Assembly: GCA_900471925.1 (NCBI GenBank)
Contig: UCGV01000025.1
Span: forward strand, 1 to 64,000
Source: Hyphomicrobiales bacterium
GTDB lineage: Bacteria; Pseudomonadota; Alphaproteobacteria; Rhizobiales; Rhizobiaceae
Direction: 5' to 3'
DNA length: 64,000 nt
Shown here piece by piece: positions 1-64,000 of this stretch. The notes beneath the pieces were generated by a model. It was given only the letters and a program-made list of their open reading frames with translations, made no database searches and was not told the DNA's origin. The stretch's first letter is position 1, and each line of letters starts with the position of its first letter. Position numbers and translations under genes: made by a program.

Positions 1-1523
1 CCGCCGATCGGCAGCGTCACTTCAGGTGCGAAATAGACGCCCTTCTGCTTGAAGTCGCCGCCGTCATCGAGATCCTGCTTCGTATAGAGCCCGCCAAGCG
101 CAAACCGCGCCGTCGCTCCGCCTTCAAGGCCGATGCCATAGGCCAGATCGCCGACAACGAGACCGCCGTCCGATGCATCGCTATTGTCGTAGCCGGTATC
201 GGCCGTGATCGAGAAGGACTGCTTGCCCGCAGAAAGCAGGTTGCGCATCGGCTCGCCATGCGCACCGTTCAGTGCAGTACCCGCATAATTCAGGCCGATC
301 TGCGCCGTCGGCGTGCCGGCCAGCGTCTGGCTGTATTGTTGGAGATCGATGATGCCGGAACCGCCGCCGGAACCGGAATTGCCGCCGCCATTGTTGCCGC
401 CGCCCTGCGGCGGTGGCGTCACGACGCGGGCGATGTAGACGGTGTTGTTTTGCGTATTGCCGACCACGACCTTGCCGTCAGCGCTCACACCTGTGGCATC
501 CTTGGTGAAGACGTTCGCAACCGTCACGCCGTTATTGCGCAGCCAGTCTTCGACGCTCACCATGCCGGTCGCATCAGTCCAGCGGAAACCGCGATCGCCG
601 TTGACGGAACCGCTCTGCCCAACGATGACGGAACCATCGCTGTTGACGGCATTGGCCACGGACTGGCTACCGGCGGAAAGCGCCCCAAGGCCGACCATGC
701 CGCTCGCCTGCGTCCAGCGGAAGGCATGGGAGCCACCACCACTGATATCCGATTCGCCGACGACGACAGCACCGTCCCCGCTCACGGCATAGGCCCTGGA
801 ATTGCCGATACCGTCGATTGTCTCGAGATCGACCATCTCGTTGGCCGCCGTCCAGCGGTAAGCATGGAAAGCCCCGCCGGTCATGTCCGAAAATCCGACT
901 ACGACCGAGCCATCGGCGCTGACGCCACGGGCCTCGGAACTTGTGCCGCCAGGGAGCACTCCAAGATCGTCCTGGGTTTGAGTGCCAAAATCATAGCGGT
1001 AGGAGCGCCAATCATTATTGACGTCTTTGGCGGTGCCGACGAAGACAGAACCATCGGCGCTCACAGCATAGGCGGCGCTTCCGGCCGACCCAAGCTGGAT
1101 CGAGTTGCCGGCTGCCGTCCACAGAAACGCCGTCCGGACACCACCGCTTTCTTGGACCCCGACGATAACAGAGCCATCTTCGCTCGCCGCCATCGCCTGC
1201 GTCCCGCCGAGATTTGCCGTGTCGAGATCGACGATGCCATTGCCGTCCCAGCGGACGGCATGCCAGGTGAAATTGCCGCCGAGATAGGACGCGCCGATAA
1301 TCACAGACCCATCAGAGCTGATCCCGTTGGCCCAGGCACCGTTAGTGCCGCCCAATGTGCCGAGGTCCGGGTCGTAATAGTTACCGTTGGCAAAGGCCGT
1401 CCCGCCTGCCGCAAACGAGAGAGCCGAGAATGCCGCAAGCGCCAGCGCCGTGGTCGCAAGAAGTCGCGACGCTGCGGATGAGGTGACGGATTGGCGGCGG
1501 ATTGCTGCGCGGGCTCCAAGCAT
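1..1523 (-). CDS. HAF-repeat autotransporter, partial (3' end outside window)
   Basis: The ATG is at 1523-1521 and the frame stays open to the window edge, so about 507 residues are visible and the C-terminus is missing. The N-terminus is a long signal peptide with a basic n-region, a hydrophobic core and an AFA-like cleavage site near residue 45. A series of HAF-type repeats follows, in which a DGSVIVG-like strand alternates with HAFRW, HAYRW, HAVRW or TAFLW. A linker of prolines then glycine/asparagine/serine leads into the start of an autotransporter beta-barrel (TGYDNSDASDGG, GLGLYT-like strands). The repeats probably form a surface-exposed beta-propeller passenger. Family assignment is from the motif; the ligand is unknown. 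Confidence 0.8.
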   Translation of the reverse strand, partial: MLGARAAIRRQSVTSSAASRLLATTALALAAFSALSFAAGGTAFANGNYYDPDLGTLGGTNGAWANGISSDGSVIIGASYLGGNFTWHAVRWDGNGIVDLDTANLGGTQAMAASEDGSVIVGVQESGGVRTAFLWTAAGNSIQLGSAGSAAYAVSADGSVFVGTAKDVNNDWRSYRYDFGTQTQDDLGVLPGGTSSEARGVSADGSVVVGFSDMTGGAFHAYRWTAANEMVDLETIDGIGNSRAYAVSGDGAVVVGESDISGGGSHAFRWTQASGMVGLGALSAGSQSVANAVNSDGSVIVGQSGSVNGDRGFRWTDATGMVSVEDWLRNNGVTVANVFTKDATGVSADGKVVVGNTQNNTVYIARVVTPPPQGGGNNGGGNSGSGGGSGIIDLQQYSQTLAGTPTAQIGLNYAGTALNGAHGEPMRNLLSAGKQSFSITADTGYDNSDASDGGLVVGDLAYGIGLEGGATARFALGGLYTKQDLDDGGDFKQKGVYFAPEVTLPIG

Positions 1524-2035
1524 AGTCAAAAGTCCTAAATTAGGGTTTTAAAGTAAAAGACGAGGTATGCAGAAGATTTGACTAAGTAAAAAACACCCGA
1601 ACCTGAACCGAAGCTTGCGCGCCCGATAGTCGCCAAAGAAACGAGCGAAGATGCTGCCGACCGGCTCGCCGCCTGTCGAAGCCGGCTGCTTCAGCATCCA
1701 TCTCGATGCGTCAGGGAAGAAGTTTGACTATGTGATTGATCGCACTGGGGTGGTGCGTATTGTGCAGGCGGTGTGAACGCCAACCTGACATGCGAAACGC
1801 CCCCGCCATCCGGCCCTGATGAAAACATGGCCTTGATGAAAATCGCCGCACGGCGGGAGCGCAGGAGCGCAAGCATCAGCCACCGACACCTGCGCGACGG
1901 GACTACCTGCCCTGACCGAGTACACCCAAAGCCTGCTCGGCAACCAGACTCTGGATGCTGCAACGAAATTGACCGCCGGGAGGTTGAGGGGGCTCGTGGC
2001 TCGAGCCCACCCGTTATCTCACCCGGCGCGGCCCA
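1524..2035. other. Intergenic region with a possible 41-codon remnant
   Basis: This stretch separates the autotransporter start from the 3' end of the M20 hydrolase. No convincing full gene is present. A short plus-strand frame at 1651-1776 starts with ATG, ends in GKKFDYVIDRTGVVRIVQAV and a TGA, and has protein-like composition. It lacks a clear ribosome binding site and I do not recognise it. It may be the tail of a decayed gene. Confidence 0.35.
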
Positions 2036-3199
2036 TCACTTCCCCCCGAGCTCCTGCCCGACCAGCGACATCCAGTAGCGCACCCCATGCGCAATGGCCT
2101 TGTCGTTGAAATCATAGGCCGGATGATGCAGGCCGGCGCTGTCGCCATTACCGATGAGGATCATCGCGCCCGGCCGCTTTTCCAGCATGTAGGAGAAATC
2201 CTCCGCCCCCATCGATTGCTCGTATTTCGCATCCACCTGGGCCTCGCCCGCCACCCGGGACGCCGCCGCGACGATCGCCTCTGTCCTGGTCGGATCGTTG
2301 CGGGTCACCGGATAGCCCGGCCGCCAGTCGATCTCGGCGTTCGTCTCGAAGAGCTTCGCCGTGCCATGCACGATCTCGCGGAAGCGCTGCTCGACGGCCT
2401 TCCTCGTATCCGCCTGCATGGTGCGGATCGTGCCGCCGAGGCGCACCGAGGCGGGGATGACGTTCAGCGCCTTGTCGTTGCCGGCTTCCGTGAAGGTGAC
2501 AGAGACGACGACGGGATCGAAGGGATCGGTGAAGCGCGAGGCGATCGATTGCAGGGCGGTGACCATATGGGCGCTGACGAGCACCGGATCGCGCGTCATC
2601 TGGGGTGCCGCCGCATGGCCGCCCTTGCCCTCGATGGTGATGACGAAACGGTCTGCACCCGCCATGAACGGGCCGGCGCGCGTGCCGAAGGAGCCGATCT
2701 CCAGGCCCGGCTCGTTATGCATGCCATAGACCTCGTCGATGCCGAAAGTCTCCAGCAGCCCCTCTTCGATCATCACCCGCGCCCCGCCGCCGCCTTCTTC
2801 GGCCGGCTGGAACACCAGCACCACCTTGCCGGCAAAATCCCGGTTTTCGACAAGGCATTTGGCAGTGGCAAGCAGCATGGCGGTGTGCCCGTCATGGCCG
2901 CACGCATGCATGCGGTTGGCGTTCTTGGAGGCATAGGGAAGATTGGTCTGTTCCGACATCGGCAGCGCATCCATGTCGCAGCGCAGCGCGATCGTCTTGC
3001 CGGGGCCTCTCGTACCCTCGATCACGGCGACGATGCCGGTCCTGGCAAGCCCGGTCGTCACGTTCTCGCAGCCGAATTCCGCCAGCTTGCCGGCCACATA
3101 GGCCGCCGTTTCCGGCAGGTCGAACAGAAGCTCCGGGTTCTGATGGATATGCCGGCGCCAGCCCTTGGCCTCCTCGGCAATGGCTTCGATATCGGTCAT
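2036..3199 (-). CDS. M20 family amidohydrolase (hippurate/amino-acid amidohydrolase type)
   Basis: This 387-residue protein, full length for the M20D amidohydrolases, probably removes an acyl group from an N-acyl amino acid or a similar amide in the cytoplasm. Metal-binding motifs are visible: RCDMDALP at 73-80, HACGHDGH at 98-105, the general-base region QPAEEGGGG at 131-139, GMHNEPG near 160, and a late GLHHPAYDFND. The dimerisation (lid) domain occupies roughly residues 180-290. The ATG at 3199 is preceded by a GAGGAT-like Shine-Dalgarno. The gene stands alone, so the substrate cannot be inferred from neighbours. No signal peptide is present. Confidence 0.88.
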   Translation of the reverse strand: MTDIEAIAEEAKGWRRHIHQNPELLFDLPETAAYVAGKLAEFGCENVTTGLARTGIVAVIEGTRGPGKTIALRCDMDALPMSEQTNLPYASKNANRMHACGHDGHTAMLLATAKCLVENRDFAGKVVLVFQPAEEGGGGARVMIEEGLLETFGIDEVYGMHNEPGLEIGSFGTRAGPFMAGADRFVITIEGKGGHAAAPQMTRDPVLVSAHMVTALQSIASRFTDPFDPVVVSVTFTEAGNDKALNVIPASVRLGGTIRTMQADTRKAVEQRFREIVHGTAKLFETNAEIDWRPGYPVTRNDPTRTEAIVAAASRVAGEAQVDAKYEQSMGAEDFSYMLEKRPGAMILIGNGDSAGLHHPAYDFNDKAIAHGVRYWMSLVGQELGGK

Positions 3200-3399
3200 G
3201 ATTGTATCCTCGTGATATGCGGCCGGCCGTGGGGAGCGGCGGTCGAAGGTGGGTGGTGCGAGATTAGCCGCAGCAGGGCCGATTTGCCAACCGCGGAATG
3301 GGCCTGCCCCGCGACGAAATGCCCGGCGGCGTCAGCGCAATCTGCAAGTGCATTTTAGGCGCTCGTTAGAATTTCCCCGATCTTATCGCGCGCATTGCC

Positions 3400-4374
3400 A
3401 TGATCGGCCCATTACAATTGCCGGATTGTTTCAAAGTGTTTCGCACCTTTTCATTGAATGTCCTGGCCCTTCTGGTGCTGATCCAGATCCTGGAGTTCAT
3501 CCCTCCCATAGGCATCTTCATCACCCTCTTCGGCGGCGTGTTCGTAACCGGCATCCTGATCCACGCCTTCCTGCTCGCCCTCCTCATGGAAGCGACGGTG
3601 AAAGCGATCCCGAGAGGTTTCATCGCCATTCCACTCCTCGCCTATGGCGGCTATTTCGGCATGGTCATCGCCCAGAGCTACGATATTGCCGACCTGCAGG
3701 CGCGGCTGAAGGCAAACAATCCGCATGGCGTGATGGCATTCGATCCGGCATCGGAGGATCTGGTGATGCCGCTTGCCTACGCTTTCGTCGAGCGCCACAA
3801 GATACCCATCGCCTATCAACCGCTGACGGCGGACGAAAGCTTCGTTTCTGACAGGCTCGCCACGCCTGACATCTGCGACACCATCGTTTCGGACGGCCGC
3901 CACACGCGCAAATCCCTTCTTTCCATCGAATCTGGCTGGGACAAGCACGATATCTGCAGGATCGAGACCGCGGGTGAGCCGACCAGGGAGCGCGTGACGA
4001 TCACCACACGATCCGAGGACACTGTCGATGCGGACCGGAAGATTCCCGGCTGGAGCGCCACAGAGACGATCTACGAGATGCGTTTCCGCGACAGGACGAT
4101 CGGTCGCTACCGCACCGCCTCGGTAAGCCGCTATTCCGTGCTGCCCTTCCTGCTTGCCGCCTGCATGGTGCCCTATCCGATCCCCAACAGTTTCTGCAGC
4201 GCGGAATTTCTGACGGATGGGTATAATCTGGACACGAGACCCGAAGGCGCACCGGCCGGCACGTCGGATGATCCTGTCTCGGTGATGCTCGGCATTGCCG
4301 CCTATACAAAGGAGGACAGGGATAATTTCGCGGGGTTTGGCGGATTTGGTGCGGACAGTACAAAGGTCCATTGA
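3400..4374 (+). CDS. Hypothetical membrane protein with C-terminal soluble part
   Basis: I do not recognise this 324-residue protein. The first 90 residues carry three hydrophobic segments (about 18-38, 42-65, 75-90). A charged region follows to about residue 240, then another hydrophobic stretch around 247-265 (YSVLPFLLAACMVPYPIP), and finally a low-complexity GFGGFGAD tail. The architecture suggests an inner-membrane protein with one larger soluble domain. It is convergent with the RTX-like gene, and the two are separated by a perfect 48-bp palindrome. No catalytic motif is visible. The frame is supported by codon composition and sensible membrane topology. Confidence 0.6.
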   Translation: MIGPLQLPDCFKVFRTFSLNVLALLVLIQILEFIPPIGIFITLFGGVFVTGILIHAFLLALLMEATVKAIPRGFIAIPLLAYGGYFGMVIAQSYDIADLQARLKANNPHGVMAFDPASEDLVMPLAYAFVERHKIPIAYQPLTADESFVSDRLATPDICDTIVSDGRHTRKSLLSIESGWDKHDICRIETAGEPTRERVTITTRSEDTVDADRKIPGWSATETIYEMRFRDRTIGRYRTASVSRYSVLPFLLAACMVPYPIPNSFCSAEFLTDGYNLDTRPEGAPAGTSDDPVSVMLGIAAYTKEDRDNFAGFGGFGADSTKVH

Positions 4375-4521
4375 CGATATGGGAGAGCGCGCCGCGTAGT
4401 CCTCGGCTTACTCTTGCTCGGCATCTCCGCAACGAAGCGGATATCCTGTGGAGCAGCCTTCGCCCAAGAGCGATAACGCCTCCAGCGCCAACGGTGCTTT
4501 GGGCACAAACAGCCGCTCCAC

Positions 4522-4569
4522 CCTCCCTCATTCTCTCCTCGTGCCGGCACGAGGAGAGAATGAGGGAGG
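4522..4569. terminator. 48-bp perfect palindrome between convergent genes
   Basis: The two 24-bp arms are perfectly complementary with no spacer, centred between 4545 and 4546 (GTGCC/GGCAC). The element lies between the 3' ends of two convergent genes and could act as a bidirectional terminator. Its outer part (CCCTCATTCT paired with AGAATGAGGG) resembles the edges of the longer RIME-like element at 20572-20711. Confidence 0.6.
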
Positions 4570-4619
4570 TATATGGATGCCTCCGTCTTTCTCCTCATGG
4601 ATTACCCGCCCCCAGGCAA

Positions 4620-6104
4620 TCAGCCGCCATCACCAAACGTGTGGGCGCGCTGCTGCAGCCAGTAGAGATACTGGTGGATGGATGTAGTTGACTGGTCGCC
4701 ATTGCCGGATTGGAAGCTGTAGTTCTCCGCCTCGCCGCTCTCGATGAGACGGGTGACATAATCGATCCGCGGCTGCACCTCATCGGCAGGAAGCGTTGCG
4801 ACATTGCTCAGATACATGCCGTTGCTCTCGATCCTCGGATTATAGAAATCCGGATTGGCAGCGGTCTCGGCGTCATAATCCGCCTGCATCTGCCTGACAT
4901 GCGCCTCGCGTGCGGCAATCTCCGCTTTCAATTCCGCTGTCATCGGCTGTGCCGAACCCGGCGGCAGTTTCTTCCAGGCGAGGCTGGAATGGTCGTGCAC
5001 GGAATCAGGATAGATCACCGGCGCCATCGTCCCAACAAGATGTTCCCTCTCCGCCTGGGTCAGATCGGGGTTGTTGAGCAGCGTGGCAAGCGCCACCCCA
5101 GACATCGGCGTCTCACGCGAGGGCAGAGAAACGACAACCCCTGTCCCGATATCCGGCCTGCCGCCGCTTGACGGCTCCGGGTTGACCTCCCGCGTGCTGC
5201 CATCGGCAAAGGCGATTGTCAGCGATGACGGCGCCCAGGCGTAGAGATCGACCGTGATGACATCGTCGGGATTGCCGTTGATGCTGATCGTCGCCGTGTT
5301 GCCCTTGACGGTGACCTCGACGGTATCGGGTGAAATGCCTTCGCCGAGTTCCAGCGTCCCCGTGCCGGAGAGCGAGATATGGTCGCGCCCATCGCCGGCG
5401 GCATATTTGATGATCGCGCCGCCGCCGGTCACGATCTCGTCCGCGCCCTTGCCGCCTGAGACGGTGGCCCGCTCATAGGTCTCGATCCTGTCGTTGCCAG
5501 CACCGCCATCGACGGTGGAATCGCGGTAGACGGAGATCACGTCATTGCCGTCGCCGCCGTCGACAACAGCGAAATCATAGGCATCCACCCAGTCGTTGCC
5601 CGCTCCGCCCTTCACCGTCGAATGGTCGTAGACGGAAACATGGTCGTTGCCGTCACCGCCTGCGATATTGGAATTGCCGTAGCCGCTGATCAGATCGTCG
5701 CCCGCCCCGCCATCGACGGTGGAATTGGCATAGGTCCAGATCTCGTCATTGCCGGCCCCGCCCCAGATCACGGCATCGCCATAGGTATCGATGATATCGT
5801 TGCCCTGCCCGCCGCGCACGGAGGCATGGTCGTAGGCGCTGATATAGTCGCTGCCCTTGCCGCCGTGGATCGTGGCGTTGGAATAGGCCGAGATCTCGTC
5901 ATCGCCGGCACCCGCCCGGATGACGGCATCGTCATAGACCGAAATCGTGTCGTTGCCGCGCGTGCCGCCGCTCGCATTGCCCTTCTTCTCACCCTCGAAA
6001 GGCGCGGTCCCGCCGCCCTGCCGGCCTGTCGCGATCCGCCAGTCCTCGGCCGTCGTCTTCGTCATGCGGTATATCGACGGCATGCTCGTATTGATCGTCG
6101 TCAT
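4620..6104 (-). CDS. RTX-like calcium-binding repeat protein with 17-residue units
   Basis: The chosen start is the ATG at 6104, preceded by AGGGGGAG at good spacing; an upstream in-frame ATG at 6164 lacks this. The 494-residue protein has no signal peptide, as is usual for RTX proteins exported by type I systems. Residues 46-233 carry eleven glycine-aspartate units of the GGxGNDxI type, spaced 17 residues apart instead of the usual 9. Residues 235-320 (AGDGRDHISL, then a threonine/serine-rich beta region) look like the common RTX C-flank. Residues 330-494 are an unrecognised alpha-helical tail. No protease or lipase motif is visible, and no type I secretion genes are nearby. Confidence 0.75.
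   Translation of the reverse strand: MTTINTSMPSIYRMTKTTAEDWRIATGRQGGGTAPFEGEKKGNASGGTRGNDTISVYDDAVIRAGAGDDEISAYSNATIHGGKGSDYISAYDHASVRGGQGNDIIDTYGDAVIWGGAGNDEIWTYANSTVDGGAGDDLISGYGNSNIAGGDGNDHVSVYDHSTVKGGAGNDWVDAYDFAVVDGGDGNDVISVYRDSTVDGGAGNDRIETYERATVSGGKGADEIVTGGGAIIKYAAGDGRDHISLSGTGTLELGEGISPDTVEVTVKGNTATISINGNPDDVITVDLYAWAPSSLTIAFADGSTREVNPEPSSGGRPDIGTGVVVSLPSRETPMSGVALATLLNNPDLTQAEREHLVGTMAPVIYPDSVHDHSSLAWKKLPPGSAQPMTAELKAEIAAREAHVRQMQADYDAETAANPDFYNPRIESNGMYLSNVATLPADEVQPRIDYVTRLIESGEAENYSFQSGNGDQSTTSIHQYLYWLQQRAHTFGDGG
5406..5969 (-). repeat. Eleven 17-residue GGxGND repeats (51-bp period)
   Basis: Units begin at residues 46, 64, 81, 98, 115, 132, 149, 166, 183, 200 and 217 of the RTX-like protein. 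Apart from the first interval of 18, all are exactly 17. Each unit is GG(A/D/K/Q)G(N/S/D)D, then an x-I-x-x-Y stretch, then a short x-x-(A/S)-(T/V)-(V/I) strand. The period in DNA is 51 bp, but third positions vary, so this is protein-level rather than recent DNA repetition. Confidence 0.85.
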
Positions 6105-6326
6105 GCGTGCTCCCCCTGTCGGCACAGATGCAAACATGCGGCTTGCGAGCCCCCTCGCAGCCACACCGAAGTTGAACGCCGATATGCAGGTTTAAACTTG
6201 TGCGGGAGTTACGGCTTGGTAGTGTTGATGTGATTTCGCAACCGGGGGATTTGGGAGTGTGGTGGGCCCTGTCCTCGTCGGACTGAGCAACGGGCTAATG
6301 CAGAGGTTGCTTTTGGCACCAACACT

Positions 6327-6905
6327 CTATGGGCTACCCGCCCGCTCCAGCAACCCCGCCGCGGCCGCCTTCGCCGCCCCGAAGGGCGCCGTGTCACCCG
6401 CCACATGCGAGAGCAGCAGTGCCCCCTGGAAAATCACGTTCAGCTGCTTGCCGAGCGCTTCCGCCTCAGCAAGACCCGCAGCCGTGCAAAGCTCGGTAAA
6501 CCGCGCCTCTGCACGCGAGGCGGCGTGGCGGCCGAGGGCGACAATGCCCTCGTGTTTGCCGGCATATTCCTGCGCCGCCTTCAGGCCGAGACAGCCGCGC
6601 GTGAGGATGCGCCTGTCGAGCGGGCGGCCGGTTTCGAAGAAGGCGATGATCTGTTCCTTCGGGTCGGCGATGCCGGAAACCGGATCGAACAGCTCATGCA
6701 CGATGAAGGCGCTGTAGAGCACCAGAACGGCCTCGATCAGCTCCTCCTTGGAGGCAAAATATTTGTAGATCGTGCGCTTGGAAATGCCGCTGCCGGCCAT
6801 GGCCGCATCGATTGCCGTGGCATGGAAACCGCCATCGTAGAAGCGGTCGAACGCCCATTCGACGATTTCGAGCTTCTTGCCCTCGATCTCTGAAACCTCG
6901 TTCAT
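6327..6905 (-). CDS. TetR/AcrR family transcriptional regulator
   Basis: This 192-residue protein starts at the ATG at 6905 (MNEVSEIEGKK). The N-terminal helix-turn-helix is clear: AIDAAMAGSGISKRTIYKYF, followed by ASKEELIEAVL. The C-terminal ligand-binding part (LTRGCLGLKAA, QLNVIFQGALLLSHV) is typical of AcrR/BetI-like regulators. It is divergent from the SDR gene at 7073. Two GTAAAC-N6-GTTTAC palindromes lie between them, so the likely role is a local repressor of itself and the dehydrogenase. The inducing ligand is unknown. Confidence 0.88.
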   Translation of the reverse strand: MNEVSEIEGKKLEIVEWAFDRFYDGGFHATAIDAAMAGSGISKRTIYKYFASKEELIEAVLVLYSAFIVHELFDPVSGIADPKEQIIAFFETGRPLDRRILTRGCLGLKAAQEYAGKHEGIVALGRHAASRAEARFTELCTAAGLAEAEALGKQLNVIFQGALLLSHVAGDTAPFGAAKAAAAGLLERAGSP

Positions 6906-6961
6906 GTCAGCAATCCCAAAAAGTCGGCACATGCAACCCAATACCAAACGCTGTTGACGAA

Positions 6962-7011
6962 GTAAACGGTTCGGTTTACATCACCATTCCAAGGTAAACG
7001 ATCCAGTTTAC
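6962..7011. promoter_or_regulatory. Paired TetR operators GTAAAC-N6-GTTTAC
   Basis: Two 18-bp boxes with perfect 6-bp arms lie at 6962-6979 (spacer GGTTCG) and 6994-7011 (spacer GATCCA), 32 bp apart start to start, three helical turns. They sit in the divergent intergenic region between the TetR and SDR genes. Binding by this TetR is an inference from location and symmetry. Confidence 0.75.
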
Positions 7012-7072
7012 CTCAAGACGAAACCGCCGCGCCGAAATCCCGGCGCAGCAAGCCAACCTGACCGAGGTCATC

Positions 7073-7792
7073 ATGTCTCTATCGAAGAAAGTCGTTTTGG
7101 TGTCCGGCGCCAACAAGGGCATCGGTGCCGCCACCGTGCGCCAGCTCCTGAAGACCGATATCGCCAAGATCTATACCGCAGCGCGCAACCCCGCCTCCCT
7201 GCCGGATTTCGGCGATGCGCGCGTCGTGCCGCTCAAGCTCGATATCACCGATGCCGCCTCGGTGCGCAGCGCCGCTGAAACTGCCGGCGATGTCGATCTT
7301 CTCATCAACAATGCCGGCACGATGGCCTTCGGTGATTGGCAGAGCAGCAGCGATGCCGATATCGCGGCCGACATGAACACCAATTTCTACGGCACGCTCA
7401 GCGTCATCAAGGCCTTCCTGCCGGCCTTCACCGCGCGCGGCTCGGGCACCATCGCCAATGTCGTCAGCATCGTCGGTCTCGCCGCCACCGCCCCGATATC
7501 AGGTTACTCGGCCTCTAAGGCGGCACTGCAATCGCTGACGCAATCGCTGCGCGCCTCGCTCGCCGCCAAGGGCATTTCCGTCGTCGGCATCTATCCCGGC
7601 CCAGTCGATACCGATCTCGCAGCCGCCATTCCGCTCGCCAAGGTCACGCCGGAACTCGCTGCCGAAAACATCGTGCTCGGCCTCGAAAAGGGCGACGCCT
7701 ACATCTTCCCCGACCCGCTGGCCCAGCAGGTCGGCCACCTCTTCGCCACCGACGGCCACCAGCTGGAAGCCGCGATGAACCTCGGCGGCTGA
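7073..7792 (+). CDS. SDR family NAD(P)-dependent oxidoreductase
   Basis: This 239-residue classical short-chain dehydrogenase has the cofactor motif SGANKGIG at 11-18, the acidic LDITD turn near 56-60, NNAG at 79-82, a catalytic serine in VSIVG (S132), and YSASK with Y145 and K149. The PGPVDTDL segment after the active site is the usual substrate-loop start. An arginine/asparagine after the second strand (AARNP) suggests NADPH. The gene is transcribed away from the adjacent TetR gene and probably induced through its operators. The substrate is unknown; an aldehyde or ketone detoxification role is inferred. Confidence 0.9.
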   Translation: MSLSKKVVLVSGANKGIGAATVRQLLKTDIAKIYTAARNPASLPDFGDARVVPLKLDITDAASVRSAAETAGDVDLLINNAGTMAFGDWQSSSDADIAADMNTNFYGTLSVIKAFLPAFTARGSGTIANVVSIVGLAATAPISGYSASKAALQSLTQSLRASLAAKGISVVGIYPGPVDTDLAAAIPLAKVTPELAAENIVLGLEKGDAYIFPDPLAQQVGHLFATDGHQLEAAMNLGG

Positions 7793-7951
7793 TCGCTCGC
7801 CTGTTTGCCCGAGTTCCCGGCGGCGGCGCCACCACTCCCGCCTGCCGCCGGCCTCTGCCAATGTCCGGAATTTGGCCCGGATACGCAGACCAGAACGGCA
7901 GATTTCAACAGCACGAGAATTACCCCAGCGCAAATTTTCAAGGACGAATGA

Positions 7952-8680
7952 ATGAGTGATCTACTGGACCAGGTGCTCGACGCGCATGGCGGGCTCGACA
8001 ATTGGCGCCGGGTCGCCACGATCGATCTGCGGCTGTCGATCCGCGGCGGACTTGCCGATCTCAAGCGCCCGGCCGGCGGGCTGAAGGACGCGCATATCAG
8101 GCTCGACACACGCCGCCAGCACACGATGATCACCCCCTATCCGGCGCCCGGCAGCCGTGGCCGCTTCGCCGATGGCGTCGTTACCATCGAGAGCGAGGCC
8201 GGCGAGACGAAACAGACGCTTGCCGAACCGCGCCGATCCTTCGCCGGCCATGATCTCCTCACGCCCTGGACACCGGAGCAGTTCCTCTATTTCGTCGGCT
8301 ACGCTTTCCACAATTACGTCACCATGCCCTTCCTGCTGACGCAGAATGGCGTTGTCCTGGAGGAACTGGCCCCGCACGAGGAACATGGCGAGACCTGGCG
8401 CGCGCTGAAGGCCACCTTCCCGGCCGACCTGCATGTCCATTACCCGGTGCAGACATTCTATTTCGACAGCCGCGGCTACCTCGTGCGCAACGATTACGCC
8501 CCCGAAGTCAGCGGCGGCGGTGCCGCCTCGCATTACACATTCGACCACAGGGTCTTCGACGGCTTCGTCTTCCCCACCCACCGCCGCGTGGTGCGCCGCG
8601 ACGGAGAGAACCGCACGCTGCTGACAGCGCCCTCGATCTTCATTCTGGAGGTGGGTTCGGTGGTGCTGACGCGGGATTGA
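7952..8680 (+). CDS. Conserved hypothetical protein, LolA/outer-membrane-lipoprotein-like fold
   Basis: This 242-residue protein has no signal peptide. The ATG at 7952 is preceded by AAGGACGA. Its pattern of alternating short beta-strands, with LDAHGGLDNWRRV at the start and HRRVVRRDGE near the end, resembles proteins that measure or bind lipids with a LolA-like half-barrel, but I cannot name a function. It lies downstream of the SDR gene in the same direction with a 159-bp gap, so it may be a separate unit. A hairpin at 8718-8747 probably ends its transcript. Confidence 0.6.
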   Translation: MSDLLDQVLDAHGGLDNWRRVATIDLRLSIRGGLADLKRPAGGLKDAHIRLDTRRQHTMITPYPAPGSRGRFADGVVTIESEAGETKQTLAEPRRSFAGHDLLTPWTPEQFLYFVGYAFHNYVTMPFLLTQNGVVLEELAPHEEHGETWRALKATFPADLHVHYPVQTFYFDSRGYLVRNDYAPEVSGGGAASHYTFDHRVFDGFVFPTHRRVVRRDGENRTLLTAPSIFILEVGSVVLTRD

Positions 8681-8717
8681 GGAATACGCGACACGAGACG
8701 GCAGGCCGTTTTTTACG

Positions 8718-8755
8718 ACCGGTAGCGGTATTCTTCGCGCTACCGGTTGCTTCTT
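8718..8755 (+). terminator. Rho-independent terminator-like hairpin
   Basis: ACCGGTAGCG at 8718-8727 pairs perfectly with CGCTACCGGT at 8738-8747 across a 10-base loop and is followed by a T-rich TTGCTTCTTT. It lies about 40 bp after the stop of the gene ending at 8680. Confidence 0.6.
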
Positions 8756-8895
8756 TGCCGTTATGCGCAGAGATTGCCGGCATGAAATCCGCCAGGCTCT
8801 CTTCCAGCAGGACATTTCCGGAAACGCCAATCAGCGGATGGACGGGCGTGCGCTGGAGCGGCTGGGTACGGGAAAAGACACCGGCCGGCCAGCAG

Positions 8896-9279
8896 ATGAA
8901 ACCGCGCCGCGTCGTCCACCCATTCCTGTTGCAGCGCAAGCTCTGGTATTTACTGGAGGTTCATTTCAACAGCGTCGATCTCCGCTTCGCGACCCCGCTG
9001 GAACTCGATCATTTCATCGCCGTCATGTCGCAGAACCCGCTGCCGTCAGGCTGGTCGCTCGTGCGCGGCCAGCGCTGGGGCCGCCCCAACAACCATTGGC
9101 TCTCCCGGCTGCCGAAGGCCGCCAAAAGCTGGAAATTCCGCCAGGCGATCTGCAAATATCTGCAGGAAGCCGAAACGGTGAAACTGTTTCGACAGTGTTA
9201 TGCCAGCCAGCCTCTGCGGCTGAATATCGAGGGCGTGTATAATAGCTATGAGGAGGCGCAGCACCCCGCTGCCGCTTGA
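8896..9279 (+). CDS. Small basic conserved hypothetical protein
   Basis: An open frame extends upstream to 8677 but crosses the terminator hairpin, so the ATG at 8896 (MKPRRVVHPF) is the better start, giving 127 residues. The protein is rich in tryptophan, arginine and lysine (LVRGQRWGRPNNHWLSRLP, KAAKSWKFRQAICKYL), which suggests nucleic-acid or membrane contact, but I recognise no domain. It has no signal peptide or transmembrane segment. It lies alone between a terminator and the convergent Rrf2 gene. Confidence 0.5.
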   Translation: MKPRRVVHPFLLQRKLWYLLEVHFNSVDLRFATPLELDHFIAVMSQNPLPSGWSLVRGQRWGRPNNHWLSRLPKAAKSWKFRQAICKYLQEAETVKLFRQCYASQPLRLNIEGVYNSYEEAQHPAAA

Positions 9280-9415
9280 GGTGCGGATGGGTGCGTAGGG
9301 CGTAGGTCGGCTTCTGGAAGCTGCGAGCTGCCAAACACCGGTCCAATGGACCACCGAGCCGCTTGAACGTTGTCAACTTGAGGCACCCAAGCCCACCTCC
9401 CCACCCCTCACCAAG

Positions 9416-9868
9416 TCAGTTGACGACTATCCCGATAACCGATGCCGGCTGCGGTATCCGCGCCAGAATATCCGCAAGTGTCGTCTTTCCCAGCCGCTCG
9501 ACCAGCAAAGCCTCCGCATCCGCCAGCGCCGCCTCCACGCCGCCGAGCAACGCCCGCTCGATGGCGCAGCCGGGCGGGTTGTCCTCGCCGTCGACATCCA
9601 TGCGCAGGAAGCGCTCGCCAAGGGCGGCATAGACATCGGCGAGCGTGATTTCCTCCGCCGCCTTCGCCAGCAGCCAGCCGCCGGAATGGCCCTTTTCGGA
9701 GGAAACCAAGCCGCTCTCCTTCAGCATTCCGAGCGTCCGGCGCACGACGACCGGGTTGGTGCCGCTATGCTCACCGATCTCGGCCGATGTCAGCGGCCGC
9801 GGCGGCCTGAGCGCGGCCAGATGCGCCAGCGCATGCAGCGCCAAGGAAAACCGGCTGTTTCGTTTCAA
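9416..9868 (-). CDS. Rrf2 family transcriptional regulator
   Basis: This 150-residue protein has the Rrf2 winged helix: LHALAHLAAL, then SAEIGEHSGTNPVVVRRTL, then GLVSSEKGHSGGWLLAK. It has a single cysteine (in NPPGCAIERAL) instead of the three clustered cysteines that hold a cluster in IscR/NsrR. It is therefore probably not an iron-sulfur sensor of that type, although a thiol switch is possible. The start ATG is at 9868. The region between this gene and the HigA-like gene is only 90 bp. Its target genes are not evident. Confidence 0.87.
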   Translation of the reverse strand: MKRNSRFSLALHALAHLAALRPPRPLTSAEIGEHSGTNPVVVRRTLGMLKESGLVSSEKGHSGGWLLAKAAEEITLADVYAALGERFLRMDVDGEDNPPGCAIERALLGGVEAALADAEALLVERLGKTTLADILARIPQPASVIGIVVN

Positions 9869-9960
9869 ATCAGGCCCTCTTCAAATTACGCAACTCACAA
9901 TGTTGCATAACGACGCCTGCTGGGAAGCTATCATGGCCTCATCGCGGCTGCGGCAGAATA

Positions 9961-10257
9961 TCAGGCATCGACCAATTCGATCAGCAGCTTCTTGCCAACT
10001 GATCGAGCAGCCCTATCGAGCGTATCCAGAGTGACGGCGACATTGTGAGGATCGAGAACACGCTCGACCTGCGTCCTGCTCGTCCCCATTTTCGCTGCCA
10101 TTTCGGTTTTGCTGAGCGACATCTCCTTGCGCGCATTCTCGATTTGCCACGCAAGCACAGCCTTGATCGCCTCTGCGTAAACCTCTTCCCGCAGACCTTC
10201 TTCCTCAAGAAAGTCTTCCAGCGAAACACCGACGGAAGAAAATCCCTTTTCACTCAT
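9961..10257 (-). CDS. higA: HigA-type antitoxin with XRE helix-turn-helix
   Basis: The ATG at 10257 has GGAG at good spacing and overlaps the end of the toxin gene by 8 bp, so the two are translationally coupled. The 98-residue protein is acidic at the N-terminus and contains an XRE-like helix-turn-helix at about 49-75 (LSKTEMAAKMGTSRTQVERV), ending in a short dimerising strand. It should neutralise the RelE/HigB-like toxin encoded just upstream and repress the operon at the palindrome 10623-10640. The toxin-first order fits HigBA modules. Confidence 0.78.
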   Translation of the reverse strand: MSEKGFSSVGVSLEDFLEEEGLREEVYAEAIKAVLAWQIENARKEMSLSKTEMAAKMGTSRTQVERVLDPHNVAVTLDTLDRAARSVGKKLLIELVDA

Positions 10258-10612
10258 CCGTTTTCTCCTTGCTATCACGCTGTCGATGCGACGCCAGACG
10301 GGATTTGGCGAGCTTTATCGCGTCGTCCTGCCCGGACTTTCCCTCCTTCCCATGCAGAAGCAGCATCAAGCTACCCTCCACAGAAAAATAGGTTCGCGCT
10401 TCGACCTTGCCTTTCTTGATCGTGGAGCGGACCTCCCAGATCTCTTTTTCGACCTTTTCGCAGATAGGCATTCCGATAGGCCAGCCGAACTCGGCCTTGG
10501 CGATATCCTTGCTGACAATGATACGGTCATCCTTGCTGAGATTGAGCAGCCAGTCCTTGACGGGTTCATTGCCTGCTTCCGTTCGATAAAACCTGGCAAC
10601 AATGCGCTTCAT
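10250..10612 (-). CDS. higB: RelE/HigB-like toxin (phage Gp49-like family)
   Basis: This 120-residue basic protein has the family pattern: RFYRTEAGNEPVKDWL at the N-terminus, a central EKVEKEIWEVRSTI, then a strand ending LMLLLHGKEGKSG followed by DDAIKLAKSRL. Such toxins usually cleave mRNA on the ribosome. It is the first gene of a two-gene module and overlaps the antitoxin by 8 bp. Base composition is visibly less GC-rich than the flanks, which fits horizontal spread. Activity is not shown by the sequence alone. Confidence 0.8.
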   Translation of the reverse strand: MKRIVARFYRTEAGNEPVKDWLLNLSKDDRIIVSKDIAKAEFGWPIGMPICEKVEKEIWEVRSTIKKGKVEARTYFSVEGSLMLLLHGKEGKSGQDDAIKLAKSRLASHRQRDSKEKTDE

Positions 10613-10622
10613 ACAGCCTCTT

Positions 10623-10640
10623 TGTACCGTATAAGGTACA
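10623..10640. promoter_or_regulatory. TGTACC-N6-GGTACA operator of the toxin-antitoxin module
   Basis: A perfect 6-bp inverted repeat with a GTATAA spacer lies 10 bp upstream of the toxin start codon, where the antitoxin or toxin-antitoxin complex would be expected to autorepress. The GTATAA spacer could itself be part of the -10 region. Confidence 0.65.
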
Positions 10641-10699
10641 TTTCGTCAATTTGCCCTCGGATATTCAGCGACAGGTTGCCACAGCATCACGCCGATACC

Positions 10700-11239
10700 C
10701 TACCGCGCATTCTCCAGATCAGCCCGCGTAAACACGGGATGAACCGCAAGCCCCGGCACACCCTCGATGCGCGGCGCGCCCTCACCGCGCCAGATGGCGC
10801 AGACGACGGCCAGGATCTCGGCCCCTTCGCCGGCGGTGAGCTCGTAGGCGTCCGCCACCGCCCCGCCGGTGCTGATCACATCCTCGATGAAGGTCACGCG
10901 GCGGCCGGCCACGTCCTGCCCTTCGATCGCACGACAGGTGCCGTAGGTCTTTGCCTCCTTGCGGATGAACGCGGCGGGAAGGCCCGTTTCGAGCGCGATT
11001 GCGGTGACGAGCGGGATGCCGCCGAGTTCCAGCCCGGCAATGATCTCTGTCGAGGAAGGCAGGAGAGCCGACATTGCCCGAGCCAGCGGCTGCAGGATCG
11101 ATGGCGTGCCTTCGAAACGGTATTTGTCGAAATAGCGGTTCGATACCTGGCCGGAGCGCAACACGAATTGCCCCTCCAGCGTTGCGATCCCGGCGATCTG
11201 CCGGGCAAGATCTGCGTGGTCGATCGATGCGTTGGTCAT
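10700..11239 (-). CDS. pyrE: Orotate phosphoribosyltransferase
   Basis: The ATG at 11239 (MTNASIDHAD) gives 179 residues. The protein transfers phosphoribose from PRPP to orotate to make OMP in pyrimidine synthesis. Visible motifs are the SGQVSNRYFDKYRFE start, ELGGIPLV, the catalytic RKEAKTYGT loop, and the PRPP-binding FIEDVISTGGAV. The gene is monocistronic. An upstream in-frame extension to 11356 lacks the signals expected of a start. Confidence 0.88.
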   Translation of the reverse strand: MTNASIDHADLARQIAGIATLEGQFVLRSGQVSNRYFDKYRFEGTPSILQPLARAMSALLPSSTEIIAGLELGGIPLVTAIALETGLPAAFIRKEAKTYGTCRAIEGQDVAGRRVTFIEDVISTGGAVADAYELTAGEGAEILAVVCAIWRGEGAPRIEGVPGLAVHPVFTRADLENAR

Positions 11240-11345
11240 GTCCGTCCCCTGCCGAAATGAGCACTGACCTGCCCTCTCAGAATCGGCGATTCCCGGCAAG
11301 GGATGAAACGGGGCAAGGCACCCCTCAAACGAGAAACCCGGGCCA

Positions 11346-11891
11346 TCAGCCAGCACCTTCCCACCCCGAAAATTCCGTCTCCAGCAGCCCCATCATCACA
11401 TCGTCGTGCCACACGCCGTCGATGAAAGCGGTCTCCCGCTCCCGGCCCTCGATCACGAAGCCACATTTCTGGTAGGCGCGGATTGCCCTGCTATTGTGGG
11501 CCAGCACCCGGATACCGATCCGGTGCAGCTGCAGCTCTCCGAACGCGTAGTGCAGGAACAGCCTGATCGCCTCGCTGCCAAGCCCTTTTCCCAGCAGTTG
11601 CGGATCATAGATGCCGATTGCCATGGAGGCGCGGCGATCGGTGGCATTGAGCCTGTCCAGCCGTATCGTACCGATCATCCGGTTCTGGAACGCGATGATC
11701 CAGGCATTCGGATTATCCATGTGATGCTGCACCCAGCGCTCGGCGTCTTCCCTGGTCAGGGGCTTCACATCCTGCCGGCTGATGCCGAACATCTCCAAGA
11801 TCTCGGGAGGATTTCCAAGCGATAGACGGGCCTCGACATCCTCTGTCGAAGCCCGTCTGAGTTCGATATTGCTGCCTGTGAGATGCACCAT
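11346..11891 (-). CDS. GNAT family N-acetyltransferase (RimJ/RimL-like)
   Basis: Starting at the ATG at 11891 (MVHLTGSNIELRRAS), the protein has 181 residues. The acetyl-CoA site is visible as LLGKGLGSEAIRLFL (R/Q-x-x-G-x-G/A type), with AHNSRAIRAYQKCGFVIEGRERE after it, the classic RimJ/RimL C-terminal pattern in which the asparagine and tyrosine contact CoA. Substrate could be a protein N-terminus or a small amine. The neighbour pyrE is co-directional with a gap of 106 bp; no functional link is evident. Confidence 0.87.
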   Translation of the reverse strand: MVHLTGSNIELRRASTEDVEARLSLGNPPEILEMFGISRQDVKPLTREDAERWVQHHMDNPNAWIIAFQNRMIGTIRLDRLNATDRRASMAIGIYDPQLLGKGLGSEAIRLFLHYAFGELQLHRIGIRVLAHNSRAIRAYQKCGFVIEGRERETAFIDGVWHDDVMMGLLETEFSGWEGAG

Positions 11892-11999
11892 GGTCGCCGC
11901 CGGATTGTTGATTTGTCGGCAGAATAGGATCTGTGGCGGCGGCGGCAATGGGTGATTTTCTGGTATGGCGAGGAGGGTTGGCGTCGTGCCGCAGCCCCT

Positions 12000-12557
12000 T
12001 TACGCAGCCACCTTCCGCCTGGCGGCAACCGTCATCCACACGGCCGAGAGCAGGAAGTAGAACGCACCGAAGCCGGCATAAGGCGCGATATCGAGAATGC
12101 CCGGCGCCGCCGTGCCGAATGCCAGGCTGATCATATGCGCACCGGCAAGGGTCGACTGGCCGCCGCTGAGGATCATCGCCCATTGGGCGCCGTAGATGCG
12201 CCAGCGGCGCACACCGGCGGCAAGCTGCAGGATGCCGGAAAAGATCGCCCAGATGCCGAAGACGCCGAGCACCGCATAGGAGCTGTTGGCAACGGCAATC
12301 GCAACGGCAATCGTGGTGATCGTGCTGGCCGCGACATTCAGCGTTTGCGCCGGGTTGGCCTTGAAGCCGCCATTGGAGCGCGCATCGACAATGTTCGCTA
12401 CCGCGTCCCAGGCCGGATAGATGACGAGCAGCAATCCGGCGAGTGCGGACTGGCCGGCAGCGAGGATGGCGGCGATGATCCAGACGATCGAGAAGACCGC
12501 GCGGACGAAATAATAGGATCGCAACCAGCTCGATTGCGCGGAAGACGGATTGGACAT
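12000..12557 (-). CDS. DUF308/HdeD-like membrane protein
   Basis: The start ATG at 12557 has AAAAGGAG upstream. The 185-residue protein has about six hydrophobic segments in pairs (for example AVFSIVWIIAAILAAGQSAL and SSYAVLGVFGIWAIFSGILQL), matching the short-repeat DUF308 membrane family that includes the acid-stress protein HdeD. It is divergent from a TetR gene, with two CTAC-N6-GTAG boxes directly in its upstream region, so it is probably the regulated target. Its molecular function is not known. Confidence 0.75.
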   Translation of the reverse strand: MSNPSSAQSSWLRSYYFVRAVFSIVWIIAAILAAGQSALAGLLLVIYPAWDAVANIVDARSNGGFKANPAQTLNVAASTITTIAVAIAVANSSYAVLGVFGIWAIFSGILQLAAGVRRWRIYGAQWAMILSGGQSTLAGAHMISLAFGTAAPGILDIAPYAGFGAFYFLLSAVWMTVAARRKVAA

Positions 12558-12577
12558 GGTTGGCTCCTTTTGGCTGC

Positions 12578-12614
12578 CTACTAGTTGGTAGATTTCCATC
12601 CTACTAGTAGGTAG
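12578..12614. promoter_or_regulatory. Two CTAC-N6-GTAG TetR operators upstream of the DUF308 gene
   Basis: Boxes are at 12578-12591 (spacer TAGTTG) and 12601-12614 (spacer TAGTAG), 23 bp apart start to start. A third box of the same kind lies in the promoter of the adjacent tetR gene, which supports assignment to that regulator. Confidence 0.72.
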
Positions 12615-12735
12615 ACATTTTCTCCGTGTCAACTCTTTTCGAATTGCCTGCCCGAAGATGCGGGCCGGAAAACCGAGGATTTAGGCAAACGCCGCAGGCA
12701 CAAGGCCCCCACAAGCACGCGAAAATCAGGCGAGC

Positions 12736-12764
12736 TTGACAACCGTCCTACCAGAAGGTAGGCA
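12736..12764 (+). promoter_or_regulatory. TetR-gene promoter with embedded CTAC-N6-GTAG operator
   Basis: TTGACA at 12736-12741 is followed 17 bp later by a weak -10 (TAGGCA). The operator CTACCAGAAGGTAG occupies 12748-12761, inside the spacer and the -10, so a bound repressor would block polymerase. The regulator's ATG follows at 12771. This points to tight autoregulation. Confidence 0.68.
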
Positions 12765-12770
12765 AGCAAT

Positions 12771-13343
12771 ATGGCAAGCGAAACCGCAGAACATATTCTG
12801 GATGTGGCGCAGAATCTCGTCGTGGCGGGAGGCTATAATGGCTTCAGCTATGCCGATATTGCCGAGGAGATCGGCATCCGCAAGGCGAGCATCCACCACC
12901 ATTTCCCCACCAAGGCGGAGCTGACGCTTGCGCTCGTCAATCGCTACACCGCCCTTGCCGCTGATGGTCTGGCCTATATCAGCCGCGAGATCCCCGATCC
13001 CGAGGCGAAGTTGAATGCCTATCTCGGCTACTGGGAGAAATGCATCACCGATGGAAGCCAGCCCTTCTGCCTCTGCGCAATGCTGGCAGGCGAAATCGAG
13101 ATGCTGCCGGAGCCGGTCGCGGCCAAGGTGCGCGGCCATTTCGAAAATCTCGCGGCCTGGCTGGCACAGGTGCTGAAGGCGGGCGTCGAGCAGAAGCGCT
13201 TCTGGCTCACCGGCACGCCCGAAGCCGAGGCCCATATCCTGCTCGCCACCGTGCACGGCGCCATGCTGTCAGCCCGCGCCCTCGGCAATCCCGCCTTGTT
13301 CGGCACCATCGTACGTGCGCAGCTGGCAAGGCCAAGGCCCTGA
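12771..13343 (+). CDS. TetR/AcrR family transcriptional regulator
   Basis: This 190-residue regulator has an N-terminal DNA-binding domain (AEHILDVAQNLVVAGGYNGF, then YADIAEEIGIRKASIHHHFP) and a C-terminal part resembling AcrR/YcdC-like regulators, including the cysteine-containing FCLCAMLAGE. It is divergent from the DUF308 membrane gene. Three matching operator boxes in the shared region suggest it represses both. The paired cysteines could sense electrophiles, but that is speculation. Confidence 0.9.
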   Translation: MASETAEHILDVAQNLVVAGGYNGFSYADIAEEIGIRKASIHHHFPTKAELTLALVNRYTALAADGLAYISREIPDPEAKLNAYLGYWEKCITDGSQPFCLCAMLAGEIEMLPEPVAAKVRGHFENLAAWLAQVLKAGVEQKRFWLTGTPEAEAHILLATVHGAMLSARALGNPALFGTIVRAQLARPRP

Positions 13344-13365
13344 CAGCCGGCATTGAGAGAGCGCC

Positions 13366-13624
13366 TCAGCCGGGCTTCCCCGGCACAAGGTCGATCCGCA
13401 TGTGCCTGGCGGTGACAAAGCCCGCCACGCCATAGCTTGAATCCCACTCGATGCGGAATTGCTCGTCCGCCCTTGTGATCTCAAGACCGAAGATGATGCC
13501 CGCCTCCGCCGCCCGAGAAGCTGATCTCGAGCAGGTAGCCATCATGGAAGCGGCGCACGCGCCCGAACCACTCGATCAGCTGCGTGCCGCCGGGAATGTC
13601 GTGCAGGATGGATGTGGCGGTCAT
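13366..13624 (-). pseudogene. Small conserved gene broken by a single-base frameshift
   Basis: From ATG 13624 the frame reads MTATSILHDIPGGTQLIEWF and on to HDGYLLEISFSGG, then hits a TGA at 13481 after a G-rich run. One frame over, the sequence continues sensibly as GIIFGLEITRADEQFRIEWD to a TGA at 13366. Removing one G in 13499-13513 restores about 85 codons. The ATG overlaps the stop of the upstream membrane gene (ATGA), so the pair was an operon. Either a real mutation or an error in a G/C run explains it. Confidence 0.7.
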
Positions 13625-14127
13625 TGTCCCTCGCGCGTGGCATCGAATGGCCGGGACCTTGCCTGCACCACGCCTCCGTTTTCCCGGTCCATCCACCGAA
13701 ACGCGATCAGCGTGCTGAGAAAGGCCGGCAATATGCCGACGGCGCTCGGCGCCAGATGCCTGAACTCCGAGAATGGCTCGCCGCTCCAGGCGGCAAGACC
13801 GGCAGAGACCAGAGCCACGGCGAGAAAACCCGAGGCGGGCGACAGGATCAGCAGCATCCGCCGGCTGACCCCAGCGCTCATCGCCGCCATCATGTAGCAG
13901 GCATGAAGCAGGGCGGGAACCAGACCGATAAAATAGGCTCCCGCCACCGACATGGTAAGGAAGCCCAGCAGATTTGAGGCAGACAGGAGCTCGGATGACA
14001 GGGGCAGCGGCGATCCGAGCAGCGCATTCAGCACGACAAGCGGAATCGCCAGCCACAGCGGAGCGACCGCGATCAAGGGCCCGAGGCCGAGATTGGCGAC
14101 CAGCAACAGACGGTTCCGTTCCCTCAC
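13621..14127 (-). CDS. Hypothetical four-helix integral membrane protein
   Basis: This 168-residue protein starts with GTG at 14127, directly after a strong GGAGGAG. Four hydrophobic segments are apparent: about 7-38, 55-75, 90-115 and 125-142. There is no recognisable catalytic motif. Its stop codon overlaps the start of the downstream frameshifted gene, indicating translational coupling. Function unknown. Confidence 0.6.
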   Translation of the reverse strand: MRERNRLLLVANLGLGPLIAVAPLWLAIPLVVLNALLGSPLPLSSELLSASNLLGFLTMSVAGAYFIGLVPALLHACYMMAAMSAGVSRRMLLILSPASGFLAVALVSAGLAAWSGEPFSEFRHLAPSAVGILPAFLSTLIAFRWMDRENGGVVQARSRPFDATREGQ

Positions 14128-14279
14128 GATCTCCTCCCGCCTCTGATGAAATCAGCAGCCATCGCCAGACTATATCAACTGACGATGGATGCCAGGCGTT
14201 ATTCAACGCATGGTTTGCGGAAGTCTTCCGCCACCCCTGCCCGATAACAGCTTGATCCCCAGGAAATCCTAAAGCCCGT

Positions 14280-14486
14280 TCAATGACAGAACGCAGCCGC
14301 CGAAATGCGCCTTTCCGCGGCGCCAGTGCGGCGGTGCTCCACCGACAGGATATCGATCAGATCGGCGAGTTCGAAGTGGTGCTCGACGCCGCCGACATCA
14401 ATGTGAATCCGCCCGCCGTCGATGTGTAGATTCACAGCAACGAAGTTTCGCTCTTCACCATCATCCAGTATCGAAACAATAAACAG
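14280..14486 (-). CDS. Small hypothetical protein, non-ATG start
   Basis: The minus-strand frame ending at TGA 14280-14282 reads very like a protein: ILDDGEERNFVAVNLHIDGG, then RIHIDVGGVEHHFELADLID. The frame is closed upstream by a TGA at 14508-14510 with no ATG, GTG or TTG in between that keeps the whole segment. A GGGAGG at 14492-14497 sits 5 bases before a CTG at 14486, so a CTG start (68 residues) is possible. Alternatively this is the remnant of a longer gene. Confidence 0.4.
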   Translation of the reverse strand: MFIVSILDDGEERNFVAVNLHIDGGRIHIDVGGVEHHFELADLIDILSVEHRRTGAAERRISAAAFCH

Positions 14487-14655
14487 AGACGCCTCCCGCC
14501 CTGATCTTCACCTTTCGATAAGGTAAATCGGTAAATTCTTTATTATAAATTGTAAATAACAACTTGCACTCGATATATTGCAATAAATCAATGCGTGAGT
14601 GAAACAAAAGCCGGCAAGGCGCCGTGCCGGAGCCATCTGTCCGGGGTGATCGGTC
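14487..14655. other. AT-rich intergenic stretch
   Basis: The segment 14515-14610 is clearly AT-richer than the surrounding DNA (runs such as TTCTTTATTATAAATTGTAAATAA). No gene is visible. It lies upstream of the small non-ATG frame on the minus strand and could hold its promoter. Confidence 0.35.
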
Positions 14656-16719
14656 CTATTTCGGAGGCATCGCCTGCCTGTTCGCGCCGGACATGCCTTT
14701 CGGGTGCTTTTTCAGAAGGCGCGACAGCACGGTGCGTTTGCGCTTGCGCGGGATGAGATCGATATCGCTGACGAGTCTCGCCCCGCCTTCGCGCCGCTCC
14801 AGCGTGATCTTGCGGCTGTGATAGGCTTCAAGTTCGGCGCGGTGCGCCACGCTGACGATGGTGACATCGGGCAATTCCTCGATCATCATTTCCATCATTT
14901 TATCCTGGCTCTTTTCATCGAGCGCCGAGGTTGCCTCGTCGAGCACGATGATATCGGGGTCGTGCAGCAGCAGGCGTGCGAAGGCAAGACGCTGCTTTTC
15001 GCCGCCTGACAGCGTCTGGTCCCAGGGCGCCTCCTCCTCGATCTTCTCCTTGAGATAGCCGAGCCCGACCTTTTCGAGCGCCGCACTGATCTCGTCCACC
15101 GACCAGCTGTCGGCGGCACGCGGATAGGCGACCGCCCGGCGCAGGCTGCCGGAGGGGATGTAAGAGCGCTGCGGCAGCATGAAGAGGTGCCGGTCGGGAT
15201 GGAAATCGACGCTGCCATGGCCCCAGGGCCAGAGACCGGCAATCGCCCGCACCAGCGTGCTCTTGCCCGAGCCGGACTCCCCCGACACCAGCAGCCGCTC
15301 GCCGGGCTCCACGGCAACCTGCGTCTCCGTGACGACGGCGGTGCCGTCATCCAGCGTCACGGCGAGATCGTTCAGTTCCAGCATCGCCTCGCCCTCGGTC
15401 TCGCCATGCTGGATGCGCCCGAGGGATTTGCTCTGTTCGGAGCGCTCCAGCCCGTCGAGTGACATCATCAGCGAGGCGACGCGCCGCGCGCAGGCGTTCC
15501 AGTCGGCAAGGCGCGGATAATTGTCGACCAGCCAGCCGAAGGCGGTCTGCACGATCGCGAAGGCCGAGGCCGCCTGCATCACCTCGCCGAGCGACATGCT
15601 GCCTTCGAGAAATTTCGGCGCGCAGAGCAGCACGGGCACGACGGGCGCAATCAGCATCGAGCCGGTGGAAACGAAGGTCGTGCGCATATATTGCCGGGCC
15701 AGCAGCGCCCATTGGCTCAAGACATTGCCGAATGTCTTGTCGAGATCGCTGCGCTCCTCCTCCTCGCCGCCTAGCAGCGCGATGCTTTCGCCATTTTCGC
15801 GCACATGCGTCAGCGTATAGCGAAACTCCGCCTCTACCTGGTTCTTCGCCTCCGAGACCTGCACGAACTGCCGGCCGATCACCGCGATCGTGGTGGAGGT
15901 AACGGCGGCATAGAGCACGGCGGTAACGACGAGAAAGCCCGGAATGGTGATCTGCATGCCGGCGATCGGCAGCGTCAGCGCCCCGCCGATCGTCCACAAA
16001 ACGACGATGAAGGTCGAAGCCGAGAGGAAGGCCGCGATGACGCCGGCGACGAAATCGACCGGGGACTCGGTGGCGATACGCATATCCTCCGATATCCGCG
16101 CCTCCGGGTTCTTGTGGTCGCCGCCGATCAGGTTCAGCTGGTAATAGCGCCCGTTCGCCAGCCACCGCGCAATCAGCGATCGCGTCAGCCACTTGCGCCA
16201 GCGCCGCTGGATCATCATGCGCACATAGACCTGGCTGGTGACGAGGATGACGCTACCGAGCACCAGCGGTGGGAAGACCGCGCCGAGATAGTAGACGCGA
16301 CCGGCATCATGCCGCTCGATCGCATCGAAGATGCCCCGGTTCCACAGGTTGATGCCATACTGGAAGCCGACATTGAGGCAGATCATCGCCAGAAGCCCGA
16401 TCGAGCACGGCCATGCGAAACCATCGCCGTGCCGGCCCCAATAGCCGCGCGCGCTGATCCAGAAGCGTTTCAGGAGATATTTCTTCCGCGCCCTCTCCGC
16501 CTCCTCGGGCGTCAGTCCCGGATCGGGTTCGATTGCATCCGGCAGCGGCGCTGCCTCTACGTGCGGAGCCTCCTCGGCGGAGGTTTTTGCCTGGCGTGTC
16601 CCTGCGGCCTTCTCAGGCTCGGCGCCGTCGACCGATGTCGAATGAAATTTTGCGTCGGTCATGCCAGCGGAAACGGCCTGGCGAGGGAAAGGTTTCATCG
16701 ATGGGGGACGATGAAGCAT
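14656..16719 (-). CDS. ABC transporter, fused permease/ATPase of the YddA/SbmA-related type
   Basis: This protein of up to 687 residues has a cytoplasmic proline/alanine-rich N-terminus of about 90 residues, a membrane domain at about 100-440 (with RWRKWLTRSLIARWL and PEARISEDMRIATE, hallmarks of the SbmA/BacA-ABCD membrane fold) and a C-terminal ATPase. Visible ATPase motifs are GESGSGKST (Walker A), LSGGEKQR (signature), DIIVLDEATSALDE (Walker B) and a switch histidine in SVAHR. It likely works as a homodimer moving peptides or long-chain acyl compounds. Alternative starts at 16698 and 16662 are possible, as no Shine-Dalgarno decides. Confidence 0.87.
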   Translation of the reverse strand: MLHRPPSMKPFPRQAVSAGMTDAKFHSTSVDGAEPEKAAGTRQAKTSAEEAPHVEAAPLPDAIEPDPGLTPEEAERARKKYLLKRFWISARGYWGRHGDGFAWPCSIGLLAMICLNVGFQYGINLWNRGIFDAIERHDAGRVYYLGAVFPPLVLGSVILVTSQVYVRMMIQRRWRKWLTRSLIARWLANGRYYQLNLIGGDHKNPEARISEDMRIATESPVDFVAGVIAAFLSASTFIVVLWTIGGALTLPIAGMQITIPGFLVVTAVLYAAVTSTTIAVIGRQFVQVSEAKNQVEAEFRYTLTHVRENGESIALLGGEEEERSDLDKTFGNVLSQWALLARQYMRTTFVSTGSMLIAPVVPVLLCAPKFLEGSMSLGEVMQAASAFAIVQTAFGWLVDNYPRLADWNACARRVASLMMSLDGLERSEQSKSLGRIQHGETEGEAMLELNDLAVTLDDGTAVVTETQVAVEPGERLLVSGESGSGKSTLVRAIAGLWPWGHGSVDFHPDRHLFMLPQRSYIPSGSLRRAVAYPRAADSWSVDEISAALEKVGLGYLKEKIEEEAPWDQTLSGGEKQRLAFARLLLHDPDIIVLDEATSALDEKSQDKMMEMMIEELPDVTIVSVAHRAELEAYHSRKITLERREGGARLVSDIDLIPRKRKRTVLSRLLKKHPKGMSGANRQAMPPK

Positions 16720-16752
16720 TTGCGGTAATCAAAAGACCCCGCTCAAACAAAC

Positions 16753-16801
16753 GAGACCGGTATCGCAGAACGGCGGAGATCTACGATACCGGCCTCTTTT
16801 T
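16753..16801. terminator. Long-stem terminator, probably bidirectional
   Basis: A 13-bp stem with one mismatch (16753-16765 with 16784-16796) encloses an 18-base loop. It has T5 on the plus side and GTTTGTTTG on the minus side. It lies just beyond the 3' end of the Hint gene and upstream of the ABC transporter gene, so it probably ends the Hint transcript. Confidence 0.7.
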
Positions 16802-16840
16802 CGGGACCGAACCCGATAGCGTCAAACCCTGGCGGGTCTG

Positions 16841-17737
16841 TTAATGCGCCAGTTCCCTGGCCTGTGCGTCGATCTTGTCGAAAGCATCGCCGAAGGGATC
16901 GCTGACCCGCACCAGCGGCGAAGCGCCGAGCAGGAGGAGCGCCTTCAGGTGCTTCCAGCCACCCTCTTCGCCGAGCACCGTGGCATAGGGTGCCATCTCG
17001 GGCTGCGCATCGCCGTAGAGGCGTGCGTAGTCGGCGAAATTGGTGAAGTTCTCGTGGTTGCTCTCCCGGAGGAGGAAGCTTTCGGCGGCGGCACCCTCGG
17101 CAAGGATGATCTCATGCGTATCGAGCATGACGCCGTAATATTCGAGCACCGCGTCATCGGCAGGGGTAACGGCCGTGATCGTCGTGCCGTTCACCAGATC
17201 CTTCACGCGGATCAGCGCGCCGTTCAGATAGAGCGCATGGAAGGGCGAGAGATAGAGATCGGTATGCGGCGTGCGCCCGTCCAGTGCATGGCGTGCGACG
17301 CGGATCGGCGTGACGCCTTCCTGCCAGCGCGCACCGCTCTTGCGGAAGACCTGGCGGCCAACCCACTTGACGGCACGGTCGCTGCCGTCCGGAAGCACGA
17401 CGCGATCGCCGAGGCGCAGTTCTTCGACCGGCCTTTCACCGCAATCGGTGAGGATAGCCGTACCGCGCAGGAAGCACTGCGGACCACCGCCGCCGCCACC
17501 GCCACCGGAACCGCCGGAGCCACCACCGCCCGAACCGCCGCTCCCACCGGAGCCGCCCTTGCCGCCGCCACCGCCACCATGCCCCCAAAGCCGCCCCAGC
17601 GCACTCGCGGGAGACGAGGAAATCGTCGTCGCCAGTGCCGCGATCCCGGCGATACGGGCACCGGCGGCAGTGGCTATGCCTAGGAAATGCCTGCGCGCTG
17701 TATTGCGCGGCAGCTGCGGATCTTCGCTGGATGACAT
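16841..17737 (-). CDS. Tat-signal protein with poly-glycine linker and Hint (hedgehog/intein) domain
   Basis: The ATG at 17737 is preceded by AAGGAC. The 298-residue protein starts with a twin-arginine-like signal (RRHFLGIATAAGARIAGIAAL, R15-R16), then a very glycine/serine-rich linker at about 50-86. A Hint domain follows, beginning CFLRGTAILT (Cys88) with LRLGDRVVLPDG and a late LYLSPFHALYLNGAL containing the block-B-like histidine. The N-terminal Cys and the SPFHA histidine are the self-processing residues of Hint_2 proteins. No separate passenger domain is present, only the linker. A cofactor- or self-modification role outside the cytoplasm is an inference. Confidence 0.8.
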   Translation of the reverse strand: MSSSEDPQLPRNTARRHFLGIATAAGARIAGIAALATTISSSPASALGRLWGHGGGGGGKGGSGGSGGSGGGGSGGSGGGGGGGGPQCFLRGTAILTDCGERPVEELRLGDRVVLPDGSDRAVKWVGRQVFRKSGARWQEGVTPIRVARHALDGRTPHTDLYLSPFHALYLNGALIRVKDLVNGTTITAVTPADDAVLEYYGVMLDTHEIILAEGAAAESFLLRESNHENFTNFADYARLYGDAQPEMAPYATVLGEEGGWKHLKALLLLGASPLVRVSDPFGDAFDKIDAQARELAH

Positions 17738-18343
17738 GGTGCTGGGGTCCTTCTAATACATAACGCCCCCTATGTTACAATAGGTTGTATTCCATTCAAT
17801 CTCGCCGAAGAGCGCTAAGGCTACCAAAATAGGCGTAGGCGCGATGCACGACATACTCCCAGTGGGGAGGAGATGACTGATTGCCCACGACAAAATCGAG
17901 CGCCGTGCGACGCCCTCTGTCTTTTTGGCGACATAGGTACGGACATACCAGATGTAGTGAAACACAACCTCAGGACGATTGGCAGCCGCACGTTGTGAAC
18001 GTAGCAGGTGCGAGGCCGGCGCGAAAATGTCCCATCGACGACAGCCGCGACCCCACCAGGGAAAATCCCGGCGTCAGCGGCCGTCCAGCTGGGATGCGCC
18101 ATGGCCGCCTGTCTGAAACTGACTTGTATCAAGGGAACGGACACGGCCGTCATACGGGAAAAAGCGCAAGCACAGATTTAAAAAGTTGTAGCGCGCTCGT
18201 ACCTTCGGATAGCTCAAGGCCGATAGATTGACACTGTTGCCGACTGTTGCGGGAGTGATGATAGGCTGGCAACATGATGTTTCCACCATGCACCGTTCCC
18301 CATGCAGCCGGAGGCTAGGAGAGAAGCGATAACGGAGAGAGCA
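17738..18343. other. 606-bp intergenic region, nothing recognised
   Basis: The region separates the divergent Hint and phosphatase genes. Composition is more mixed than in coding DNA, and open frames are short in all frames. I find no tRNA, transposase remnant or clear operator. The segment around 18130-18200 (GGGAAAAAGCGCAAGCACAG and flank) looks like another rhizobial intergenic repeat, but there is no second copy in the window. Confidence 0.4.
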
Positions 18344-19135
18344 ATGACCGCAGATGAGGCCCTGCACACATTCGCCATCGGCGATGTCCACGGCCGCGCC
18401 GACCTGCTGGAGACGATGCTGTCAGGCATTGCGGCGAAGGCCCGCGACGCGGCGATCGATTACCGCATCGTCTTCCTCGGCGATATCATGGACCGGGGAC
18501 CGGAGAGCCGTCGCGCACTCGATCTCACGATCCGCACGCTGCGCGACATCAGGGGCTCGAAGCTGATCCGCGGCAATCACGACGCCATACCCCTGCTGAT
18601 CCTTGACGAGGAGAGCGCGGCCATCCGGACCTCGCTCATCAATCAGTGGCGCGATGTCGGCGGCCGCGCAACGATGACCGCCTACGGCCTGCCGCGCGAT
18701 GCCCAGATCACGGCCGATGAAATTCGCCGCAGGTTCGGCGAGGAGCACCTGCTCTGCCTGCGAAGAGCGGTGCGCTATGTCGAGCTCGACCACCACATTC
18801 TCGTTCATGCCGGTCTCGAACCCGGCATCCAGCTCGCCGCCCAGAACCCGCATAACCTGATGTGGATCCGCGGCGAGTTCCTGAACTCCACCGCCTCCTT
18901 CGGCAAGATCGTCGTGCATGGGCACACGATCACGGAGAGTGAACGCGTGGAGATCTTCCCGAACCGGATCGCGATCGATACCGGCGCCTTCGCGACCGGT
19001 ATCCTCTCGGCGCTGCAGATCAGCCCGTCAGGCGATATGACAGTGCTGCAGGCACGGGACATCGGCTCCGGCTCGTGCCAATTTGGCGAGGGAAAGCCGC
19101 TCTATCGCTCGCATGAGGATGAAGACCTGATCTGA
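18344..19135 (+). CDS. PP2A-type metallophosphatase (serine/threonine or diadenosine tetraphosphatase-like)
   Basis: The ATG at 18344 has GGAGAGAG just upstream; an in-frame ATG at 18302 is less likely. The 263-residue protein shows the complete PPP metal motifs: GDVHGR at 13-18, GDIMDRG near 46, GNHD near 77, a late IVVHGHT, and DTGAF. These bind two metal ions and hydrolyse phosphate monoesters or Ap4A-like compounds. The gene is monocistronic, and a copy of the 47-bp intergenic repeat begins at the base after its stop codon. Confidence 0.9.
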   Translation: MTADEALHTFAIGDVHGRADLLETMLSGIAAKARDAAIDYRIVFLGDIMDRGPESRRALDLTIRTLRDIRGSKLIRGNHDAIPLLILDEESAAIRTSLINQWRDVGGRATMTAYGLPRDAQITADEIRRRFGEEHLLCLRRAVRYVELDHHILVHAGLEPGIQLAAQNPHNLMWIRGEFLNSTASFGKIVVHGHTITESERVEIFPNRIAIDTGAFATGILSALQISPSGDMTVLQARDIGSGSCQFGEGKPLYRSHEDEDLI

Positions 19136-19182
19136 AGCAATTCCAGTAAAAGTGGGAACCGGTTTTGCGTCCGGAATTGCGG
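19136..19182 (+). repeat. 47-bp intergenic repeat, copy 1
   Basis: The sequence starts AGCAATTCCAGTAAAAGTGG and ends GTCCGGAATTGCGG. The ends are an imperfect inverted repeat (GCAATTCC with GGAATTGC). Two further copies are on the opposite strand at 42787-42833 and 42846-42892. It follows directly on a stop codon, so it may act in transcript ends. Confidence 0.85.
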
Positions 19183-19197
19183 ACAGGACAACCTGCC

Positions 19198-20463
19198 TCA
19201 CAGAGGCCCGGCCCCCTCTTCCAGCGCCAGCAGCTGCGCGATCGACTGACGCTTGCGGATGACCGTGAGCGCGCCGCCATCCAGCATGACCTCCGGCGCC
19301 AGCGGCCGGCTGTTATAGTTTGATGACATGGTCGCGCCATAGGCGCCGGCATCGCGCAGGATGGCGAAATCGCCTGTTTTCGGCAGCGGCATCTCGCGAA
19401 ACTCCACGAAGCCGCCCTCCTGCTGGGTGAAGACATCGCCGGACTCGCAGAGCGGGCCTGCGACCGCGATCGGTGTTTCCGGCCCCGCCACCGGCTCGCC
19501 CGCTGCCGTGACGAAGGCGATATCGTGATGGCTGCCATACATTGCCGGCCGCGCGAGATCGCTGAAACCGGCATCGATCAGCACGAAATGCTTGTCGGCC
19601 ACTTTCTTGACCGCCCGCACCTCGGCGATGAGAATGCCGGCATTGCCGACAAGATAGCGCCCCGGCTCCAGCTCGAGACGAACCGGCCCGCCGGTAATTG
19701 CCTCGGCCTCGCGCCGCGTCCTGTCCCAGGCCGCATGATATTCGGCAATGTCGATTTCCGGCTCGCCCGCCTTGTAAGGCAGCGACAGCCCGCCGCCGGC
19801 AGAGATCGCCTGGAGAGGCCGGTCGGCGCGGCGCACGGCATCCAGCATCGCATCGCAGACCTTGTGCAGATGTGCATAATCGACGCCCGAGCCGATATGC
19901 ATGTGCAGCCCGATCAGTGTCAGCCCATATTCATCGACGAGCCGGAGGCTGTCCTCGAACTCCTCATGCCAGATCCCATGTTTGCTGGAAGGGCCGCCGG
20001 TATTGGTCTTGCGGCTGTGCCCATGCCCGAAACCGGGATTGATCCTCAGCCACACCGGATGCCCCTTGGCCTTCTGGCCGATTTGCCGGAGCATATCAGG
20101 CGATCCGCAATTAACGGGAATGCCAAGCTCGACCACCCGCTGAAGCGTAGCCTCATCGATGATATCGGCGGTAAAGACGATCTCATGCGCAGGCGAATGC
20201 GGATCGTAGCCGGCCACAAGCGCCCGCTCGATCTCGCCCAGCGAAACCGCATCGACGAACACGCCAAGGGAGCGCAGCAGCCGCAGCACGTGCGTATTGC
20301 TGTTGGCCTTCTGCGCATAACGCACGCAATCGAACATGGCCAACTGCCCTGCCCGCTCCCGGATCAGATTGGCCTCGTAAAGCCAGAGCGGCGTGCCGAG
20401 CTTGCGTACGGAGGCAAGCGCTGCATCGATGAGGTCGGGGCGGAGCGATGAGGGTCTGGTCAT
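19198..20463 (-). CDS. lysA: Diaminopimelate decarboxylase-like fold III PLP enzyme
   Basis: This 421-residue protein should decarboxylate meso-diaminopimelate to lysine. The PLP lysine is K52 in YAQKANSN. Other expected motifs are HMHIGSG, the glycine-rich GGGLSLPY, EPGRYLV, the CESGDVF segment with the partner-subunit active-site cysteine, and GAYGATMSSNYN near the end. The protein is standard length. Rhizobia often carry more than one such enzyme, and this copy is not beside the usual lysA neighbours, so a related substrate cannot be excluded. Confidence 0.87.
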   Translation of the reverse strand: MTRPSSLRPDLIDAALASVRKLGTPLWLYEANLIRERAGQLAMFDCVRYAQKANSNTHVLRLLRSLGVFVDAVSLGEIERALVAGYDPHSPAHEIVFTADIIDEATLQRVVELGIPVNCGSPDMLRQIGQKAKGHPVWLRINPGFGHGHSRKTNTGGPSSKHGIWHEEFEDSLRLVDEYGLTLIGLHMHIGSGVDYAHLHKVCDAMLDAVRRADRPLQAISAGGGLSLPYKAGEPEIDIAEYHAAWDRTRREAEAITGGPVRLELEPGRYLVGNAGILIAEVRAVKKVADKHFVLIDAGFSDLARPAMYGSHHDIAFVTAAGEPVAGPETPIAVAGPLCESGDVFTQQEGGFVEFREMPLPKTGDFAILRDAGAYGATMSSNYNSRPLAPEVMLDGGALTVIRKRQSIAQLLALEEGAGPL

Positions 20464-20571
20464 GAAAAGATCTTCGGGCTGGAGAATGGGCTTGGTGTGT
20501 TTAGGGTATTTGCGAGGGCGCGGGAAGGCCGTGACTATTGCTATGTCGCACCAGCGACACCCTCAACCTCT

Positions 20572-20711
20572 CCTCATCCCTGTGCTCGTCACAGGGATCC
20601 AGCCACCGCGCGTCCGCGTGGTGAATGACTCCCTTGCGTCAAAGAGCGAAAAGTCTTTTCAGCCCAATGACTTGGGCTGACTGGGTTCCTGTGACAGGCA
20701 CAGAAATGAGG
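20572..20711. repeat. RIME-like intergenic mosaic element
   Basis: A 140-bp element is bounded by CCTCAT and ATGAGG. Inside are hairpins: CCCTGTG/CACAGGG at 20578-20596, CAGCCCAA/TTGGGCTG at 20660-20679, and CTGTG/CACAG near the right end. This layout matches palindromic intergenic elements known from Rhizobium genomes; the name is by resemblance, not by alignment. Confidence 0.6.
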
Positions 20712-20767
20712 GAGATTGGGGTATGCCGCTCGTCTCACGACAGCCTCCGTTGCAACATTCCCTCACC

Positions 20768-22267
20768 TCAGCCCGCCTGAAACCGTACCGCCCCAAACAC
20801 CTCCACCAGCACCCGCGTCCCCATATCCGCCTCGGCCTCCGAGAGCCCCGAAAACCCGAGCAGCAGCCGCGTCCTGTCCGTCGAGACCACGTTCATCCGC
20901 GAGAGCGGCATTACCACCACGCCCCGCTTCAGCGCCGCGGCAGAAACCGCCGTATCGTCATCCCACGTACCCGTGCTGCGCACCGTGAGATTGATCCCCT
21001 GATCGGGCAGCAGCACGTCGACATGCTCGCTCAGCCGCTCCCTCAGAAACCCCGCCAGCATGTCCCGCGATGCCCGCAGCCTTTCACGCAATCGGCGCAG
21101 ATGCGCGGGAAAATAGCCCTCCTCGATGAAATCGGCGATCACCCGCTGCTGGAAGCTCGGCGGGCAGCGGTCGAGGGCGGGGCGCACGGCTCGGAAAGCG
21201 GGCACCAGGTCTGGCGGCACAACGAGATAGCCGATGCGCAGGCTCGGCAGCAGCGCCTTGCTGAACGTGCCGGTGTAGAGAACCCGGCTTGCCTTATCGA
21301 GCCCGTGCAGCGAGGCGATCGGGTGGCCCTGGTAGCGGAATTCGCTGTCGTAATCGTCCTCGATGATCCAGCAGTCATTCTCCTCGGCATAGGCCAGAAG
21401 CTGGAGTCGGCGGGGCAGCGAGAGCACGGAGCCGACAGGATACTGGTTCGATGGCGTCACGTAGAAGGCGGCGGGCGGGGCCAAGCTGCCATCGACCAGA
21501 CGCGTGATATCGATGCCGTCGCGATCGACCGGCAGGCCGACGATCTCGATACCGTTGAGGGCAAGGCATTGCCGCGCCGGCGGATAACAGGGGTCTTCGA
21601 CAACAGCCCTCTCACCCGGCGTCATCAGCACACGGAAGGCAAGGTCGAGCGCCTGCTGCGTGCCTGCCGTGACGAAAACCTGTTCGGGTGCGCAGCGCAC
21701 GCCGCGCGAGACGGAAAGATGGGCGCTGATCGCGGCCCGAAGCTGCGGCTCACCCTGGATATCGCCATAGCCTTCGAAGGCATAGTTCATGTGCCTTGCG
21801 GCAATGCGGTTCAAAAGCCTGGCCGTGCGCTCGTCATGGGCGATGCGGGCGGTGACGAAGGGCAGCATCTTCTGCGGCTCGAGGCTCGGGCCGCGCGTGA
21901 GGATAGCGGTGGCGGCGGCCGAGACCGCGCGCCGCGTTGCCCGCACAGCGCTTGCTCCCGATGCATCGGGACGCACCGCCCCTTCGGGAACCGATGAGGC
22001 GATATAGGTGCCGGAGCCGTGGCGCGCCACGGCAAACCCCTCGGCGATCAGGATCTCGTAGGCCTCCGCGATCACGCCGCGCGAAATCGCCCATTCGGCA
22101 GCCGCGAGCCGCGTCGATGGCAGCCGCTGCCCGCCCGAAAGCCGCCCTTCCGTAACGGCATTCCGTAGGGAAAGGTAGAGCTGCCGGGCTAGCGGCGCCG
22201 ATGATGCGGGGTCGATATCGGGCCGGAACGCCGCCGACGGCCCCTCGCGTTTTCGTCTCAGCGTCAC
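20768..22267 (-). CDS. MocR/PdxR family regulator (GntR helix-turn-helix fused to aminotransferase fold)
   Basis: The N-terminal winged helix (PLARQLYLSLRNAVTEGRLS, then RLPSTRLAAAEWAISRGVI) is joined to a class I aminotransferase-like domain. The latter has the PLP site: SNQYPVGSVLS, EDDYDSEF and the lysine in YTGTFSKALLPSLRIGY. Such regulators use PLP or a PLP-amino-acid adduct as signal. The start is uncertain: GTG 22267 (MTLRRKREG) fits family length, while a TTG at 22315 would run into the inverted-repeat region. It is divergent from the C39-like peptidase and ligase genes. Confidence 0.87.
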   Translation of the reverse strand: MTLRRKREGPSAAFRPDIDPASSAPLARQLYLSLRNAVTEGRLSGGQRLPSTRLAAAEWAISRGVIAEAYEILIAEGFAVARHGSGTYIASSVPEGAVRPDASGASAVRATRRAVSAAATAILTRGPSLEPQKMLPFVTARIAHDERTARLLNRIAARHMNYAFEGYGDIQGEPQLRAAISAHLSVSRGVRCAPEQVFVTAGTQQALDLAFRVLMTPGERAVVEDPCYPPARQCLALNGIEIVGLPVDRDGIDITRLVDGSLAPPAAFYVTPSNQYPVGSVLSLPRRLQLLAYAEENDCWIIEDDYDSEFRYQGHPIASLHGLDKASRVLYTGTFSKALLPSLRIGYLVVPPDLVPAFRAVRPALDRCPPSFQQRVIADFIEEGYFPAHLRRLRERLRASRDMLAGFLRERLSEHVDVLLPDQGINLTVRSTGTWDDDTAVSAAALKRGVVVMPLSRMNVVSTDRTRLLLGFSGLSEAEADMGTRVLVEVFGAVRFQAG

Positions 22268-22292
22268 AGGATATTCCCAATTGGCCGGCTGA

Positions 22293-22363
22293 AGTGGCTC
22301 ATGGGCCACCAACAAAGTGGATCTTCAAAACTACGAATGAATGCAATTATGGTGAGCCACTTG
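22293..22363. promoter_or_regulatory. Long-spaced 10-bp inverted repeat between MocR and its divergent operon
   Basis: AAGTGGCTCA at 22293-22302 and its exact complement TGAGCCACTT at 22354-22363 lie in the divergent intergenic region. A further AAAGTGG is at 22315-22321. MocR proteins commonly bind spaced repeats with DNA bending, so these are candidate sites for the adjacent regulator. Confidence 0.5.
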
Positions 22364-22382
22364 CAAGTAGATTCCCATCGCA

Positions 22383-23021
22383 ATGACAGCCGGAAATGAG
22401 ATGAACCAGCCGATACCGCCAGTGCCCTATTTCAGCCAGTGGGAAACGCCCGAAATGACCCTGCCGGTGCTGGCCGAAGGCGCCGTTGCCCTGCATCGCG
22501 ATCCCAACTGGCGGAATTCCGGCGCCGAGACCATTGAGGATTATGCGCGCTGGGCGATGAACGTCTGCGGCATGGCCTGCCTGAAGATGATCCTGGCCGC
22601 CCGCGGCGAGGCGCACCCGATCCTCTCCCTGGCGCGGGCCTGCACCGCCTATGGCGGCTATGTCGTCAATGAGGCCGATGCCTCGATCAAGGGGCTGATC
22701 TATGCGCCTTTCGTAACCTTCGTGCGCGAGCGCTTCGGTCTCACGGCCGAGGTGAAGACGCAGGTGCCGACGGAGAGCATTCCAGCCATACTTGCCGAAA
22801 ACACCTTCTTCATCGCCTCCGTCAGCAGCGCCATCCGCTGGCCGGAGCGCGAACCGCCCGGCAAGGGCGGGCATCTGGTGCTGGTCACCGCAGCCGATGC
22901 GCAAAGCCTGCGCTTCCACAATCCCTCCGGCCATGATCGCGCCAGCCAGGCCGATGTGAGCCTGCCGCTTTCCACCTTCGACCGCTTCTTCGCCAACCGG
23001 GGCATCGCGGTCCGCTTCTGA
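22383..23021 (+). CDS. C39-like (papain-fold) peptidase family protein
   Basis: This protein of up to 212 residues begins with PVPYFSQWETP, typical of the Peptidase_C39_2 group (an ATG at 22401 is an alternative start). The catalytic cysteine is in NVCGMACLKMIL, the histidine in GGHLVLVTA and the polar residue in FHNPSGHD. There is no ABC transporter domain or signal peptide, so it is not a bacteriocin exporter and is probably cytoplasmic. It lies 25 bp upstream of the D-Ala-D-Ala ligase, apparently in one operon controlled by MocR. It could process a small peptide; the substrate is unknown. Confidence 0.75.
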   Translation: MTAGNEMNQPIPPVPYFSQWETPEMTLPVLAEGAVALHRDPNWRNSGAETIEDYARWAMNVCGMACLKMILAARGEAHPILSLARACTAYGGYVVNEADASIKGLIYAPFVTFVRERFGLTAEVKTQVPTESIPAILAENTFFIASVSSAIRWPEREPPGKGGHLVLVTAADAQSLRFHNPSGHDRASQADVSLPLSTFDRFFANRGIAVRF

Positions 23022-23046
23022 AGATCTGTTTGTATTGGAGAATTTC

Positions 23047-24114
23047 ATGAGCCCTTTCCCCTCCAGGCTGCGTATTGCCGTGCTCTTCGGCGGCCGTTCC
23101 AGCGAGCACGATGTCTCCGTCATGTCGGCGACCAACGTCATGCGCGCGCTCGATCCGGAAAAATACGAGGCCACACCCATCTTCGTTACCCGCGAGGGCC
23201 GCTGGCTGAAGAGCCGCACCGAGAACGGCACGCTGGAAAAACCCGATAGCGGCAGCGAGATCTGCCTCCTGCCCGGCGGCCACGGCCGCTTTCTGGCGCT
23301 TGCACCGGATGGCAAGGCGAGCGAAGCCGGAAGCTTCGATATCGTCTTCCCGGTCCTGCATGGATTGCATGGCGAGGATGGCGCCGTGCAGGGCCTCTGC
23401 CAGGTGGCGCGCGTGCCGCTGGCCGGCTGCGGCATCCTGGGCTCGGCGACAGCGCTCGACAAGGATATCGCCAAGCAACTCCTGAAAGCCGCCGGCCTGC
23501 CCGTTGCCCGCTCGGTGACGCTCGATCAGGAAAACCCGCCGACGCTGGAAACCCTCGAAAACCAGCTCGGCCTGCCGCTCTTCATCAAGCCCGCGCGCCA
23601 GGGCTCGTCGGTCGGCGTGCGAAAAGTCTCCGGCAGCCAGGAATTTGCACCGGCACTGACCGAAGCCTTCAGCCATGACGACAAGCTGCTGGCCGAGGAA
23701 TTCATCGCCGGCCGCGAAATCGAATGCAGCGTGCTGGAAGCGCCCGATGGCTCGCTCTTCGTCTCCCGCCCCGGCGAGATCGCGCCGGCCGAAAGCCACG
23801 GCTTCTACAGCTATGCCGCCAAATATCTCGACGAAAACGGCGCCGCCCTGAAAGTGCCGGCCGAGCTTGCGCCCGAAGTGGAGGCAAAAATCCGCGACAT
23901 GGCCGCCCGCGCCTTCCGGGCGCTGGGATGTGATGGCATGGCCCGCGTCGATTTCTTCCTGATGGGAGACATGCGGTTTGTCGTGAACGAGGTGAATACC
24001 ATTCCGGGCTTTACCGATATCAGCATGTATCCGAAGGCGATGGCGGCAAGCGGCGTGCCCTATGCCGAACTGATCGACCGGCTGGTGCAGCACGGGCTGG
24101 CGCGCGGGGCGTGA
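23047..24114 (+). CDS. ddl: D-alanine--D-alanine ligase (DdlA type)
   Basis: The ATG at 23047 has GGAG in TTGGAGAATTTC, so it is preferred over an upstream TTG. The 355-residue ATP-grasp enzyme shows FGGRSSEHDVSVMSA, FPVLHGLHGEDG, FIKPARQGSSVGV, a tyrosine in the specificity loop (HGFYSYAAKYLDENG), DFFLMGDMRFVVNEVNTIPG and a closing FTDISMYPK. The loop tyrosine argues for D-Ala-D-Ala rather than D-Ala-D-lactate. It is outside any division/cell-wall cluster and is linked to a peptidase and MocR, so it is probably a paralogue with a specialised role. Confidence 0.88.
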   Translation: MSPFPSRLRIAVLFGGRSSEHDVSVMSATNVMRALDPEKYEATPIFVTREGRWLKSRTENGTLEKPDSGSEICLLPGGHGRFLALAPDGKASEAGSFDIVFPVLHGLHGEDGAVQGLCQVARVPLAGCGILGSATALDKDIAKQLLKAAGLPVARSVTLDQENPPTLETLENQLGLPLFIKPARQGSSVGVRKVSGSQEFAPALTEAFSHDDKLLAEEFIAGREIECSVLEAPDGSLFVSRPGEIAPAESHGFYSYAAKYLDENGAALKVPAELAPEVEAKIRDMAARAFRALGCDGMARVDFFLMGDMRFVVNEVNTIPGFTDISMYPKAMAASGVPYAELIDRLVQHGLARGA

Positions 24115-24184
24115 GGAGCGCCCTGTCTCGACATCAATACGCCGAATTACCGCGGATCCGCTGAATTGTCAGACAGTGCCCACA

Positions 24185-25123
24185 CTATACTCCCGCAAAG
24201 TGGAGGCTGTCTTCAAAGGCCCGCCGAAGCGAAGAGCGCGCTTCCGGGAGAGATGGGCGCTCGTTTCCGTTGAATATCTGGCCGTGCTCGGCCATCAAGT
24301 CCAGAAGGAAGAGGCAAACATAGAGTCTGAAGATCGGGTCATCTTGCTGCCCGGCATAGCTAAGCCAGGCCGACACGTATTCGACCGGGCCACCATAGGC
24401 CAGCAACACGGCGAGCGTCAGCGCGGCGGGATATCTCGGGTCGCCGAAGCACAGATTATCGACATCGACGATGCCGGAGAAGCTTCCATCCTGCGCTACT
24501 ATGACGTTCTTCGTCGTCGTATCGTGCAGGAAGGGGATCGGCTCGATCCGGTCTATCTCGCTCCAACGGCCACGTAGCGCAGTCTGGACAATGTCAACCA
24601 TGGAAGGATCGAATAGACGCGCAGACGTGATCCTCTGCCGGGAGCGGTCGAGACTTGATTCCAGCACCTGCGGCCAACTGGCATAGGGTGCCTGTTCCGG
24701 CCGAACCGCATACCCGTGGCGGCCAGCCGAAGCCGTCTTCGCGGTGACGGCCTGCGCGCGCGACACGTTGATCGCTATTAGCTCGAGCTGCGCAACCGTC
24801 AGATCTGCGATAACACTGCCGAGATCCGCTCCAGGAAATCGCTGCAACACCAGCCAAGGGAGCGCCGCATCGACGTTCGCAGCCAATATCTCGGGAAGCG
24901 GCACACCTAGCGGTCGCAACACACCGGAAAGGTAGACCGCGCCTTCCATCTCCGCTCGTGCCGATTGATCGCCAATTCGCACGACCAGCGACGGCCGGTT
25001 CGCAAACTGCGCCTCAAAGACGTAATGACTGGTTCCCGTGGTAAACCGGCGAAGACCCGACGGTCTGTGGCCACTTACCTCCGTGGCGATCTCGGCCGCA
25101 AGCCGTTCGGTCTGTGCGGTCAT
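24185..25123 (-). CDS. Aminoglycoside phosphotransferase-family kinase-like protein
   Basis: The start ATG at 25123 has AAGGAAC upstream, giving 312 residues. The kinase-like N-lobe contains GTSHYVFEAQF and VVRIGDQ; the hinge has PWLVLQRFPG. The catalytic loop reads LHDTTTKNVIV, close to the family pattern H-x-D-x4-N but one residue tighter between His and Asp. The metal segment GIVDVDNLCFGDP follows. It probably phosphorylates a small hydroxyl compound. Composition is slightly lower in GC than its neighbours. Substrate unknown. Confidence 0.72.
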   Translation of the reverse strand: MTAQTERLAAEIATEVSGHRPSGLRRFTTGTSHYVFEAQFANRPSLVVRIGDQSARAEMEGAVYLSGVLRPLGVPLPEILAANVDAALPWLVLQRFPGADLGSVIADLTVAQLELIAINVSRAQAVTAKTASAGRHGYAVRPEQAPYASWPQVLESSLDRSRQRITSARLFDPSMVDIVQTALRGRWSEIDRIEPIPFLHDTTTKNVIVAQDGSFSGIVDVDNLCFGDPRYPAALTLAVLLAYGGPVEYVSAWLSYAGQQDDPIFRLYVCLFLLDLMAEHGQIFNGNERPSLPEARSSLRRAFEDSLHFAGV

Positions 25124-25184
25124 GCCGGTTCCTTTTCCTGCCTCTTGCGAGACCGCACAATAGGTGGTTTCGAGGCAGCCGCAA

Positions 25185-25997
25185 TCACCGCAAAATCGCC
25201 TCCAGCGCATCCAGCAGGACCACCGGCGAAACCGGCTCCCCACCCGCCTCCCACGAATTCTGGAACTCCGCGATCTCTATCCCGACAAACGCACCCTCCG
25301 CGATCACATCGCAGCAGGTCCGCACATCCTCCAGCGTGAGCCCACCATCGACCCTGTAGTCAGTCGGCACGATGCCGGGCTCCAGCACATCGCAATCGAA
25401 ATGCACATAGACAGGCCGCCCTGATATCGCGGCCCTGAGTTCAGCCGCGAGATCCCCTCCCGGCCGGATATGGGGAATATGGTGCGTGGCGATCAGATCC
25501 CGCTCGTAAGGGTCGAGGTCGCGCTGGCCGACGAGAACGATCTGGTCCAGCCGCAATCCCGCGCCAAGGCCGGAATCCCAAAGCCCGAGCGGCCCCGCGA
25601 GCGCCAGCCCGCCGAGATATCCGGTCGGGCTTGCCTCTGGCGGATTGAGATCGCCATGGGCATCGAACCAGACGATACAGGCGGAGGGATTGTATCTGGC
25701 GATGGCGGGAAGCGTGGCCAGCGAGACGGCGCAGCGGCTCGTGGCGGCGATAGACACCGCACCGGCCGCCATGACCTCGTCGAAGCGCGACTGCAGTTGC
25801 CTGAGTTCGGGCAAGGCCGCATCAAGCTCCGCGCGCCAGCCGATGTTCAAGGCCGGCTGCGGCGTGCCGATCACCGTCGGAATGATGCCGGTTCGCAGCC
25901 GCAGCGCCGCGCCGATCGCTTTCGCACCCGGCATGGCGAGATCATTGTGATCGCCGGCACGCCCCCAAAATACCGTATAGGATACCCTCTCCCGCAC
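25185..25997 (-). CDS. Arginase/agmatinase-family hydrolase with altered metal site
   Basis: A GTG at 25997 after AGGGG gives 270 residues. The second and third metal motifs are intact: WFDAHGDLN (D112-x-H-x-D116) and HFDCDVLEPG (about 200-209). The first, usually GGDHS, is replaced by TSRCAVSL with C89 where the histidine should be. The enzyme may therefore bind one metal, or use the cysteine as ligand. It probably hydrolyses a guanidino- or formimino-compound. It lies 19 bp after the DJ-1-like gene in the same direction, so they form an operon. Confidence 0.75.
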   Translation of the reverse strand: MRERVSYTVFWGRAGDHNDLAMPGAKAIGAALRLRTGIIPTVIGTPQPALNIGWRAELDAALPELRQLQSRFDEVMAAGAVSIAATSRCAVSLATLPAIARYNPSACIVWFDAHGDLNPPEASPTGYLGGLALAGPLGLWDSGLGAGLRLDQIVLVGQRDLDPYERDLIATHHIPHIRPGGDLAAELRAAISGRPVYVHFDCDVLEPGIVPTDYRVDGGLTLEDVRTCCDVIAEGAFVGIEIAEFQNSWEAGGEPVSPVVLLDALEAILR

Positions 25998-26016
25998 GAT
26001 CAGCCCCTTTTGCCCG

Positions 26017-26727
26017 TCACACAGCCAGCCGTTCCAGCGCCGCCCGCATGCCGCCGCGCGCCGCATCGTTTCGCTTCAGCATCAGCGCCTTTGCCGCCTC
26101 GCTCGCCTTGTCCGGATGGCCGGCATCGAAGGGTGGTGCCGGATCATATTCGATGCCGAGCTGGATGGCGCGGGCCACATCGGCGCCGGCAAGTTCGGCG
26201 ATGACGGAGAAGGCGAAATCGATGCCCGCCGTTACCCCGCCCGAAGTGATGATATTGCCGTCGCGCACGATGCGCGCCTTCTCATGGGTGGCGCCGATGA
26301 GCGGCAGGAGATCGGTATAGGCCCAATGCGTCGTCGCCCGCCTGCCCTTGAGCAACCCGCTCGCCCCGAGCAGGAACGCGCCGACGCAGACGGATGTCGC
26401 ATATTGCGCCTGCCGCCCCTGATGGCCGACGAAATCCACCGTATCGGCATCATCAAGCGCATCCACGATGCCGGTACCACCCGGCACGCAGATCAGGTCC
26501 AGTGCAGGACAGGTCTCGAATGTCTGCGTCGGCACGAAGCTCAGGCCGCGATCGCTCGTCACCGGCTGCAGGCTTTTGGCGATGACATGCGTCCTGACAT
26601 TCTGAAACCTCGAAGGAGCCGATAGCGAGGCCGGCGTCCCGAGCCGGCTCAGCACCTCGAACGGCCCGGTGAAATCGAGCTGGGTAATGCCGGGAAAGAT
26701 CACGAAACCAAGATTGAAATCAGACAT
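26017..26727 (-). CDS. DJ-1/PfpI family protein (isonitrile hydratase-like)
   Basis: This 236-residue protein has the family nucleophile elbow: a cysteine in ATSVCVGAFLLGASGLL, an upstream acidic residue in the FPGITQLDFTGPFEVL segment, and THWAYTDLL after it. The pattern is closest to isonitrile hydratases of the DJ-1/PfpI family, which hydrate isocyanides to formamides; other members are chaperones or glyoxalases. It is first in an operon with the arginase-like gene. The pairing of a C=N hydrating enzyme with a C-N hydrolase is suggestive but unproven. Confidence 0.82.
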   Translation of the reverse strand: MSDFNLGFVIFPGITQLDFTGPFEVLSRLGTPASLSAPSRFQNVRTHVIAKSLQPVTSDRGLSFVPTQTFETCPALDLICVPGGTGIVDALDDADTVDFVGHQGRQAQYATSVCVGAFLLGASGLLKGRRATTHWAYTDLLPLIGATHEKARIVRDGNIITSGGVTAGIDFAFSVIAELAGADVARAIQLGIEYDPAPPFDAGHPDKASEAAKALMLKRNDAARGGMRAALERLAV

Positions 26728-26905
26728 GCCACTTCCCCCTCGAAATGATGCATGCGATTGGTGGAGGGATCATCGCACCTGTCGGCTGCGGCTGCAATGG
26801 TGGTGGCGGGGCGCGCAAGCCAAACGATGGCCGTAAGCGGAAGGGGCTTTCACGGAACCTTCGGCTCGCCCATCCGCTCCGGCGACCGGAAGAGAAGGCG
26901 GCACC
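26728..26905. other. Intergenic region, nothing recognised
   Basis: This 178-bp gap lies upstream of the DJ-1-like gene and downstream of the quinone oxidoreductase gene, both on the minus strand. It should carry the promoter of the DJ-1/arginase operon, but I cannot point to a convincing box. Confidence 0.3.
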
Positions 26906-27874
26906 TCACGGCACCAGCAGAATACTCCCCGCCGAACGCCCGCTCTCCATCTCCTCATGCGCGCTGCCCACATCGCCAAGCGCGAACTCCCCTGCGATCT
27001 CGCAGACGATCCCGCGTTCCATCGCGCCGATCGCCGCCTGCGCGACCTCGCGGTAGCGGCCGATATCGGCGCACCAGGCCATGATGCTCGGATGCGAGAG
27101 CGATTTACCGGGCCGCAACTCTTCCACGGCGACGGGCGGTATCGGCCCGGCCGCCTGGCCGATGGTGATGGCGGTGCCGAAGGGGCGCACGGCGCGGATG
27201 CTCTGCAGCAGCATGTCGCCGCCGATACCGTCATAAGCGGCATCGACGCCATTGCCGCCGGTGAGCCGCTTCACCTCGGTGACGATATCGGCATCGCGGC
27301 CGATGATCAGGTGATCGGCGCCGTAGCCGGTGGCGAGTGCCGCCTTCTCCGCCGTGCTGACCGTACCGATGACGGTGGCGCCGAGCGATTTTGCCAGCCG
27401 CGTCATGATACTGCCGAGGCCACCGGCCGCCGCATGGATCAGCACCGTGCTGCCCTCGCCGATGGAGGTAGCTTTCTGCAGCAGCATGGAGGCCGTCATG
27501 CCCTTCAGGAGCGAGCTTGCCGCCACCTTCACCGAGACGGCATCGGGAAGCTTCATCACCCTCTCTGCCGCTATCACGCGCGCCGAGGCATAGGCGCCAA
27601 CAGGCGGGCCGGCATAGGCGACGCGCTCGCCCGGCGCAAAACCCGTGACACCATCGCCGATCGCTTCGACGACACCCGCCGCCTCGACGCCGATCACGGC
27701 GGGATAAGGCAACGGATAGAGCCCCCTGCGATGATAGATATCGAGGAAATTGGTGCCGATCGCCTGCTGGCGTATCCGGATCTCACCGGGACCGGGAGAT
27801 TGTGCGGCCGCCTCCTGCAGCCGGAACTGCGAGATATCGCCGGGCGCATTCAGAAGGACGATCTGGTGTGGCAT
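26906..27874 (-). CDS. Quinone oxidoreductase (zinc-independent MDR/QOR type)
   Basis: The ATG at 27874 (MPHQIVLLNAPG) gives 322 residues; a longer open frame upstream runs through the divergent LysR gene and is not real. The protein has the MDR catalytic fold start with NFLDIYHRRGLYPLP, GVEAAGVVEAIGDGV, and the NADPH-binding AAAGGLGSIMTRLAKSLGA. It lacks the structural-zinc cysteines, as in QOR. It reduces quinones using NADPH. Regulation is probably by the divergent LysR protein across an 81-bp gap. Confidence 0.88.
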   Translation of the reverse strand: MPHQIVLLNAPGDISQFRLQEAAAQSPGPGEIRIRQQAIGTNFLDIYHRRGLYPLPYPAVIGVEAAGVVEAIGDGVTGFAPGERVAYAGPPVGAYASARVIAAERVMKLPDAVSVKVAASSLLKGMTASMLLQKATSIGEGSTVLIHAAAGGLGSIMTRLAKSLGATVIGTVSTAEKAALATGYGADHLIIGRDADIVTEVKRLTGGNGVDAAYDGIGGDMLLQSIRAVRPFGTAITIGQAAGPIPPVAVEELRPGKSLSHPSIMAWCADIGRYREVAQAAIGAMERGIVCEIAGEFALGDVGSAHEEMESGRSAGSILLVP

Positions 27875-27955
27875 GGGGGATTTCCTTGTCTGCTCGTTCC
27901 AATGGGGCGAGATTAGCTGCTGGCGCAGTGGGTGAAAATTCCCTATTCTTGCCCA

Positions 27956-28831
27956 ATGATTGGGAAGGAATTCACACAGATCGATTGGGATGACCTGCGC
28001 CACTTCCTGGCACTGGCACAGGCGGGAACCCTGCTCGGCGCGGCAAGGCAGATCGGCGTCGAGCACGCCACGATCAGCCGGCGCGTCTCCGCCCTCGAAA
28101 AGGCCCTCGGCCGCAAGCTTGTCGACCGGCGCGGCCGGCGCATCCTGCTGACGGCGGATGGCGAACAGGTGGCGCGTCATGCCGCCCTTGTCGCCCAGCA
28201 GACGGCGGTTATCGAGCAGCTTGGCCGCGCAAGCGCCACCGAGATGCGCGGACATGTCCGCATCAGCGCCCCGCCCGCCCTATCGAGCGTGCTGCTGGCC
28301 GAACCCGTCGTCGCGCTCAGGCGCATCCATCCCGGCATCGAGATCACGCTCACGGGCGAAAAGCGCCTCGCCTCGCTGAACCGGCGCGAAGCCGATATTG
28401 CCGTGCGCCTGTCGCGCCCAGAGGACGGCGATTACGCCATGACAAGGCTCGGCGAGATGACTTTCCACCTCTATGCGTCGCCTGCCTATCTCGACAGCGT
28501 ACCGGAGGCAGAGTGGAGCTTCATCGGCTATGACGAGGGCATGAATGCCTCGCCGCAGCAACTGCTGCTTTTCGAACGCGCCGCCGGCCGGCCGATCGCC
28601 ATCCGCTCATCGGTATTGGAGTTTCAGGCCGCCGCAGCAAGTCGCGGCGGCGGTGTCGTCATGCTGCCGGATTTCGCGGCGCACGGCATGGACCTGCAGC
28701 GCATCGAGGAGGAACATCCGCTGCGGCGGGAAATCTGGCTGGTGGTGCACAACGAGATCAGGAATATTCCCTCGGTGCGGGTGGTGATGGACGCGTTGAA
28801 GGAGGTGCACTGGTCGGTCGGCGGCCGCTAG
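27956..28831 (+). CDS. LysR family transcriptional regulator
   Basis: From ATG 27956 (MIGKEFTQIDWDDLRHFL) the protein has 291 residues. The winged helix is clear (AGTLLGAARQIGVEHATISR, RVSALEKALGRKLVDRR), followed by an effector domain with AVRLSRPEDGDYAM and a GGGVVMLPDFAA segment. It is divergent from the quinone oxidoreductase. The start codon lies inside a 13-bp palindrome CCCAATGATTGGG at 27953-27965, a plausible autoregulatory site, or a sign that the true start is slightly later. Confidence 0.87.
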   Translation: MIGKEFTQIDWDDLRHFLALAQAGTLLGAARQIGVEHATISRRVSALEKALGRKLVDRRGRRILLTADGEQVARHAALVAQQTAVIEQLGRASATEMRGHVRISAPPALSSVLLAEPVVALRRIHPGIEITLTGEKRLASLNRREADIAVRLSRPEDGDYAMTRLGEMTFHLYASPAYLDSVPEAEWSFIGYDEGMNASPQQLLLFERAAGRPIAIRSSVLEFQAAAASRGGGVVMLPDFAAHGMDLQRIEEEHPLRREIWLVVHNEIRNIPSVRVVMDALKEVHWSVGGR

Positions 28832-28921
28832 AGCGCTGTGTGTCCATTCGTACGCGCAAAGGACGCTCTAACTCCTTGAATCTACGCATCAGGCTTTCCG
28901 AAAATCGAATGCGATTTTCGG
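28829..28921. repeat. 93-bp two-hairpin intergenic repeat, copy 1
   Basis: TAGAGCG at 28829-28835 pairs with CGCTCTA at 28864-28870. A second hairpin CCGAAAATCG/CGATTTTCGG has a 4-base loop (28898-28921). The LysR stop codon is part of the first arm. A related copy is at 44730-44822. The second hairpin could terminate the LysR transcript. Confidence 0.75.
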
Positions 28922-29074
28922 GCCGATGCTGTAGCCGCGGGCAGTCGAAGGTTACGTCAGGCGCGGTAACACTGCCGGCAATCGCTCTTGCACCGCAATC
29001 CTGCGGCCACCGATCCTGGCGACTGCAACGACGGCCCGACCCACAGGCCGACATGAAAGCGGCCTACCCGCCTG

Positions 29075-30064
29075 TCAATTCGACTGCGCTTCGCAGATCG
29101 GGATTGGTTTGGCTGGCGCAGCGGGATGGTCCTTTTTGTATTGGACGATCACCGGCCCAAGCTTGTCCTGGCTCCAGAACCGGGGCGTGCCGATTTGTGC
29201 CAGGCAGGAGGCGTTCCAGTAAGCCCCGGCCTGGCCGCTACCCTTGGCCTTCGACACGGCCAGGATATCGCGCGATTCGGGATAGATATAGAGCGTGGTC
29301 GGATTGTCCTTGACGGCCGAAATCACCTGCGGGGCCTCCGCCGGAGACCAGGTCGTGCAGCCGTTGCTGCGGCCGCCGGCATAGTTGACGAGTTTGCCGA
29401 GCGGGACGTAGCCCTGGTCGTTGGCATAGGGGCTGTCAGGCTTCTTCTGCATGCATATGCCTGAAACCAAAGCTGCCGGATGACCGCCGATGGCGCGCTC
29501 CCTGGCATTCGCGGTCTCTCCCACACCGTCGAATTGCACGAAGGATCGCGTCAGGAAAGACTGCTGACCGGCGGAGCGATAGTAGCCCTTGAAGGACGTC
29601 TTGATTTCGCTGGTGAGATAGGCGCCGCCGGCCGTCAGATTGGAATCCAGCGCATTGCCGAAATTCTTCGCGCATTCACGCCCGTTGGAAAAATCTGCCA
29701 CGCCCGGCAGCTTGCGTCCGCTGCCGTGGCCGGAGGAAATCACCCGAAACGTCTGGTCGGCTTCGCAAATCGTATAAAACCGACCTCCTGCCTCACCGCC
29801 GGTCAGGTCGTTCGGGCGCGTAGCGTCCATCGCGAAATAGCAGGCGTTCTTCACCTTGCCTTCGGCAACATTCAAGAGATAAAGGGCGCGCGCCCGCTGC
29901 AGGACCGGAAGGGCGATCTGGCCGTTGCCTTCACCGACATGGGCGCCAAGCCAGTCCGGAATTTGCGGCGCTCGTTCGGCGGTCGCCGCATGCGCAGACG
30001 CTGAAGCAAGGACGAAAACGGCGAGAGACCGGGCTATGGTTGCAAGTCGAGATCCGGATATCAC
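29075..30064 (-). CDS. Secreted murein L,D-transpeptidase catalytic-domain family protein
   Basis: This 329-residue protein has a signal peptide (cleavage likely after ASAHA). The catalytic block is GKLVNYAGGRSNGCTTWSP, with Arg, Ser and Cys arranged as in YkuD-related (YkuD_2-like) enzymes. An upstream SSGHGSGRKLPG carries the partner histidine. Such proteins form or trim 3-3 peptide cross-links in peptidoglycan in the periplasm. Several cysteines (NACYF, TICEAD, GRECAKN, ICMQ, SCLAQ, ICEAQ) suggest disulfides. Same direction as the DUF1007 gene, 101 bp apart. The assignment rests on the active-site motif. Confidence 0.72.
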   Translation of the reverse strand: MISGSRLATIARSLAVFVLASASAHAATAERAPQIPDWLGAHVGEGNGQIALPVLQRARALYLLNVAEGKVKNACYFAMDATRPNDLTGGEAGGRFYTICEADQTFRVISSGHGSGRKLPGVADFSNGRECAKNFGNALDSNLTAGGAYLTSEIKTSFKGYYRSAGQQSFLTRSFVQFDGVGETANARERAIGGHPAALVSGICMQKKPDSPYANDQGYVPLGKLVNYAGGRSNGCTTWSPAEAPQVISAVKDNPTTLYIYPESRDILAVSKAKGSGQAGAYWNASCLAQIGTPRFWSQDKLGPVIVQYKKDHPAAPAKPIPICEAQSN

Positions 30065-30165
30065 GAAAGCTCCTCCTGGAGAGCAATGGGAATCTTAGGC
30101 GGGCTACGCATCCCCACATGAATGGCAATCACGACTTACGCTCATGCATCATGATTGCAAAAGGC

Positions 30166-30825
30166 TTAACAGCGCACCTCTAATCGCGTGGCGACGAGTT
30201 GCGAATAATCCGTTCCGGTCGGGTCGTTGAAGAACATCGTGGTCAGCATCGCCTGGTTCTGGGCAAGGATTTCCTTCGAATCCGGCCTGACGATCTTGCG
30301 CGTGCAGCGATTGAAGCCGGTCCCGGTGGTCTTCAGATCGCCGTCATCGGCGAAATCGAGAGCCGTATAGAGTGTCGGATCGTAAACGCCGAAAATGATC
30401 AATCCCTTCAGCGGGGTCTTGTCGGCCGGCTTCTGCGCGAAGGACAGGGTCAGTGATCCCTGATCGTAGGCCGCCTGCATCACCTCGGGCTTGGCGAGCG
30501 CAACGGCTTTACCGTTGATCGTGATGCTGGTGTAGTAATTATATTGCGCGAGCGATTTCTGGACAGTCTTGGCGACCGCGGAAAGCTCGGCCGGATCGAG
30601 GGTCGAGTTGTTGTTTTTGTCGAAATCGAGAAGCACCGACGAGGAGAAGACCTCGTCGAAGCGCCACACGTCGCGAACTTCGCCCAGGCTTCCGTCAGGA
30701 GCCGCTATCGCCTCGAATTTGGCATCCACGAAGATGTGGGGATGCGCAAAGGCGACTGTCGGCATCGCTATCGCGGCAGCCAGAATTGCTCGAAAAGCTC
30801 GACGTCTAAATGCGCTGCGGATCAT
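30166..30825 (-). CDS. DUF1007 family periplasmic protein
   Basis: The ATG at 30825 (MIRSAFRRRAF) gives 219 residues with a signal peptide ending near AFA. The mature protein starts HPHIFVDAKFE, the hallmark of DUF1007, whose histidines may bind metal. The end is a cysteine (RLEVRC). In many genomes DUF1007 is followed by an RcnA/NiCoT-like nickel-cobalt exporter; here the next gene is the L,D-transpeptidase, so the partner is missing locally. A metal-related role is an inference from family context. Confidence 0.82.
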   Translation of the reverse strand: MIRSAFRRRAFRAILAAAIAMPTVAFAHPHIFVDAKFEAIAAPDGSLGEVRDVWRFDEVFSSSVLLDFDKNNNSTLDPAELSAVAKTVQKSLAQYNYYTSITINGKAVALAKPEVMQAAYDQGSLTLSFAQKPADKTPLKGLIIFGVYDPTLYTALDFADDGDLKTTGTGFNRCTRKIVRPDSKEILAQNQAMLTTMFFNDPTGTDYSQLVATRLEVRC

Positions 30826-30856
30826 GGGACGTGACTCGGCTGAAATTACGACCGAT

Positions 30857-31438
30857 TTAAGTTCGATCCGGCTGGAGGCCGGCGCCGAACCTCGCCGCCA
30901 TCCACGCCGCGGCCACCCTGGCATCGTCCTCCTCCAGCCCATGCCCTGCCTCCAGCGTATGATGGCTCACCTCCGCCCCGCCCTTGCGCAACTGCGCTTC
31001 AAGCTCCGGCGCGTGCTGCGGCTGGCGCCTCGCATCCTGCAGCCCGGAGATGATCAGCACCGGCTTGCCCGAAAGATCCGGAAAGGAAAAATCCTGCGAA
31101 ATCGGCTGCGGGCGCAGCAGGATGGCGCCGGCAAGACGCTGCGGCGCGACCGCCAATAGCGCCGTCGCGAAAATCGCGCCGCTGGAATAGCCGATGGCGA
31201 GCATGGGCGCGGATGCCGGTACGAAGCCCGATGGCGAGGCCGCCTCGCCCGCCAGAGAAAGCAGCTCCGCTTCCGATATGCTGAAATCTGCCCGCCGCCG
31301 GAAAAAGGTAAAGCCCTCGCCATCGGCAAACGTCCCCTGCGGGCAAAGCGACGGAAGGTCCGGCGCCAGCCCGTCGATGAAACTGCGGATGGCGGCCGGG
31401 TGGCCGGAAGAGCCGTGAAGGCCGAGAAGTGTCAGCAT
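30857..31438 (-). CDS. Alpha/beta hydrolase, phospholipase/carboxylesterase family
   Basis: The ATG at 31438 (MLTLLGLHGSSGH) gives 193 residues. The oxyanion/strand start GLHGSSG, the nucleophile GYSSGA (G-x-S-x-G) and a late EAGHGLEEDD with the catalytic histidine are visible. It is a compact single-domain esterase like the YpfH/YtpA group. The frame continues open upstream across the adjacent gene, but that extension is antisense to coding DNA. Downstream neighbours in the same direction are DUF1007 (31-bp gap) and, upstream, a diguanylate cyclase (38-bp gap). Confidence 0.83.
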   Translation of the reverse strand: MLTLLGLHGSSGHPAAIRSFIDGLAPDLPSLCPQGTFADGEGFTFFRRRADFSISEAELLSLAGEAASPSGFVPASAPMLAIGYSSGAIFATALLAVAPQRLAGAILLRPQPISQDFSFPDLSGKPVLIISGLQDARRQPQHAPELEAQLRKGGAEVSHHTLEAGHGLEEDDARVAAAWMAARFGAGLQPDRT

Positions 31439-31476
31439 TGGATCGCTCTCATCGGGTCGAGAAGGTGGCCGTCGCC

Positions 31477-32655
31477 CTAAGCCATCTCCACATCGGACGC
31501 ACCGGCCAGCACCACCATGTTCTTGCCCCGCCGCTTGGCCGCATACAAGGCTTCGTCGGCCCGCTGCAGCAGCTTTTCCAGCGTCGTCTCGGCCGGCAAT
31601 GCGCTGGCCACGCCGAGGCTGGCGGTGACGGTGCCGCGCTCTGTGCCGCCATGGGGAATGGCGAGCGCTTCGATGCCGGCGCGGATCTCTTCGGCCATCT
31701 CGAACACCTGCTGCTGCGGCTGGCCACGGACGAGGATGAGTATTTCCTCGCCGCCGAAACGGAAGACCTGCAAGGCCGGATCGACTGCGTTGCGGATGCA
31801 ATGCGAGACCGCGCGGATGCAGGCATCGCCCTGCAGATGGCCGTGTACATCGTTGAAGCGCTTGAAATGGTCGATATCGAGCAGGATGGCGGCAACCTCG
31901 GGCTCGGCGCCGGCATTGCGCCAGATCGTCTCGCCGATGCGGGCCAGCGACCGGCGGTTGCCCAGCCCCGTCAGCTCGTCGCATTCCGCATTGCTTTCGA
32001 GCTGCCGGTAGAGAAGGCTGGCGCGCAGCCGGTTCAGGAAATTGCGCCGGTCCGTGCGCTCCAGAAAATAGGCGCTGACGGCGAGAAAGATCGACAGCGT
32101 CAGGTAGAAGGTGACGATGCCGCCATAGGTGATCTCATCGAAATCGCCGGTCAGCCATGTCGCCGTGAAATGCGACAGGCACATCAGCGCAAGGCCGGCG
32201 AGAATGGCGGGAAATCGCGGCCTGAGCGCAATGACGAAAAACAGGAAGGCCGCCGAATTATAGGTCTGGTAGACGAGCAGATAGGCGCTGGCGCTGTGGA
32301 CGACAGCCGCAATCGGCAGCGTGACGCCGAGCACGGCCACCGCCACGCAGAGCAGATCATAGAGCCATGCCCGCGGCCAGCGGCGCACCGCCCAGGCGCT
32401 GAGGATCACGAAGGGGCTGAACACCATGAAGCGAAACACCGTGAGCAGCGCGGCCCTGTCCGGAACCATGGCGAGATCGGCAAAATGCACCAGATCGTAA
32501 ATGACGAGACCGACCACCGCGCAAACCACGATGCGATGCACCCGCTCGGCGACGTAATCGCTGCAGAACAGCAGCTCTATATCGCGTGAGAAACGCAATG
32601 AATGAAAGCGATCGCCGCTCTGGCTCTCAATCCGAGCCAAGGTCACAGCGCTCAT
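31477..32655 (-). CDS. Membrane-bound diguanylate cyclase (GGDEF)
   Basis: The ATG at 32655 has GGAG at 7 bases. The 392-residue protein has about six membrane segments between residues 40 and 205 and a short coiled linker. A GGDEF domain follows: DELTGLGNRRSL, DIDHFKRFNDVHGHLQGD and the active site RFGGEEI. It should make cyclic di-GMP from GTP. The usual RxxD inhibitory site five residues before the GGEE is absent (PALQVFRF), so it may escape product inhibition. No phosphodiesterase is nearby. Confidence 0.9.
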   Translation of the reverse strand: MSAVTLARIESQSGDRFHSLRFSRDIELLFCSDYVAERVHRIVVCAVVGLVIYDLVHFADLAMVPDRAALLTVFRFMVFSPFVILSAWAVRRWPRAWLYDLLCVAVAVLGVTLPIAAVVHSASAYLLVYQTYNSAAFLFFVIALRPRFPAILAGLALMCLSHFTATWLTGDFDEITYGGIVTFYLTLSIFLAVSAYFLERTDRRNFLNRLRASLLYRQLESNAECDELTGLGNRRSLARIGETIWRNAGAEPEVAAILLDIDHFKRFNDVHGHLQGDACIRAVSHCIRNAVDPALQVFRFGGEEILILVRGQPQQQVFEMAEEIRAGIEALAIPHGGTERGTVTASLGVASALPAETTLEKLLQRADEALYAAKRRGKNMVVLAGASDVEMA

Positions 32656-32771
32656 GGCAATACTCCAGCCTAAAATATCGCCGCAGGTTGTGGGATAAAA
32701 CTGAAGATTGGTCTAAGACATCGAGTGCAATTTTTTGCACTGCAAAAAATACTGGGCCGCCCCCGGTTCGA

Positions 32772-33578
32772 TCAGGAGCGATCGCTTTCCTCAGGCCGGA
32801 TGCGGGCCAGTACACGATCGAGTGCGCCCTGCAGCGCCGCACCCCCGCCGGCGGCCCTGAAATCCGCAAGCACCTGCTCGTTCAGCCCGCCCTTGGTGGA
32901 ATGGTCGTCGACGAGTTCGGCAAAGCTTGCCGCAGGGCGTAGACGCGCCGCATGGTCGAGCCCGGAAAACAGCTGGCGGACATAGAGGTCGGCCGCCTCG
33001 CGCGATAGTCCCTGCCCCTGAAGCCAGCCCGCCACGGTATCCATGATGCCAAAATAGCTGCCCATCATGGCGCTGCCCGCCGCCAGAAGATCGTATTCGC
33101 GCTTGCTCTCCACCTGGATTGCCGTGCCCAGCGCCGAAAACAGCGCATCGGAAACCGCGTCCGGCGGATAGATCGCCGTCGCGCCCTGCAGATCGGCCAC
33201 GAAAGGCAGCGGCACCGCCTGGGAAAGCCGCACCGGCTGGCCGATCCACGCCTGCAGCCGCTCCAGCGGCGTTGCCGCCACGAAGCTGATGACGTGGTGA
33301 TCCGGCCGGAACCGGAGTGCCGTGACGACCTCCTCGACGATCTGCGGCCGCACCGCGATGAAGACGAGACCGGCGCGATCGAGCACATCCTGACTGTCGG
33401 CCGCGATCGACACATTGGCATTGGCGCCCGCCAGCCGCGCGGCAATGCTCTGGCTGCGCGGCGAGAGCACGATCGGCATCTGCGCAAAGCGCGTCTTGCA
33501 AAGCCCTGTCACCACGGCCTCGGTGATCGTGCCCGTGCCGACGAAACCGGCTGTCATCCGCTGCGGGTCGATATCCAT
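32772..33578 (-). CDS. proC: Pyrroline-5-carboxylate reductase
   Basis: This 268-residue protein starts at ATG 33578 after GGAGG. It reduces P5C to proline with NAD(P)H. Motifs include FVGTGTITEAVVTGL, VFIAVRPQIVEEV, and the C-terminal AGSAMMGSYFGIMDTVAGWLQ helix with FAELVDDHSTKGGLNEQVL (S/T-x-G-G-x-T-x region). The last motif has KGGLNEQ instead of the usual PGGTT, so it is a divergent family member. It may be a paralogue acting on another imino acid. Confidence 0.82.
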   Translation of the reverse strand: MDIDPQRMTAGFVGTGTITEAVVTGLCKTRFAQMPIVLSPRSQSIAARLAGANANVSIAADSQDVLDRAGLVFIAVRPQIVEEVVTALRFRPDHHVISFVAATPLERLQAWIGQPVRLSQAVPLPFVADLQGATAIYPPDAVSDALFSALGTAIQVESKREYDLLAAGSAMMGSYFGIMDTVAGWLQGQGLSREAADLYVRQLFSGLDHAARLRPAASFAELVDDHSTKGGLNEQVLADFRAAGGGAALQGALDRVLARIRPEESDRS

Positions 33579-33687
33579 GGGCTGTGTCCTCCGTGCCTCG
33601 GGTTTGCTCCCTGTTCATCGCGCTTGTCACAGCATTGTCAACCGCCGGGAGCATGAGACCGCCGACAAGCAAACAGGAAAACGGACC

Positions 33688-34146
33688 ATGCCGCACCTCA
33701 GACCCGCCCTGCCTTCGGAAGCCGAAGCGCTGACCGACCTCTGCCTGCGCGCCAAGGCCGTCTGGGGCTATGACGAAGCCTTCATGACCGCCTGCCGGCC
33801 GGAACTGACGCTGACCCCGGAAAAGATCACCGCCGCGCCGGTGCAGGTGGCGGAAGAAGACGGCCGCATCCTCGGCATGGCGCAGCTCTCTTTCCCGAGC
33901 AACGATATGGCCGAACTCGAGGCACTCTTCGTCGACCCCGACGTCCAGCGCGCCGGCATCGGCCGGGCGCTGTTCGATTGGGCAACGGCCGCCTGCCGGG
34001 CACGCTCCGTCAGGAAACTCGTCATCGACTCCGATCCGGGCGCGGCACCTTTCTATGTCAGAATGGGCGCAAACCAGACCGGCGAAGTCGCCTCCGGCTC
34101 GATACCGGGGCGCAGGATTCCGCGGCTGGAATTTGATCTTGGCTAG
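33688..34146 (+). CDS. GNAT family N-acetyltransferase
   Basis: The ATG at 33688 (MPHLRPALPSEAEAL) gives 152 residues. The CoA-binding A motif is FVDPDVQRAGIGRALFDWA and the B motif is PFYVRMGANQTGE. The protein also has an ELEALFV strand typical of the fold. Similar proteins acetylate small molecules or protein side chains. The gene is divergent from proC with a 109-bp gap. Substrate unknown. Confidence 0.87.
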   Translation: MPHLRPALPSEAEALTDLCLRAKAVWGYDEAFMTACRPELTLTPEKITAAPVQVAEEDGRILGMAQLSFPSNDMAELEALFVDPDVQRAGIGRALFDWATAACRARSVRKLVIDSDPGAAPFYVRMGANQTGEVASGSIPGRRIPRLEFDLG

Positions 34147-34230
34147 GAGAAAAGCCCTCGCACGAAACCTGTCCCGATTGCCAGACAGCCGCTCCACGCT
34201 ACATCCCCTCGCAAGTGGAGGTCTTGAAGC

Positions 34231-34758
34231 ATGGCGAAGCTCGTCTTTGAAATGAACCAGTCCCTGGATGGCTATATCGATCACGAGAAATTGCCGCCCG
34301 ATCCGCTTTTCCGCCACTGGGTCGAGCGCACGCAGACCCTCACAGCCACGATCTACGGCCGCCGCATGTACGAGGCCATGCGCTATTGGGATGAGGAGCA
34401 CGAAGGCTGGAGCGCCGAGCGCAGGGAATTCGCCACCGCCTGGCGCCGCCTGCCGAAATGGGTGATCTCCCGCTCGCTGACCGCGGTCGGGCCGAACGCC
34501 ACGCTGGTTCGCGAAGGGATCGAAGCCGTCATCGCAAGGCTGAAGGCCGAGCACACCGGCGAAATCACCGTCGCCGGCCCTGAACTCGCCGGCAGCCTCG
34601 TCGCCTCCGGCCTCATCGACGAATACCGCCTCTACCTGCATCCGGTCGTCACAGGCAAAGGCAGCCCCTTCTTCACCGGCCCCCGCCCGCCGCTGCGCCT
34701 CGTTTCCAACGAGCGGCTTGCGGGCGATGTGGTCAGGCTGATTTATGCGGCGGTTTAG
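34231..34758 (+). CDS. Dihydrofolate reductase-like / RibD C-terminal domain protein
   Basis: This 175-residue protein is preceded by GGAGG. It starts with MAKLVFEMNQSLDGYID, the common opening of the YyaP/RibD_C group. A TATIYGRRMYEAMRYW segment and VAGPELAGSLVASGLIDEYRLYLHPVV-like NADPH-binding region follow. It is probably a single-domain NADPH reductase of unknown substrate; true folate reduction is unlikely as the DHFR acid residue pattern differs. No operon partner. Confidence 0.85.
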   Translation: MAKLVFEMNQSLDGYIDHEKLPPDPLFRHWVERTQTLTATIYGRRMYEAMRYWDEEHEGWSAERREFATAWRRLPKWVISRSLTAVGPNATLVREGIEAVIARLKAEHTGEITVAGPELAGSLVASGLIDEYRLYLHPVVTGKGSPFFTGPRPPLRLVSNERLAGDVVRLIYAAV

Positions 34759-34927
34759 AACCTGCGATCGACATGCCTCGCAGTCGCCAGCGAGCGGATA
34801 TATCAAGCAAGGCAATGGAACCCATCATAAGAAGAAATTTGACTTTGCGTAACCTTTGCGCGAGCAAACTGGTCTGATACGCGCGCAATCGCGCGCCAGA
34901 ACGTTTTAAAACGGCGCCGTCCCGCAA

Positions 34928-36058
34928 ATGAGCGAATTGATACACCCCGCCAGGCAACTACCCTTTGCGACCTTGATGGCCGGCTTGAAACGAGCCCAGG
35001 GACTCGGACACGTACATCGCCGCTCCAACGCCGCAAACAGCCTGCACCTGTTTATCTATACGCCGCGCTGCGTCTACGAAAATGGTTGGGATGAGTTCAC
35101 CCTTATGGCGCGCGGCCTCGTGGTCGATGAGGCTGCCGGTCAGATAGTTGCGACGCCGTTCCCGAAATTTTTCAATGTCGGCGAACAGCGTGGGGAAGCC
35201 CCTGATCTGCCATTCGAGGCTTTCGAGAAGCTGGATGGCAGCCTGATAATCGTTTTCAATTATTCCGGACGTTGGCAAGCCGTTACGAAAGGAGCCTTCG
35301 ACTCCGAACAGGCTATGTGGGCGCAAGCGCGCCTCGATGCTGCAGATCTATCCCCTCTGACTTCAGGCACGACATATCTGTTCGAGGCGGTATATCCCGA
35401 AAACCGCATTGTTGTCCGCTATGCCGATCCCGCCTTGGTTCTGTTGGCAGCATATGATGCTGATGGGCATGAATTTAGCTATGATGCGGTTCTGGCCACG
35501 AGCGAGGCGCTCGGCTGGCGTGCGGCTCGCCGCCACAGGTTTGGCAGCATGGCCGATATAGCACGCCATACCGACACGCTTCCACGCGACGATGAAGGCT
35601 TTGTCGTCAGGTTCATCGACGGCGTGCGTTTGAAAATCAAAGGCGCCGAGTATCGGCGTATCCATGCGCTGATCTCTCGTTGCACGCCGGTCGCGATGTG
35701 GGAAGCGATGGCTGCCGGTGATGACATGGATGCGATCCGCCGTGACTTGCCCGAGGAGTTCTGGGCCGATTTTGACGATATCGTCCGCCTGCTGGCCGAG
35801 AATTACAATAGGATCGAAACAGGGATCGCGGAAATGGCTGCCTCGGTGGCCCACCTCTCTGACAAGGAGCTGGGGTTATTGCTCAGCTCTCTGCCAAAAG
35901 ACTTGAGCCCTTATCTGTTCGGATTTCGAAAATCAGGCGGCATTGTGGGCAAGGCACGCGACTCCGTCATGCGCTCCATTCGTCCGACTGGAAATATATT
36001 GCCAGGCTATACCCCTTCATACGCCATGGGACGCGTACTGGACGAGGCGACGTCTTAG
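34928..36058 (+). CDS. T4 Rnl1-like RNA ligase
   Basis: This 376-residue protein has all nucleotidyltransferase motifs: RGLVVDEAAG and TPFPKFFNVGE before the active site; motif I EKLDGSLI with K101 as the AMP-accepting lysine; YLFEAVYPENRIVVRY (motif III/IIIa); DEGFVVRF (motif IV); and VRLKIKGAEYRRI (motif V). A helical C-terminal domain (about 245-376) follows, as in Rnl1-type ligases. Such enzymes seal 5'-phosphate and 3'-hydroxyl RNA ends, often repairing cleaved tRNA. No polynucleotide kinase, nuclease or RtcB is adjacent. GC is visibly below that of flanking genes, suggesting acquisition. Confidence 0.85.
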   Translation: MSELIHPARQLPFATLMAGLKRAQGLGHVHRRSNAANSLHLFIYTPRCVYENGWDEFTLMARGLVVDEAAGQIVATPFPKFFNVGEQRGEAPDLPFEAFEKLDGSLIIVFNYSGRWQAVTKGAFDSEQAMWAQARLDAADLSPLTSGTTYLFEAVYPENRIVVRYADPALVLLAAYDADGHEFSYDAVLATSEALGWRAARRHRFGSMADIARHTDTLPRDDEGFVVRFIDGVRLKIKGAEYRRIHALISRCTPVAMWEAMAAGDDMDAIRRDLPEEFWADFDDIVRLLAENYNRIETGIAEMAASVAHLSDKELGLLLSSLPKDLSPYLFGFRKSGGIVGKARDSVMRSIRPTGNILPGYTPSYAMGRVLDEATS

Positions 36059-36219
36059 GCGAGCGCGGAAGACAGCCGAGCGTGAACCCGCCGCTTGATC
36101 AATACTCCTATTGCCTGCTTGTCTAGCGCCACAAAAAGCGCTTAGTTGCCGGCTGGCAAACTCCCTGTCTAGGGGCAGCCGCACACCGAAATCGCGTCCG
36201 CATCCGGGGGGGAAAAGGC

Positions 36220-38139
36220 GTGCGCTGGTCCAAACCGTTAAGACTGCATCTCGGCGTGCTCGTCGTGGCTTCGCTGCTCTGCACCACGACGCCGATCATT
36301 CTCCTGGCATTCTGGCACGGCAGCCAGGCGGCCGTGGGTGCGGGCGCGCAGCAGATGCGCGAGATGAGCCTGCGGCTGATCGAGACCTATCGCAACACGC
36401 TGGAAGGTGGCATGGAGGCGGTGTCGCTGGCCTCTTCCCTGCCCCAGCTCGCCTCGCCGCCACAGCAGGAGGCTGGCGCCAAGCAGCAGTTCCTGCTGCA
36501 GGTGCTGCGCAATGTGCCGAATGCCACCAGCATCTATACCGGCTATCCCGATGGCTCCTACCTGCAGGTCATCAATACCTCGAGGCGCGATATCCGCCAG
36601 ACGCTGGCCGCCCCCGAAGGCACCGCCTTCGCAATCCGCACCACCGCCCGCGGCCAGGGTGGCGAGTCTCTTTCGACGCTGCTCTTCCTCGATGCCGGCG
36701 CCAAAGATATCGGCAAGCGTGAACTCGAATCCGTCGCCTTCGATCCGCGCGAGCGCCCCTGGTATCAGGCCGTCATGCAGGATGGCGTGCCGGTCTCCGT
36801 CGGCCCCTATATCGCCGGCACCCTGAATGTGCCGACGCTGACGATCGCCGCCCCGATGCGGGATGCGCCGGGCGTGGTCGTCGGCATCAACATCCACTTG
36901 CAGACGGTGAGCCGGCTTCTCGACGCCAGCCCGATTTCGCCCCGCGCCCGCGCCTTCATCATCGATTCCAGCGGCGATCTCGTCGCCCATTCCGACCCCG
37001 CCGTGATGGAGAGGATCATGGCGCTCTGGGCGCGCAATGCGGGCGCAATCGGCGCCACGGCAAACAGCTTCGATAGCGGCCTCGAGACGGTGGAACGGCT
37101 GCGCACCGACCCGACCTTTGCCGAAGGCGGGCTGGCGCGTCTCAATGTCGATGGCGAGATACAACTGGTGCAGATCGCCCCGGTCACCGTCTCCGGCCTG
37201 TTCCAGGGCAGCACGGCGGCCATCATCGTGCCGATGCAGGATCTGGTGGCGCAGGCCGACCGCCTGCTCCTGCACAACCTGCTGATCGCCGCAGGCTTCG
37301 TGCTGGCCGGTGTCGCGGCCTCCGTCCTCCTGTCGCGCATCGTCAGCCGCTCGCTGAACCGGCTGGCCGAGGAAGCGCGCCGGATCGGCGATCTCGATAT
37401 CGGCGAAAAACCCGTCAGCCATTCCTTCATCACCGAGATCAACACGCTGGCCAATGCGCTGGCCGCCAGCCGCCACGCCATCGCCCAGTTCGCCCTCTAC
37501 GTGCCACGCGAGGTCGTGCGCCGCATCGTCGATCCCAGAGCCCGCACGGTGATGAAGGCCAGGCGCCAGGAAGTAACGGTGCTTTTCACCGACATCAGGG
37601 ATTTCACCACCATCTCCGAACAGCACTCGCCCGAAGAGGTGGTGGATACGCTCTCGGCCTATTTCGAGCAGCTGAACACCATCGCCGAAGACCATGGCGG
37701 CACGGTCGTTCAATATCTGGGGGACTCCATCTTCGTCATGTGGAATGCTCCTGTCGAAGATGAGAAACATGCCGAAAACGGCTGCCGTTGCGCACTCGCC
37801 ATGAAGGCCGCCATCGATGCGCTGAACGCGGAAAATGCCGAAAGCCGCCGCCCCGAACTTATCACCCGCTTCGGCCTGCACACCGGCCCCGCAGTCGTCG
37901 GCAGTTTCGGGGCGATCTCGCGCCAGCAATATACGGCCATGGGCGACACGATCAACGTCGCCTCCCGCCTCGAAGGGCTAAACAAGGAATTCGGCACCTC
38001 GATCCTCGTCAGCGCCGCCGTGCGTGATGCTGTGGGCGAGCGTTTTGCGCTACGCTCGCTCGGGCTTGTTCAGGTCAAGGGCCGTGCCGAGAAGGTGGAT
38101 ATCTGGGAGCTGGTGGGGGATTCAGGCGAGAGTCAGTAG
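36220..38139 (+). CDS. Transmembrane class III adenylate/guanylate cyclase with Cache and HAMP domains
   Basis: A GTG at 36220, preceded by GGGGGGAAAAGGC, gives 639 residues. An N-terminal membrane anchor (about 9-31) is followed by a periplasmic double-Cache-like sensor to about 340 (ending before PMQDLVAQADRLLL), a second membrane helix (345-368), a HAMP linker and a catalytic domain from about 445. Catalytic motifs are VLFTDIRDFTT with the first metal aspartate, QYLGDSIFVMW with the second, FGLHTGPAVVGSFGA, and AMGDTINVASRLEGLN with the transition-state Asn and Arg. It should convert an external small-molecule signal into cAMP. Confidence 0.9.
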   Translation: MRWSKPLRLHLGVLVVASLLCTTTPIILLAFWHGSQAAVGAGAQQMREMSLRLIETYRNTLEGGMEAVSLASSLPQLASPPQQEAGAKQQFLLQVLRNVPNATSIYTGYPDGSYLQVINTSRRDIRQTLAAPEGTAFAIRTTARGQGGESLSTLLFLDAGAKDIGKRELESVAFDPRERPWYQAVMQDGVPVSVGPYIAGTLNVPTLTIAAPMRDAPGVVVGINIHLQTVSRLLDASPISPRARAFIIDSSGDLVAHSDPAVMERIMALWARNAGAIGATANSFDSGLETVERLRTDPTFAEGGLARLNVDGEIQLVQIAPVTVSGLFQGSTAAIIVPMQDLVAQADRLLLHNLLIAAGFVLAGVAASVLLSRIVSRSLNRLAEEARRIGDLDIGEKPVSHSFITEINTLANALAASRHAIAQFALYVPREVVRRIVDPRARTVMKARRQEVTVLFTDIRDFTTISEQHSPEEVVDTLSAYFEQLNTIAEDHGGTVVQYLGDSIFVMWNAPVEDEKHAENGCRCALAMKAAIDALNAENAESRRPELITRFGLHTGPAVVGSFGAISRQQYTAMGDTINVASRLEGLNKEFGTSILVSAAVRDAVGERFALRSLGLVQVKGRAEKVDIWELVGDSGESQ

Positions 38140-38199
38140 CGGCTTTCGCGTTCTATATTGCCTCTGAAAAGCAGTTCAAGCGATAGACGAGGTCGCACA

Positions 38200-38625
38200 T
38201 CAACGCTGTGCCAGCGGCACACGCCCCTTCATCATCGTTTCATAAAGCTTGGCTTTGATCTTCTCGTAGAATTCCTGAGGGATCATGCCGTAATCGTACC
38301 GGTTCGGATCCGAAGGCAGCGTGCGAAGGTGTATGCCCGGCCACTGAAACCTGTTGGCTTCGCTCAGGCGAACCCAGTTTGTGGCGTCATCCAGACCGAG
38401 TTGGCCACAGAGCTCCCTTGGAACCTCGATAGACAGATCTTCCTCACCCAATTCCGGCGGAGAATGCGTGATCGGCACGACGATCGTGTCGCCCGTCTTC
38501 GAATGATAGAGAACGATAGCACAAGGCCTGTCCTTGCTGCCCACGGACGCGCCTTCGTTTTTCTCCTTATCCCACAGGTAATTATATCGGACGACGAGGC
38601 CCGGAACGGGACTTGGATAGTTCAC
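38200..38625 (-). CDS. PemK/MazF-like toxin
   Basis: This 141-residue protein shows an SH3-barrel-like pattern (PGLVVRYNYLWDKE, KDRPCAIVLYHSKTGDTIVV, PITHSPPE) as in PemK/MazF endoribonucleases. It also has a C-terminal helix ending YEKIKAKLYETMMKG. It follows the Phd-like antitoxin gene with a 4-bp overlap, the standard antitoxin-first order. Sequence match to the classic MazF active site is partial, so the RNase activity is an inference. GC content is lower than in nearby genes. Confidence 0.6.
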   Translation of the reverse strand: MNYPSPVPGLVVRYNYLWDKEKNEGASVGSKDRPCAIVLYHSKTGDTIVVPITHSPPELGEEDLSIEVPRELCGQLGLDDATNWVRLSEANRFQWPGIHLRTLPSDPNRYDYGMIPQEFYEKIKAKLYETMMKGRVPLAQR

Positions 38626-38876
38626 TCGGAGGCTTTGCCATATTCAGCGCCCATGATCAGCGCCATGGTTTCGTCATCCATTTCGCTGACCTTGATGACT
38701 TCCCGTTCTCGCTTTTTCATGTCCTTGTAGTGCTCAAGTTCGGCAGCAGACAGGAAAGCACCAATCGTCCGGTTATGAGCTGTGACCTCGATCACGCCCT
38801 CCGTCTGCACCTGTTCGCGGAATGTCGTAAATTTGCGCGCAAATTCGGTCGCTGGAACTTTTAAAGCTTGAGCCAT
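38622..38876 (-). CDS. Phd/YefM-like antitoxin
   Basis: This 84-residue protein has AAGGAG upstream of the ATG at 38876. It starts MAQALKVPATEFARKFTTFR and contains EGVIEVTAHNRTIGAFLSAAE, the strand-helix pattern of Phd/YefM DNA-binding domains. An acidic toxin-wrapping tail follows. It overlaps the toxin gene (ATGA) and sits behind a clear operator at 38892-38915. It would neutralise the toxin and autoregulate the pair. Confidence 0.72.
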   Translation of the reverse strand: MAQALKVPATEFARKFTTFREQVQTEGVIEVTAHNRTIGAFLSAAELEHYKDMKKREREVIKVSEMDDETMALIMGAEYGKASE

Positions 38877-38891
38877 GATCAGTCTCCTTTT

Positions 38892-38915
38892 TGTGTAAAA
38901 TACGAATTTTACACA
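38892..38915. promoter_or_regulatory. TGTGTAAAA-N6-TTTTACACA operator
   Basis: A perfect 9-bp inverted repeat with a 6-bp spacer (TACGAA) lies 15 bp upstream of the Phd-like start codon. Its AT-rich core probably also contains the promoter -10. Autorepression by the antitoxin complex is the expected use. Confidence 0.78.
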
Positions 38916-39003
38916 TTTTGGTCAAGTCTGATCGGGTACGTTGCCCACTCCTGTGTCGGCGGGGGGATCATAGGTCCGAGGCAATGAAGCGATCATGGCA
39001 CGA

Positions 39004-39651
39004 TCAATACATCGACTTCCCATATTCCACTTCCAGCGCAGCATCGATCCTGCGCATCTCCTCGCCCTCGGGCGCACCCGTCGTCTGGTCGAGGATGATC
39101 TTCGACAGCGACGGCATCTCGCTGCGGTCCTGGAAATGCGCGGGGTCCCAGAGATGCGAGCGGCGGAAGGCCTTGGCGCAATGCAGGAAGACCTCGTGCA
39201 CGCGCACGATGATCGCAAGCTTCGGCAGGCGGTCCGCCACACGCATGCCCTCCAGAATGGCGGGATCGGTCGTGAGCGTGGCATGGCCGTTGACGCGCAG
39301 CGTGTCGTCGAAGCCGGGTATGATGAACAGGAGCCCGACATTGGGGTTGGAGACGATGTTGCTGAGGCTGTCCAGCCGGTTATTGCCCGGCCGGTCGGGT
39401 ATCGCCAGCGTGTGCCGGTCGAGGATCGTCACGAAACCGACGGGATCGCCGCGCGGGCTGACATCGGCCTTTCCCTCGGCATTCTGCGTGCCGAGACAGA
39501 GAAAGGGCGAGCGGCGGATGAACGTCTGCGCGTGCTCGTCGAGCGCATCGAGACATTTCATCGTCGCGATCGCGTGGGTTGGCGCAAACAGGCCCCGAAG
39601 CGCCTCTTCATCGGCAATCGCATAGTCGCTGTTGATTGTGAACTCGCCCAT
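39004..39651 (-). CDS. FMN-dependent pyridoxamine-phosphate-oxidase-like protein
   Basis: The ATG at 39651 (MGEFTINSDYAI) gives 215 residues. The split-barrel flavin fold is indicated by RRSPFLCLGTQNAEGKADVS, PRGDPVGFVTILD, IPDRPGNNRLDSLSNIVSNP and GLLFIIPG. This arrangement belongs to the family that includes the PPOX-type proteins related to MSMEG_1061, often F420- or FMN-dependent reductases of unknown substrate. A paired TACGTAC direct repeat lies about 50-75 bp upstream (39698-39724). No operon partner is evident. Confidence 0.82.
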   Translation of the reverse strand: MGEFTINSDYAIADEEALRGLFAPTHAIATMKCLDALDEHAQTFIRRSPFLCLGTQNAEGKADVSPRGDPVGFVTILDRHTLAIPDRPGNNRLDSLSNIVSNPNVGLLFIIPGFDDTLRVNGHATLTTDPAILEGMRVADRLPKLAIIVRVHEVFLHCAKAFRRSHLWDPAHFQDRSEMPSLSKIILDQTTGAPEGEEMRRIDAALEVEYGKSMY

Positions 39652-39794
39652 CCCTCGCCCTCCCCGGCGTTGTAGCACATGCCGTCTCAAAATGCGGTAC
39701 GTACCTCATTTGCTATACGTACATCAGGACACGACAAGATGCAAGCAAACGCTATGCGATGACCAGGCCTTGCCGTGTGCCTGGTCGGCCGGAA

Positions 39795-40322
39795 TTACCG
39801 CACCCCGACCCGCGCCAATATCGCATCCACCACCGCATCGACAGGCGCCGTGGCATCGATGGTGAGGGCGTCGGCGGGCAGATCCTCCTTCGTCTCATGC
39901 AGTCGCAGGATCAGCTCCCGCTCCCCCGGCCTTCCGCCGAATTCGTCTTCCGGGCGGCTGGCGAGCCGGGCCTTCAGCGTCTCCGCATCGATATCGAGCA
40001 CGAAGATGCCGTCGAAGAGATCGCGCAGGTGATGCAGGTTGCGCAGGCCGCCGCAGAAGAAGGAGACCGGATGGCTGGCATCGCCGGCGATCCGGCGCAC
40101 CTTTTCGACATGCCAGAGATGATGGCCATGCACGAAAACAGGGTCATCCGTCTCATGCTGATGCCGTGCTGAAACCAGCGGTTCGCCGGTCTCGGGATCG
40201 CCCCTGTAGGCAATCTCGCGGTCGCCGTGGATCACGTGATGGCCGCGCCGCTGCAGCTCGGTTGCCACGGTGGTCTTGCCGGCGCCCGATACGCCTTCGA
40301 TCAGATAGTTCCTGATGCCCAT
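39795..40322 (-). CDS. P-loop nucleoside/small-molecule kinase-like protein
   Basis: This 175-residue protein starts MGIRNYLIEGVSGAGKTTVA, with a clear Walker A at about 10-17. A DREIAYRGDPETGEP segment, a central HGHHLWHVEKVRRI and a lid-like ARLASRPEDEFGGRPGE follow, ending in a strand (DALTIDATAPVDAVVDAIL) as in shikimate-kinase/AAA-18 proteins. It probably phosphorylates a small hydroxyl compound. It is followed 86 bp upstream by another small kinase-like gene in the same direction. Confidence 0.7.
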   Translation of the reverse strand: MGIRNYLIEGVSGAGKTTVATELQRRGHHVIHGDREIAYRGDPETGEPLVSARHQHETDDPVFVHGHHLWHVEKVRRIAGDASHPVSFFCGGLRNLHHLRDLFDGIFVLDIDAETLKARLASRPEDEFGGRPGERELILRLHETKEDLPADALTIDATAPVDAVVDAILARVGVR

Positions 40323-40408
40323 GTCTCTCTATCCCACGCACGCTCCGGCGGCAGCCGATATTGCTCCGGCCTTATGGCTCAAATCGGTAACGGATTTTCG
40401 ACGCACCC

Positions 40409-40894
40409 TCACACAGCCGAAAGAAAGGCCGCCATCTCCTGACGGCTGCGCAACCGGGCCTTCTGCAGCGGATGCGCCTCGAAGAACTGCGCATGGGCTT
40501 CAAAGGAATTCAGATGGTTCTTTCGCAGTCGGTAGCCGCGCGTATAGTCCAGAAGCTCGTCAAACTGATCGCTGGTTCCGCCGCCGGTCTGGCCGCGCTC
40601 CCGCAGGTTTGAGATACATTCCTCATCCGGCATATCGAGCCAGATCAGGTCGGTGACGCGGGCAAAGACCTGCCGCAGGATCGTGCCGTAGATGCCCTCC
40701 ATGATCCACGCGTCCCGCTCCGCCGCCTGCGCCACCAGGAGGTCGCGCTCGGCGCGGGGATGCTCGCCGGCAAAGCCTCGCAGCCAATGGAGATCATCGA
40801 GATGCACGGCCGGAACCTGCAGTCTTTCGGCCAGCACTTTGGCCAGCCAGCTCTTGCCGCTTCCGCCATTGCCGATGATGAAAACCCTCTGCAT
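40409..40894 (-). CDS. Adenylate kinase-like P-loop protein (FlaR/topology-modulator type)
   Basis: This 161-residue protein has GNGGSGKSWLA (Walker A), VHLDDLHWLRGF, IMEGIYGTILRQV, LIWLDMPDEECISNLRERG and a C-terminal helix ending RSRQEMAAFLSAV. This matches the small family annotated as topology modulation or adenylate-kinase-like proteins. A degraded second copy of its C-terminal half lies at 47753-47876. The true substrate is unknown. Confidence 0.77.
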   Translation of the reverse strand: MQRVFIIGNGGSGKSWLAKVLAERLQVPAVHLDDLHWLRGFAGEHPRAERDLLVAQAAERDAWIMEGIYGTILRQVFARVTDLIWLDMPDEECISNLRERGQTGGGTSDQFDELLDYTRGYRLRKNHLNSFEAHAQFFEAHPLQKARLRSRQEMAAFLSAV

Positions 40895-40939
40895 GCCCTA
40901 TCCTTCATTGCCGATGCCGGCATCACCCCGTCGTCGGGT

Positions 40940-41461
40940 TTAAGAGTACATCGCGGAAATGATGAGCAACAGCAGCAACCAGGGCAGAGCAAGCAGAAGC
41001 CCCGCCGTCCGGCGATAGCTCCACTTCCGTCTCGTCACGAGCGCCCAGCCGAAACAGGCGATGCCGAAGGCAGCGGTGCGCAGGTGAATATCCGCGATCG
41101 CCCCGGTGCAGCGCAGGCAGCCATCCTGGCCCATCGCATAGTAATAATCGCTGACATAACCATCCGTCACGGTGATGGCCCAGTAGCCGACGATTGCCGT
41201 CATCACCCACGACAGGAAACGCAGGCGCAGGCCCAGAAAACAGGCGACAAAGCTCAGCCCCGCAACCACCACGAAGATGTAATCATCCTCTTCCGGGCGA
41301 TAGAACCCATCGGCGCTGTGTTGGAAGGCCCATTCGAAAGCCGCAATCAGCGCCGCTGTCCCAAGTGTCAGGAATGCACCCGAAAGCACGAGCCGAATGG
41401 ACTGCTCGAGCCTGCTGTCGCCCAGCCGGTACCGGGAAAAATCCCCAACGGAAATCTTCAT
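40940..41461 (-). CDS. Hypothetical five-helix membrane protein
   Basis: This 173-residue protein has about five hydrophobic segments: 25-45, 62-78, 82-98, 128-145 and 150-170. Two cysteines lie in a short exposed loop (QDGCLRCTGA), a CxxC-like C-x2-C that might bind a metal or form a disulfide. The first 20 residues are polar (MKISVGDFSRYRLGD). No family recognised. It lies 45 bp from the start of the FlaR-like gene in the same direction, so cotranscription is possible. Confidence 0.55.
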   Translation of the reverse strand: MKISVGDFSRYRLGDSRLEQSIRLVLSGAFLTLGTAALIAAFEWAFQHSADGFYRPEEDDYIFVVVAGLSFVACFLGLRLRFLSWVMTAIVGYWAITVTDGYVSDYYYAMGQDGCLRCTGAIADIHLRTAAFGIACFGWALVTRRKWSYRRTAGLLLALPWLLLLLIISAMYS

Positions 41462-41705
41462 CGCCTGATGCCCCGCTCAAGCGGCCTCGCCCCATCCAGA
41501 GGAGGCACGCTGAGGCACAACAGCTACATCTGACGGTTGAAACAATTCCTAAGCCTTGCCGGACAAATCGACGCATCGGCGGCCGGCAGGCAAAACCATT
41601 CAGATGGTTTCGCGCCGTGCGTGCACAAATACGAAGCCGAGCTTGACACGATCAGGGCCTTTACGGCCTTCTGGCATCCGGCCACAGGCTTGCCGGGGAA
41701 CGTCC
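41462..41705. other. Intergenic region, nothing recognised
   Basis: This is a 244-bp gap between the divergent membrane protein and phosphotransferase genes. An open frame from 41556 joins the phosphotransferase in frame but lacks coding character, so it was not used as its start. Confidence 0.3.
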
Positions 41706-42689
41706 ATGCTCGACCTTCGTTCGTCCTATTCAACTCCTGATATCGCGGCGATCGCTGAGCTGATCGATCATCATTACGCGCTTGAGGGGCCGATCTCCTG
41801 CCAGATGCTGCAGCGCGGGCTGAACGACGTCTATCGCGTCACCGCCGGCAATGGCGAACGCAGCATATTTCGCCTCTCCCATCTGCGGGCACGGGGTCCG
41901 GCGCATGTCGGAGCAGAAACGCGCTTCCTGATCCATCTCGGCCGGCAGGGCGTTCCCGTTGCCGAACCTCTCCCGACACGGGACGGCGCCTTCTTCATCG
42001 AGGCGAGCGCCCCGGAAGGGTTGCGCCGGGGTGTGCTCTTCAGGGCGCTTGACGGACGCGACCCCGACGCGATGGGCCCCGGCGATGCCCGGGCCAATGG
42101 AAAGACCCTGGCCTTGCTGCATCAGGCGGCCGAGACATTCTCGCCCAAGGGGGCGCTCTACCGGCTTGATCTTGAGCATCTGTTGTGGCGCCCGCTCGCG
42201 CAGATGCAGCAAAGCGGTCTCATCGAGGATGCTGCCGTCTACAAGGATCTCGAGGAGATCGCCGGCACGACGAGCGCTGCGATCGAAGCATTTCCCGATC
42301 TCACCTGGACCTATTGTCACGGCGATTGCCACGGCTTCAATTCCCGCATCGACGATCGCGGCCAGGCGGCATTCTTCGATTTCGACGACAGCGGCCCCGG
42401 CTACCTTGCCTATGACCTCTCGGTATTCCTCTGGGCCAATGTCTCCTTCGGCCGCAGAACGACATCGCGCTGGACTGCCTTCATCGAGGGCTATCGTGCG
42501 GTCAGGCCGATCGCGCCCGATGATTTCCAGGCCGCCCTGCACTTCGTCATCGTCAGGCATTTCTGGCTGATGGGAGAATATGCCGCCCGTGTCGACGAAT
42601 GGGGAAGCAACACTGTCGGCTGGATCGCGCGCGAAGTAGACTTCCTCAGGACATGGGAAAGCAGAGAACTCATCGGCCGGCTGCTTTAG
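41706..42689 (+). CDS. Phosphotransferase family (APH/choline-kinase fold) protein
   Basis: The ATG at 41706 (MLDLRSSYSTPDIAAIAEL) gives 327 residues. The protein kinase-like fold is complete: LQRGLNDVYRV in the N-lobe, TWTYCHGDCHGFNSRID as the catalytic HGDxHxxN loop, and AAFFDFDDSGPGYLAYDL as the metal motif followed by a helix anchor. It resembles the homoserine-kinase-II/SrkA-like group, which phosphorylates small amino-alcohols or protects against stress. It stands alone before the tandem repeats. Confidence 0.85.
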   Translation: MLDLRSSYSTPDIAAIAELIDHHYALEGPISCQMLQRGLNDVYRVTAGNGERSIFRLSHLRARGPAHVGAETRFLIHLGRQGVPVAEPLPTRDGAFFIEASAPEGLRRGVLFRALDGRDPDAMGPGDARANGKTLALLHQAAETFSPKGALYRLDLEHLLWRPLAQMQQSGLIEDAAVYKDLEEIAGTTSAAIEAFPDLTWTYCHGDCHGFNSRIDDRGQAAFFDFDDSGPGYLAYDLSVFLWANVSFGRRTTSRWTAFIEGYRAVRPIAPDDFQAALHFVIVRHFWLMGEYAARVDEWGSNTVGWIAREVDFLRTWESRELIGRLL

Positions 42690-42786
42690 GTTTTCATCGG
42701 CACTGCGCCCGGATCGCGGTCCGGGCGCAGCCTGCAGAGCATATCAGGCGAAAAGTGGAGGCGCCTTCAATGCTCTGGTGTTTTCT

Positions 42787-42892
42787 CCGCAATTCCGGAC
42801 GCAAAACCGGTTCCCACTTTTGCTGGAATTGCTTTGTTTTTTTCTCCGCAATTCCGGACGCAAAACCGGTTCCCACTTTTGCTGGAATTGCT
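42787..42892 (-). repeat. Tandem pair of the 47-bp intergenic repeat (copies 2 and 3)
   Basis: Copies at 42787-42833 and 42846-42892 are inverted relative to the copy at 19136-19182. They are identical to each other over the element, with a 59-bp period including a T-rich joiner. The exact match suggests recent duplication. They lie between the ends of the phosphotransferase and arylsulfatase genes, which are convergent. Confidence 0.88.
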
Positions 42893-42903
42893 CTGGCCTC
42901 ACA

Positions 42904-44475
42904 TCAGCCGCCGCCGCCCATCGAGTTCAGCGAGTTCTGCAGCTGCTCCTGGATCTGGTCGATCGAGAAGCTGGCCGGGCGCTGGGCCGGCGGATAGTCC
43001 TTGAAAGTCGCGAAGAATTTCGCCACTTCCGCCTGCGCCGGCACCACAAGATAGGCGTGGGTGAAGACCCAGTCCCAATAGGTGTTCGAGGTGATATCGG
43101 CTTTCTCGTAGGGGTCTGCCTTCAGGTCGAACATCTTCGGCACGCGCAGCTTGGTGAAGGGTTCGGCCCAGACCGCCAGGGTGCCGGTTGCGCGCTGTTC
43201 CTCGAAGACGAGCTTCCAGTTCTCGTAGCGCATGGCCACGAGATCGCCGTCATCGTTGAAGTAGAAGAATTCGTTGCGCGCGCTATCAGGCGATTTGCCG
43301 GTCAGGTAGTCGAGCTGGTTATAGCCGTCGAGATGGTTCTTGTATTGCTTGCCGGCAATCGTCGTGCCCGCCAGCAGGCGATCCTTGATGTCGGTATCGC
43401 CGGTGGCGGCCAGCAGCGTCGGGAACCAGTCGAGACCGGAGACGATGCCGTTCAGTTGCGTTGCAGGCTTGATATGGCCCGGCCAGCGGATCATGGCCGG
43501 CACACGGAACGCGCCTTCCCAGTTCGAGGTCTTCTCGTTGCGGAAGGGGGAGTTGGCCGCATCCGGCCAGGTATTTTCATGCGGCCCGTTATCGGTCGTG
43601 TAGATGACGATCGTATTGTCGGCGATGCCCATTTCGTCGAGCGACTTCAGCACTTCGCCCACCACGGCATCATGCTCGATCATGCCATCGGCATATTCGG
43701 TGCGCGCCGTCAGGCCGGGTTTGTCGCGGTGTTCATCGCGGACATGCGTGCGGGCGTGCATGCGGGTGGTGTTGAACCAGGTGAAGAAGGGTTTGCCCTG
43801 GTCGTGCTGGCGCTTCATGAAGTCGATTGCGGCGGCCGATGTCTCGTCGTCGATCGTCTCCATGCGCTTGCGATTGAGTGCGCCGGTGTCCTCGATCTTG
43901 CCATCGGCCGAAGACTTGATGACGCCGCGCGGGCCGTATTGCCGGAGGAAACCTGGATCCTGCGGATAGTTACGGTCTTCCGGTTCCTCCTCGGCGTTGA
44001 GGTGGTAGAGGTTGCCAAAGAACTGGTCGAAGCCATGGGCGGTCGGCAGGAATTCGTCACGGTCGCCCAGATGGTTCTTGCCGAACTGGCCGGTGGCGTA
44101 GCCCTTGTCCTTCAGCGCCGAGGCGATGGTCACATCGCTCGCCTGCAACCCGATCGGCGCGCCGGGAAGACCGACCTTGGAAAGGCCGGTTCTGAGCGTG
44201 CATTGCCCGGTGATGAAGGTCGAGCGGCCGGCCGTGCAGCTCTGCTCGGCATAGTAGTCGGTAAAGATCGCACCTTCCTGCGCGATGCGGTCGATATTCG
44301 GCGTGCGATAGCCGACGACGCCCATCGTATAGGCGGAAATATTGGTCTGTCCGATATCGTCGCCGAAGATGACGAGGATATTGGGCCTGTCGGCTGCGGG
44401 TGCCGCCTGTTGTGCATAGGCCGAGCCGCTTAAAAGCAGCAGGCCGAGCGCCGCTATTCTGCCAGGTAATTTCAT
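42904..44475 (-). CDS. Periplasmic arylsulfatase
   Basis: The ATG at 44475 (MKLPGRIAALGLLLLSGSAYA) begins a signal peptide; the full protein is 523 residues. Calcium and substrate ligands are visible in ILVIFGDDIGQTN (D39, D40) and TTDNGPHENTWPD. The formylglycine site is C80-T-A-G-R84 in AEQSCTAGRSTFITG, the C-x-A-x-R variant of C-x-P-x-R. Lysine and histidine helpers are present (GKNHLGD, TRMHARTH). It should release sulfate from aryl or alkyl sulfates for sulfur supply. It is divergent from a large regulator. No formylglycine-generating enzyme is in the window. Confidence 0.88.
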   Translation of the reverse strand: MKLPGRIAALGLLLLSGSAYAQQAAPAADRPNILVIFGDDIGQTNISAYTMGVVGYRTPNIDRIAQEGAIFTDYYAEQSCTAGRSTFITGQCTLRTGLSKVGLPGAPIGLQASDVTIASALKDKGYATGQFGKNHLGDRDEFLPTAHGFDQFFGNLYHLNAEEEPEDRNYPQDPGFLRQYGPRGVIKSSADGKIEDTGALNRKRMETIDDETSAAAIDFMKRQHDQGKPFFTWFNTTRMHARTHVRDEHRDKPGLTARTEYADGMIEHDAVVGEVLKSLDEMGIADNTIVIYTTDNGPHENTWPDAANSPFRNEKTSNWEGAFRVPAMIRWPGHIKPATQLNGIVSGLDWFPTLLAATGDTDIKDRLLAGTTIAGKQYKNHLDGYNQLDYLTGKSPDSARNEFFYFNDDGDLVAMRYENWKLVFEEQRATGTLAVWAEPFTKLRVPKMFDLKADPYEKADITSNTYWDWVFTHAYLVVPAQAEVAKFFATFKDYPPAQRPASFSIDQIQEQLQNSLNSMGGGG

Positions 44476-44729
44476 CAGTCGAGCCTCCGAATTTCGCCGG
44501 TTGTGATTGGAAAATTCAACATGCACGATCAACCGCGACTGCTGAGGCGCGGTCGGTGACTGGACTTTGAAGGCGAGACGAGCAGGTACGGAAGTACGTT
44601 ACGGTAAATCGCGGCGTAAATTACTTCGGCTTTTGACAGGACCGCTGCTCCCCTTTCGCTCATGCCATTGCATCTCACAGTCGCATTTTGCTTCCGCCGG
44701 GCGCGCGCGACATGGTATTCATCCTGCCA
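44476..44729. promoter_or_regulatory. Divergent promoter region of arylsulfatase and STAND regulator
   Basis: The region contains GTACGGAAGTAC at about 44586-44597 (GTAC-N4-GTAC) followed by a GTTACGGTAAATC-like stretch. These short symmetric sequences could be regulator sites, but the evidence is weak. Promoter boxes are not clear. Confidence 0.3.
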
Positions 44730-44822
44730 GGAGCGCCGTGCCCGCATGGGGATGCGCAAAGCGCGCTCCAGCTTTTTGAAACACGGGCCGGGTCTGGCGA
44801 CGATCGATTGCGATTTTCGCGC
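44730..44822. repeat. 93-bp two-hairpin intergenic repeat, copy 2
   Basis: This aligns by eye along its length with 28829-28921: GGAGCGC/GCGCTCC arms (44730-44736 and 44763-44769), a shared ATGCGCAAA-type centre, a TTTTTGAA segment, and a final GATCGATTGCGATTTTCG. It lies in an open frame upstream of the regulator's real start and shows that this part is non-coding. Confidence 0.75.
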
Positions 44823-44850
44823 CGCTGCCGTGGCTGCAGGATGGGGAACT

Positions 44851-47742
44851 GTGGAAAGCAAACGCGCCGCGCGCATATCGCGCACCTTTTTCTTCGGGCC
44901 TTTCGTGCTCATGCCCGAGCGCCGGCTGCTGCTGCGCGGAGAGACCGCCCTGCGCATCGGCGGGCGCGCGCTAGATATTCTGACCGTGCTTGTCGAACAG
45001 CCGGGCGAGACCATCGGCAAGCGTGAGCTGATGGCGCGTGTGTGGCCGGGGCTCAATGTCGAGGAGGAAAATCTCAAGGTCAACGTGGCGGCGCTGCGCC
45101 GTGCGCTCGCAGATACATCCGCAAATGCCACCTATATCGTCACCGAAAGCGGGCGCGGATATCGTTTCATCGCACCCGTTCGGGCAGAGGAGATGCCGGC
45201 CTTCGGGCAAGCACAGCTGGCCGCCGCCCCCGATAGTCCCAATAGCCAGGGCCGGCGGCACAATCTGCCGATCTCCGCCAGCAGCATATTCGGCCGGGAC
45301 GAGACGATCGCCGGCATCGGCGCCGATCTTGAGCAAGGCAGGCTGATCTCCATCGTCGGCGCCGGCGGCGTCGGCAAGACCACGGTGGCGCTCGCCATCG
45401 CCGAACGTCTGGTCGATCGCTTCGCCGGCGGCATCTGGCTGGTCGATCTCTCGCCGTTGAAAGACGCTGCCCTTGTGCCGAATGCGATTGCCGCCGCCAT
45501 TGGGCTGACGGCACAATCGGCAAACATGCTGGCCGCGCTCAGCGAATTCCTGCGCGAACGCGAGATGCTGCTCGTGCTCGACAATTGCGAACATCTGATC
45601 GATGCCGTCGCCTTTGCAGCCAGCCGGCTTCTGGCGGATGCGGCCAGCGTGAAGATCCTTGCTACCAGCCGCGAGGCGCTGGCCGTACGCGGCGAGCGTG
45701 TGCGCCGGCTTTCCGGTCTGCCGAGTCCGCCCGACCGCGCCTTTCTCACTGCGGCCCAAGCCCTCGCCTACCCGGCCGTGCAGCTCTTTGCCGACCGTGC
45801 CGCCGACAGCCTGGAAGGCTTCACGCTGAGCGATGCGGATGCGCCCATCGCCGCCGAAATCTGCCGCCGGCTCGATGGCCTGGCGCTGGCGATCGAGCTT
45901 GCCGCGACGCGCGTCGATGTCTTCGGCGTCGGCGGCATCTCGCGCCAGCTCGACGATCGCCTGCGCCTGCCGGCGGGCATGAGGGACGGCCCGGAGCGGC
46001 ACCGCACGCTGACGGCGACGATCGACTGGAGCTACGAACTGCTTTCCGAAAACGAGCGCGCCCTGCTGCGCCGCCTCTCGGTCTTCGCCGGCCCCTTCAG
46101 CCTGGCATCGGCCTGCGCCGTGGCCATCGACGAGGCAGGCTATGAGGCGACCAATGAAGCGGCGGGCCGCCGAAGCACGATCGATGCGTTGGCGAGCCTC
46201 GTGGCGAAATCGCTCGTCGCCGCCGAGGCAGGCGATGGCGAGATGGAATATCGCCTGCTTGCCGTCACACGCGGCCATGCGCTGGAAAAGCTCGGGCATG
46301 GCGAGGAATTCGAAAACACCCGCCGACGCCATGCCGCCCATCTGCTCGACATTGCCGAAGAAGCGAAGGAACGGGCAGCAACGCTTTCGGCGGACGCATG
46401 GCTTGCCCGCTATGCCGGCAAGATCGACGACCTCAGGGATGCTCTGCGCTGGGCTTTCGAACGCGCAGGCGACGATGCCGCGCCGGCCGTGCGGCTGACG
46501 ATTGCGGCAATCCCATTCTGGAAGGCGCTGTCCCTGGTGGAAGAATGCCGCGTCGCCACCGAACGCGCGCTGGAGGCGCGTTTCGCCACGGGCCGCGATA
46601 CCCGCCAGGAGCTGATCCTGCTTCTGGCTTTGGGCGCGACGACGCTGCATACACAGGGACCGGTGGCTCGCGTCGGCACGGCACTGGAGGCGGCACTCGC
46701 CATTGCCGGCGCACTCGACGATACCGTGCTGCGGCGCGAATGCCTGCGCGGGCTTTCGCAATATGCCATGTGGATCGGCGATTCCCGCCGCGCGCTGGCC
46801 TTTTCCGATGACATCCGGGCGCTCGCCGGAACCGCCGGCGATGCCGATGCGCAGGCCGGGCACGCGCTCTCCTGGCTTGGCGATCTCCCCGCCTCGCAGC
46901 GCCATCTCGAAAAGGGCGTCAACCGGCCGCAGCTTTTGAAACGCCGCCCTGATGCGATCAGCTTCGAATTCGACCAGCAGCTTCCGGCGCGCGGCTCGCT
47001 CGCCTCGGTGCAATGGCTGCAGGGCTTTCCCGACCGGGCGATGGAGACGGCGCGGCGCCAGCGCGAGGAGGCCGAAGCCTCCTACGATGCCGTCTCGCTC
47101 TGCTACGCACTGCTGCACGGCTCGGCCATCATCGCGCTCTATGTGCGCGATTACGATGCCGCCAAGACCTATATCGACCGCGGCGTTGACCACGCCACCC
47201 GCCACGGCCTCACCTTCTGGCGGGCGCTTTCCACCAGCGCCTATATCCGCTGGCAGCTTTATACCGGCCAACAGGTGGATGTGGCGAAATTCCGCACGGC
47301 GCTGGAAGAGGTGCGCGACGGCGGGTTCCGCATGCGCTACCCCAATTACCTGACCAATTACGGCGAGGCGCTGGCCCGTCAGGGCGATCTCGAAACCGGG
47401 CTTGCCGCCATCGACGAGGCGATCGCCCTCAGCCAGGCCTCCGGCCATGTGGTCGGTATTCCCGAAATCCTGCGTATCAAGGGCAATGTCATCCGCTTCC
47501 AGGCCCCCGCCCGCTGGCAGGAGGCGGCCGAATGTTACCGCGAGTCCATCGAGCTTGCCCGCCGCGATGGCGCGCTTTCCTGGGAACTGCGCTCCGCCGC
47601 CAGCCTCGTCACGCTCACGCGCCGGCATGGCGCAAACGCCGAGGCCGAGACGATGCTGTCTACCGCCTACGCCCGCTTCACCGAGGGCTTTTCGACCGGC
47701 GATGTCAGGCGTGCGCGGGCGCTGCTTGAAAGCCACGCCTGA
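44851..47742 (+). CDS. Large transcriptional regulator: OmpR-type winged helix, STAND ATPase, TPR-like repeats
   Basis: The GTG at 44851 follows GGGGA at 5 bases and starts at the wHTH; longer in-frame starts run through an intergenic repeat and are rejected. In 963 residues: an OmpR-like winged helix at about 12-105 (ALRIGGRALDILTVLVEQPG, ESGRGYRFIAPV), an NTPase with GAGGVGKTT (Walker A) and LLVLDNCEHLID (Walker B), a helical sensor with DWSYELLSENERALLRRLSV, and TPR-like helices from about 540. Such proteins integrate a ligand signal with ATP-driven assembly. It is divergent from the arylsulfatase and may control it. Confidence 0.85.
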   Translation: MESKRAARISRTFFFGPFVLMPERRLLLRGETALRIGGRALDILTVLVEQPGETIGKRELMARVWPGLNVEEENLKVNVAALRRALADTSANATYIVTESGRGYRFIAPVRAEEMPAFGQAQLAAAPDSPNSQGRRHNLPISASSIFGRDETIAGIGADLEQGRLISIVGAGGVGKTTVALAIAERLVDRFAGGIWLVDLSPLKDAALVPNAIAAAIGLTAQSANMLAALSEFLREREMLLVLDNCEHLIDAVAFAASRLLADAASVKILATSREALAVRGERVRRLSGLPSPPDRAFLTAAQALAYPAVQLFADRAADSLEGFTLSDADAPIAAEICRRLDGLALAIELAATRVDVFGVGGISRQLDDRLRLPAGMRDGPERHRTLTATIDWSYELLSENERALLRRLSVFAGPFSLASACAVAIDEAGYEATNEAAGRRSTIDALASLVAKSLVAAEAGDGEMEYRLLAVTRGHALEKLGHGEEFENTRRRHAAHLLDIAEEAKERAATLSADAWLARYAGKIDDLRDALRWAFERAGDDAAPAVRLTIAAIPFWKALSLVEECRVATERALEARFATGRDTRQELILLLALGATTLHTQGPVARVGTALEAALAIAGALDDTVLRRECLRGLSQYAMWIGDSRRALAFSDDIRALAGTAGDADAQAGHALSWLGDLPASQRHLEKGVNRPQLLKRRPDAISFEFDQQLPARGSLASVQWLQGFPDRAMETARRQREEAEASYDAVSLCYALLHGSAIIALYVRDYDAAKTYIDRGVDHATRHGLTFWRALSTSAYIRWQLYTGQQVDVAKFRTALEEVRDGGFRMRYPNYLTNYGEALARQGDLETGLAAIDEAIALSQASGHVVGIPEILRIKGNVIRFQAPARWQEAAECYRESIELARRDGALSWELRSAASLVTLTRRHGANAEAETMLSTAYARFTEGFSTGDVRRARALLESHA

Positions 47743-47752
47743 CAGCGCGCGA

Positions 47753-47876
47753 TTACGGCGCAGCCAGAAAGGCCGCAATCTCCTGCCGGCTGCCGAGCCA
47801 CGCCTGTAATCCAGCCGTTCGGCAAACTGCGCGCCGGCGCCCCCACTTGTTCTGGCCACGCTCGCGCAGGATCGGG
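47753..47876 (-). pseudogene. Decayed fragment of a FlaR-like P-loop kinase
   Basis: On the minus strand, ILRERGQ is followed one frame over by TSGGAGAQFAERLDYRRG, then back in the first frame by WLGSRQEIAAFLAAP and a TAA at 47753. These match, in order, LRERGQTGGGTSDQFDELLDYTRG and RSRQEMAAFLSAV of the intact gene at 40409-40894. The middle of the C-terminal part has been deleted and the frame is broken. The P-loop half is absent. Confidence 0.7.
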
Positions 47877-47894
47877 CCGAAGCCTGGGCTTTTC

Positions 47895-48161
47895 CTAAGC
47901 GAAACGGTCGGCGGCGCGTGCGCGTGCCTTGGCGGCCACTTCCTCGCGGTCGCGCGGCGGCTGAGATGTCTCCAGCGAATTCAACAATTCCTGGGCACAT
48001 CTCGCGATCGACGACACGGCATGTTCGAACGCGGCCTCGTTGCGTTTCGACGGCTTGTTGGTTCCGCTGAGCTTGCGGACGAACTGAAGCGCCGCATCAT
48101 GGATTTCCGCGTCGGTGGCCGGCGGATCGAAATTGAACAGGGGCTTTATATTGCGGCACAT
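47895..48161 (-). CDS. DUF2277 family protein
   Basis: The ATG at 48161 (MCRNIKPLFNFDPPATDAE) gives 88 residues. MCRNIKxLFNFDPPAT is the hallmark start of DUF2277, a small conserved helical family found in many bacteria. The later RCAQELLNSLETSQPPRDRE matches the family end. The conserved cysteine near the N-terminus is of unknown function. The gene is convergent with the large regulator and separated from it by the kinase fragment. Confidence 0.85.
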   Translation of the reverse strand: MCRNIKPLFNFDPPATDAEIHDAALQFVRKLSGTNKPSKRNEAAFEHAVSSIARCAQELLNSLETSQPPRDREEVAAKARARAADRFA

Positions 48162-48343
48162 CCATTGCTTCCCTTCATCGTCTTTCCGCCACCGGGAGGG
48201 GCGCAGCGTCGCATGAAAACTAGTCCCAGAAGCGCCAATTGCAACGCACGGCATGGCAGGCCTCGCCATCCCTGCGCAACCGCTGCAGAAATCAGGAAGC
48301 ACCCGCTGGTTTCGCGTATTTTCTCAAAACCGCTTTTAGGGGC

Positions 48344-48374
48344 TTGACCTAGAGCGCGCTCTAACCGGTAGCTT
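48344..48374 (+). promoter_or_regulatory. MerR-type promoter with 19-bp spacer and central dyad
   Basis: TTGACC (48344-48349) and TAGCTT (48369-48374) are separated by 19 bp, longer than the normal 17, as required for MerR activation by DNA twisting. The spacer holds the perfect palindrome TAGAGCGCGCTCTA (48350-48363). The merR-like gene begins at 48405, so this is an autoregulated promoter for the pair. Confidence 0.82.
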
Positions 48375-48404
48375 CCCCTGCGTCGTGACGAAAGAAGGGC
48401 TTTC

Positions 48405-48833
48405 ATGAAGATCGGTGAACTGGCAAGGCGTTCGGGACTGTCCACCTACACAATCCGCTACTATGAGCGGATCGGGCTGCTTCCAAATGCCGATAGGGAC
48501 CGATCGGGCCAGCGAGATTACGACGCGTCGATCCTGACCTGGATAGAATTTCTCGACCGTCTCAAGACGACGGGCATGCCTATCCGGGAAATGTTGCATT
48601 ATGCAGCCCTCAGGGAGCGCGGCGTCACCACGGAAGCGGAGCGCGGCGTGTTGCTTGAGCAGCACCGTGAGCGTGTCCGTGCCCATGTGGCCAGACTGCA
48701 AGCCTGCCTTCTCGTCCTCGACACCAAGATCGCCGGATATGCCGGCGAGGAACAGAGGATGAAGGACTATGACGCACCAAGCACCGAAATCAGGAGAAAG
48801 CCGGCTGGAACGCGGCAAGCGGGCGCTCGCTGA
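48405..48833 (+). CDS. MerR family transcriptional regulator (AdhR-like)
   Basis: This 142-residue protein begins MKIGELARRSGLSTYTIRYYERIGLL, the classic MerR DNA-binding domain, with a coiled coil at about 80-115. There is no metal-binding cysteine set: one cysteine (RLQACLLVLD) is present, as in the AdhR/NmlR subgroup that senses aldehydes and other electrophiles. The downstream carboxymuconolactone-decarboxylase-like gene overlaps its end by 65 bp, and a matching promoter precedes it. This is the same pairing seen around B. subtilis adhR. Confidence 0.85.
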   Translation: MKIGELARRSGLSTYTIRYYERIGLLPNADRDRSGQRDYDASILTWIEFLDRLKTTGMPIREMLHYAALRERGVTTEAERGVLLEQHRERVRAHVARLQACLLVLDTKIAGYAGEEQRMKDYDAPSTEIRRKPAGTRQAGAR

Positions 48834-49191
48834 AATCGACGGCCAGGCCGGCCACAATGTCATTGCCGCCTTGGCCGACATTGCCCCCGATTTCGCAAAC
48901 TACGTGTTCGAGTTCCCGTTCGGCGACATTTACTGCCGCCCCGGCCTCGATCTGCGCGCCCGCGAGATCGCCACCATCGCAGCACTGACCGCGATGGGAA
49001 CCGCAACCCCGCAACTGAAAGTCCATATCGAGGCTGGCCTGAATGTCGGGCTGAGCAGGGACGAAATCACCGAGATCATCATGCAGATGGCCGTTTATGC
49101 CGGCTTCCCCGCCGCGCTCAACGGTCTCTTTGCGGCCAAGGACGTGTTCGCTGCCCGGCCTCCCCTGGGGCAGGAGCAGATGGCAGGGTAA
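48769..49191 (+). CDS. Carboxymuconolactone decarboxylase family protein
   Basis: This 140-residue, all-helical protein has DIAPDFANYVFEFPFGDIYC, REIATIAALTAMGTATPQLKVHIEAGLNVGLSRDE-like core (residues about 65-100) and EIIMQMAVYAGFPAALNGL, the CMD signature. It lacks the C-x-x-C of the AhpD peroxidase subgroup, so a redox role is unlikely; it may be a lyase or lactone-handling enzyme. It starts inside the merR-like gene in another frame (65-bp overlap), indicating coupled expression. Confidence 0.87.
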   Translation: MTHQAPKSGESRLERGKRALAEIDGQAGHNVIAALADIAPDFANYVFEFPFGDIYCRPGLDLRAREIATIAALTAMGTATPQLKVHIEAGLNVGLSRDEITEIIMQMAVYAGFPAALNGLFAAKDVFAARPPLGQEQMAG

Positions 49192-49404
49192 CCCACCGGC
49201 CCTTTGACTGACGCCGGCGCTGTTGCTCTTCGCCGTCATGCCGGTTCCATCAAGGGCCGCATGACCTGATATGGCCGAATATGGCGACAGGCAAGAGCGC
49301 CGGCGGCGGGTATTGCGCCGATGCGTCGCGTCTCCCAATCATTGCCAGCGGCAGGCAATGACGTATCTTTCCGCACTCTGTCAGTCAGAAAGCGGTGACA
49401 TCTG
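49192..49404. other. Intergenic region, nothing recognised
   Basis: A 213-bp spacer lies between the CMD gene and the esterase. No clear promoter, repeat or open frame of coding character is seen. Confidence 0.3.
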
Positions 49405-50337
49405 ATGTTCTGCGCATTGCTCCGCCTGCCCCTCGCCGCCTTCCTTTTTCTCCTCGCCTTCACATCGGCCCGCGCCGATGAACTCCTGACTTACAAATGG
49501 CAGGGCGTGGATCGAACCGCGATCCTGCATGTTCCCAAGGGTGCGGCCGGGCATCCCGCGCCCCTCGTCATCGTCATGTACGGCTCCGACGACAAGGCCG
49601 TCAATTTCCAGAAAAACAGCGGCTTCGATGCCGTCGCCGATCGCGAGGATTTCGCCACCCTCTATCCCGAGGCGATCGACGGCGCCTGGAACCTCAAATC
49701 CAGGCGGCCCGTCATCAATGGCGAGCCGGTGGATGACATCGGCTTCTTCCGCACCATGATCGACGATCTCGTCAGCCGGAAGATTGCCGATGGCACAAGG
49801 ATCTACGCCACCGGCTTCTCCTACGGCGCGCTGATGACCTACACCCTCGCCTGCAACCTGCCTGACAGGATCGCCGCCATCGCCCCCGTCGCCAGCGCGA
49901 TCAACGAAGCGCAGATGCAGGACTGCGATCCCGCCCACCCCATGCCCGTCATGATGGTGAACGGTACCAGCGACGACGTGCAACGCTACGACGGCTATAT
50001 CCGCCCCTTCGGCCGGCTGCTTTCCGTGCCCGAGACGACCGAATATTGGCGCCGCACCGACGGCTGCACCGGCGAAACCGCCACGCCGCTACCGCATCTC
50101 AACCCGCACGACCTGACCCGATCAAGCCTCGTCCAATGGAGCGGATGCCAGGCCGGCACCGGCGTACAACTCTATCGCATCGAAAACGGCGGCCACTGCT
50201 GGCCCCGTCTTGCTCCGGCCAGTAACAATGCCGGCAACGTTGATCCGCCTGACGGGCCGCGGTTTGGCGGATGCAGCAACGATATTGAGACACCGGTGGA
50301 AGTGTGGGATTTTTTCAAGGCGTTTCATGGGGCGTGA
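49405..50337 (+). CDS. Secreted PHB-depolymerase/feruloyl-esterase-like hydrolase
   Basis: This 310-residue protein has a signal peptide ending about TSARA (residue 24). It has the alpha/beta hydrolase nucleophile GFSYGALMTY, preceded by LVIVMYGSDD in place of the usual HG oxyanion motif. A late ENGGHCWPRLAP contains the catalytic histidine, and paired cysteines (ACNLPD, DGCTGE, SGCQAG, FGGCSN) suggest disulfides. It resembles LpqC-type esterases that act on polymers or aryl esters. It is probably periplasmic or secreted. Confidence 0.8.
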   Translation: MFCALLRLPLAAFLFLLAFTSARADELLTYKWQGVDRTAILHVPKGAAGHPAPLVIVMYGSDDKAVNFQKNSGFDAVADREDFATLYPEAIDGAWNLKSRRPVINGEPVDDIGFFRTMIDDLVSRKIADGTRIYATGFSYGALMTYTLACNLPDRIAAIAPVASAINEAQMQDCDPAHPMPVMMVNGTSDDVQRYDGYIRPFGRLLSVPETTEYWRRTDGCTGETATPLPHLNPHDLTRSSLVQWSGCQAGTGVQLYRIENGGHCWPRLAPASNNAGNVDPPDGPRFGGCSNDIETPVEVWDFFKAFHGA

Positions 50338-50417
50338 TTGTGGGATTGGGGTGAAGACAGCCACACCGCGCCGAGGAAGTCTTGAAATTGGCCTTTGCAA
50401 TGTTCGGGGAGAGCGGG

Positions 50418-51914
50418 ATGACAAAGGGACAAAGCACGACTGAGGGCAATCCGCAAAGCGTGGTGATCGTCGGCGCAGGGCCGGTCGGCCTGACGCTGGC
50501 GATCGAGCTGACACGGTTCGGCATTCCCGTGCAGATCGTCGAAAAGGCGGCCGCGCGCACCGACAAGTCCAAGGCGCTGGTTCTCTGGAGCCGGACACTC
50601 GAACTTCTGGAACGCCAGCCGGGCGGCGCCACCGATTTCATCGAGGCGGGTTTCAAGGTCGGCGCCGTCAACTTCATTTCCGGCGACAAGCTGATCGGAC
50701 GCGCCACGATGGCATCAGTCGCAAGCGCCTATCCTTACGCACTGATGATCCCGCAGGCCGAAACCGAAAGGGTTCTCGAAGAGCGGCTGGCCTCGCTCGG
50801 CGTGACGGTGCGGCGACAGAGCGAAGTCACCAGCCTTTCGCTCGGTGATGACGGCGTGGAGGCCGTGCTTCGCGGCCCTGACGGCGCGGAGGAAAAACTC
50901 TCGGCCGACTGGCTTGTCGGCTGCGACGGCGCGCACAGCCTTGTCCGCCACACAGTCGGCGCACCCTTCACCGGCAAGACGATGGACAGTGACTGGATGC
51001 TCGCCGATGTCCACATGAGCGGTTATCCCGTGCCCGATAGCGAGGTGACGATCTATTGGCATCGCGACGGCGCATTCGTCATCTTTCCGATCTCGCCCGG
51101 GCGTTACCGCCTGCTGGCGGATATGCCGCCCTCCGGCCAGGCACAGGCCCCGGAACCGACACTGGAACAGGTTCAGGCGATCATCGATCGCCGCGGACCT
51201 GCCGGCATGACGGCCTATGATCCGGTCTGGCTGGCGGGATTCCGCATCAACGGCCGCAAGGTTTCCAGCTACCGCTTTGGGCGCGCCTTCCTGTGCGGCG
51301 ATGCCGCCCACGTCCACAGCCCGGCCGGCGGCCAGGGCATGAATACCGGCATGCAGGATGCGTTCAATCTGGCATGGAAACTCGCCATGGTGTCGAAGGG
51401 ACGCGGCAGGGACGACCTCATCGACAGCTTCAGCCCCGAGCGAAGCTATGTCGGCGATCAGGTGTTGAAGAATGCCGATCGCCTCACGATGATCGGCACC
51501 AACAAAAATCCCGTCTTCCGTGGCGTGAGAGATGTGGTCGGCCATGTGATGCTGGGCCTTTCGCCCGTGCAGCACACGCTTGCCGATACGATGACGGAAA
51601 TAACGGTCGGCTACCCCGAAAGCCCGCTCAATACCGGCTCCGCCTCGGGCCTCAAAGGCCCTGCACCCGGCCAGCGCATCATGTCGGACAGGCCCTTTGG
51701 CGCCGGCGCCGACCCACGCTTTGCGCTGATGGCAAGTGGCGAGGCCGCCGCCACATTGCTCGCCCGCCATGCCGCCGTGCTCGAACCCGATCTTCGCACC
51801 CCGCCCGATCCGAAAGGGATCTGGCTGGTCAGGCCCGATGGCTATGTCGCGGCAGTTGCCGAACATGGCGATCCGGTACTGATCGAAGCCTATCTGAACT
51901 GGCTCACGACATAG
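50418..51914 (+). CDS. FAD-dependent aromatic monooxygenase (PheA/TfdB family)
   Basis: The ATG at 50418 has GGGGAG upstream, giving 498 residues. The flavin motifs are complete: VVIVGAGPVGLTLAIELTRFG at the N-terminus, VGCDGAHSLVRH (the DG motif) in the middle and FLCGDAAHVHSPAGGQGMNTGMQD. A C-terminal thioredoxin-like part is short (about 420-498). Such enzymes hydroxylate phenols or polyketides with NAD(P)H and oxygen. No ring-cleavage genes are adjacent, so the pathway is unknown. The gene is convergent with the SRPBCC gene. Confidence 0.88.
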   Translation: MTKGQSTTEGNPQSVVIVGAGPVGLTLAIELTRFGIPVQIVEKAAARTDKSKALVLWSRTLELLERQPGGATDFIEAGFKVGAVNFISGDKLIGRATMASVASAYPYALMIPQAETERVLEERLASLGVTVRRQSEVTSLSLGDDGVEAVLRGPDGAEEKLSADWLVGCDGAHSLVRHTVGAPFTGKTMDSDWMLADVHMSGYPVPDSEVTIYWHRDGAFVIFPISPGRYRLLADMPPSGQAQAPEPTLEQVQAIIDRRGPAGMTAYDPVWLAGFRINGRKVSSYRFGRAFLCGDAAHVHSPAGGQGMNTGMQDAFNLAWKLAMVSKGRGRDDLIDSFSPERSYVGDQVLKNADRLTMIGTNKNPVFRGVRDVVGHVMLGLSPVQHTLADTMTEITVGYPESPLNTGSASGLKGPAPGQRIMSDRPFGAGADPRFALMASGEAAATLLARHAAVLEPDLRTPPDPKGIWLVRPDGYVAAVAEHGDPVLIEAYLNWLTT

Positions 51915-51937
51915 GGCGTTCGGTCACGGCTGACGGC

Positions 51938-52429
51938 TCACCCACCCGCCATCAGCGTCACCAGCAGCTCATCGAGCTGTGCGAACTGCTCGGGCGCACC
52001 GCCTTCCATACCCTCGTAGGATTCATCGAGCGCTTCCTTGGTGGGATAGGCTTCCTGCAGCGTAAGCCGCGTTCCCTCTCCCTCCGGCGCGAAAGTCACC
52101 GTCGTCACCGCGCCGTTTTCGCTCTCGTCATTGGTCCAGACGAGGCGCGAGGGCACGACCACCTCGAGATATTTGCCGAAGAAGGCCATGGAATGGGCCT
52201 CGTCCTGCCCGAAGGCGATGCGATAACCGCCACCGGTGCGCACATCCATCTCGCAGGAGAGGATCGGCACGCCCATGGATTTCGGCGCCCACCACAGCTG
52301 GAAGAGGTCCGGCTTCGTCCATGCGTCGAAGACCAGGCGAACCGGCGCGTCGAAGTGGCGCGTCACCACCATCTCCCGCTCGGATCTGCGCTCCACCGCC
52401 GTGCGGCCGTCACTTGCTGTGCTTCCCAT
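51938..52429 (-). CDS. SRPBCC/AHSA1-domain protein
   Basis: This 163-residue protein starts MGSTASDGRTAVERRSEREM. It has the AHSA1 pattern: VTRHFDAPVRLVFDAWTKPD, LFQLWWAPKSMGVPILSCEM and DVRTGGGYRIAFG, then a C-terminal EGEGTRLTLQEAYPTKEALD. The fold binds hydrophobic ligands. Its start overlaps the end of the ArsR-like gene by 20 bp, so they form a translationally coupled pair in which the regulator precedes the ligand-binding protein, a common combination. Confidence 0.87.
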   Translation of the reverse strand: MGSTASDGRTAVERRSEREMVVTRHFDAPVRLVFDAWTKPDLFQLWWAPKSMGVPILSCEMDVRTGGGYRIAFGQDEAHSMAFFGKYLEVVVPSRLVWTNDESENGAVTTVTFAPEGEGTRLTLQEAYPTKEALDESYEGMEGGAPEQFAQLDELLVTLMAGG

Positions 52430-52772
52430 GCGTCTTCTCCTCTCGTTTCAATGTCTCGACGACCACCTCCAGGGCGTCGAAACGTGCATTCCAGATCAGC
52501 CGGCGCGCCTCTATCCAGGCCGCCTCATGCTCCAGCCCGCGCGGATCGAGCCTGCAGGTGCGCACCCGGCCCACCTTCTCGGTCGTCACCAGCCCCGCCT
52601 GCTCCAGCACGCCGACATGCTTCTTCATCCCCGTCAGCGTCATGCCGAAAGTCTCGGCAAGCTCGCTGATCGAGGCATCGGCGCGGCCGAGCTCTTCCAG
52701 AACGCCACGTCGCGTGGCGTCCGAAAGGGCGGCAAAGGAGGCATCGAGGCGGGCTGTCGAAAACTGAACCAT
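52410..52772 (-). CDS. ArsR-family helix-turn-helix regulator
   Basis: This 120-residue winged-helix protein has LDASFAALSDATRRGVLEELG, then SISELAETFGMTLTGMKKHVGVL and EQAGLVTTEKVGRVRTCRLD. This is the ArsR/SmtB pattern without the metal-binding cysteine pair, as in regulators paired with SRPBCC proteins. The start codon lies inside the palindrome CTGAACC-N4-GGTTCAG, a likely autoregulatory site. It probably represses itself and the SRPBCC gene until an unknown ligand is bound. Confidence 0.87.
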   Translation of the reverse strand: MVQFSTARLDASFAALSDATRRGVLEELGRADASISELAETFGMTLTGMKKHVGVLEQAGLVTTEKVGRVRTCRLDPRGLEHEAAWIEARRLIWNARFDALEVVVETLKREEKTHGKHSK

Positions 52773-52781
52773 TTGGTTCAG
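52764..52781. promoter_or_regulatory. CTGAACC-N4-GGTTCAG operator over the ArsR start codon
   Basis: A perfect 7-bp inverted repeat with an ATTT spacer overlaps the start codon (52770-52772) of the ArsR-like gene. A bound dimer could block both transcription and the start site, consistent with autorepression. Confidence 0.7.
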
Positions 52782-52859
52782 TGTCTAGCATGGAGGGTGG
52801 TGTCGCGCAAGAAGGGGTGGCGATGGTGCGGCGGACGTCTGGTCTGATGTGCCGGCTGG

Positions 52860-53057
52860 TTATGCGGCGACGCCGGACGCCGGCATGGGGTAGTGCCGGG
52901 CTTCGTAGTCTTCGATGACAAGCACGAGCGCGTCGAAATGTGCGGCTTCATCGGAGCCTTCGTCGGGCTCACTGTCGAAATAGCGCCGGATCGCCTGCAG
53001 AGCGGCGTAACATTCGTCTTCGCCCCGAAGCGTCGGGAAAATGTTCTGATCCGGCAT
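52860..53057 (-). CDS. Short HigA-antitoxin N-terminal-like protein (orphan)
   Basis: This 65-residue protein (MPDQNIFPTLRGEDECYAAL, then QAIRRYFDSEPDEGSDEAAH and VIEDYEARHYPMPASG) matches the N-terminal dimerisation/toxin-contact part of HigA-type antitoxins, which typically continue into a helix-turn-helix. Here a TAA ends the frame exactly where the linker would begin. No toxin gene is adjacent. It is either a stand-alone family member or a truncation remnant. Confidence 0.55.
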   Translation of the reverse strand: MPDQNIFPTLRGEDECYAALQAIRRYFDSEPDEGSDEAAHFDALVLVIEDYEARHYPMPASGVAA

Positions 53058-53171
53058 GTCGATCCCATTTCACGTCAGAGCCTCAGGGACGTGTTCTGGC
53101 GAAGCCTTACCTCTATCGTCGGAAACCAGGGAGCGTTAAAACACCCTCTGAAAGCATATCAATGAATGCAC

Positions 53172-54293
53172 TTATGGCGCCAAATTGTGTGGCCCTTTTT
53201 TGTGTCGCATCAACTCCGGCCGAATAGCTGACCAACATGCTCGCAGCTTCTCGAGATGTGCGTCAACCTCGTCCGACAGGGTTTGTTTCAGCATGTTCAT
53301 CTTCGGAACGAATTGCCCGGGATCGTCAAACCACAGCCCAATAGCCTTAATCCCAAACTCCTCCGAACCTTCCATTTCTACAGCCCCCAGAAACATATTG
53401 CGGCCCTCGCCGAACAATATTTCGGCCTCAACGAAACCCTTGAGGCAGGCACTCTCACACTGAGAAATTTCGTCTTCGGAGAGGCCTTCAGTCAACGAAA
53501 GAATAGTAACCATCAAGGCTAGGATTGCCGTGCATCGAACGACTGCGGGTGGATGCGATCTCTCCCAGACGTTGTCCGGAATCGGGTCTTCTCCCTCCGT
53601 TATCAAGAAATATGATGCGATCGCGCGGCCCAACACTTGCGCCTCGCCGAGCATCTTTTCTACTGGGAGGTGCGGGGTGTAAACCTGCCCGGTTCCGCTG
53701 CGCCCTTGGGTTAGACCCAGAGCCTCTCGTATAGTAAAATTGAATGCGCCAGCGTCAGCATCATACTCCAGCGTCTGCGAAATTACGGACCAGTCGTTGT
53801 CCACCGGCCCCACGGCCTCCGCCATCGACGCGCCCCTTCCTTTTTCCGTTTTGAAATCCACATGTCCGTTCCGGATGTGCGTCACTTCGTGCATGAAGAC
53901 AAAGAGAATAATCCATCTGGCATATTGCATTATGTTTAGATGGTCTTCATTCGCGGGCGGAAGGTCCGTCGTGAGTTTTGTCGCCACGAGTACGGAAGTA
54001 CTTACAAGGCCCTGAAGAATGCCGATGTGATAATTTTCGCCATACTTACCTACGACGGCATTGAAAGCTCGCCTGTCAAGGACGTGCGCCTCAACTGGAG
54101 GCGCAACAGACCCGCGCTCGGTCAAGAGCATTTCCATGCTTTTTTCCGCCCACGTCATAAACCACAACTCTTTGTCGTCTTCCAAGGCATAGTATAGGCC
54201 ACCCAACCTATCACGCGTCGCGACAGCCCATAACGAATAGGACTCCGATACCGGGGGCCACATATGGAGCGCTTTTAATTCCTCGGATTTCAT
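53172..54293 (-). CDS. HExxH metalloprotease-like protein of low-GC origin
   Basis: The ATG at 54293 (MKSEELKALHMW) follows GGAG in ACGGAGCACGCC; a TTG at 54311 is an alternative. In 373 residues, FVFMHEVTHIRNGH has the zinc motif H135-E-x-x-H139. EYDADAGAF (E176, D180) could supply the third ligand. Hydrophobic stretches near 85-105, 125-134 and 250-270 are weak membrane candidates. I do not recognise the family. The gene is isolated and visibly poorer in GC than everything around it. A defence- or conflict-related role is possible but unproven. Confidence 0.6.
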   Translation of the reverse strand: MKSEELKALHMWPPVSESYSLWAVATRDRLGGLYYALEDDKELWFMTWAEKSMEMLLTERGSVAPPVEAHVLDRRAFNAVVGKYGENYHIGILQGLVSTSVLVATKLTTDLPPANEDHLNIMQYARWIILFVFMHEVTHIRNGHVDFKTEKGRGASMAEAVGPVDNDWSVISQTLEYDADAGAFNFTIREALGLTQGRSGTGQVYTPHLPVEKMLGEAQVLGRAIASYFLITEGEDPIPDNVWERSHPPAVVRCTAILALMVTILSLTEGLSEDEISQCESACLKGFVEAEILFGEGRNMFLGAVEMEGSEEFGIKAIGLWFDDPGQFVPKMNMLKQTLSDEVDAHLEKLRACWSAIRPELMRHKKGPHNLAP

Positions 54294-54468
54294 GGCGTGC
54301 TCCGTAAACAATGCGGAGTTGAATCGGCTGAATAATCTTAGCGCATTCAGGGCAGAGCCGTTAGTACTCGCCCCAACAAAACAACTGCAGCTTTTGCGCG
54401 ATCTGCTTTAGCCTGCACCGCGATTCGATTGCATATTTCATTGCCAGTTTCAGCCGGTCCCGGACAAA

Positions 54469-55716
54469 ATGATACGGTCCTACCTCACCTTCACGCGGGC
54501 GAATGTACCGCTTCTTGCCTACGGCATCATCCTCATGATCCTGTCGAGCCCGGGGCAGACCTTCTTCCTCTCGCTGTTCTCGGAGGATTTCTGCAGCGCC
54601 TTTTCACTCTCGCTCGGCGATCTCGGCACGATCTTCGCCGCCGCCACCTTCGCCTCCGCACTCGCCCTGCCCTTCCTGGGCGAGAGGATCGACCGGATGG
54701 CGCTTGGCCCGTTCACGCTCGGCATCGGCCTGCTTCTCTGCCTTGCCTGCATCCTTCTCGGCGCAGCATCCGCCTCTGCCCTCGTCTTCGGCCTCTGCCT
54801 CTTCCTGCTGCGGCTCGGCGGACAGGGGCTGATGGTGCATACGGCGATGACGGCCACGGTGCGGGCCTTTCCCGCAGATAGCGGCAAGGCGATCGCCGTC
54901 GTCAGCCTTCTCTATTCGGCGGCCCTCGTCTTCGTGCCGGCCATCGCCGCATCTGCGGCGGGCCTTCTCGGCTGGCGGCTGACCTGGGTGCTGACGGGCG
55001 GAATTGTACTCGCAGGCGCTGTGGCTGCCTGTCGCGTGCAGCCGAGCCGGGCCGGCGTCACGGACGGCGCAGACGCGGAAAAGGCGGATCGGCAGCCCAC
55101 AGCAGGCGACACGGCCGCCCGCCCCAGCCTGCGGCTGATGCTGCTCGCCTGCCCTGTCATGCTCGCCTTTTCCTTCATCTTCACCGGCCTGCTCTTCCAT
55201 CAGGCGGTGCTGGCGGGTGAAAAGGGCTGGTCGCTGGAATGGCTGGCGGGCTGTTTTTCAGCTTTTGCCATTGCGCAATCGGCAGGCTCGGTGCTGGCAG
55301 GCCCTGCCATCGACAGGCTGCGCGCCGTGCAGGTGCTGCCCTTTTTCCTGCTGCCGCTGGCCGGCGCCCTGCTGCTTGCGGCCTCCGCCGGTGGGTTCTG
55401 GGTCGCGCCCGTCTACATGGCGCTTCTCGGCCTCTCGGCTGCGATAGACCTGAAGCTCGGCACCATCCTCTGGAGCGATCTCTACGGCGCGGCGAAGCTC
55501 GGCTATGTCAGGTCCCGCTTCGAGGCGATCCGCATCGTCGTGACAGGTGCTGCCCCGCTCGTCACGGGCAAGCTTATCGATCTCGGTATTCCCCTGACAC
55601 AGCAGGCGATCGGTTTTGCCGCCTATGTGCTCTGCATTTGCGCCCTTGCCGTGCCGTTTGGCCGGCTTGCGGCGCGCGGCAGGCGGCCAGATCACCCACC
55701 GCTCCGCCAGATGTGA
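54469..55716 (+). CDS. MFS transporter
   Basis: This 415-residue protein has about 12 membrane helices in two halves, with an MFS-type loop LPFLGERIDRMALGP between helices 2 and 3. A charged cytoplasmic loop (VTDGADAEKADRQPTAGDTA) lies near residue 205 between the halves. The second half has YGAAKLGYVRSRFEA. It most resembles small-molecule exporters or sugar/organic-acid carriers of the nitrate/sialate-like branch. No adjacent regulator; substrate unknown. Confidence 0.85.
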   Translation: MIRSYLTFTRANVPLLAYGIILMILSSPGQTFFLSLFSEDFCSAFSLSLGDLGTIFAAATFASALALPFLGERIDRMALGPFTLGIGLLLCLACILLGAASASALVFGLCLFLLRLGGQGLMVHTAMTATVRAFPADSGKAIAVVSLLYSAALVFVPAIAASAAGLLGWRLTWVLTGGIVLAGAVAACRVQPSRAGVTDGADAEKADRQPTAGDTAARPSLRLMLLACPVMLAFSFIFTGLLFHQAVLAGEKGWSLEWLAGCFSAFAIAQSAGSVLAGPAIDRLRAVQVLPFFLLPLAGALLLAASAGGFWVAPVYMALLGLSAAIDLKLGTILWSDLYGAAKLGYVRSRFEAIRIVVTGAAPLVTGKLIDLGIPLTQQAIGFAAYVLCICALAVPFGRLAARGRRPDHPPLRQM

Positions 55717-55810
55717 CCGCAAAATTCGCCCTGCCATGATTTTGCCACCACCTTGACATGCAGTCTTTGCAAAAATCGCCTACCATAAGTACAGTTATGG
55801 AGTTCAGGCC

Positions 55811-55993
55811 ATGCATGAGATGACCGCATCCGATATGCTGCGCGATCCCTTGATCCGCCAGATCCTGCGTGCCGACAGGATCAGCCTCGCAAGTTTCGCG
55901 ACGCTGCTCGATACCGAGGCGCGTCGCCTTGCACGCCGCGCCGGCGAGATCGTCACCGCAAAACCCGGCGACGACACCTTTTCCAACCACTGA
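55811..55993 (+). CDS. Small conserved hypothetical protein (60 aa)
   Basis: MHEMTASDMLRDPLIRQILR begins a 60-residue helical protein ending AKPGDDTFSNH. It is arginine-rich (EARRLARRAGE) and has no cysteine. Upstream, CCATAA-N6-TTATGG at 55783-55800 is a palindrome near a TTGACA (55753-55758), suggesting a regulated promoter. I do not know the function. Rhizobia have many such short regulatory or stress proteins. Confidence 0.6.
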   Translation: MHEMTASDMLRDPLIRQILRADRISLASFATLLDTEARRLARRAGEIVTAKPGDDTFSNH

Positions 55994-56127
55994 TAAGGCT
56001 TTTCCCGCCTGATGCCCTCGCCCGCAATTTTATTGCTGGCTGCCAACCAGTTTTGCTTTCTGGACTTGGGCCACCCGATCGGCAACACTATGCCAACAGG
56101 GGACATGACGGACCATAGGGGGAACAT

Positions 56128-56484
56128 ATGGCCGAAGCATCAAGCGGAATGCACCTCTCCCATCGCAAATCCGGCGCCGGCCTGCAGGCCGAAGCGCTCT
56201 ACGGCCTGGAAACGCTGCTGATGTCGGGGCACGCCCTATCGGCCGCCTTCGAGATCCGCCACGGCAAGGCACCCTGCGGCGATCCGCTGCTGTCGCTGCA
56301 TCGCGCCGATAACGGCATGCCGGTACCCTTCGCCTCGATCCATCTCGAACGCGGAACCGGCCGTTTCTATCGCACCTATGCGACCGGCTGGGGCGATATC
56401 GTCAGGCGCGAGGAGCGGCATTATTTTACCGATGCGCATGATGCCGCCGCCTATGTGGGCTTTCTGCTGACGCGGCTGAGCTAA
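56128..56484 (+). CDS. Small hypothetical protein (118 aa)
   Basis: The ATG at 56128 has AGGGGGA upstream. The protein has one helix (LQAEALYGLETLLMSGHALSAAFE) followed by a beta-rich region with PVPFASIHLERGTGRFYRTY and a final helix TDAHDAAAYVGFLLTRLS. No motif is recognised. It is convergent with the TetX-like gene; only 8 bp separate their stop codons. Confidence 0.55.
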   Translation: MAEASSGMHLSHRKSGAGLQAEALYGLETLLMSGHALSAAFEIRHGKAPCGDPLLSLHRADNGMPVPFASIHLERGTGRFYRTYATGWGDIVRREERHYFTDAHDAAAYVGFLLTRLS

Positions 56485-56492
56485 ATCAGGAT

Positions 56493-57647
56493 TTAGCGCC
56501 CGGTCACGCCGGCGCTCTCGCCGAGCATGTCGTGCTTGAAAGCCTCGACCAGCCCGTAAGGCGCATCCTCGCCAAACAGCAGCCTTGTCACCTCGGCAGC
56601 CTCGGCGGCGGCATGGGCGCTGCGGCTGAAAAGAGCCGTCTCATAAGCGAGCAGCGCGGCTTCGATATTGCCGGGAGAGGAGGCGATCGCCTTGCCGAGT
56701 TCGGCGCCATCGAAGATCGCGAGATTGGCGCCCTCGCCCGATGGCACCATCAGATGCGCGGCATCACCGAGAAGGGTCACGCCGGGCACCCGGTTCCAGC
56801 GGTGCTCCACCGGCAGCGTGTGGATGATGCGCGCGACCGGCCCGGTGTCGCAGCCGGTAATCAGCGCCGTCAGCTCCGGCGCCCAGCCATCGAATTCGGC
56901 GGCGATCCGGCTGATCGCCGATGCGCGGTCGGCACGCTCGATATCCTCGATCCATGTCAGCGGCTTCTGCAGCGCCACATAGGCATGCAGCACGCTGTCA
57001 GGTTCACGATGCGCCAGGATGCCCTTGCCGGGTGCGACCGCCATCATCGAGCCACCGCCGACAGCCGCGGCACTTTCACCGTGGCGCGCGTCGGCATCGC
57101 CAAGCCATGTCTCGAAGAAGACGAGGCCGGTATAGGCCGGCACCGCATCCGAAAGCAGCGCGCGCACTTTCGACCATGCGCCATCGGCGCCAACAAGCAG
57201 ATCCGTCGTCACGACAAGCCCGTTTGCGAAGGCGAGTTCGTGCCGGCCATCGCCGAGAACGCGCGTCGAGACGAGCTTATGGCCCCAGCGCACCGCATCA
57301 GCCGGAAGGGATTCGAGCAAGATGCGTCGGAGTTCGCCGCGCGCCACCTCGGGACGCCCGCCCGTGCCGTCGTCGGGACTGTCCAACAGCAGGCGGCCAT
57401 CCCTGTCGAGGCACCGGGTCTGCTGACCGCCGGGATGGATGAGGCCGAGGAATTCCTCGTAAAGGCCGGCATCCTTCAGGCCAAGCTGGCCGTTGAAATC
57501 ATGAATATCGAGCATGCCGCCCTGGGCACGCGCCTGCGCTGATGCTTCGCCTTCATAGACCGTGGCAGCTATGCCGTTGATGTGAAGCACGCGGGCAAGG
57601 ACGAGGCCGCCGAGGCCGGCGCCGATGATGGCGATGGGAATATGCAT
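56493..57647 (-). CDS. TetX-like FAD-dependent monooxygenase
   Basis: This 384-residue flavoprotein has IAIIGAGLGGLVLARVL (dinucleotide site), GGMLDIHDFNGQLGLKDAGLYEEF, the RGELRRILL arginine, VGADGAWSKVR and VTLLGDAAHLMVPSGEGANLAIFDGAEL. The GGMLDIH..GQLGLKDAGL region aligns with TetX tetracycline-inactivating enzymes and relatives more than with phenol hydroxylases. It lacks a signal peptide. It is divergent from a TetR regulator with two operator boxes between them, so it is probably substrate-inducible. Whether tetracyclines are substrates is unknown. Confidence 0.82.
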   Translation of the reverse strand: MHIPIAIIGAGLGGLVLARVLHINGIAATVYEGEASAQARAQGGMLDIHDFNGQLGLKDAGLYEEFLGLIHPGGQQTRCLDRDGRLLLDSPDDGTGGRPEVARGELRRILLESLPADAVRWGHKLVSTRVLGDGRHELAFANGLVVTTDLLVGADGAWSKVRALLSDAVPAYTGLVFFETWLGDADARHGESAAAVGGGSMMAVAPGKGILAHREPDSVLHAYVALQKPLTWIEDIERADRASAISRIAAEFDGWAPELTALITGCDTGPVARIIHTLPVEHRWNRVPGVTLLGDAAHLMVPSGEGANLAIFDGAELGKAIASSPGNIEAALLAYETALFSRSAHAAAEAAEVTRLLFGEDAPYGLVEAFKHDMLGESAGVTGR

Positions 57648-57672
57648 ATCCTGTCTCCGGAATTATTTATCG

Positions 57673-57707
57673 ATGGAATGGTATTCCATAGTTGGAATGT
57701 CGTTCCA
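57673..57707. promoter_or_regulatory. Tandem GGAA-N5-TTCC TetR operators
   Basis: Box A is ATGGAAT-N3-ATTCCAT (57673-57689) and box B is TGGAA-N5-TTCCA (57693-57707), centres 19 bp apart. They share GGAA-N5-TTCC and lie between the divergent TetX-like and TetR genes. Confidence 0.7.
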
Positions 57708-57725
57708 TCCATATCAAGGTGAGGC

Positions 57726-58415
57726 ATGAGAAAACCGGATGGAAAACGCAGGCAGGATTCACTCACACGCGAACGCGTGGTCGAGGCATCGATCGCAATC
57801 CTCGATGAGGATGGGGAAAAGGGCCTGACCTTCCAGGCGCTCGCCAAGCGCCTGAAGACGGGCGCAGGCGCCATCTACTGGCATGTGGAAAACAAGAGCG
57901 ACCTCACCATCGCCGCCTGCGACGCCATCGTTGCCGGCGTGATCGCCGCAAGCGCGGCCGGCCGATCGCCCGATGATGAAATCCGCGCCCTGTCTCTTGC
58001 CCTCTTCGATGCGATGGACGCCCGGCCCTGGCTCGGCTCGGCCCTCACACAGGCTCCGGGATCGATGCCGACCTTGCGCATCCTCGACCATCTCGGCCGC
58101 CATGTGCGCGCCCTCGGCGTCGCCCAGCAGGATCAATGGACCATCGTGGCGGCACTTCTGAGCTATGTGCTTGGCATCGGCGCCCAGAATGCGGCCAATG
58201 CCGAGATGGCCCGAATGCACCAGCTCGAGCGCACGACCTTCCTTGCTGAAATGGCGGGGCAATGGGCGGCACTCGATCCTGCCGAATTTCCCTTCGTCCA
58301 GAGCATGACCCCGCAGATGCCTGAACATGACGACCGCGCCGATTTTCTGACGGGGATCGATCTCTTTCTGGAGGGCATCGCCGCGCGCGACCGGCATGGC
58401 GAACCTAGAGGCTGA
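57726..58415 (+). CDS. TetR family transcriptional regulator (TetR C-terminal type)
   Basis: This 229-residue regulator starts MRKPDGKRRQDSLTRERVVE. The helix-turn-helix is LTFQALAKRLKTGAGAIYWHVENKSDL-like (about 37-62), with the IYWHV signature of the TetR(C) subfamily. The C-terminal ligand domain contains GSALTQAPGSMPTLRILDHL. It is divergent from the TetX-like gene and probably represses it through the GGAA-N5-TTCC boxes. Its stop codon falls in the first unit of an 8-bp tandem repeat. Confidence 0.88.
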   Translation: MRKPDGKRRQDSLTRERVVEASIAILDEDGEKGLTFQALAKRLKTGAGAIYWHVENKSDLTIAACDAIVAGVIAASAAGRSPDDEIRALSLALFDAMDARPWLGSALTQAPGSMPTLRILDHLGRHVRALGVAQQDQWTIVAALLSYVLGIGAQNAANAEMARMHQLERTTFLAEMAGQWAALDPAEFPFVQSMTPQMPEHDDRADFLTGIDLFLEGIAARDRHGEPRG

Positions 58416-58470
58416 GAGGCTGAGAGGCTGAGAGGCTGAGAGGCTGAGAGGCTGAGAGGCTGAGAGGCCG
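58407..58470 (+). repeat. Octanucleotide tandem repeat AGAGGCTG x7-8
   Basis: Seven perfect copies of AGAGGCTG (58407-58462) plus an imperfect eighth (58463-58470) lie at the end of the TetR gene. The TGA stop is in the first unit, so copy-number change would not alter the protein but would change the distance to downstream DNA. Confidence 0.93.
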
Positions 58471-58504
58471 GCTTAACGACCACCTCAATTACGCAAGTGA
58501 TATT

Positions 58505-58524
58505 GTAAAAGTATTGTATTTTAC
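58505..58524. promoter_or_regulatory. GTAAAA-N8-TTTTAC inverted repeat upstream of parD
   Basis: A 6-bp perfect inverted repeat with an 8-bp AT-rich spacer lies 30 bp upstream of the ParD-like start. It is a likely antitoxin autorepression site and overlaps the probable promoter. Confidence 0.6.
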
Positions 58525-58553
58525 CATATAGTGAGCCAAAGGAGTCGATACAC

Positions 58554-58805
58554 ATGGCACGCGCAAAGACTTTTTCGCTTGGCGATACCTATGATGGGAT
58601 CCTCTCGGATCTCGTTCGCAATGGCCGGTTCGGCACGGAGACGGAAGCCGTGCGGGCGGGCATCCGCATGCTGGCGGATCATGAACTGAAAATGCAGACA
58701 CTGCGTCGCGATATCCAGGCGGCCGATGCCGAGATCAAAGCGGGCTTCGGCAAGGAATACGCCAATGGCGCCGATCTCCTCAAAGACGTCATGAACGAAA
58801 GCTAG
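58554..58805 (+). CDS. parD: ParD-type antitoxin
   Basis: This 83-residue protein has the ribbon-helix-helix pattern (AKTFSLGDTYDGILSDLVRN, GRFGTETEAVRAGIRMLADHE) of the ParD/CC2985 family. An acidic C-terminal helix (ADAEIKAGFGKEYANGADLL) would contact the toxin. AAAGGAG precedes the ATG by 9-10 bases. Its last codons overlap the region where the ParE frame begins. It should bind and neutralise ParE and autorepress. Confidence 0.85.
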   Translation: MARAKTFSLGDTYDGILSDLVRNGRFGTETEAVRAGIRMLADHELKMQTLRRDIQAADAEIKAGFGKEYANGADLLKDVMNES

Positions 58806-58809
58806 GGCC

Positions 58810-59112
58810 ATAAAACCGAAACGTCTTGTTATCGCCCCGGCCGCGATCGAGGATCTGCGGAATATCCGGCGCCATATCTCCGAGAGCAGCTCTCACTACG
58901 CAATGGAATTTCTGGCCGATCTGACCGCCAAGATCGCCTGGATCGCTGAAGTGGACTTCACAGGCTCCCCTCGCGATCATATTTCGGAAGGCCTGCGTGG
59001 CCTGCCCTACAGAAGCCGTTGCATCTACTATCGCTCCCATGACGATCGGATTGAGATCCTGCGCGTCAAACATGGCGCCGAGGATATCAGGCCCCAGGAC
59101 TTTGAGCTTTAG
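58810..59112 (+). CDS. parE: ParE-type toxin, start codon apparently ATA
   Basis: The frame reads IKPKRLVIAPAAIEDLRNIR, continues through EFLADLTAKIAWIAE and GLRGLPYRSRCIYYR, and ends HGAEDIRPQDFEL, the complete ParE fold. The first codon, 5 bp after the parD stop, is ATA where homologues have ATG. An in-frame stop (TGA, 58795-58797) closes the frame upstream. The only later ATG (58903) would remove the first 31 residues. Initiation at ATA would be weak, so toxin production may be low or lost. ParE toxins poison DNA gyrase. Confidence 0.75.
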   Translation: MKPKRLVIAPAAIEDLRNIRRHISESSSHYAMEFLADLTAKIAWIAEVDFTGSPRDHISEGLRGLPYRSRCIYYRSHDDRIEILRVKHGAEDIRPQDFEL

Positions 59113-59152
59113 CCTCTATTGTCGGTAGCAGCGTAGTGACCAGGGACAACAA

Positions 59153-59617
59153 ATGTCATCAGACTACATAAGGTCGCTTCGCGCCAAGGTGGGGTCCAGC
59201 CTCATCATGCTGCCGGCCGTCGCGGCGGTGATTTCGGACGCGCAAGGCAGGCTGCTGCTGCAGGAGAAGGCTGCGGGCCAGGGCTGGAGCCTGCCCGCCG
59301 GCGGCATAGAGCCGGGCGAGACGCCGCAGCAGGCGATAGCGCGCGAAGTGATGGAGGAGACCGGGCTCGAAGTCGTAAGCTCCGAAGTGCTGGCCGTGTT
59401 TGGCGGCAGGGAATTCCGCCACACCTATCCGAATGGAGACCAGGTCGAATATCTGGTCGTGCTCTTCAAATGCCAGACGAGCGGCGAGCCCGGCGGATAT
59501 ACGGATAATGAGACGGTCAGCCTGAAATACACGCCTTTCGACGAGATGCCGAAGCTTGCCCTGCCCTATCCGATGGAGCTTCTGTTCCCGCACCTCGCGC
59601 AGCCCGTATCGGCGTGA
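59153..59617 (+). CDS. NUDIX hydrolase
   Basis: This 154-residue protein contains the full Nudix box GGIEPGETPQQAIAREVMEE followed by TGLEV, in the expected spacing. It begins MSSDYIRSLRAKVGSSLIML. A mid region with GGREFRHTYPNGDQVEYL is typical of the ADP-ribose/nucleoside-diphosphate subgroups. It should hydrolyse a nucleoside diphosphate linked to another moiety. It stands alone and lies convergent with the alkene-reductase gene. Confidence 0.9.
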   Translation: MSSDYIRSLRAKVGSSLIMLPAVAAVISDAQGRLLLQEKAAGQGWSLPAGGIEPGETPQQAIAREVMEETGLEVVSSEVLAVFGGREFRHTYPNGDQVEYLVVLFKCQTSGEPGGYTDNETVSLKYTPFDEMPKLALPYPMELLFPHLAQPVSA

Positions 59618-59668
59618 GAAGAGCCTGCCGCCCGGCAAGGCGGCAAGCTCAGGCGCGGCCTTCAGCCT

Positions 59669-60820
59669 TCAGGCGGCGGCACTATCGGCCTCATAGGCGG
59701 GAAAATCCGTAAAGCCCAGTTCGCCGCGCCGCGTATAGTAGGACGAGCGGTCGGCGACGGCGAGCGGCCATCCCTGCCGTAAGCGCTCGGCAAGATCGGG
59801 ATTGGCGATATAGGGCCGGCCGAAGGCGATCAGATCCACGAGACCGGTATCGAGCGCCTCCTGCGCCTGCTCGCGGCTCACGAAGCCGCCGCACCAGATG
59901 ATCTTGCCCGGAAAGGCCGAGCGCACGCGCGCCAGCACGGCATGATCGACATGCATCTTCTTGAACTCGGCGCTCTCCATGTTGCCCACCGGCATCAGCT
60001 CATAGACGATGTGCATATAGGCAACGCCGCGCCGGCCAAGCTCCTGCGCAAGAAAGAGCAGCGTTTCCTCCGCCTGCGGATCCTCCGGCATGGAATTGAA
60101 ATAGCCGAACGGAGACAGGCGAACGCCGACGCGCCCCGGCCCCAGCTCGCGCACCGCCGCATCGATGGCTTCGAGCAGGAAGCGCGTGCGGTTTTCCACC
60201 GTGCCGCCGCCATAACGATCGGTGCGGGTGTTCAACACCGAGTTCAGGAATTGCTCGAACAGATAGCCATTGGCGGCATGCAGCTCGACGCCGTCGAAAC
60301 CGGCCTGGCGGGCATTGGCAAAGGCCTGCGCGAAGGTGCCGATCAGCGCCGAGACCTCCTGCGTTTCCAGCTGGCGCGGCTTGCCGGCGCGCATATAGCC
60401 GAGCTTGCCTTCGGCATCATGGGCAAAGACATCGGAATTGACCGCCTGCGCTTCGGTGACGCCCCAGGGCGCCTCTCCATCAGGCATCAGCGAGGGATGC
60501 GCCATTCGCCCGACATGCCAAATCTGCGAGAATATGGTGCCGCCCCGGCGATGTACCGCATCGGTGACAAGCCGCCAGCCCGCCACCTGCGCCTCATTGT
60601 AGATGCCGGGCGTGCGGGCATAACCATTGCTGGAGGGCGCGACATCGGCGACTTCGGCCACGATCAAACCAGCCGTTGCCCGCTGCCCGTAATAGGTCGC
60701 CATCAGCGCATTCGGAATGTCGCCATCGGAGGTGCGCGTGCGCGTCATCGGCGGCATCACGATACGGTTCTTCAGGTGAACGGAGCCGCCAAGCCATTGA
60801 GATTCGAACAGGTCCAACAT
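59669..60820 (-). CDS. Alkene reductase (Old Yellow Enzyme/NemA-like)
   Basis: The ATG at 60820 has AAGGA at good spacing; the 383-residue protein is full length. Flavin and substrate motifs are VMPPMTRTRTSDG, GLIVAEVADVAP, the catalytic pair in GVELHAANGYLFEQF (His, Asn), VRLSPFGYFNSM and FGRPYIANPDLAERL. It reduces activated C=C bonds (enals, maleimides, nitro compounds) with NADPH. It is divergent from an HxlR regulator over 83 bp that contain TCGGC-N6-GCCGA at 60859-60874. Confidence 0.9.
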   Translation of the reverse strand: MLDLFESQWLGGSVHLKNRIVMPPMTRTRTSDGDIPNALMATYYGQRATAGLIVAEVADVAPSSNGYARTPGIYNEAQVAGWRLVTDAVHRRGGTIFSQIWHVGRMAHPSLMPDGEAPWGVTEAQAVNSDVFAHDAEGKLGYMRAGKPRQLETQEVSALIGTFAQAFANARQAGFDGVELHAANGYLFEQFLNSVLNTRTDRYGGGTVENRTRFLLEAIDAAVRELGPGRVGVRLSPFGYFNSMPEDPQAEETLLFLAQELGRRGVAYMHIVYELMPVGNMESAEFKKMHVDHAVLARVRSAFPGKIIWCGGFVSREQAQEALDTGLVDLIAFGRPYIANPDLAERLRQGWPLAVADRSSYYTRRGELGFTDFPAYEADSAAA

Positions 60821-60903
60821 AGATCTTCCTTCAGTTGTTGCTGGTCGGAATCTATCCGTCGGCACGACTGCCGATCTACACACGCTTTGGTCAGTGGTTG
60901 CAC

Positions 60904-61332
60904 ATGAAGATCATCAAGAGACTGCCGGGCCTGCCTGTCGAGCGCGCACTGGCCGTGCTTTCCGGTCGCTGGAAGGCCGTTATCCTGCATGTGCTGCTGG
61001 ATGGGCCGCAGCGCACCTGCGAGCTTGAGAACCGCATTTCCGGCATCACGCAAAAGGTGCTGATCGAGCAGCTGAGGGCGCTGGAGGAACATGGCATGGT
61101 GCGCCGGCAGCCCCGTGCCGGCGATGCCCAGGGGATCGACTATCTGCTCACCCCGCTCGGCGAAAGCCTGCGGCCGATCCTCGATTCCCTCATCGAATGG
61201 GGAACACATCACGCAAACGAGCTGGACGAGGCAGACAGGCTGCTACCCTGCAGCGCCGTGGTGCAGGCCCGCGTGGATGCCGGACAGGCGGACGCGGCGG
61301 TCACCCCGAGAGCAAGACGCTGCGCCGGCTGA
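60904..61332 (+). CDS. HxlR family transcriptional regulator
   Basis: The ATG at 60904 (MKIIKRLPGLPVERALAVLSG) gives 142 residues. The winged helix is typical: LSGRWKAVILHVLLDGPQRTC, ITQKVLIEQLRALEEHGMV, and a basic RRQPRAG wing. Cysteines near the wing (RTCELEN) and in the tail (LLPCSAV, RRCAG) could be redox- or electrophile-responsive as in YodB/QorR, but none sits at the N-terminal position used in YodB. It probably represses the divergent alkene reductase. Confidence 0.87.
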   Translation: MKIIKRLPGLPVERALAVLSGRWKAVILHVLLDGPQRTCELENRISGITQKVLIEQLRALEEHGMVRRQPRAGDAQGIDYLLTPLGESLRPILDSLIEWGTHHANELDEADRLLPCSAVVQARVDAGQADAAVTPRARRCAG

Positions 61333-61345
61333 TCGCGCGCCTGAA

Positions 61346-62617
61346 CTAGGCGGCGATCTTTTCCGCCTCGATCTCTTCTCCGGCAGGCCGCCGCCCGCGC
61401 AGCGCCAGGAGCACGAGGATAGCGCCGCAGGAACAGGCAAGCGAAAGCACCAGCACCGCCCTGCCCCCGAATTGCGTCATCAGCGAAATCAGCACCGGCG
61501 GCGAGATGGCCGAGATCCAGTTGAGCGGCAGGGCAATGCGCGAGAGCGCTTTGGCAAAGGTGGCCTTGTCATAGAAGACGAGCGGAATGGTGGAGCGCGC
61601 CACCGCCAGCGCCCCGCCGGCCACACCATAAAACACCAGGAAGATGGCGATGATGGCGGGCGAGCCACCTGCTGCGAGCAGCACCAGCAGCGAGAGGAAC
61701 ATCACCGCCGAGGAAACCACGCCCATCGTCACCCCGTCCCAGCGCTTTTCGACCGCCGTCGTCAGCCCCCGCGCGAAGATCTGGATGATACCGAGCGCCG
61801 AGCCATAGGCCAGCGCCTGCGCCGGGCTCAGGCCCTCCTCCTTCAGCAGCTCGATCAGGATGGAGCTGAAGCCGAAGGTGACGAAGGCATTGAGCACGAT
61901 GGCCGCGACGATGAGAAAGAAGGTGCGGTCATAGGCGCCGGCGGAAGCGACCGGTGCCGCCGCCTTCGCTGGCGCCTCCGCTCTGGCGCGGCGCGGCAGG
62001 CCGCGCCCATAGAGCGGCAGGTTGATCGCGATCAGCGCCGCGGCATAGACCGCAATCGCCCCACGCCAGCCGATTTCGCCTGAGAGAAACGCGGTGAGCG
62101 GCCAGAACACCGTGCCGAACAGGCCGGAAACCAGCATCAGGCTCGAAATCGCCCGCGCAGCACCACGCCCGGCAATCTCGTTGAGCAGGATATGCGCCGG
62201 CGTGGTGAGACTGGCGCTACCCGCCGCCCCGAGCAGCAGCCAGCCGAGAAAATAGAGGGTGGGCGAATGCGCCATCGACACCACGAGTAGCCCGAGCGCC
62301 GAAAGCAGAGTGCCGCCGATCATGACGGGCCGCGCGCCGATACGCGCAAAGACCCGCGCGAGAAACGGCGCGCAGGCGCCCATCGCCACATAGAATGTGG
62401 TCGTGCCGGCAAAGATCGTGGATATGTCGAGCCCGAGATCATCGGCCATCTCGCGGCTGACGACAGCCGGAAAGCTGACCGCACCCCAGCCGATCAGCTG
62501 CGCGACAGACAGGGCGGCGACGGCGCGCGCAACCGGCGAGCCGAGCGGCATTGCGGCCAGACGCGCGGCGAGACCCCGGCAGGAAAAACGAAGAAGACCC
62601 ATCAGAAAACCTTGCAA
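61346..62617 (-). CDS. MFS transporter (efflux type)
   Basis: The protein of up to 423 residues has about 12 helices. The first loop contains FLARVFARIGARPVMIGG, an MFS motif A-like sequence, and a central cytoplasmic loop is RGLPRRARAEAPAKAAAP. Several starts are possible (62617, 62602, 62566) and no Shine-Dalgarno decides. It lies divergent from a LysR gene across 233 bp. It could export a compound sensed by that regulator. Substrate unknown. Confidence 0.83.
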   Translation of the reverse strand: MQGFLMGLLRFSCRGLAARLAAMPLGSPVARAVAALSVAQLIGWGAVSFPAVVSREMADDLGLDISTIFAGTTTFYVAMGACAPFLARVFARIGARPVMIGGTLLSALGLLVVSMAHSPTLYFLGWLLLGAAGSASLTTPAHILLNEIAGRGAARAISSLMLVSGLFGTVFWPLTAFLSGEIGWRGAIAVYAAALIAINLPLYGRGLPRRARAEAPAKAAAPVASAGAYDRTFFLIVAAIVLNAFVTFGFSSILIELLKEEGLSPAQALAYGSALGIIQIFARGLTTAVEKRWDGVTMGVVSSAVMFLSLLVLLAAGGSPAIIAIFLVFYGVAGGALAVARSTIPLVFYDKATFAKALSRIALPLNWISAISPPVLISLMTQFGGRAVLVLSLACSCGAILVLLALRGRRPAGEEIEAEKIAA

Positions 62618-62692
62618 AATCCATTGCTGTCTCCGTGCGGAGACAATGAAATACGAATGCGTTTCAGCCGGCAGGAACCCGGCCGTGAAATA

Positions 62693-62853
62693 GAGAAAAA
62701 CTCATGCTGCCGGCCTTGCGCCTGATACCGCCATCAGGCTATTCGGAAACGAGCGGGCAAGACACAAACTGAACCATTTTCGATGTTTCTTCTGCGCGAT
62801 ATCAGCGGGATGCTCAAACGAGGAATTTGCCGGGACCATGAGAAAAACTCATG
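62693..62853. promoter_or_regulatory. Duplicated GAGAAAAACTCATGC motif with palindrome CATGAG-A5-CTCATG
   Basis: The 15-bp motif GAGAAAAACTCATGC occurs at 62693-62707 and again at 62840-62854. The second copy is part of a perfect palindrome CATGAG-AAAAA-CTCATG (62837-62853) that includes the LysR start codon. These are candidate LysR binding sites in the divergent region. Confidence 0.6.
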
Positions 62854-63717
62854 CAGGATAAGCACCGCATCTCGCTCAACGCCATCAGGGTCTTTGCGAT
62901 AACAGCGCGCACCGGCAGCCTGACCGCCGCCGGCACCGAACTCGGCGTCACCTCGGGCGCCGTGAGCCATCAGCTCCGCAAACTCGAGGACGAGCTCGGC
63001 GTCACCTTCTTCCAGCGCGGCAACAATACCGTGACCCTGACGGAGGTCGGCCGCCGCTTCTACCAGGAGGTGGCGCCCGCGATCGGCCTCCTCGAGCGCT
63101 CGGCCGATGCGCTCTACCGCAACGAAAACGAAATCAGCGTCCACGCAACCACATCGCTGGCACTGCGCTGGCTCATCCCCTCGCTGGATCGCTTCCGCGC
63201 GCTCTGCCCGCAGGTGCGCGTGCGCGTGGAAACCAGCTCGGCCCGCGCCTTCTCCGGCGTCTCCGACGCCGATATCAGCATCCGCCATTTCCGCCCCGGC
63301 ACGGAAACCGAGGCATGGGAATTCCTCGCCCGGGATCTGCGCCGCCCCGTGATGTCAACAAACCTGCACACCGGCACGGAAAGCACGCTGCCGAACCTGC
63401 CCGCCCTGCAATGCTGCATCGGCAACTGGGACTGGAAGGACTGGTGCGCCACCTACGATATCCCGCTCAGCAGCCTCACCTTCGGCCACGAATTCGATAC
63501 CGACGACGCCGCCCTCCACGCCTGCGTCGCCGGCCTCGGCATGGTCCTGGCGCCGACGATACTTACGGGGCGGGAAATACGCTCCGGGGCGCTGCTGGCG
63601 CTGGCGGGGTATGAGCCGGTGGAGACCGGGACCTATCGCTATAAGCGGCGGTCGGAATCGAGGGCGGTGCGGCAGTTCTGCGGCTGGATGGATGGGGAGA
63701 TGCGGGGGCTGGAGTGA
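62851..63717 (+). CDS. LysR family transcriptional regulator (GcvA-like)
   Basis: This 288-residue protein has the winged helix (TGSLTAAGTELGVTSGAVSH, QLRKLEDELGVTFFQRG) and an effector domain with SDADISIRHFRPGTE and VAGLGMVLAPTILTGREI. The GxVSxQxxxLE sequence is typical of the GcvA/AmpR branch. It is divergent from the MFS gene and probably autoregulates through the palindrome on its start codon. Confidence 0.87.
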   Translation: MQDKHRISLNAIRVFAITARTGSLTAAGTELGVTSGAVSHQLRKLEDELGVTFFQRGNNTVTLTEVGRRFYQEVAPAIGLLERSADALYRNENEISVHATTSLALRWLIPSLDRFRALCPQVRVRVETSSARAFSGVSDADISIRHFRPGTETEAWEFLARDLRRPVMSTNLHTGTESTLPNLPALQCCIGNWDWKDWCATYDIPLSSLTFGHEFDTDDAALHACVAGLGMVLAPTILTGREIRSGALLALAGYEPVETGTYRYKRRSESRAVRQFCGWMDGEMRGLE

Positions 63718-64000
63718 GGGAGGATGGCTTGGGCTGGATAATCTTTGGCGATCGACCTGTCAGGGATCAACCCGGTCCGCAGAGAAGCGGAATACGGGCA
63801 CGGCAGATCAAGTCACGCCCCCTCGTCGAATGTGGTGGGTGGCGAACCCACTCCGTCTCGACCGGAGGCCTCCAGCACTACGACTGACGCTCTTCCCCTG
63901 AGCTATGAGTTGCCGTCCGCTGACTTACCAGAACCTGTGCCGCCCGCAATGCAAGGGAGGCGGTGGCTCTCAGCAAGGGGATCTCAGGTAGCCGCCGCAT
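63718..64000. other. Terminal intergenic region with strong local hairpins
   Basis: No coding frame of good character is seen. On the minus strand the segment 63930-63821 has a tRNA D-arm-like AGCTCAGGGGAAGAGC, a CTCCG/CGGAG hairpin and a GTGGG/CCCAC hairpin, but no acceptor stem is formed. Near the end, GGCGGTGGCT pairs with AGCCGCC (63959-63998). This may be a structured non-coding element or part of a repeat continued outside the window. Confidence 0.3.

Follow-up and report, generated by a model that had tools for sequence, protein, structure and literature searches.

The locus raises the question of what a lone gene of foreign composition, encoding a protein with an HExxH motif, does in its host, and whether it is cargo of the defense or mobile-element kind, as the initial annotation supposed.

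An intact low-GC gene with a complete motif set

The gene product, P0001, is encoded on the minus strand of the window (the whole 64,000-nucleotide stretch analyzed) by an intact frame of 373 codons that runs from an ATG at 54293 to a stop codon at 53174-53172, with a TTG at 54311 as a possible alternative start (Table 1). The GC content of the gene is 53.0% versus 62.5% for the window. The mean for stretches of the same length within the window is 62.4% (sd 2.7), and every such stretch sampled outside the gene lies above the value of the gene. GC at third codon positions is 60% versus 71-80% in the eight neighboring ORFs measured, and the low-GC signature first reported for this gene is thereby confirmed. 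A second low-GC stretch (about 55%) lies at 37901-39270 of the window.

Table 1 Features of the P0001 gene, its neighborhood and upstream partners of its relatives
Feature	Position	Strand or placement	Basis
Lit/M48-like zinc peptidase gene (P0001, 373 aa)	53172..54293	minus	ORF call, Pfam, predicted structure
GGAG ribosome-binding site	54300..54303	minus	6 nt before the P0001 ATG, by eye
HEVTH, residues 135-139: two predicted zinc ligands and predicted catalytic Glu136	53877..53891	minus	motif
EYDAD, residues 176-180 (ExxAD): predicted third zinc ligand Glu176	53754..53768	minus	motif
HPPAVVR, residues 247-253: HPx4R active-site plug motif	53535..53555	minus	motif search
NAVV...IGILQG, residues 78-95: M48-type NAxA/IxVxxG strand segment	54009..54062	minus	profile alignment, motif search
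C-terminal helix with W354 and L361, invariant in a 9-row alignment	53211..53234	minus	alignment; helix 341-362 in the model
Truncated higA-like antitoxin remnant, 65 aa	52860..53057	minus	DNA matches in six relatives
HNH-like zinc protein ORFs	L032:6606-7385, L045:2867-3898, L080:5477-6193	directly upstream of members	regular expression

The closest relative, found in genome G570, is 53% identical to P0001 and lacks the C-terminus; frame and motifs are both preserved. Over 295 codons the two genes differ at 98, 77 and 190 first, second and third codon positions, respectively, with a dN of 0.38 and a dS that was not computable and is taken as saturated. The substitution pattern is purifying, and the ORF is more than a chance reading frame. 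A transposase-like ORF was seen by eye near the G570 member. That P0001 is instead a decaying remnant without function, as its position beside a truncated higA-like gene and the several fragmentary or short relatives (L034, L037, L039, the split L032 and a shortened copy in L030) might suggest, seems highly improbable given a full-length ORF with all motifs intact, a ribosome-binding site and purifying substitutions. Judged by its sequence, the gene is real, intact, selected and foreign-looking, and its predicted product is a zinc peptidase.

HEVTHIRNGH begins at residue 135 and EYDADAGA at residue 176, and therefore E136 is the predicted catalytic glutamate. P0001 fits the M48 pattern H-E-x-x-H-x(30,140)-H-P-x(4)-R, having a glutamate as third ligand and 107 residues between the two conserved blocks. 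In the sections available of a study of the M48 peptidase BepA, HPx4R is described as an M48-wide active-site plug, its histidine occupying the fourth zinc position, and the phage-exclusion protease Lit is said to fit the same pattern (PMC7950410). The motif set is complete in P0001. For the family as a whole we counted 31 members (P0001, 17 from genomes, one from a plasmid and 12 from IMG/VR), leaving out the fragments L034, L037 and L039 and the second piece of L032 and keeping four incomplete copies (L043 and L095 at the N-terminus, those of G570 and L032 at the C-terminus). HExxHxxxxH and ExxAD are each present in 31/31. The plug motif is more variable: 21 members (including P0001) have strict HPx4R, seven have YPx4R and two have the looser HVx4R or YLx4R; in one it was not found. 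Since strict HPx4R is missing in 10/31 members, a single plug-latency mechanism cannot hold family-wide. A loose search found the NAxA/IxVxxG segment in 15 of the 31, P0001 among them. The motifs support the reading of P0001 as a zinc peptidase. By eye, no transmembrane or signal segment and no TPR region was evident in the protein.

Family assignment by profile and predicted fold

Pfam Peptidase_M48 (PF01435) matches P0001 with 25.2 bits (curated cut-off 20.3; E 1.6e-5), although only profile positions 8-94 of 186 are aligned, and the earlier statement that the protein outside its zinc motifs matches no family must be given up. The match, which falls in no housekeeping subfamily, is weak: among the matches listed, 40 of 52 M48 matches score at least 100 bits versus 25 for P0001. 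When the genome that carries P0001 was searched as a whole with PF01435, two other M48 genes were matched, one of them HtpX-like, and P0001 was not among the matches at E<=0.001. Of 19 family members, seven touch Pfam M48 and three touch Pfam U49 (PF10463), the latter weakly (best 0.032), at E<=0.1; M78 is absent from the families listed for these members at that threshold. P0001 itself gave no match at E<=10 to PF10463, to PF06114 (M78, ImmA/IrrE) or to any of the 5027 PADLOC 2.0.0 defense models, the Lit model included, and none of the PHROG and NCBIfam models matched it. Among 22 members the PADLOC Lit model matches six (best E 1.7e-5), PHROG 1914 (without a named function) four and PHROG 87 (metallo-protease) one. 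PF10463 gave four matches over 100 relatives, two of them over the cut-off and none in the own genome; its zero matches over 200 phylum genomes are uninformative, as the control also matched nowhere.

By BLASTP P0001 and Lit are not significantly similar (E 0.24). Profile comparison was more telling. In hhalign the 22-row family alignment scored 74.8 against six Lit-family proteins (probability 96.5, E 7.7e-10), the alignment of 105 columns running from HExxH to HPx4R and thus covering the catalytic region only; the reversed control gave 0.3 and five column shuffles at most 0.4. An M48 profile of 20 rows scored 69.3 (six-row M48 samples, 38.9-62.7), and an M78 profile of 13 rows scored 48.5 (six-row samples, 40.0-43.8). 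Note that the M78 set comprised 13 of 18 loci, the five without an ORF having the HExxH/N pattern (including the M78 match of the own genome) having been dropped. A narrower eight-row family alignment kept the order, with scores of 59.4 for Lit, 54.6 for M48 and 41.3 for M78. Alignment covers the N-terminal strand segment of the family with the 20-row M48 profile and the catalytic half with the Lit profile, and the M78 profile leaves the HPx4R region unaligned. With single sequences the hhalign probabilities were 75.5 for Lit, 70.7 for one M78-like protein and 15.5 for HtpX; these values for Lit and the M78-like protein are close, and it is the profiles that favor Lit. By profile the family is nearest to Lit, ahead of M48 and then M78, and the best reading of these sequence comparisons is that P0001 represents a divergent Lit-like branch of the M48-type peptidases. 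A phmmer match in the PDB to a putative 2,5-diketo-D-gluconic acid reductase (E 0.049) and weak PDB profile matches of the family alignment (best HtpX 3cqb, E 0.19) were not taken as evidence by themselves.

An AlphaFold2 model of P0001, made with 12 IMG/VR relatives, had a mean pLDDT of 71.5 and a pTM of 0.78; nearly all of residues 1-42 and residues 298-330 were poorly predicted. The structure searches were divided. Foldseek against the PDB gave no match at E<=0.001, whereas the best five VIA-align rows were all M48-type peptidases with Z scores of 8.4-9.9: BepA 6ait (Z 9.9, 178 aligned, 4.2 A), 3c37 (Z 9.9, 164 aligned, 3.3 A), which we take to be an M48 peptidase structure, ZMPSTE24 4aw6 and 6bh8 (each Z 8.8) and BepA 6sar (Z 8.4). 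The following rows were a DPP III (Z 7.9), Ste24p (Z 7.8) and a designed helical protein (Z 7.7). By the note of the tool, mostly helical models can reach Z 14 without a clear match; the margin of the M48-type rows over noise is modest. No Lit structure was among the VIA-align rows. A comparison with predicted viral proteins gave a single strong match, to A0A8S5NTQ9 of Myoviridae sp. cte5Z19 (E 2e-11). The model lends moderate support to an M48-like fold and, together with the M48/Lit motif set, agrees with the original proposal that HEVTHIRNGH and EYDADAGA mark a zinc peptidase.

The HExxH...E layout is shared with the ImmA/IrrE peptidases, and P0001 could be a regulatory peptidase of that kind, which upon damage would cleave a repressor and control excision or expression of its element rather than exclude phages. 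The probability of 70.7 for the single M78-like sequence, the phage-repressor-like ORFs seen by eye near the members in L032, L080 and L082 and the M78-like gene that adjoins the L038 member would all fit. However, the M78 profile falls behind both Lit and the full M48 profile and fails to align the plug region, M78 is missing from the families listed for the 19 members and a constant repressor partner was not seen; we consider this reading unlikely. From the profile comparisons and the M48 searches of genomes, both it and a housekeeping M48 role (discussed below) were ranked below a Lit-like defense function.

Distribution and genomic context of the family

With P0001 as query, 100 genomes gave two relatives besides itself (29-33% identity), 385 genomes of the class gave one and plasmids gave one match. 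A five-row profile matched 13 of 148 genus genomes (the own genome and two already in the profile included) and 6 of 398 phylum genomes (again including the own), and three alignment scans of IMG/VR gave 12 members on 11 distinct contigs. The family is present across several families of one phylum, on IMG/VR contigs and in E. coli; its distribution is patchy. Protein scans of genome contigs with P0001 and with a two-row alignment (the latter using poor N-terminal patterns) gave no relatives, nor did searches of IMG/VR contigs with P0001 alone and with one further family alignment give members. In tblastn against 50,697 phage records P0001, P0002 and the L080 protein found nothing, although IMG/VR contigs do hold members, and Lit itself also found nothing in the same records.

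Low GC is a property of the family. In 31/31 members the gene lies below its flanks (mean difference -0.095), 26 rank in the lowest tenth of stretches of the same length and 17 lie below every such stretch; with one genome examined per species, no relative of normal GC was encountered. Of the two results that the initial annotation would have taken as refuting, a good match to a housekeeping peptidase family and normal GC across related strains, neither was seen. An ordinary M48 housekeeping or quality-control peptidase gained by transfer would account for the Pfam match over the cut-off and the M48-like predicted fold. Yet the family is found in only 13/148 genus genomes versus 13/13 phylum genomes sampled (own included) for PF01435, the own genome holds two M48 genes besides P0001, low GC holds for 31/31 members and no membrane or signal segment is evident by eye, and we judge this explanation very unlikely.

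By eye, many members have phage-like neighbors (genes resembling those for terminase, portal, tail, endolysin, repressor or integrase); L081, L080, L082, L083, L084, L085, L031, L047 and L099 are examples rather than a formal count. No phage gene was seen in the neighborhood read around the L048 member. In L037 (6292-7845) a phage terminase-like frame appears, by eye, to run into the C-terminal remnant of a family member, and in L083 (6366-8630) two members lie in tandem on one IMG/VR phage-like contig of 39% GC.

The E. coli homolog WP_047668714.1 is distant from P0001 (23% identity over 56%), and by megablast 2 of 5426 E. coli genomes carry its gene. In a P2-like prophage of strain CE0011b the gene is placed between those for tail-fiber assembly and the tail sheath, preceded by IS2 and followed by four further genes, about 4 kb and four genes ahead of the sheath gene. 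In the P2 record the sheath gene FI is preceded by fun(Z), which is on the opposite strand and blocks T5. In strain NB4833 the same gene cluster, viewed over 18.9 kb, is accompanied by IS elements and HTH regulators and by no P2 structural gene. A copy is also on a conjugative IncFIB plasmid carrying the NDM-4 carbapenemase (L005, NZ_CP050167.1), together with betT, DUF2254 and an HNH-like gene; the member and its downstream genes are thus present on this plasmid and in the two E. coli chromosomes. The relatives' contexts are mobile, and the phage or island setting of many of them supports carriage of the family as mobile cargo; together with the low GC and the patchy spread it bears out the earlier view of the gene as foreign cargo.

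Such cargo need not kill its host. In superinfection exclusion or lysogenic conversion without suicide the peptidase would cut a protein of the incoming phage and benefit the resident prophage only, and prophage placement, low GC and rapid divergence would fit equally well. We think this rather unlikely, as Lit, the nearest characterized relative, acts on host EF-Tu according to the consulted part of PMC3014915 and some copies (for example those of the window and L048) have no phage gene in the neighborhood read.

Among the ten ORFs neighboring P0001 in the window, Pfam identified no phage gene; those recognized encode two proteins of the FAD_binding_3 family, an Esterase_PHB protein, an MFS transporter, a TetR regulator and an AHSA1 protein accompanied by an HTH regulator. 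Searches around the gene revealed neither a tRNA nor a clear flanking repeat, and a 22-nt inverted pair at 53197/54314, only 73% complementary, was treated as chance rather than as an insertion-site repeat. The original description of the gene as isolated was incomplete, since 114 bp beyond its stop codon, on the same strand, lies a remnant that resembles the first half of a HigA-type antitoxin. Its DNA is 72-76% identical to that of six relatives (200-203 bp in five, 140 bp in one); Pfam gave no match. In L103 a 126-aa gene follows a 105-aa HigB-like ORF; the HigA and HigB names, here and in the window, were given by sequence resemblance. No higB-like ORF was seen beside the remnant in the window, where the P0001 gene occupies that side. 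Among the matches listed, those between the flanking DNA and genus relatives are separate pieces of at most about 1.2 kb, in a comparison that scored two of roughly 90-280 first-look candidates per genome. As the flanks match only piecewise, the neighborhood looks mosaic, without proof, and reconstruction of an empty site was dropped for the same reason.

Some relatives have candidate partners. Searching 473.5 kb of loci with a CxxC...H-x-P regular expression gave six HNH-like ORFs, of which five are no more than 3.3 kb from a member and the sixth is next to the fragment L039; as the pattern was chosen after examples had been seen, this count is suggestive only. Three (L032, L045 and L080) lie 56-100 bp directly upstream of the member on the same strand, and the others are those of L005, L030 and L039. 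Pfam, run on five of these ORFs, confirmed L045 as HNH_5 (8.3e-14), gave L005 a value of 0.014 that is below the cut-off and gave no HNH match for three. P0001 is without an HNH-like partner. In L038 (6518-12024) an M78-like peptidase (E 9.7e-4, 19.4 bits, cut-off 22), the family member, a caspase-domain protein (Peptidase_C14, over the cut-off) and an alpha/beta-hydrolase-like protein (below the cut-off) follow one another on one strand, an arrangement that is possibly a protease-rich defense operon. About 0.3 kb upstream of the L102 member is a HEPN-like ORF (1661-3046; RiboL-PSP-HEPN, E 0.0072, below the cut-off).

A proposed function and comparison with known systems

According to the excerpted text of PMC3014915, Lit is a zinc protease of the HExxH type that stays latent until the Gol part of T4 gp23 binds EF-Tu, whereupon it cleaves EF-Tu at Gly59-Ile60. 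Given distant kinship to Lit and the many relatives in prophages, P0001 is probably an uncatalogued phage-defense gene. The defense role first guessed for it has so far gained indirect backing, through the Lit profile and the one distant homolog in the fun(Z) interval; the PADLOC Lit model recovers some of the members and passes over P0001. On balance we lean towards P0001 being a Lit-like zinc endopeptidase of the cytosol that has an M48-type core, travels as mobile (prophage or defense-island) cargo, serves phage exclusion and is kept latent by its plug until a phage signal arrives. Whatever goes beyond a zinc peptidase of mobile origin, namely proteolysis, latency, trigger, substrate and the defense role, we infer. 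In such a protein H135, H139 and E176 would bind zinc and E136 would activate water, with the HPx4R plug (247-253) sitting over the zinc and holding the enzyme latent. A component of the phage, which is the probable source of the trigger, would bind P0001 or its substrate, possibly via the C-terminal helices or the N-terminal segment, which is variable, and displace the plug. Once released, the enzyme would cleave either an essential host protein, in the manner of Lit and EF-Tu, or a protein of the phage, and infection would abort.

More tentatively, and with greater doubt than confidence, the family may consist of uncatalogued single-gene, prophage-borne, plug-latched peptidases that abort infection in response to lineage-specific triggers and on lineage-specific targets, a subset being paired with an upstream HNH-like zinc protein as a protease-nuclease system. 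A literature search on such peptidases in defense, at the level of the titles and abstract openings listed, gave no description of this Lit-like family; in the excerpts seen, PMC9069715 and PMC8844924 have marginal bearing on the topic. Lit is the best-known protease-based phage-exclusion system and few of its relatives have been characterized. If the proposal is true, a divergent Lit-like family would widen the scope of peptidase-based abortive infection and would supply tractable members for finding new triggers and targets.

Three comparison systems share part of these features. The M48 peptidases (HtpX, BepA and Ste24; PF01435) have the motif set including the HPx4R plug, the Pfam match (weak, yet over the cut-off) and, with moderate support, the predicted fold in common with P0001, which in contrast is patchy, low in GC, mobile and, by eye, devoid of their transmembrane or TPR regions. 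The ImmA/IrrE peptidases (M78, PF06114) are likewise HExxH zinc peptidases of phages and mobile elements, and PD-lambda-2 includes one of this type according to the part of PMC9519451 consulted, but their profile scores lower against the family and leaves the HPx4R region out. With the P2 fun(Z) locus only the genomic position is shared, the E. coli homolog occupying the same interval before the tail-sheath gene, whereas fun(Z) is on the opposite strand and directly beside the sheath gene. The passages seen of PMC9519451 place fun in a second defense-enriched P2 locus and those of PMC8594841 report Fun/Z to be active against several phage groups; the excerpt of PMC9122126 concerns a separate P2 hotspot between gpA and gpQ, and the word fun is absent from that excerpt.

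The closest parallel is Lit of the E. coli prophage e14 (PF10463, Peptidase_U49; PADLOC Lit), which the available text of PMC7950410 terms the single member of U49; database records annotate further 'Lit family' proteins. Lit and P0001 differ in that they lack significant pairwise similarity, P0001 falls outside the PF10463 and PADLOC Lit models and, unlike Lit, it has the M48-like NAxA strand segment. They agree in having HExxH, ExxAD and HPx4R in the same order and in being of similar size (297 aa for Lit versus 373 aa), and Lit, whose gene adjoins intE, is likewise the kind of single-gene prophage cargo that many relatives of P0001 appear to be.
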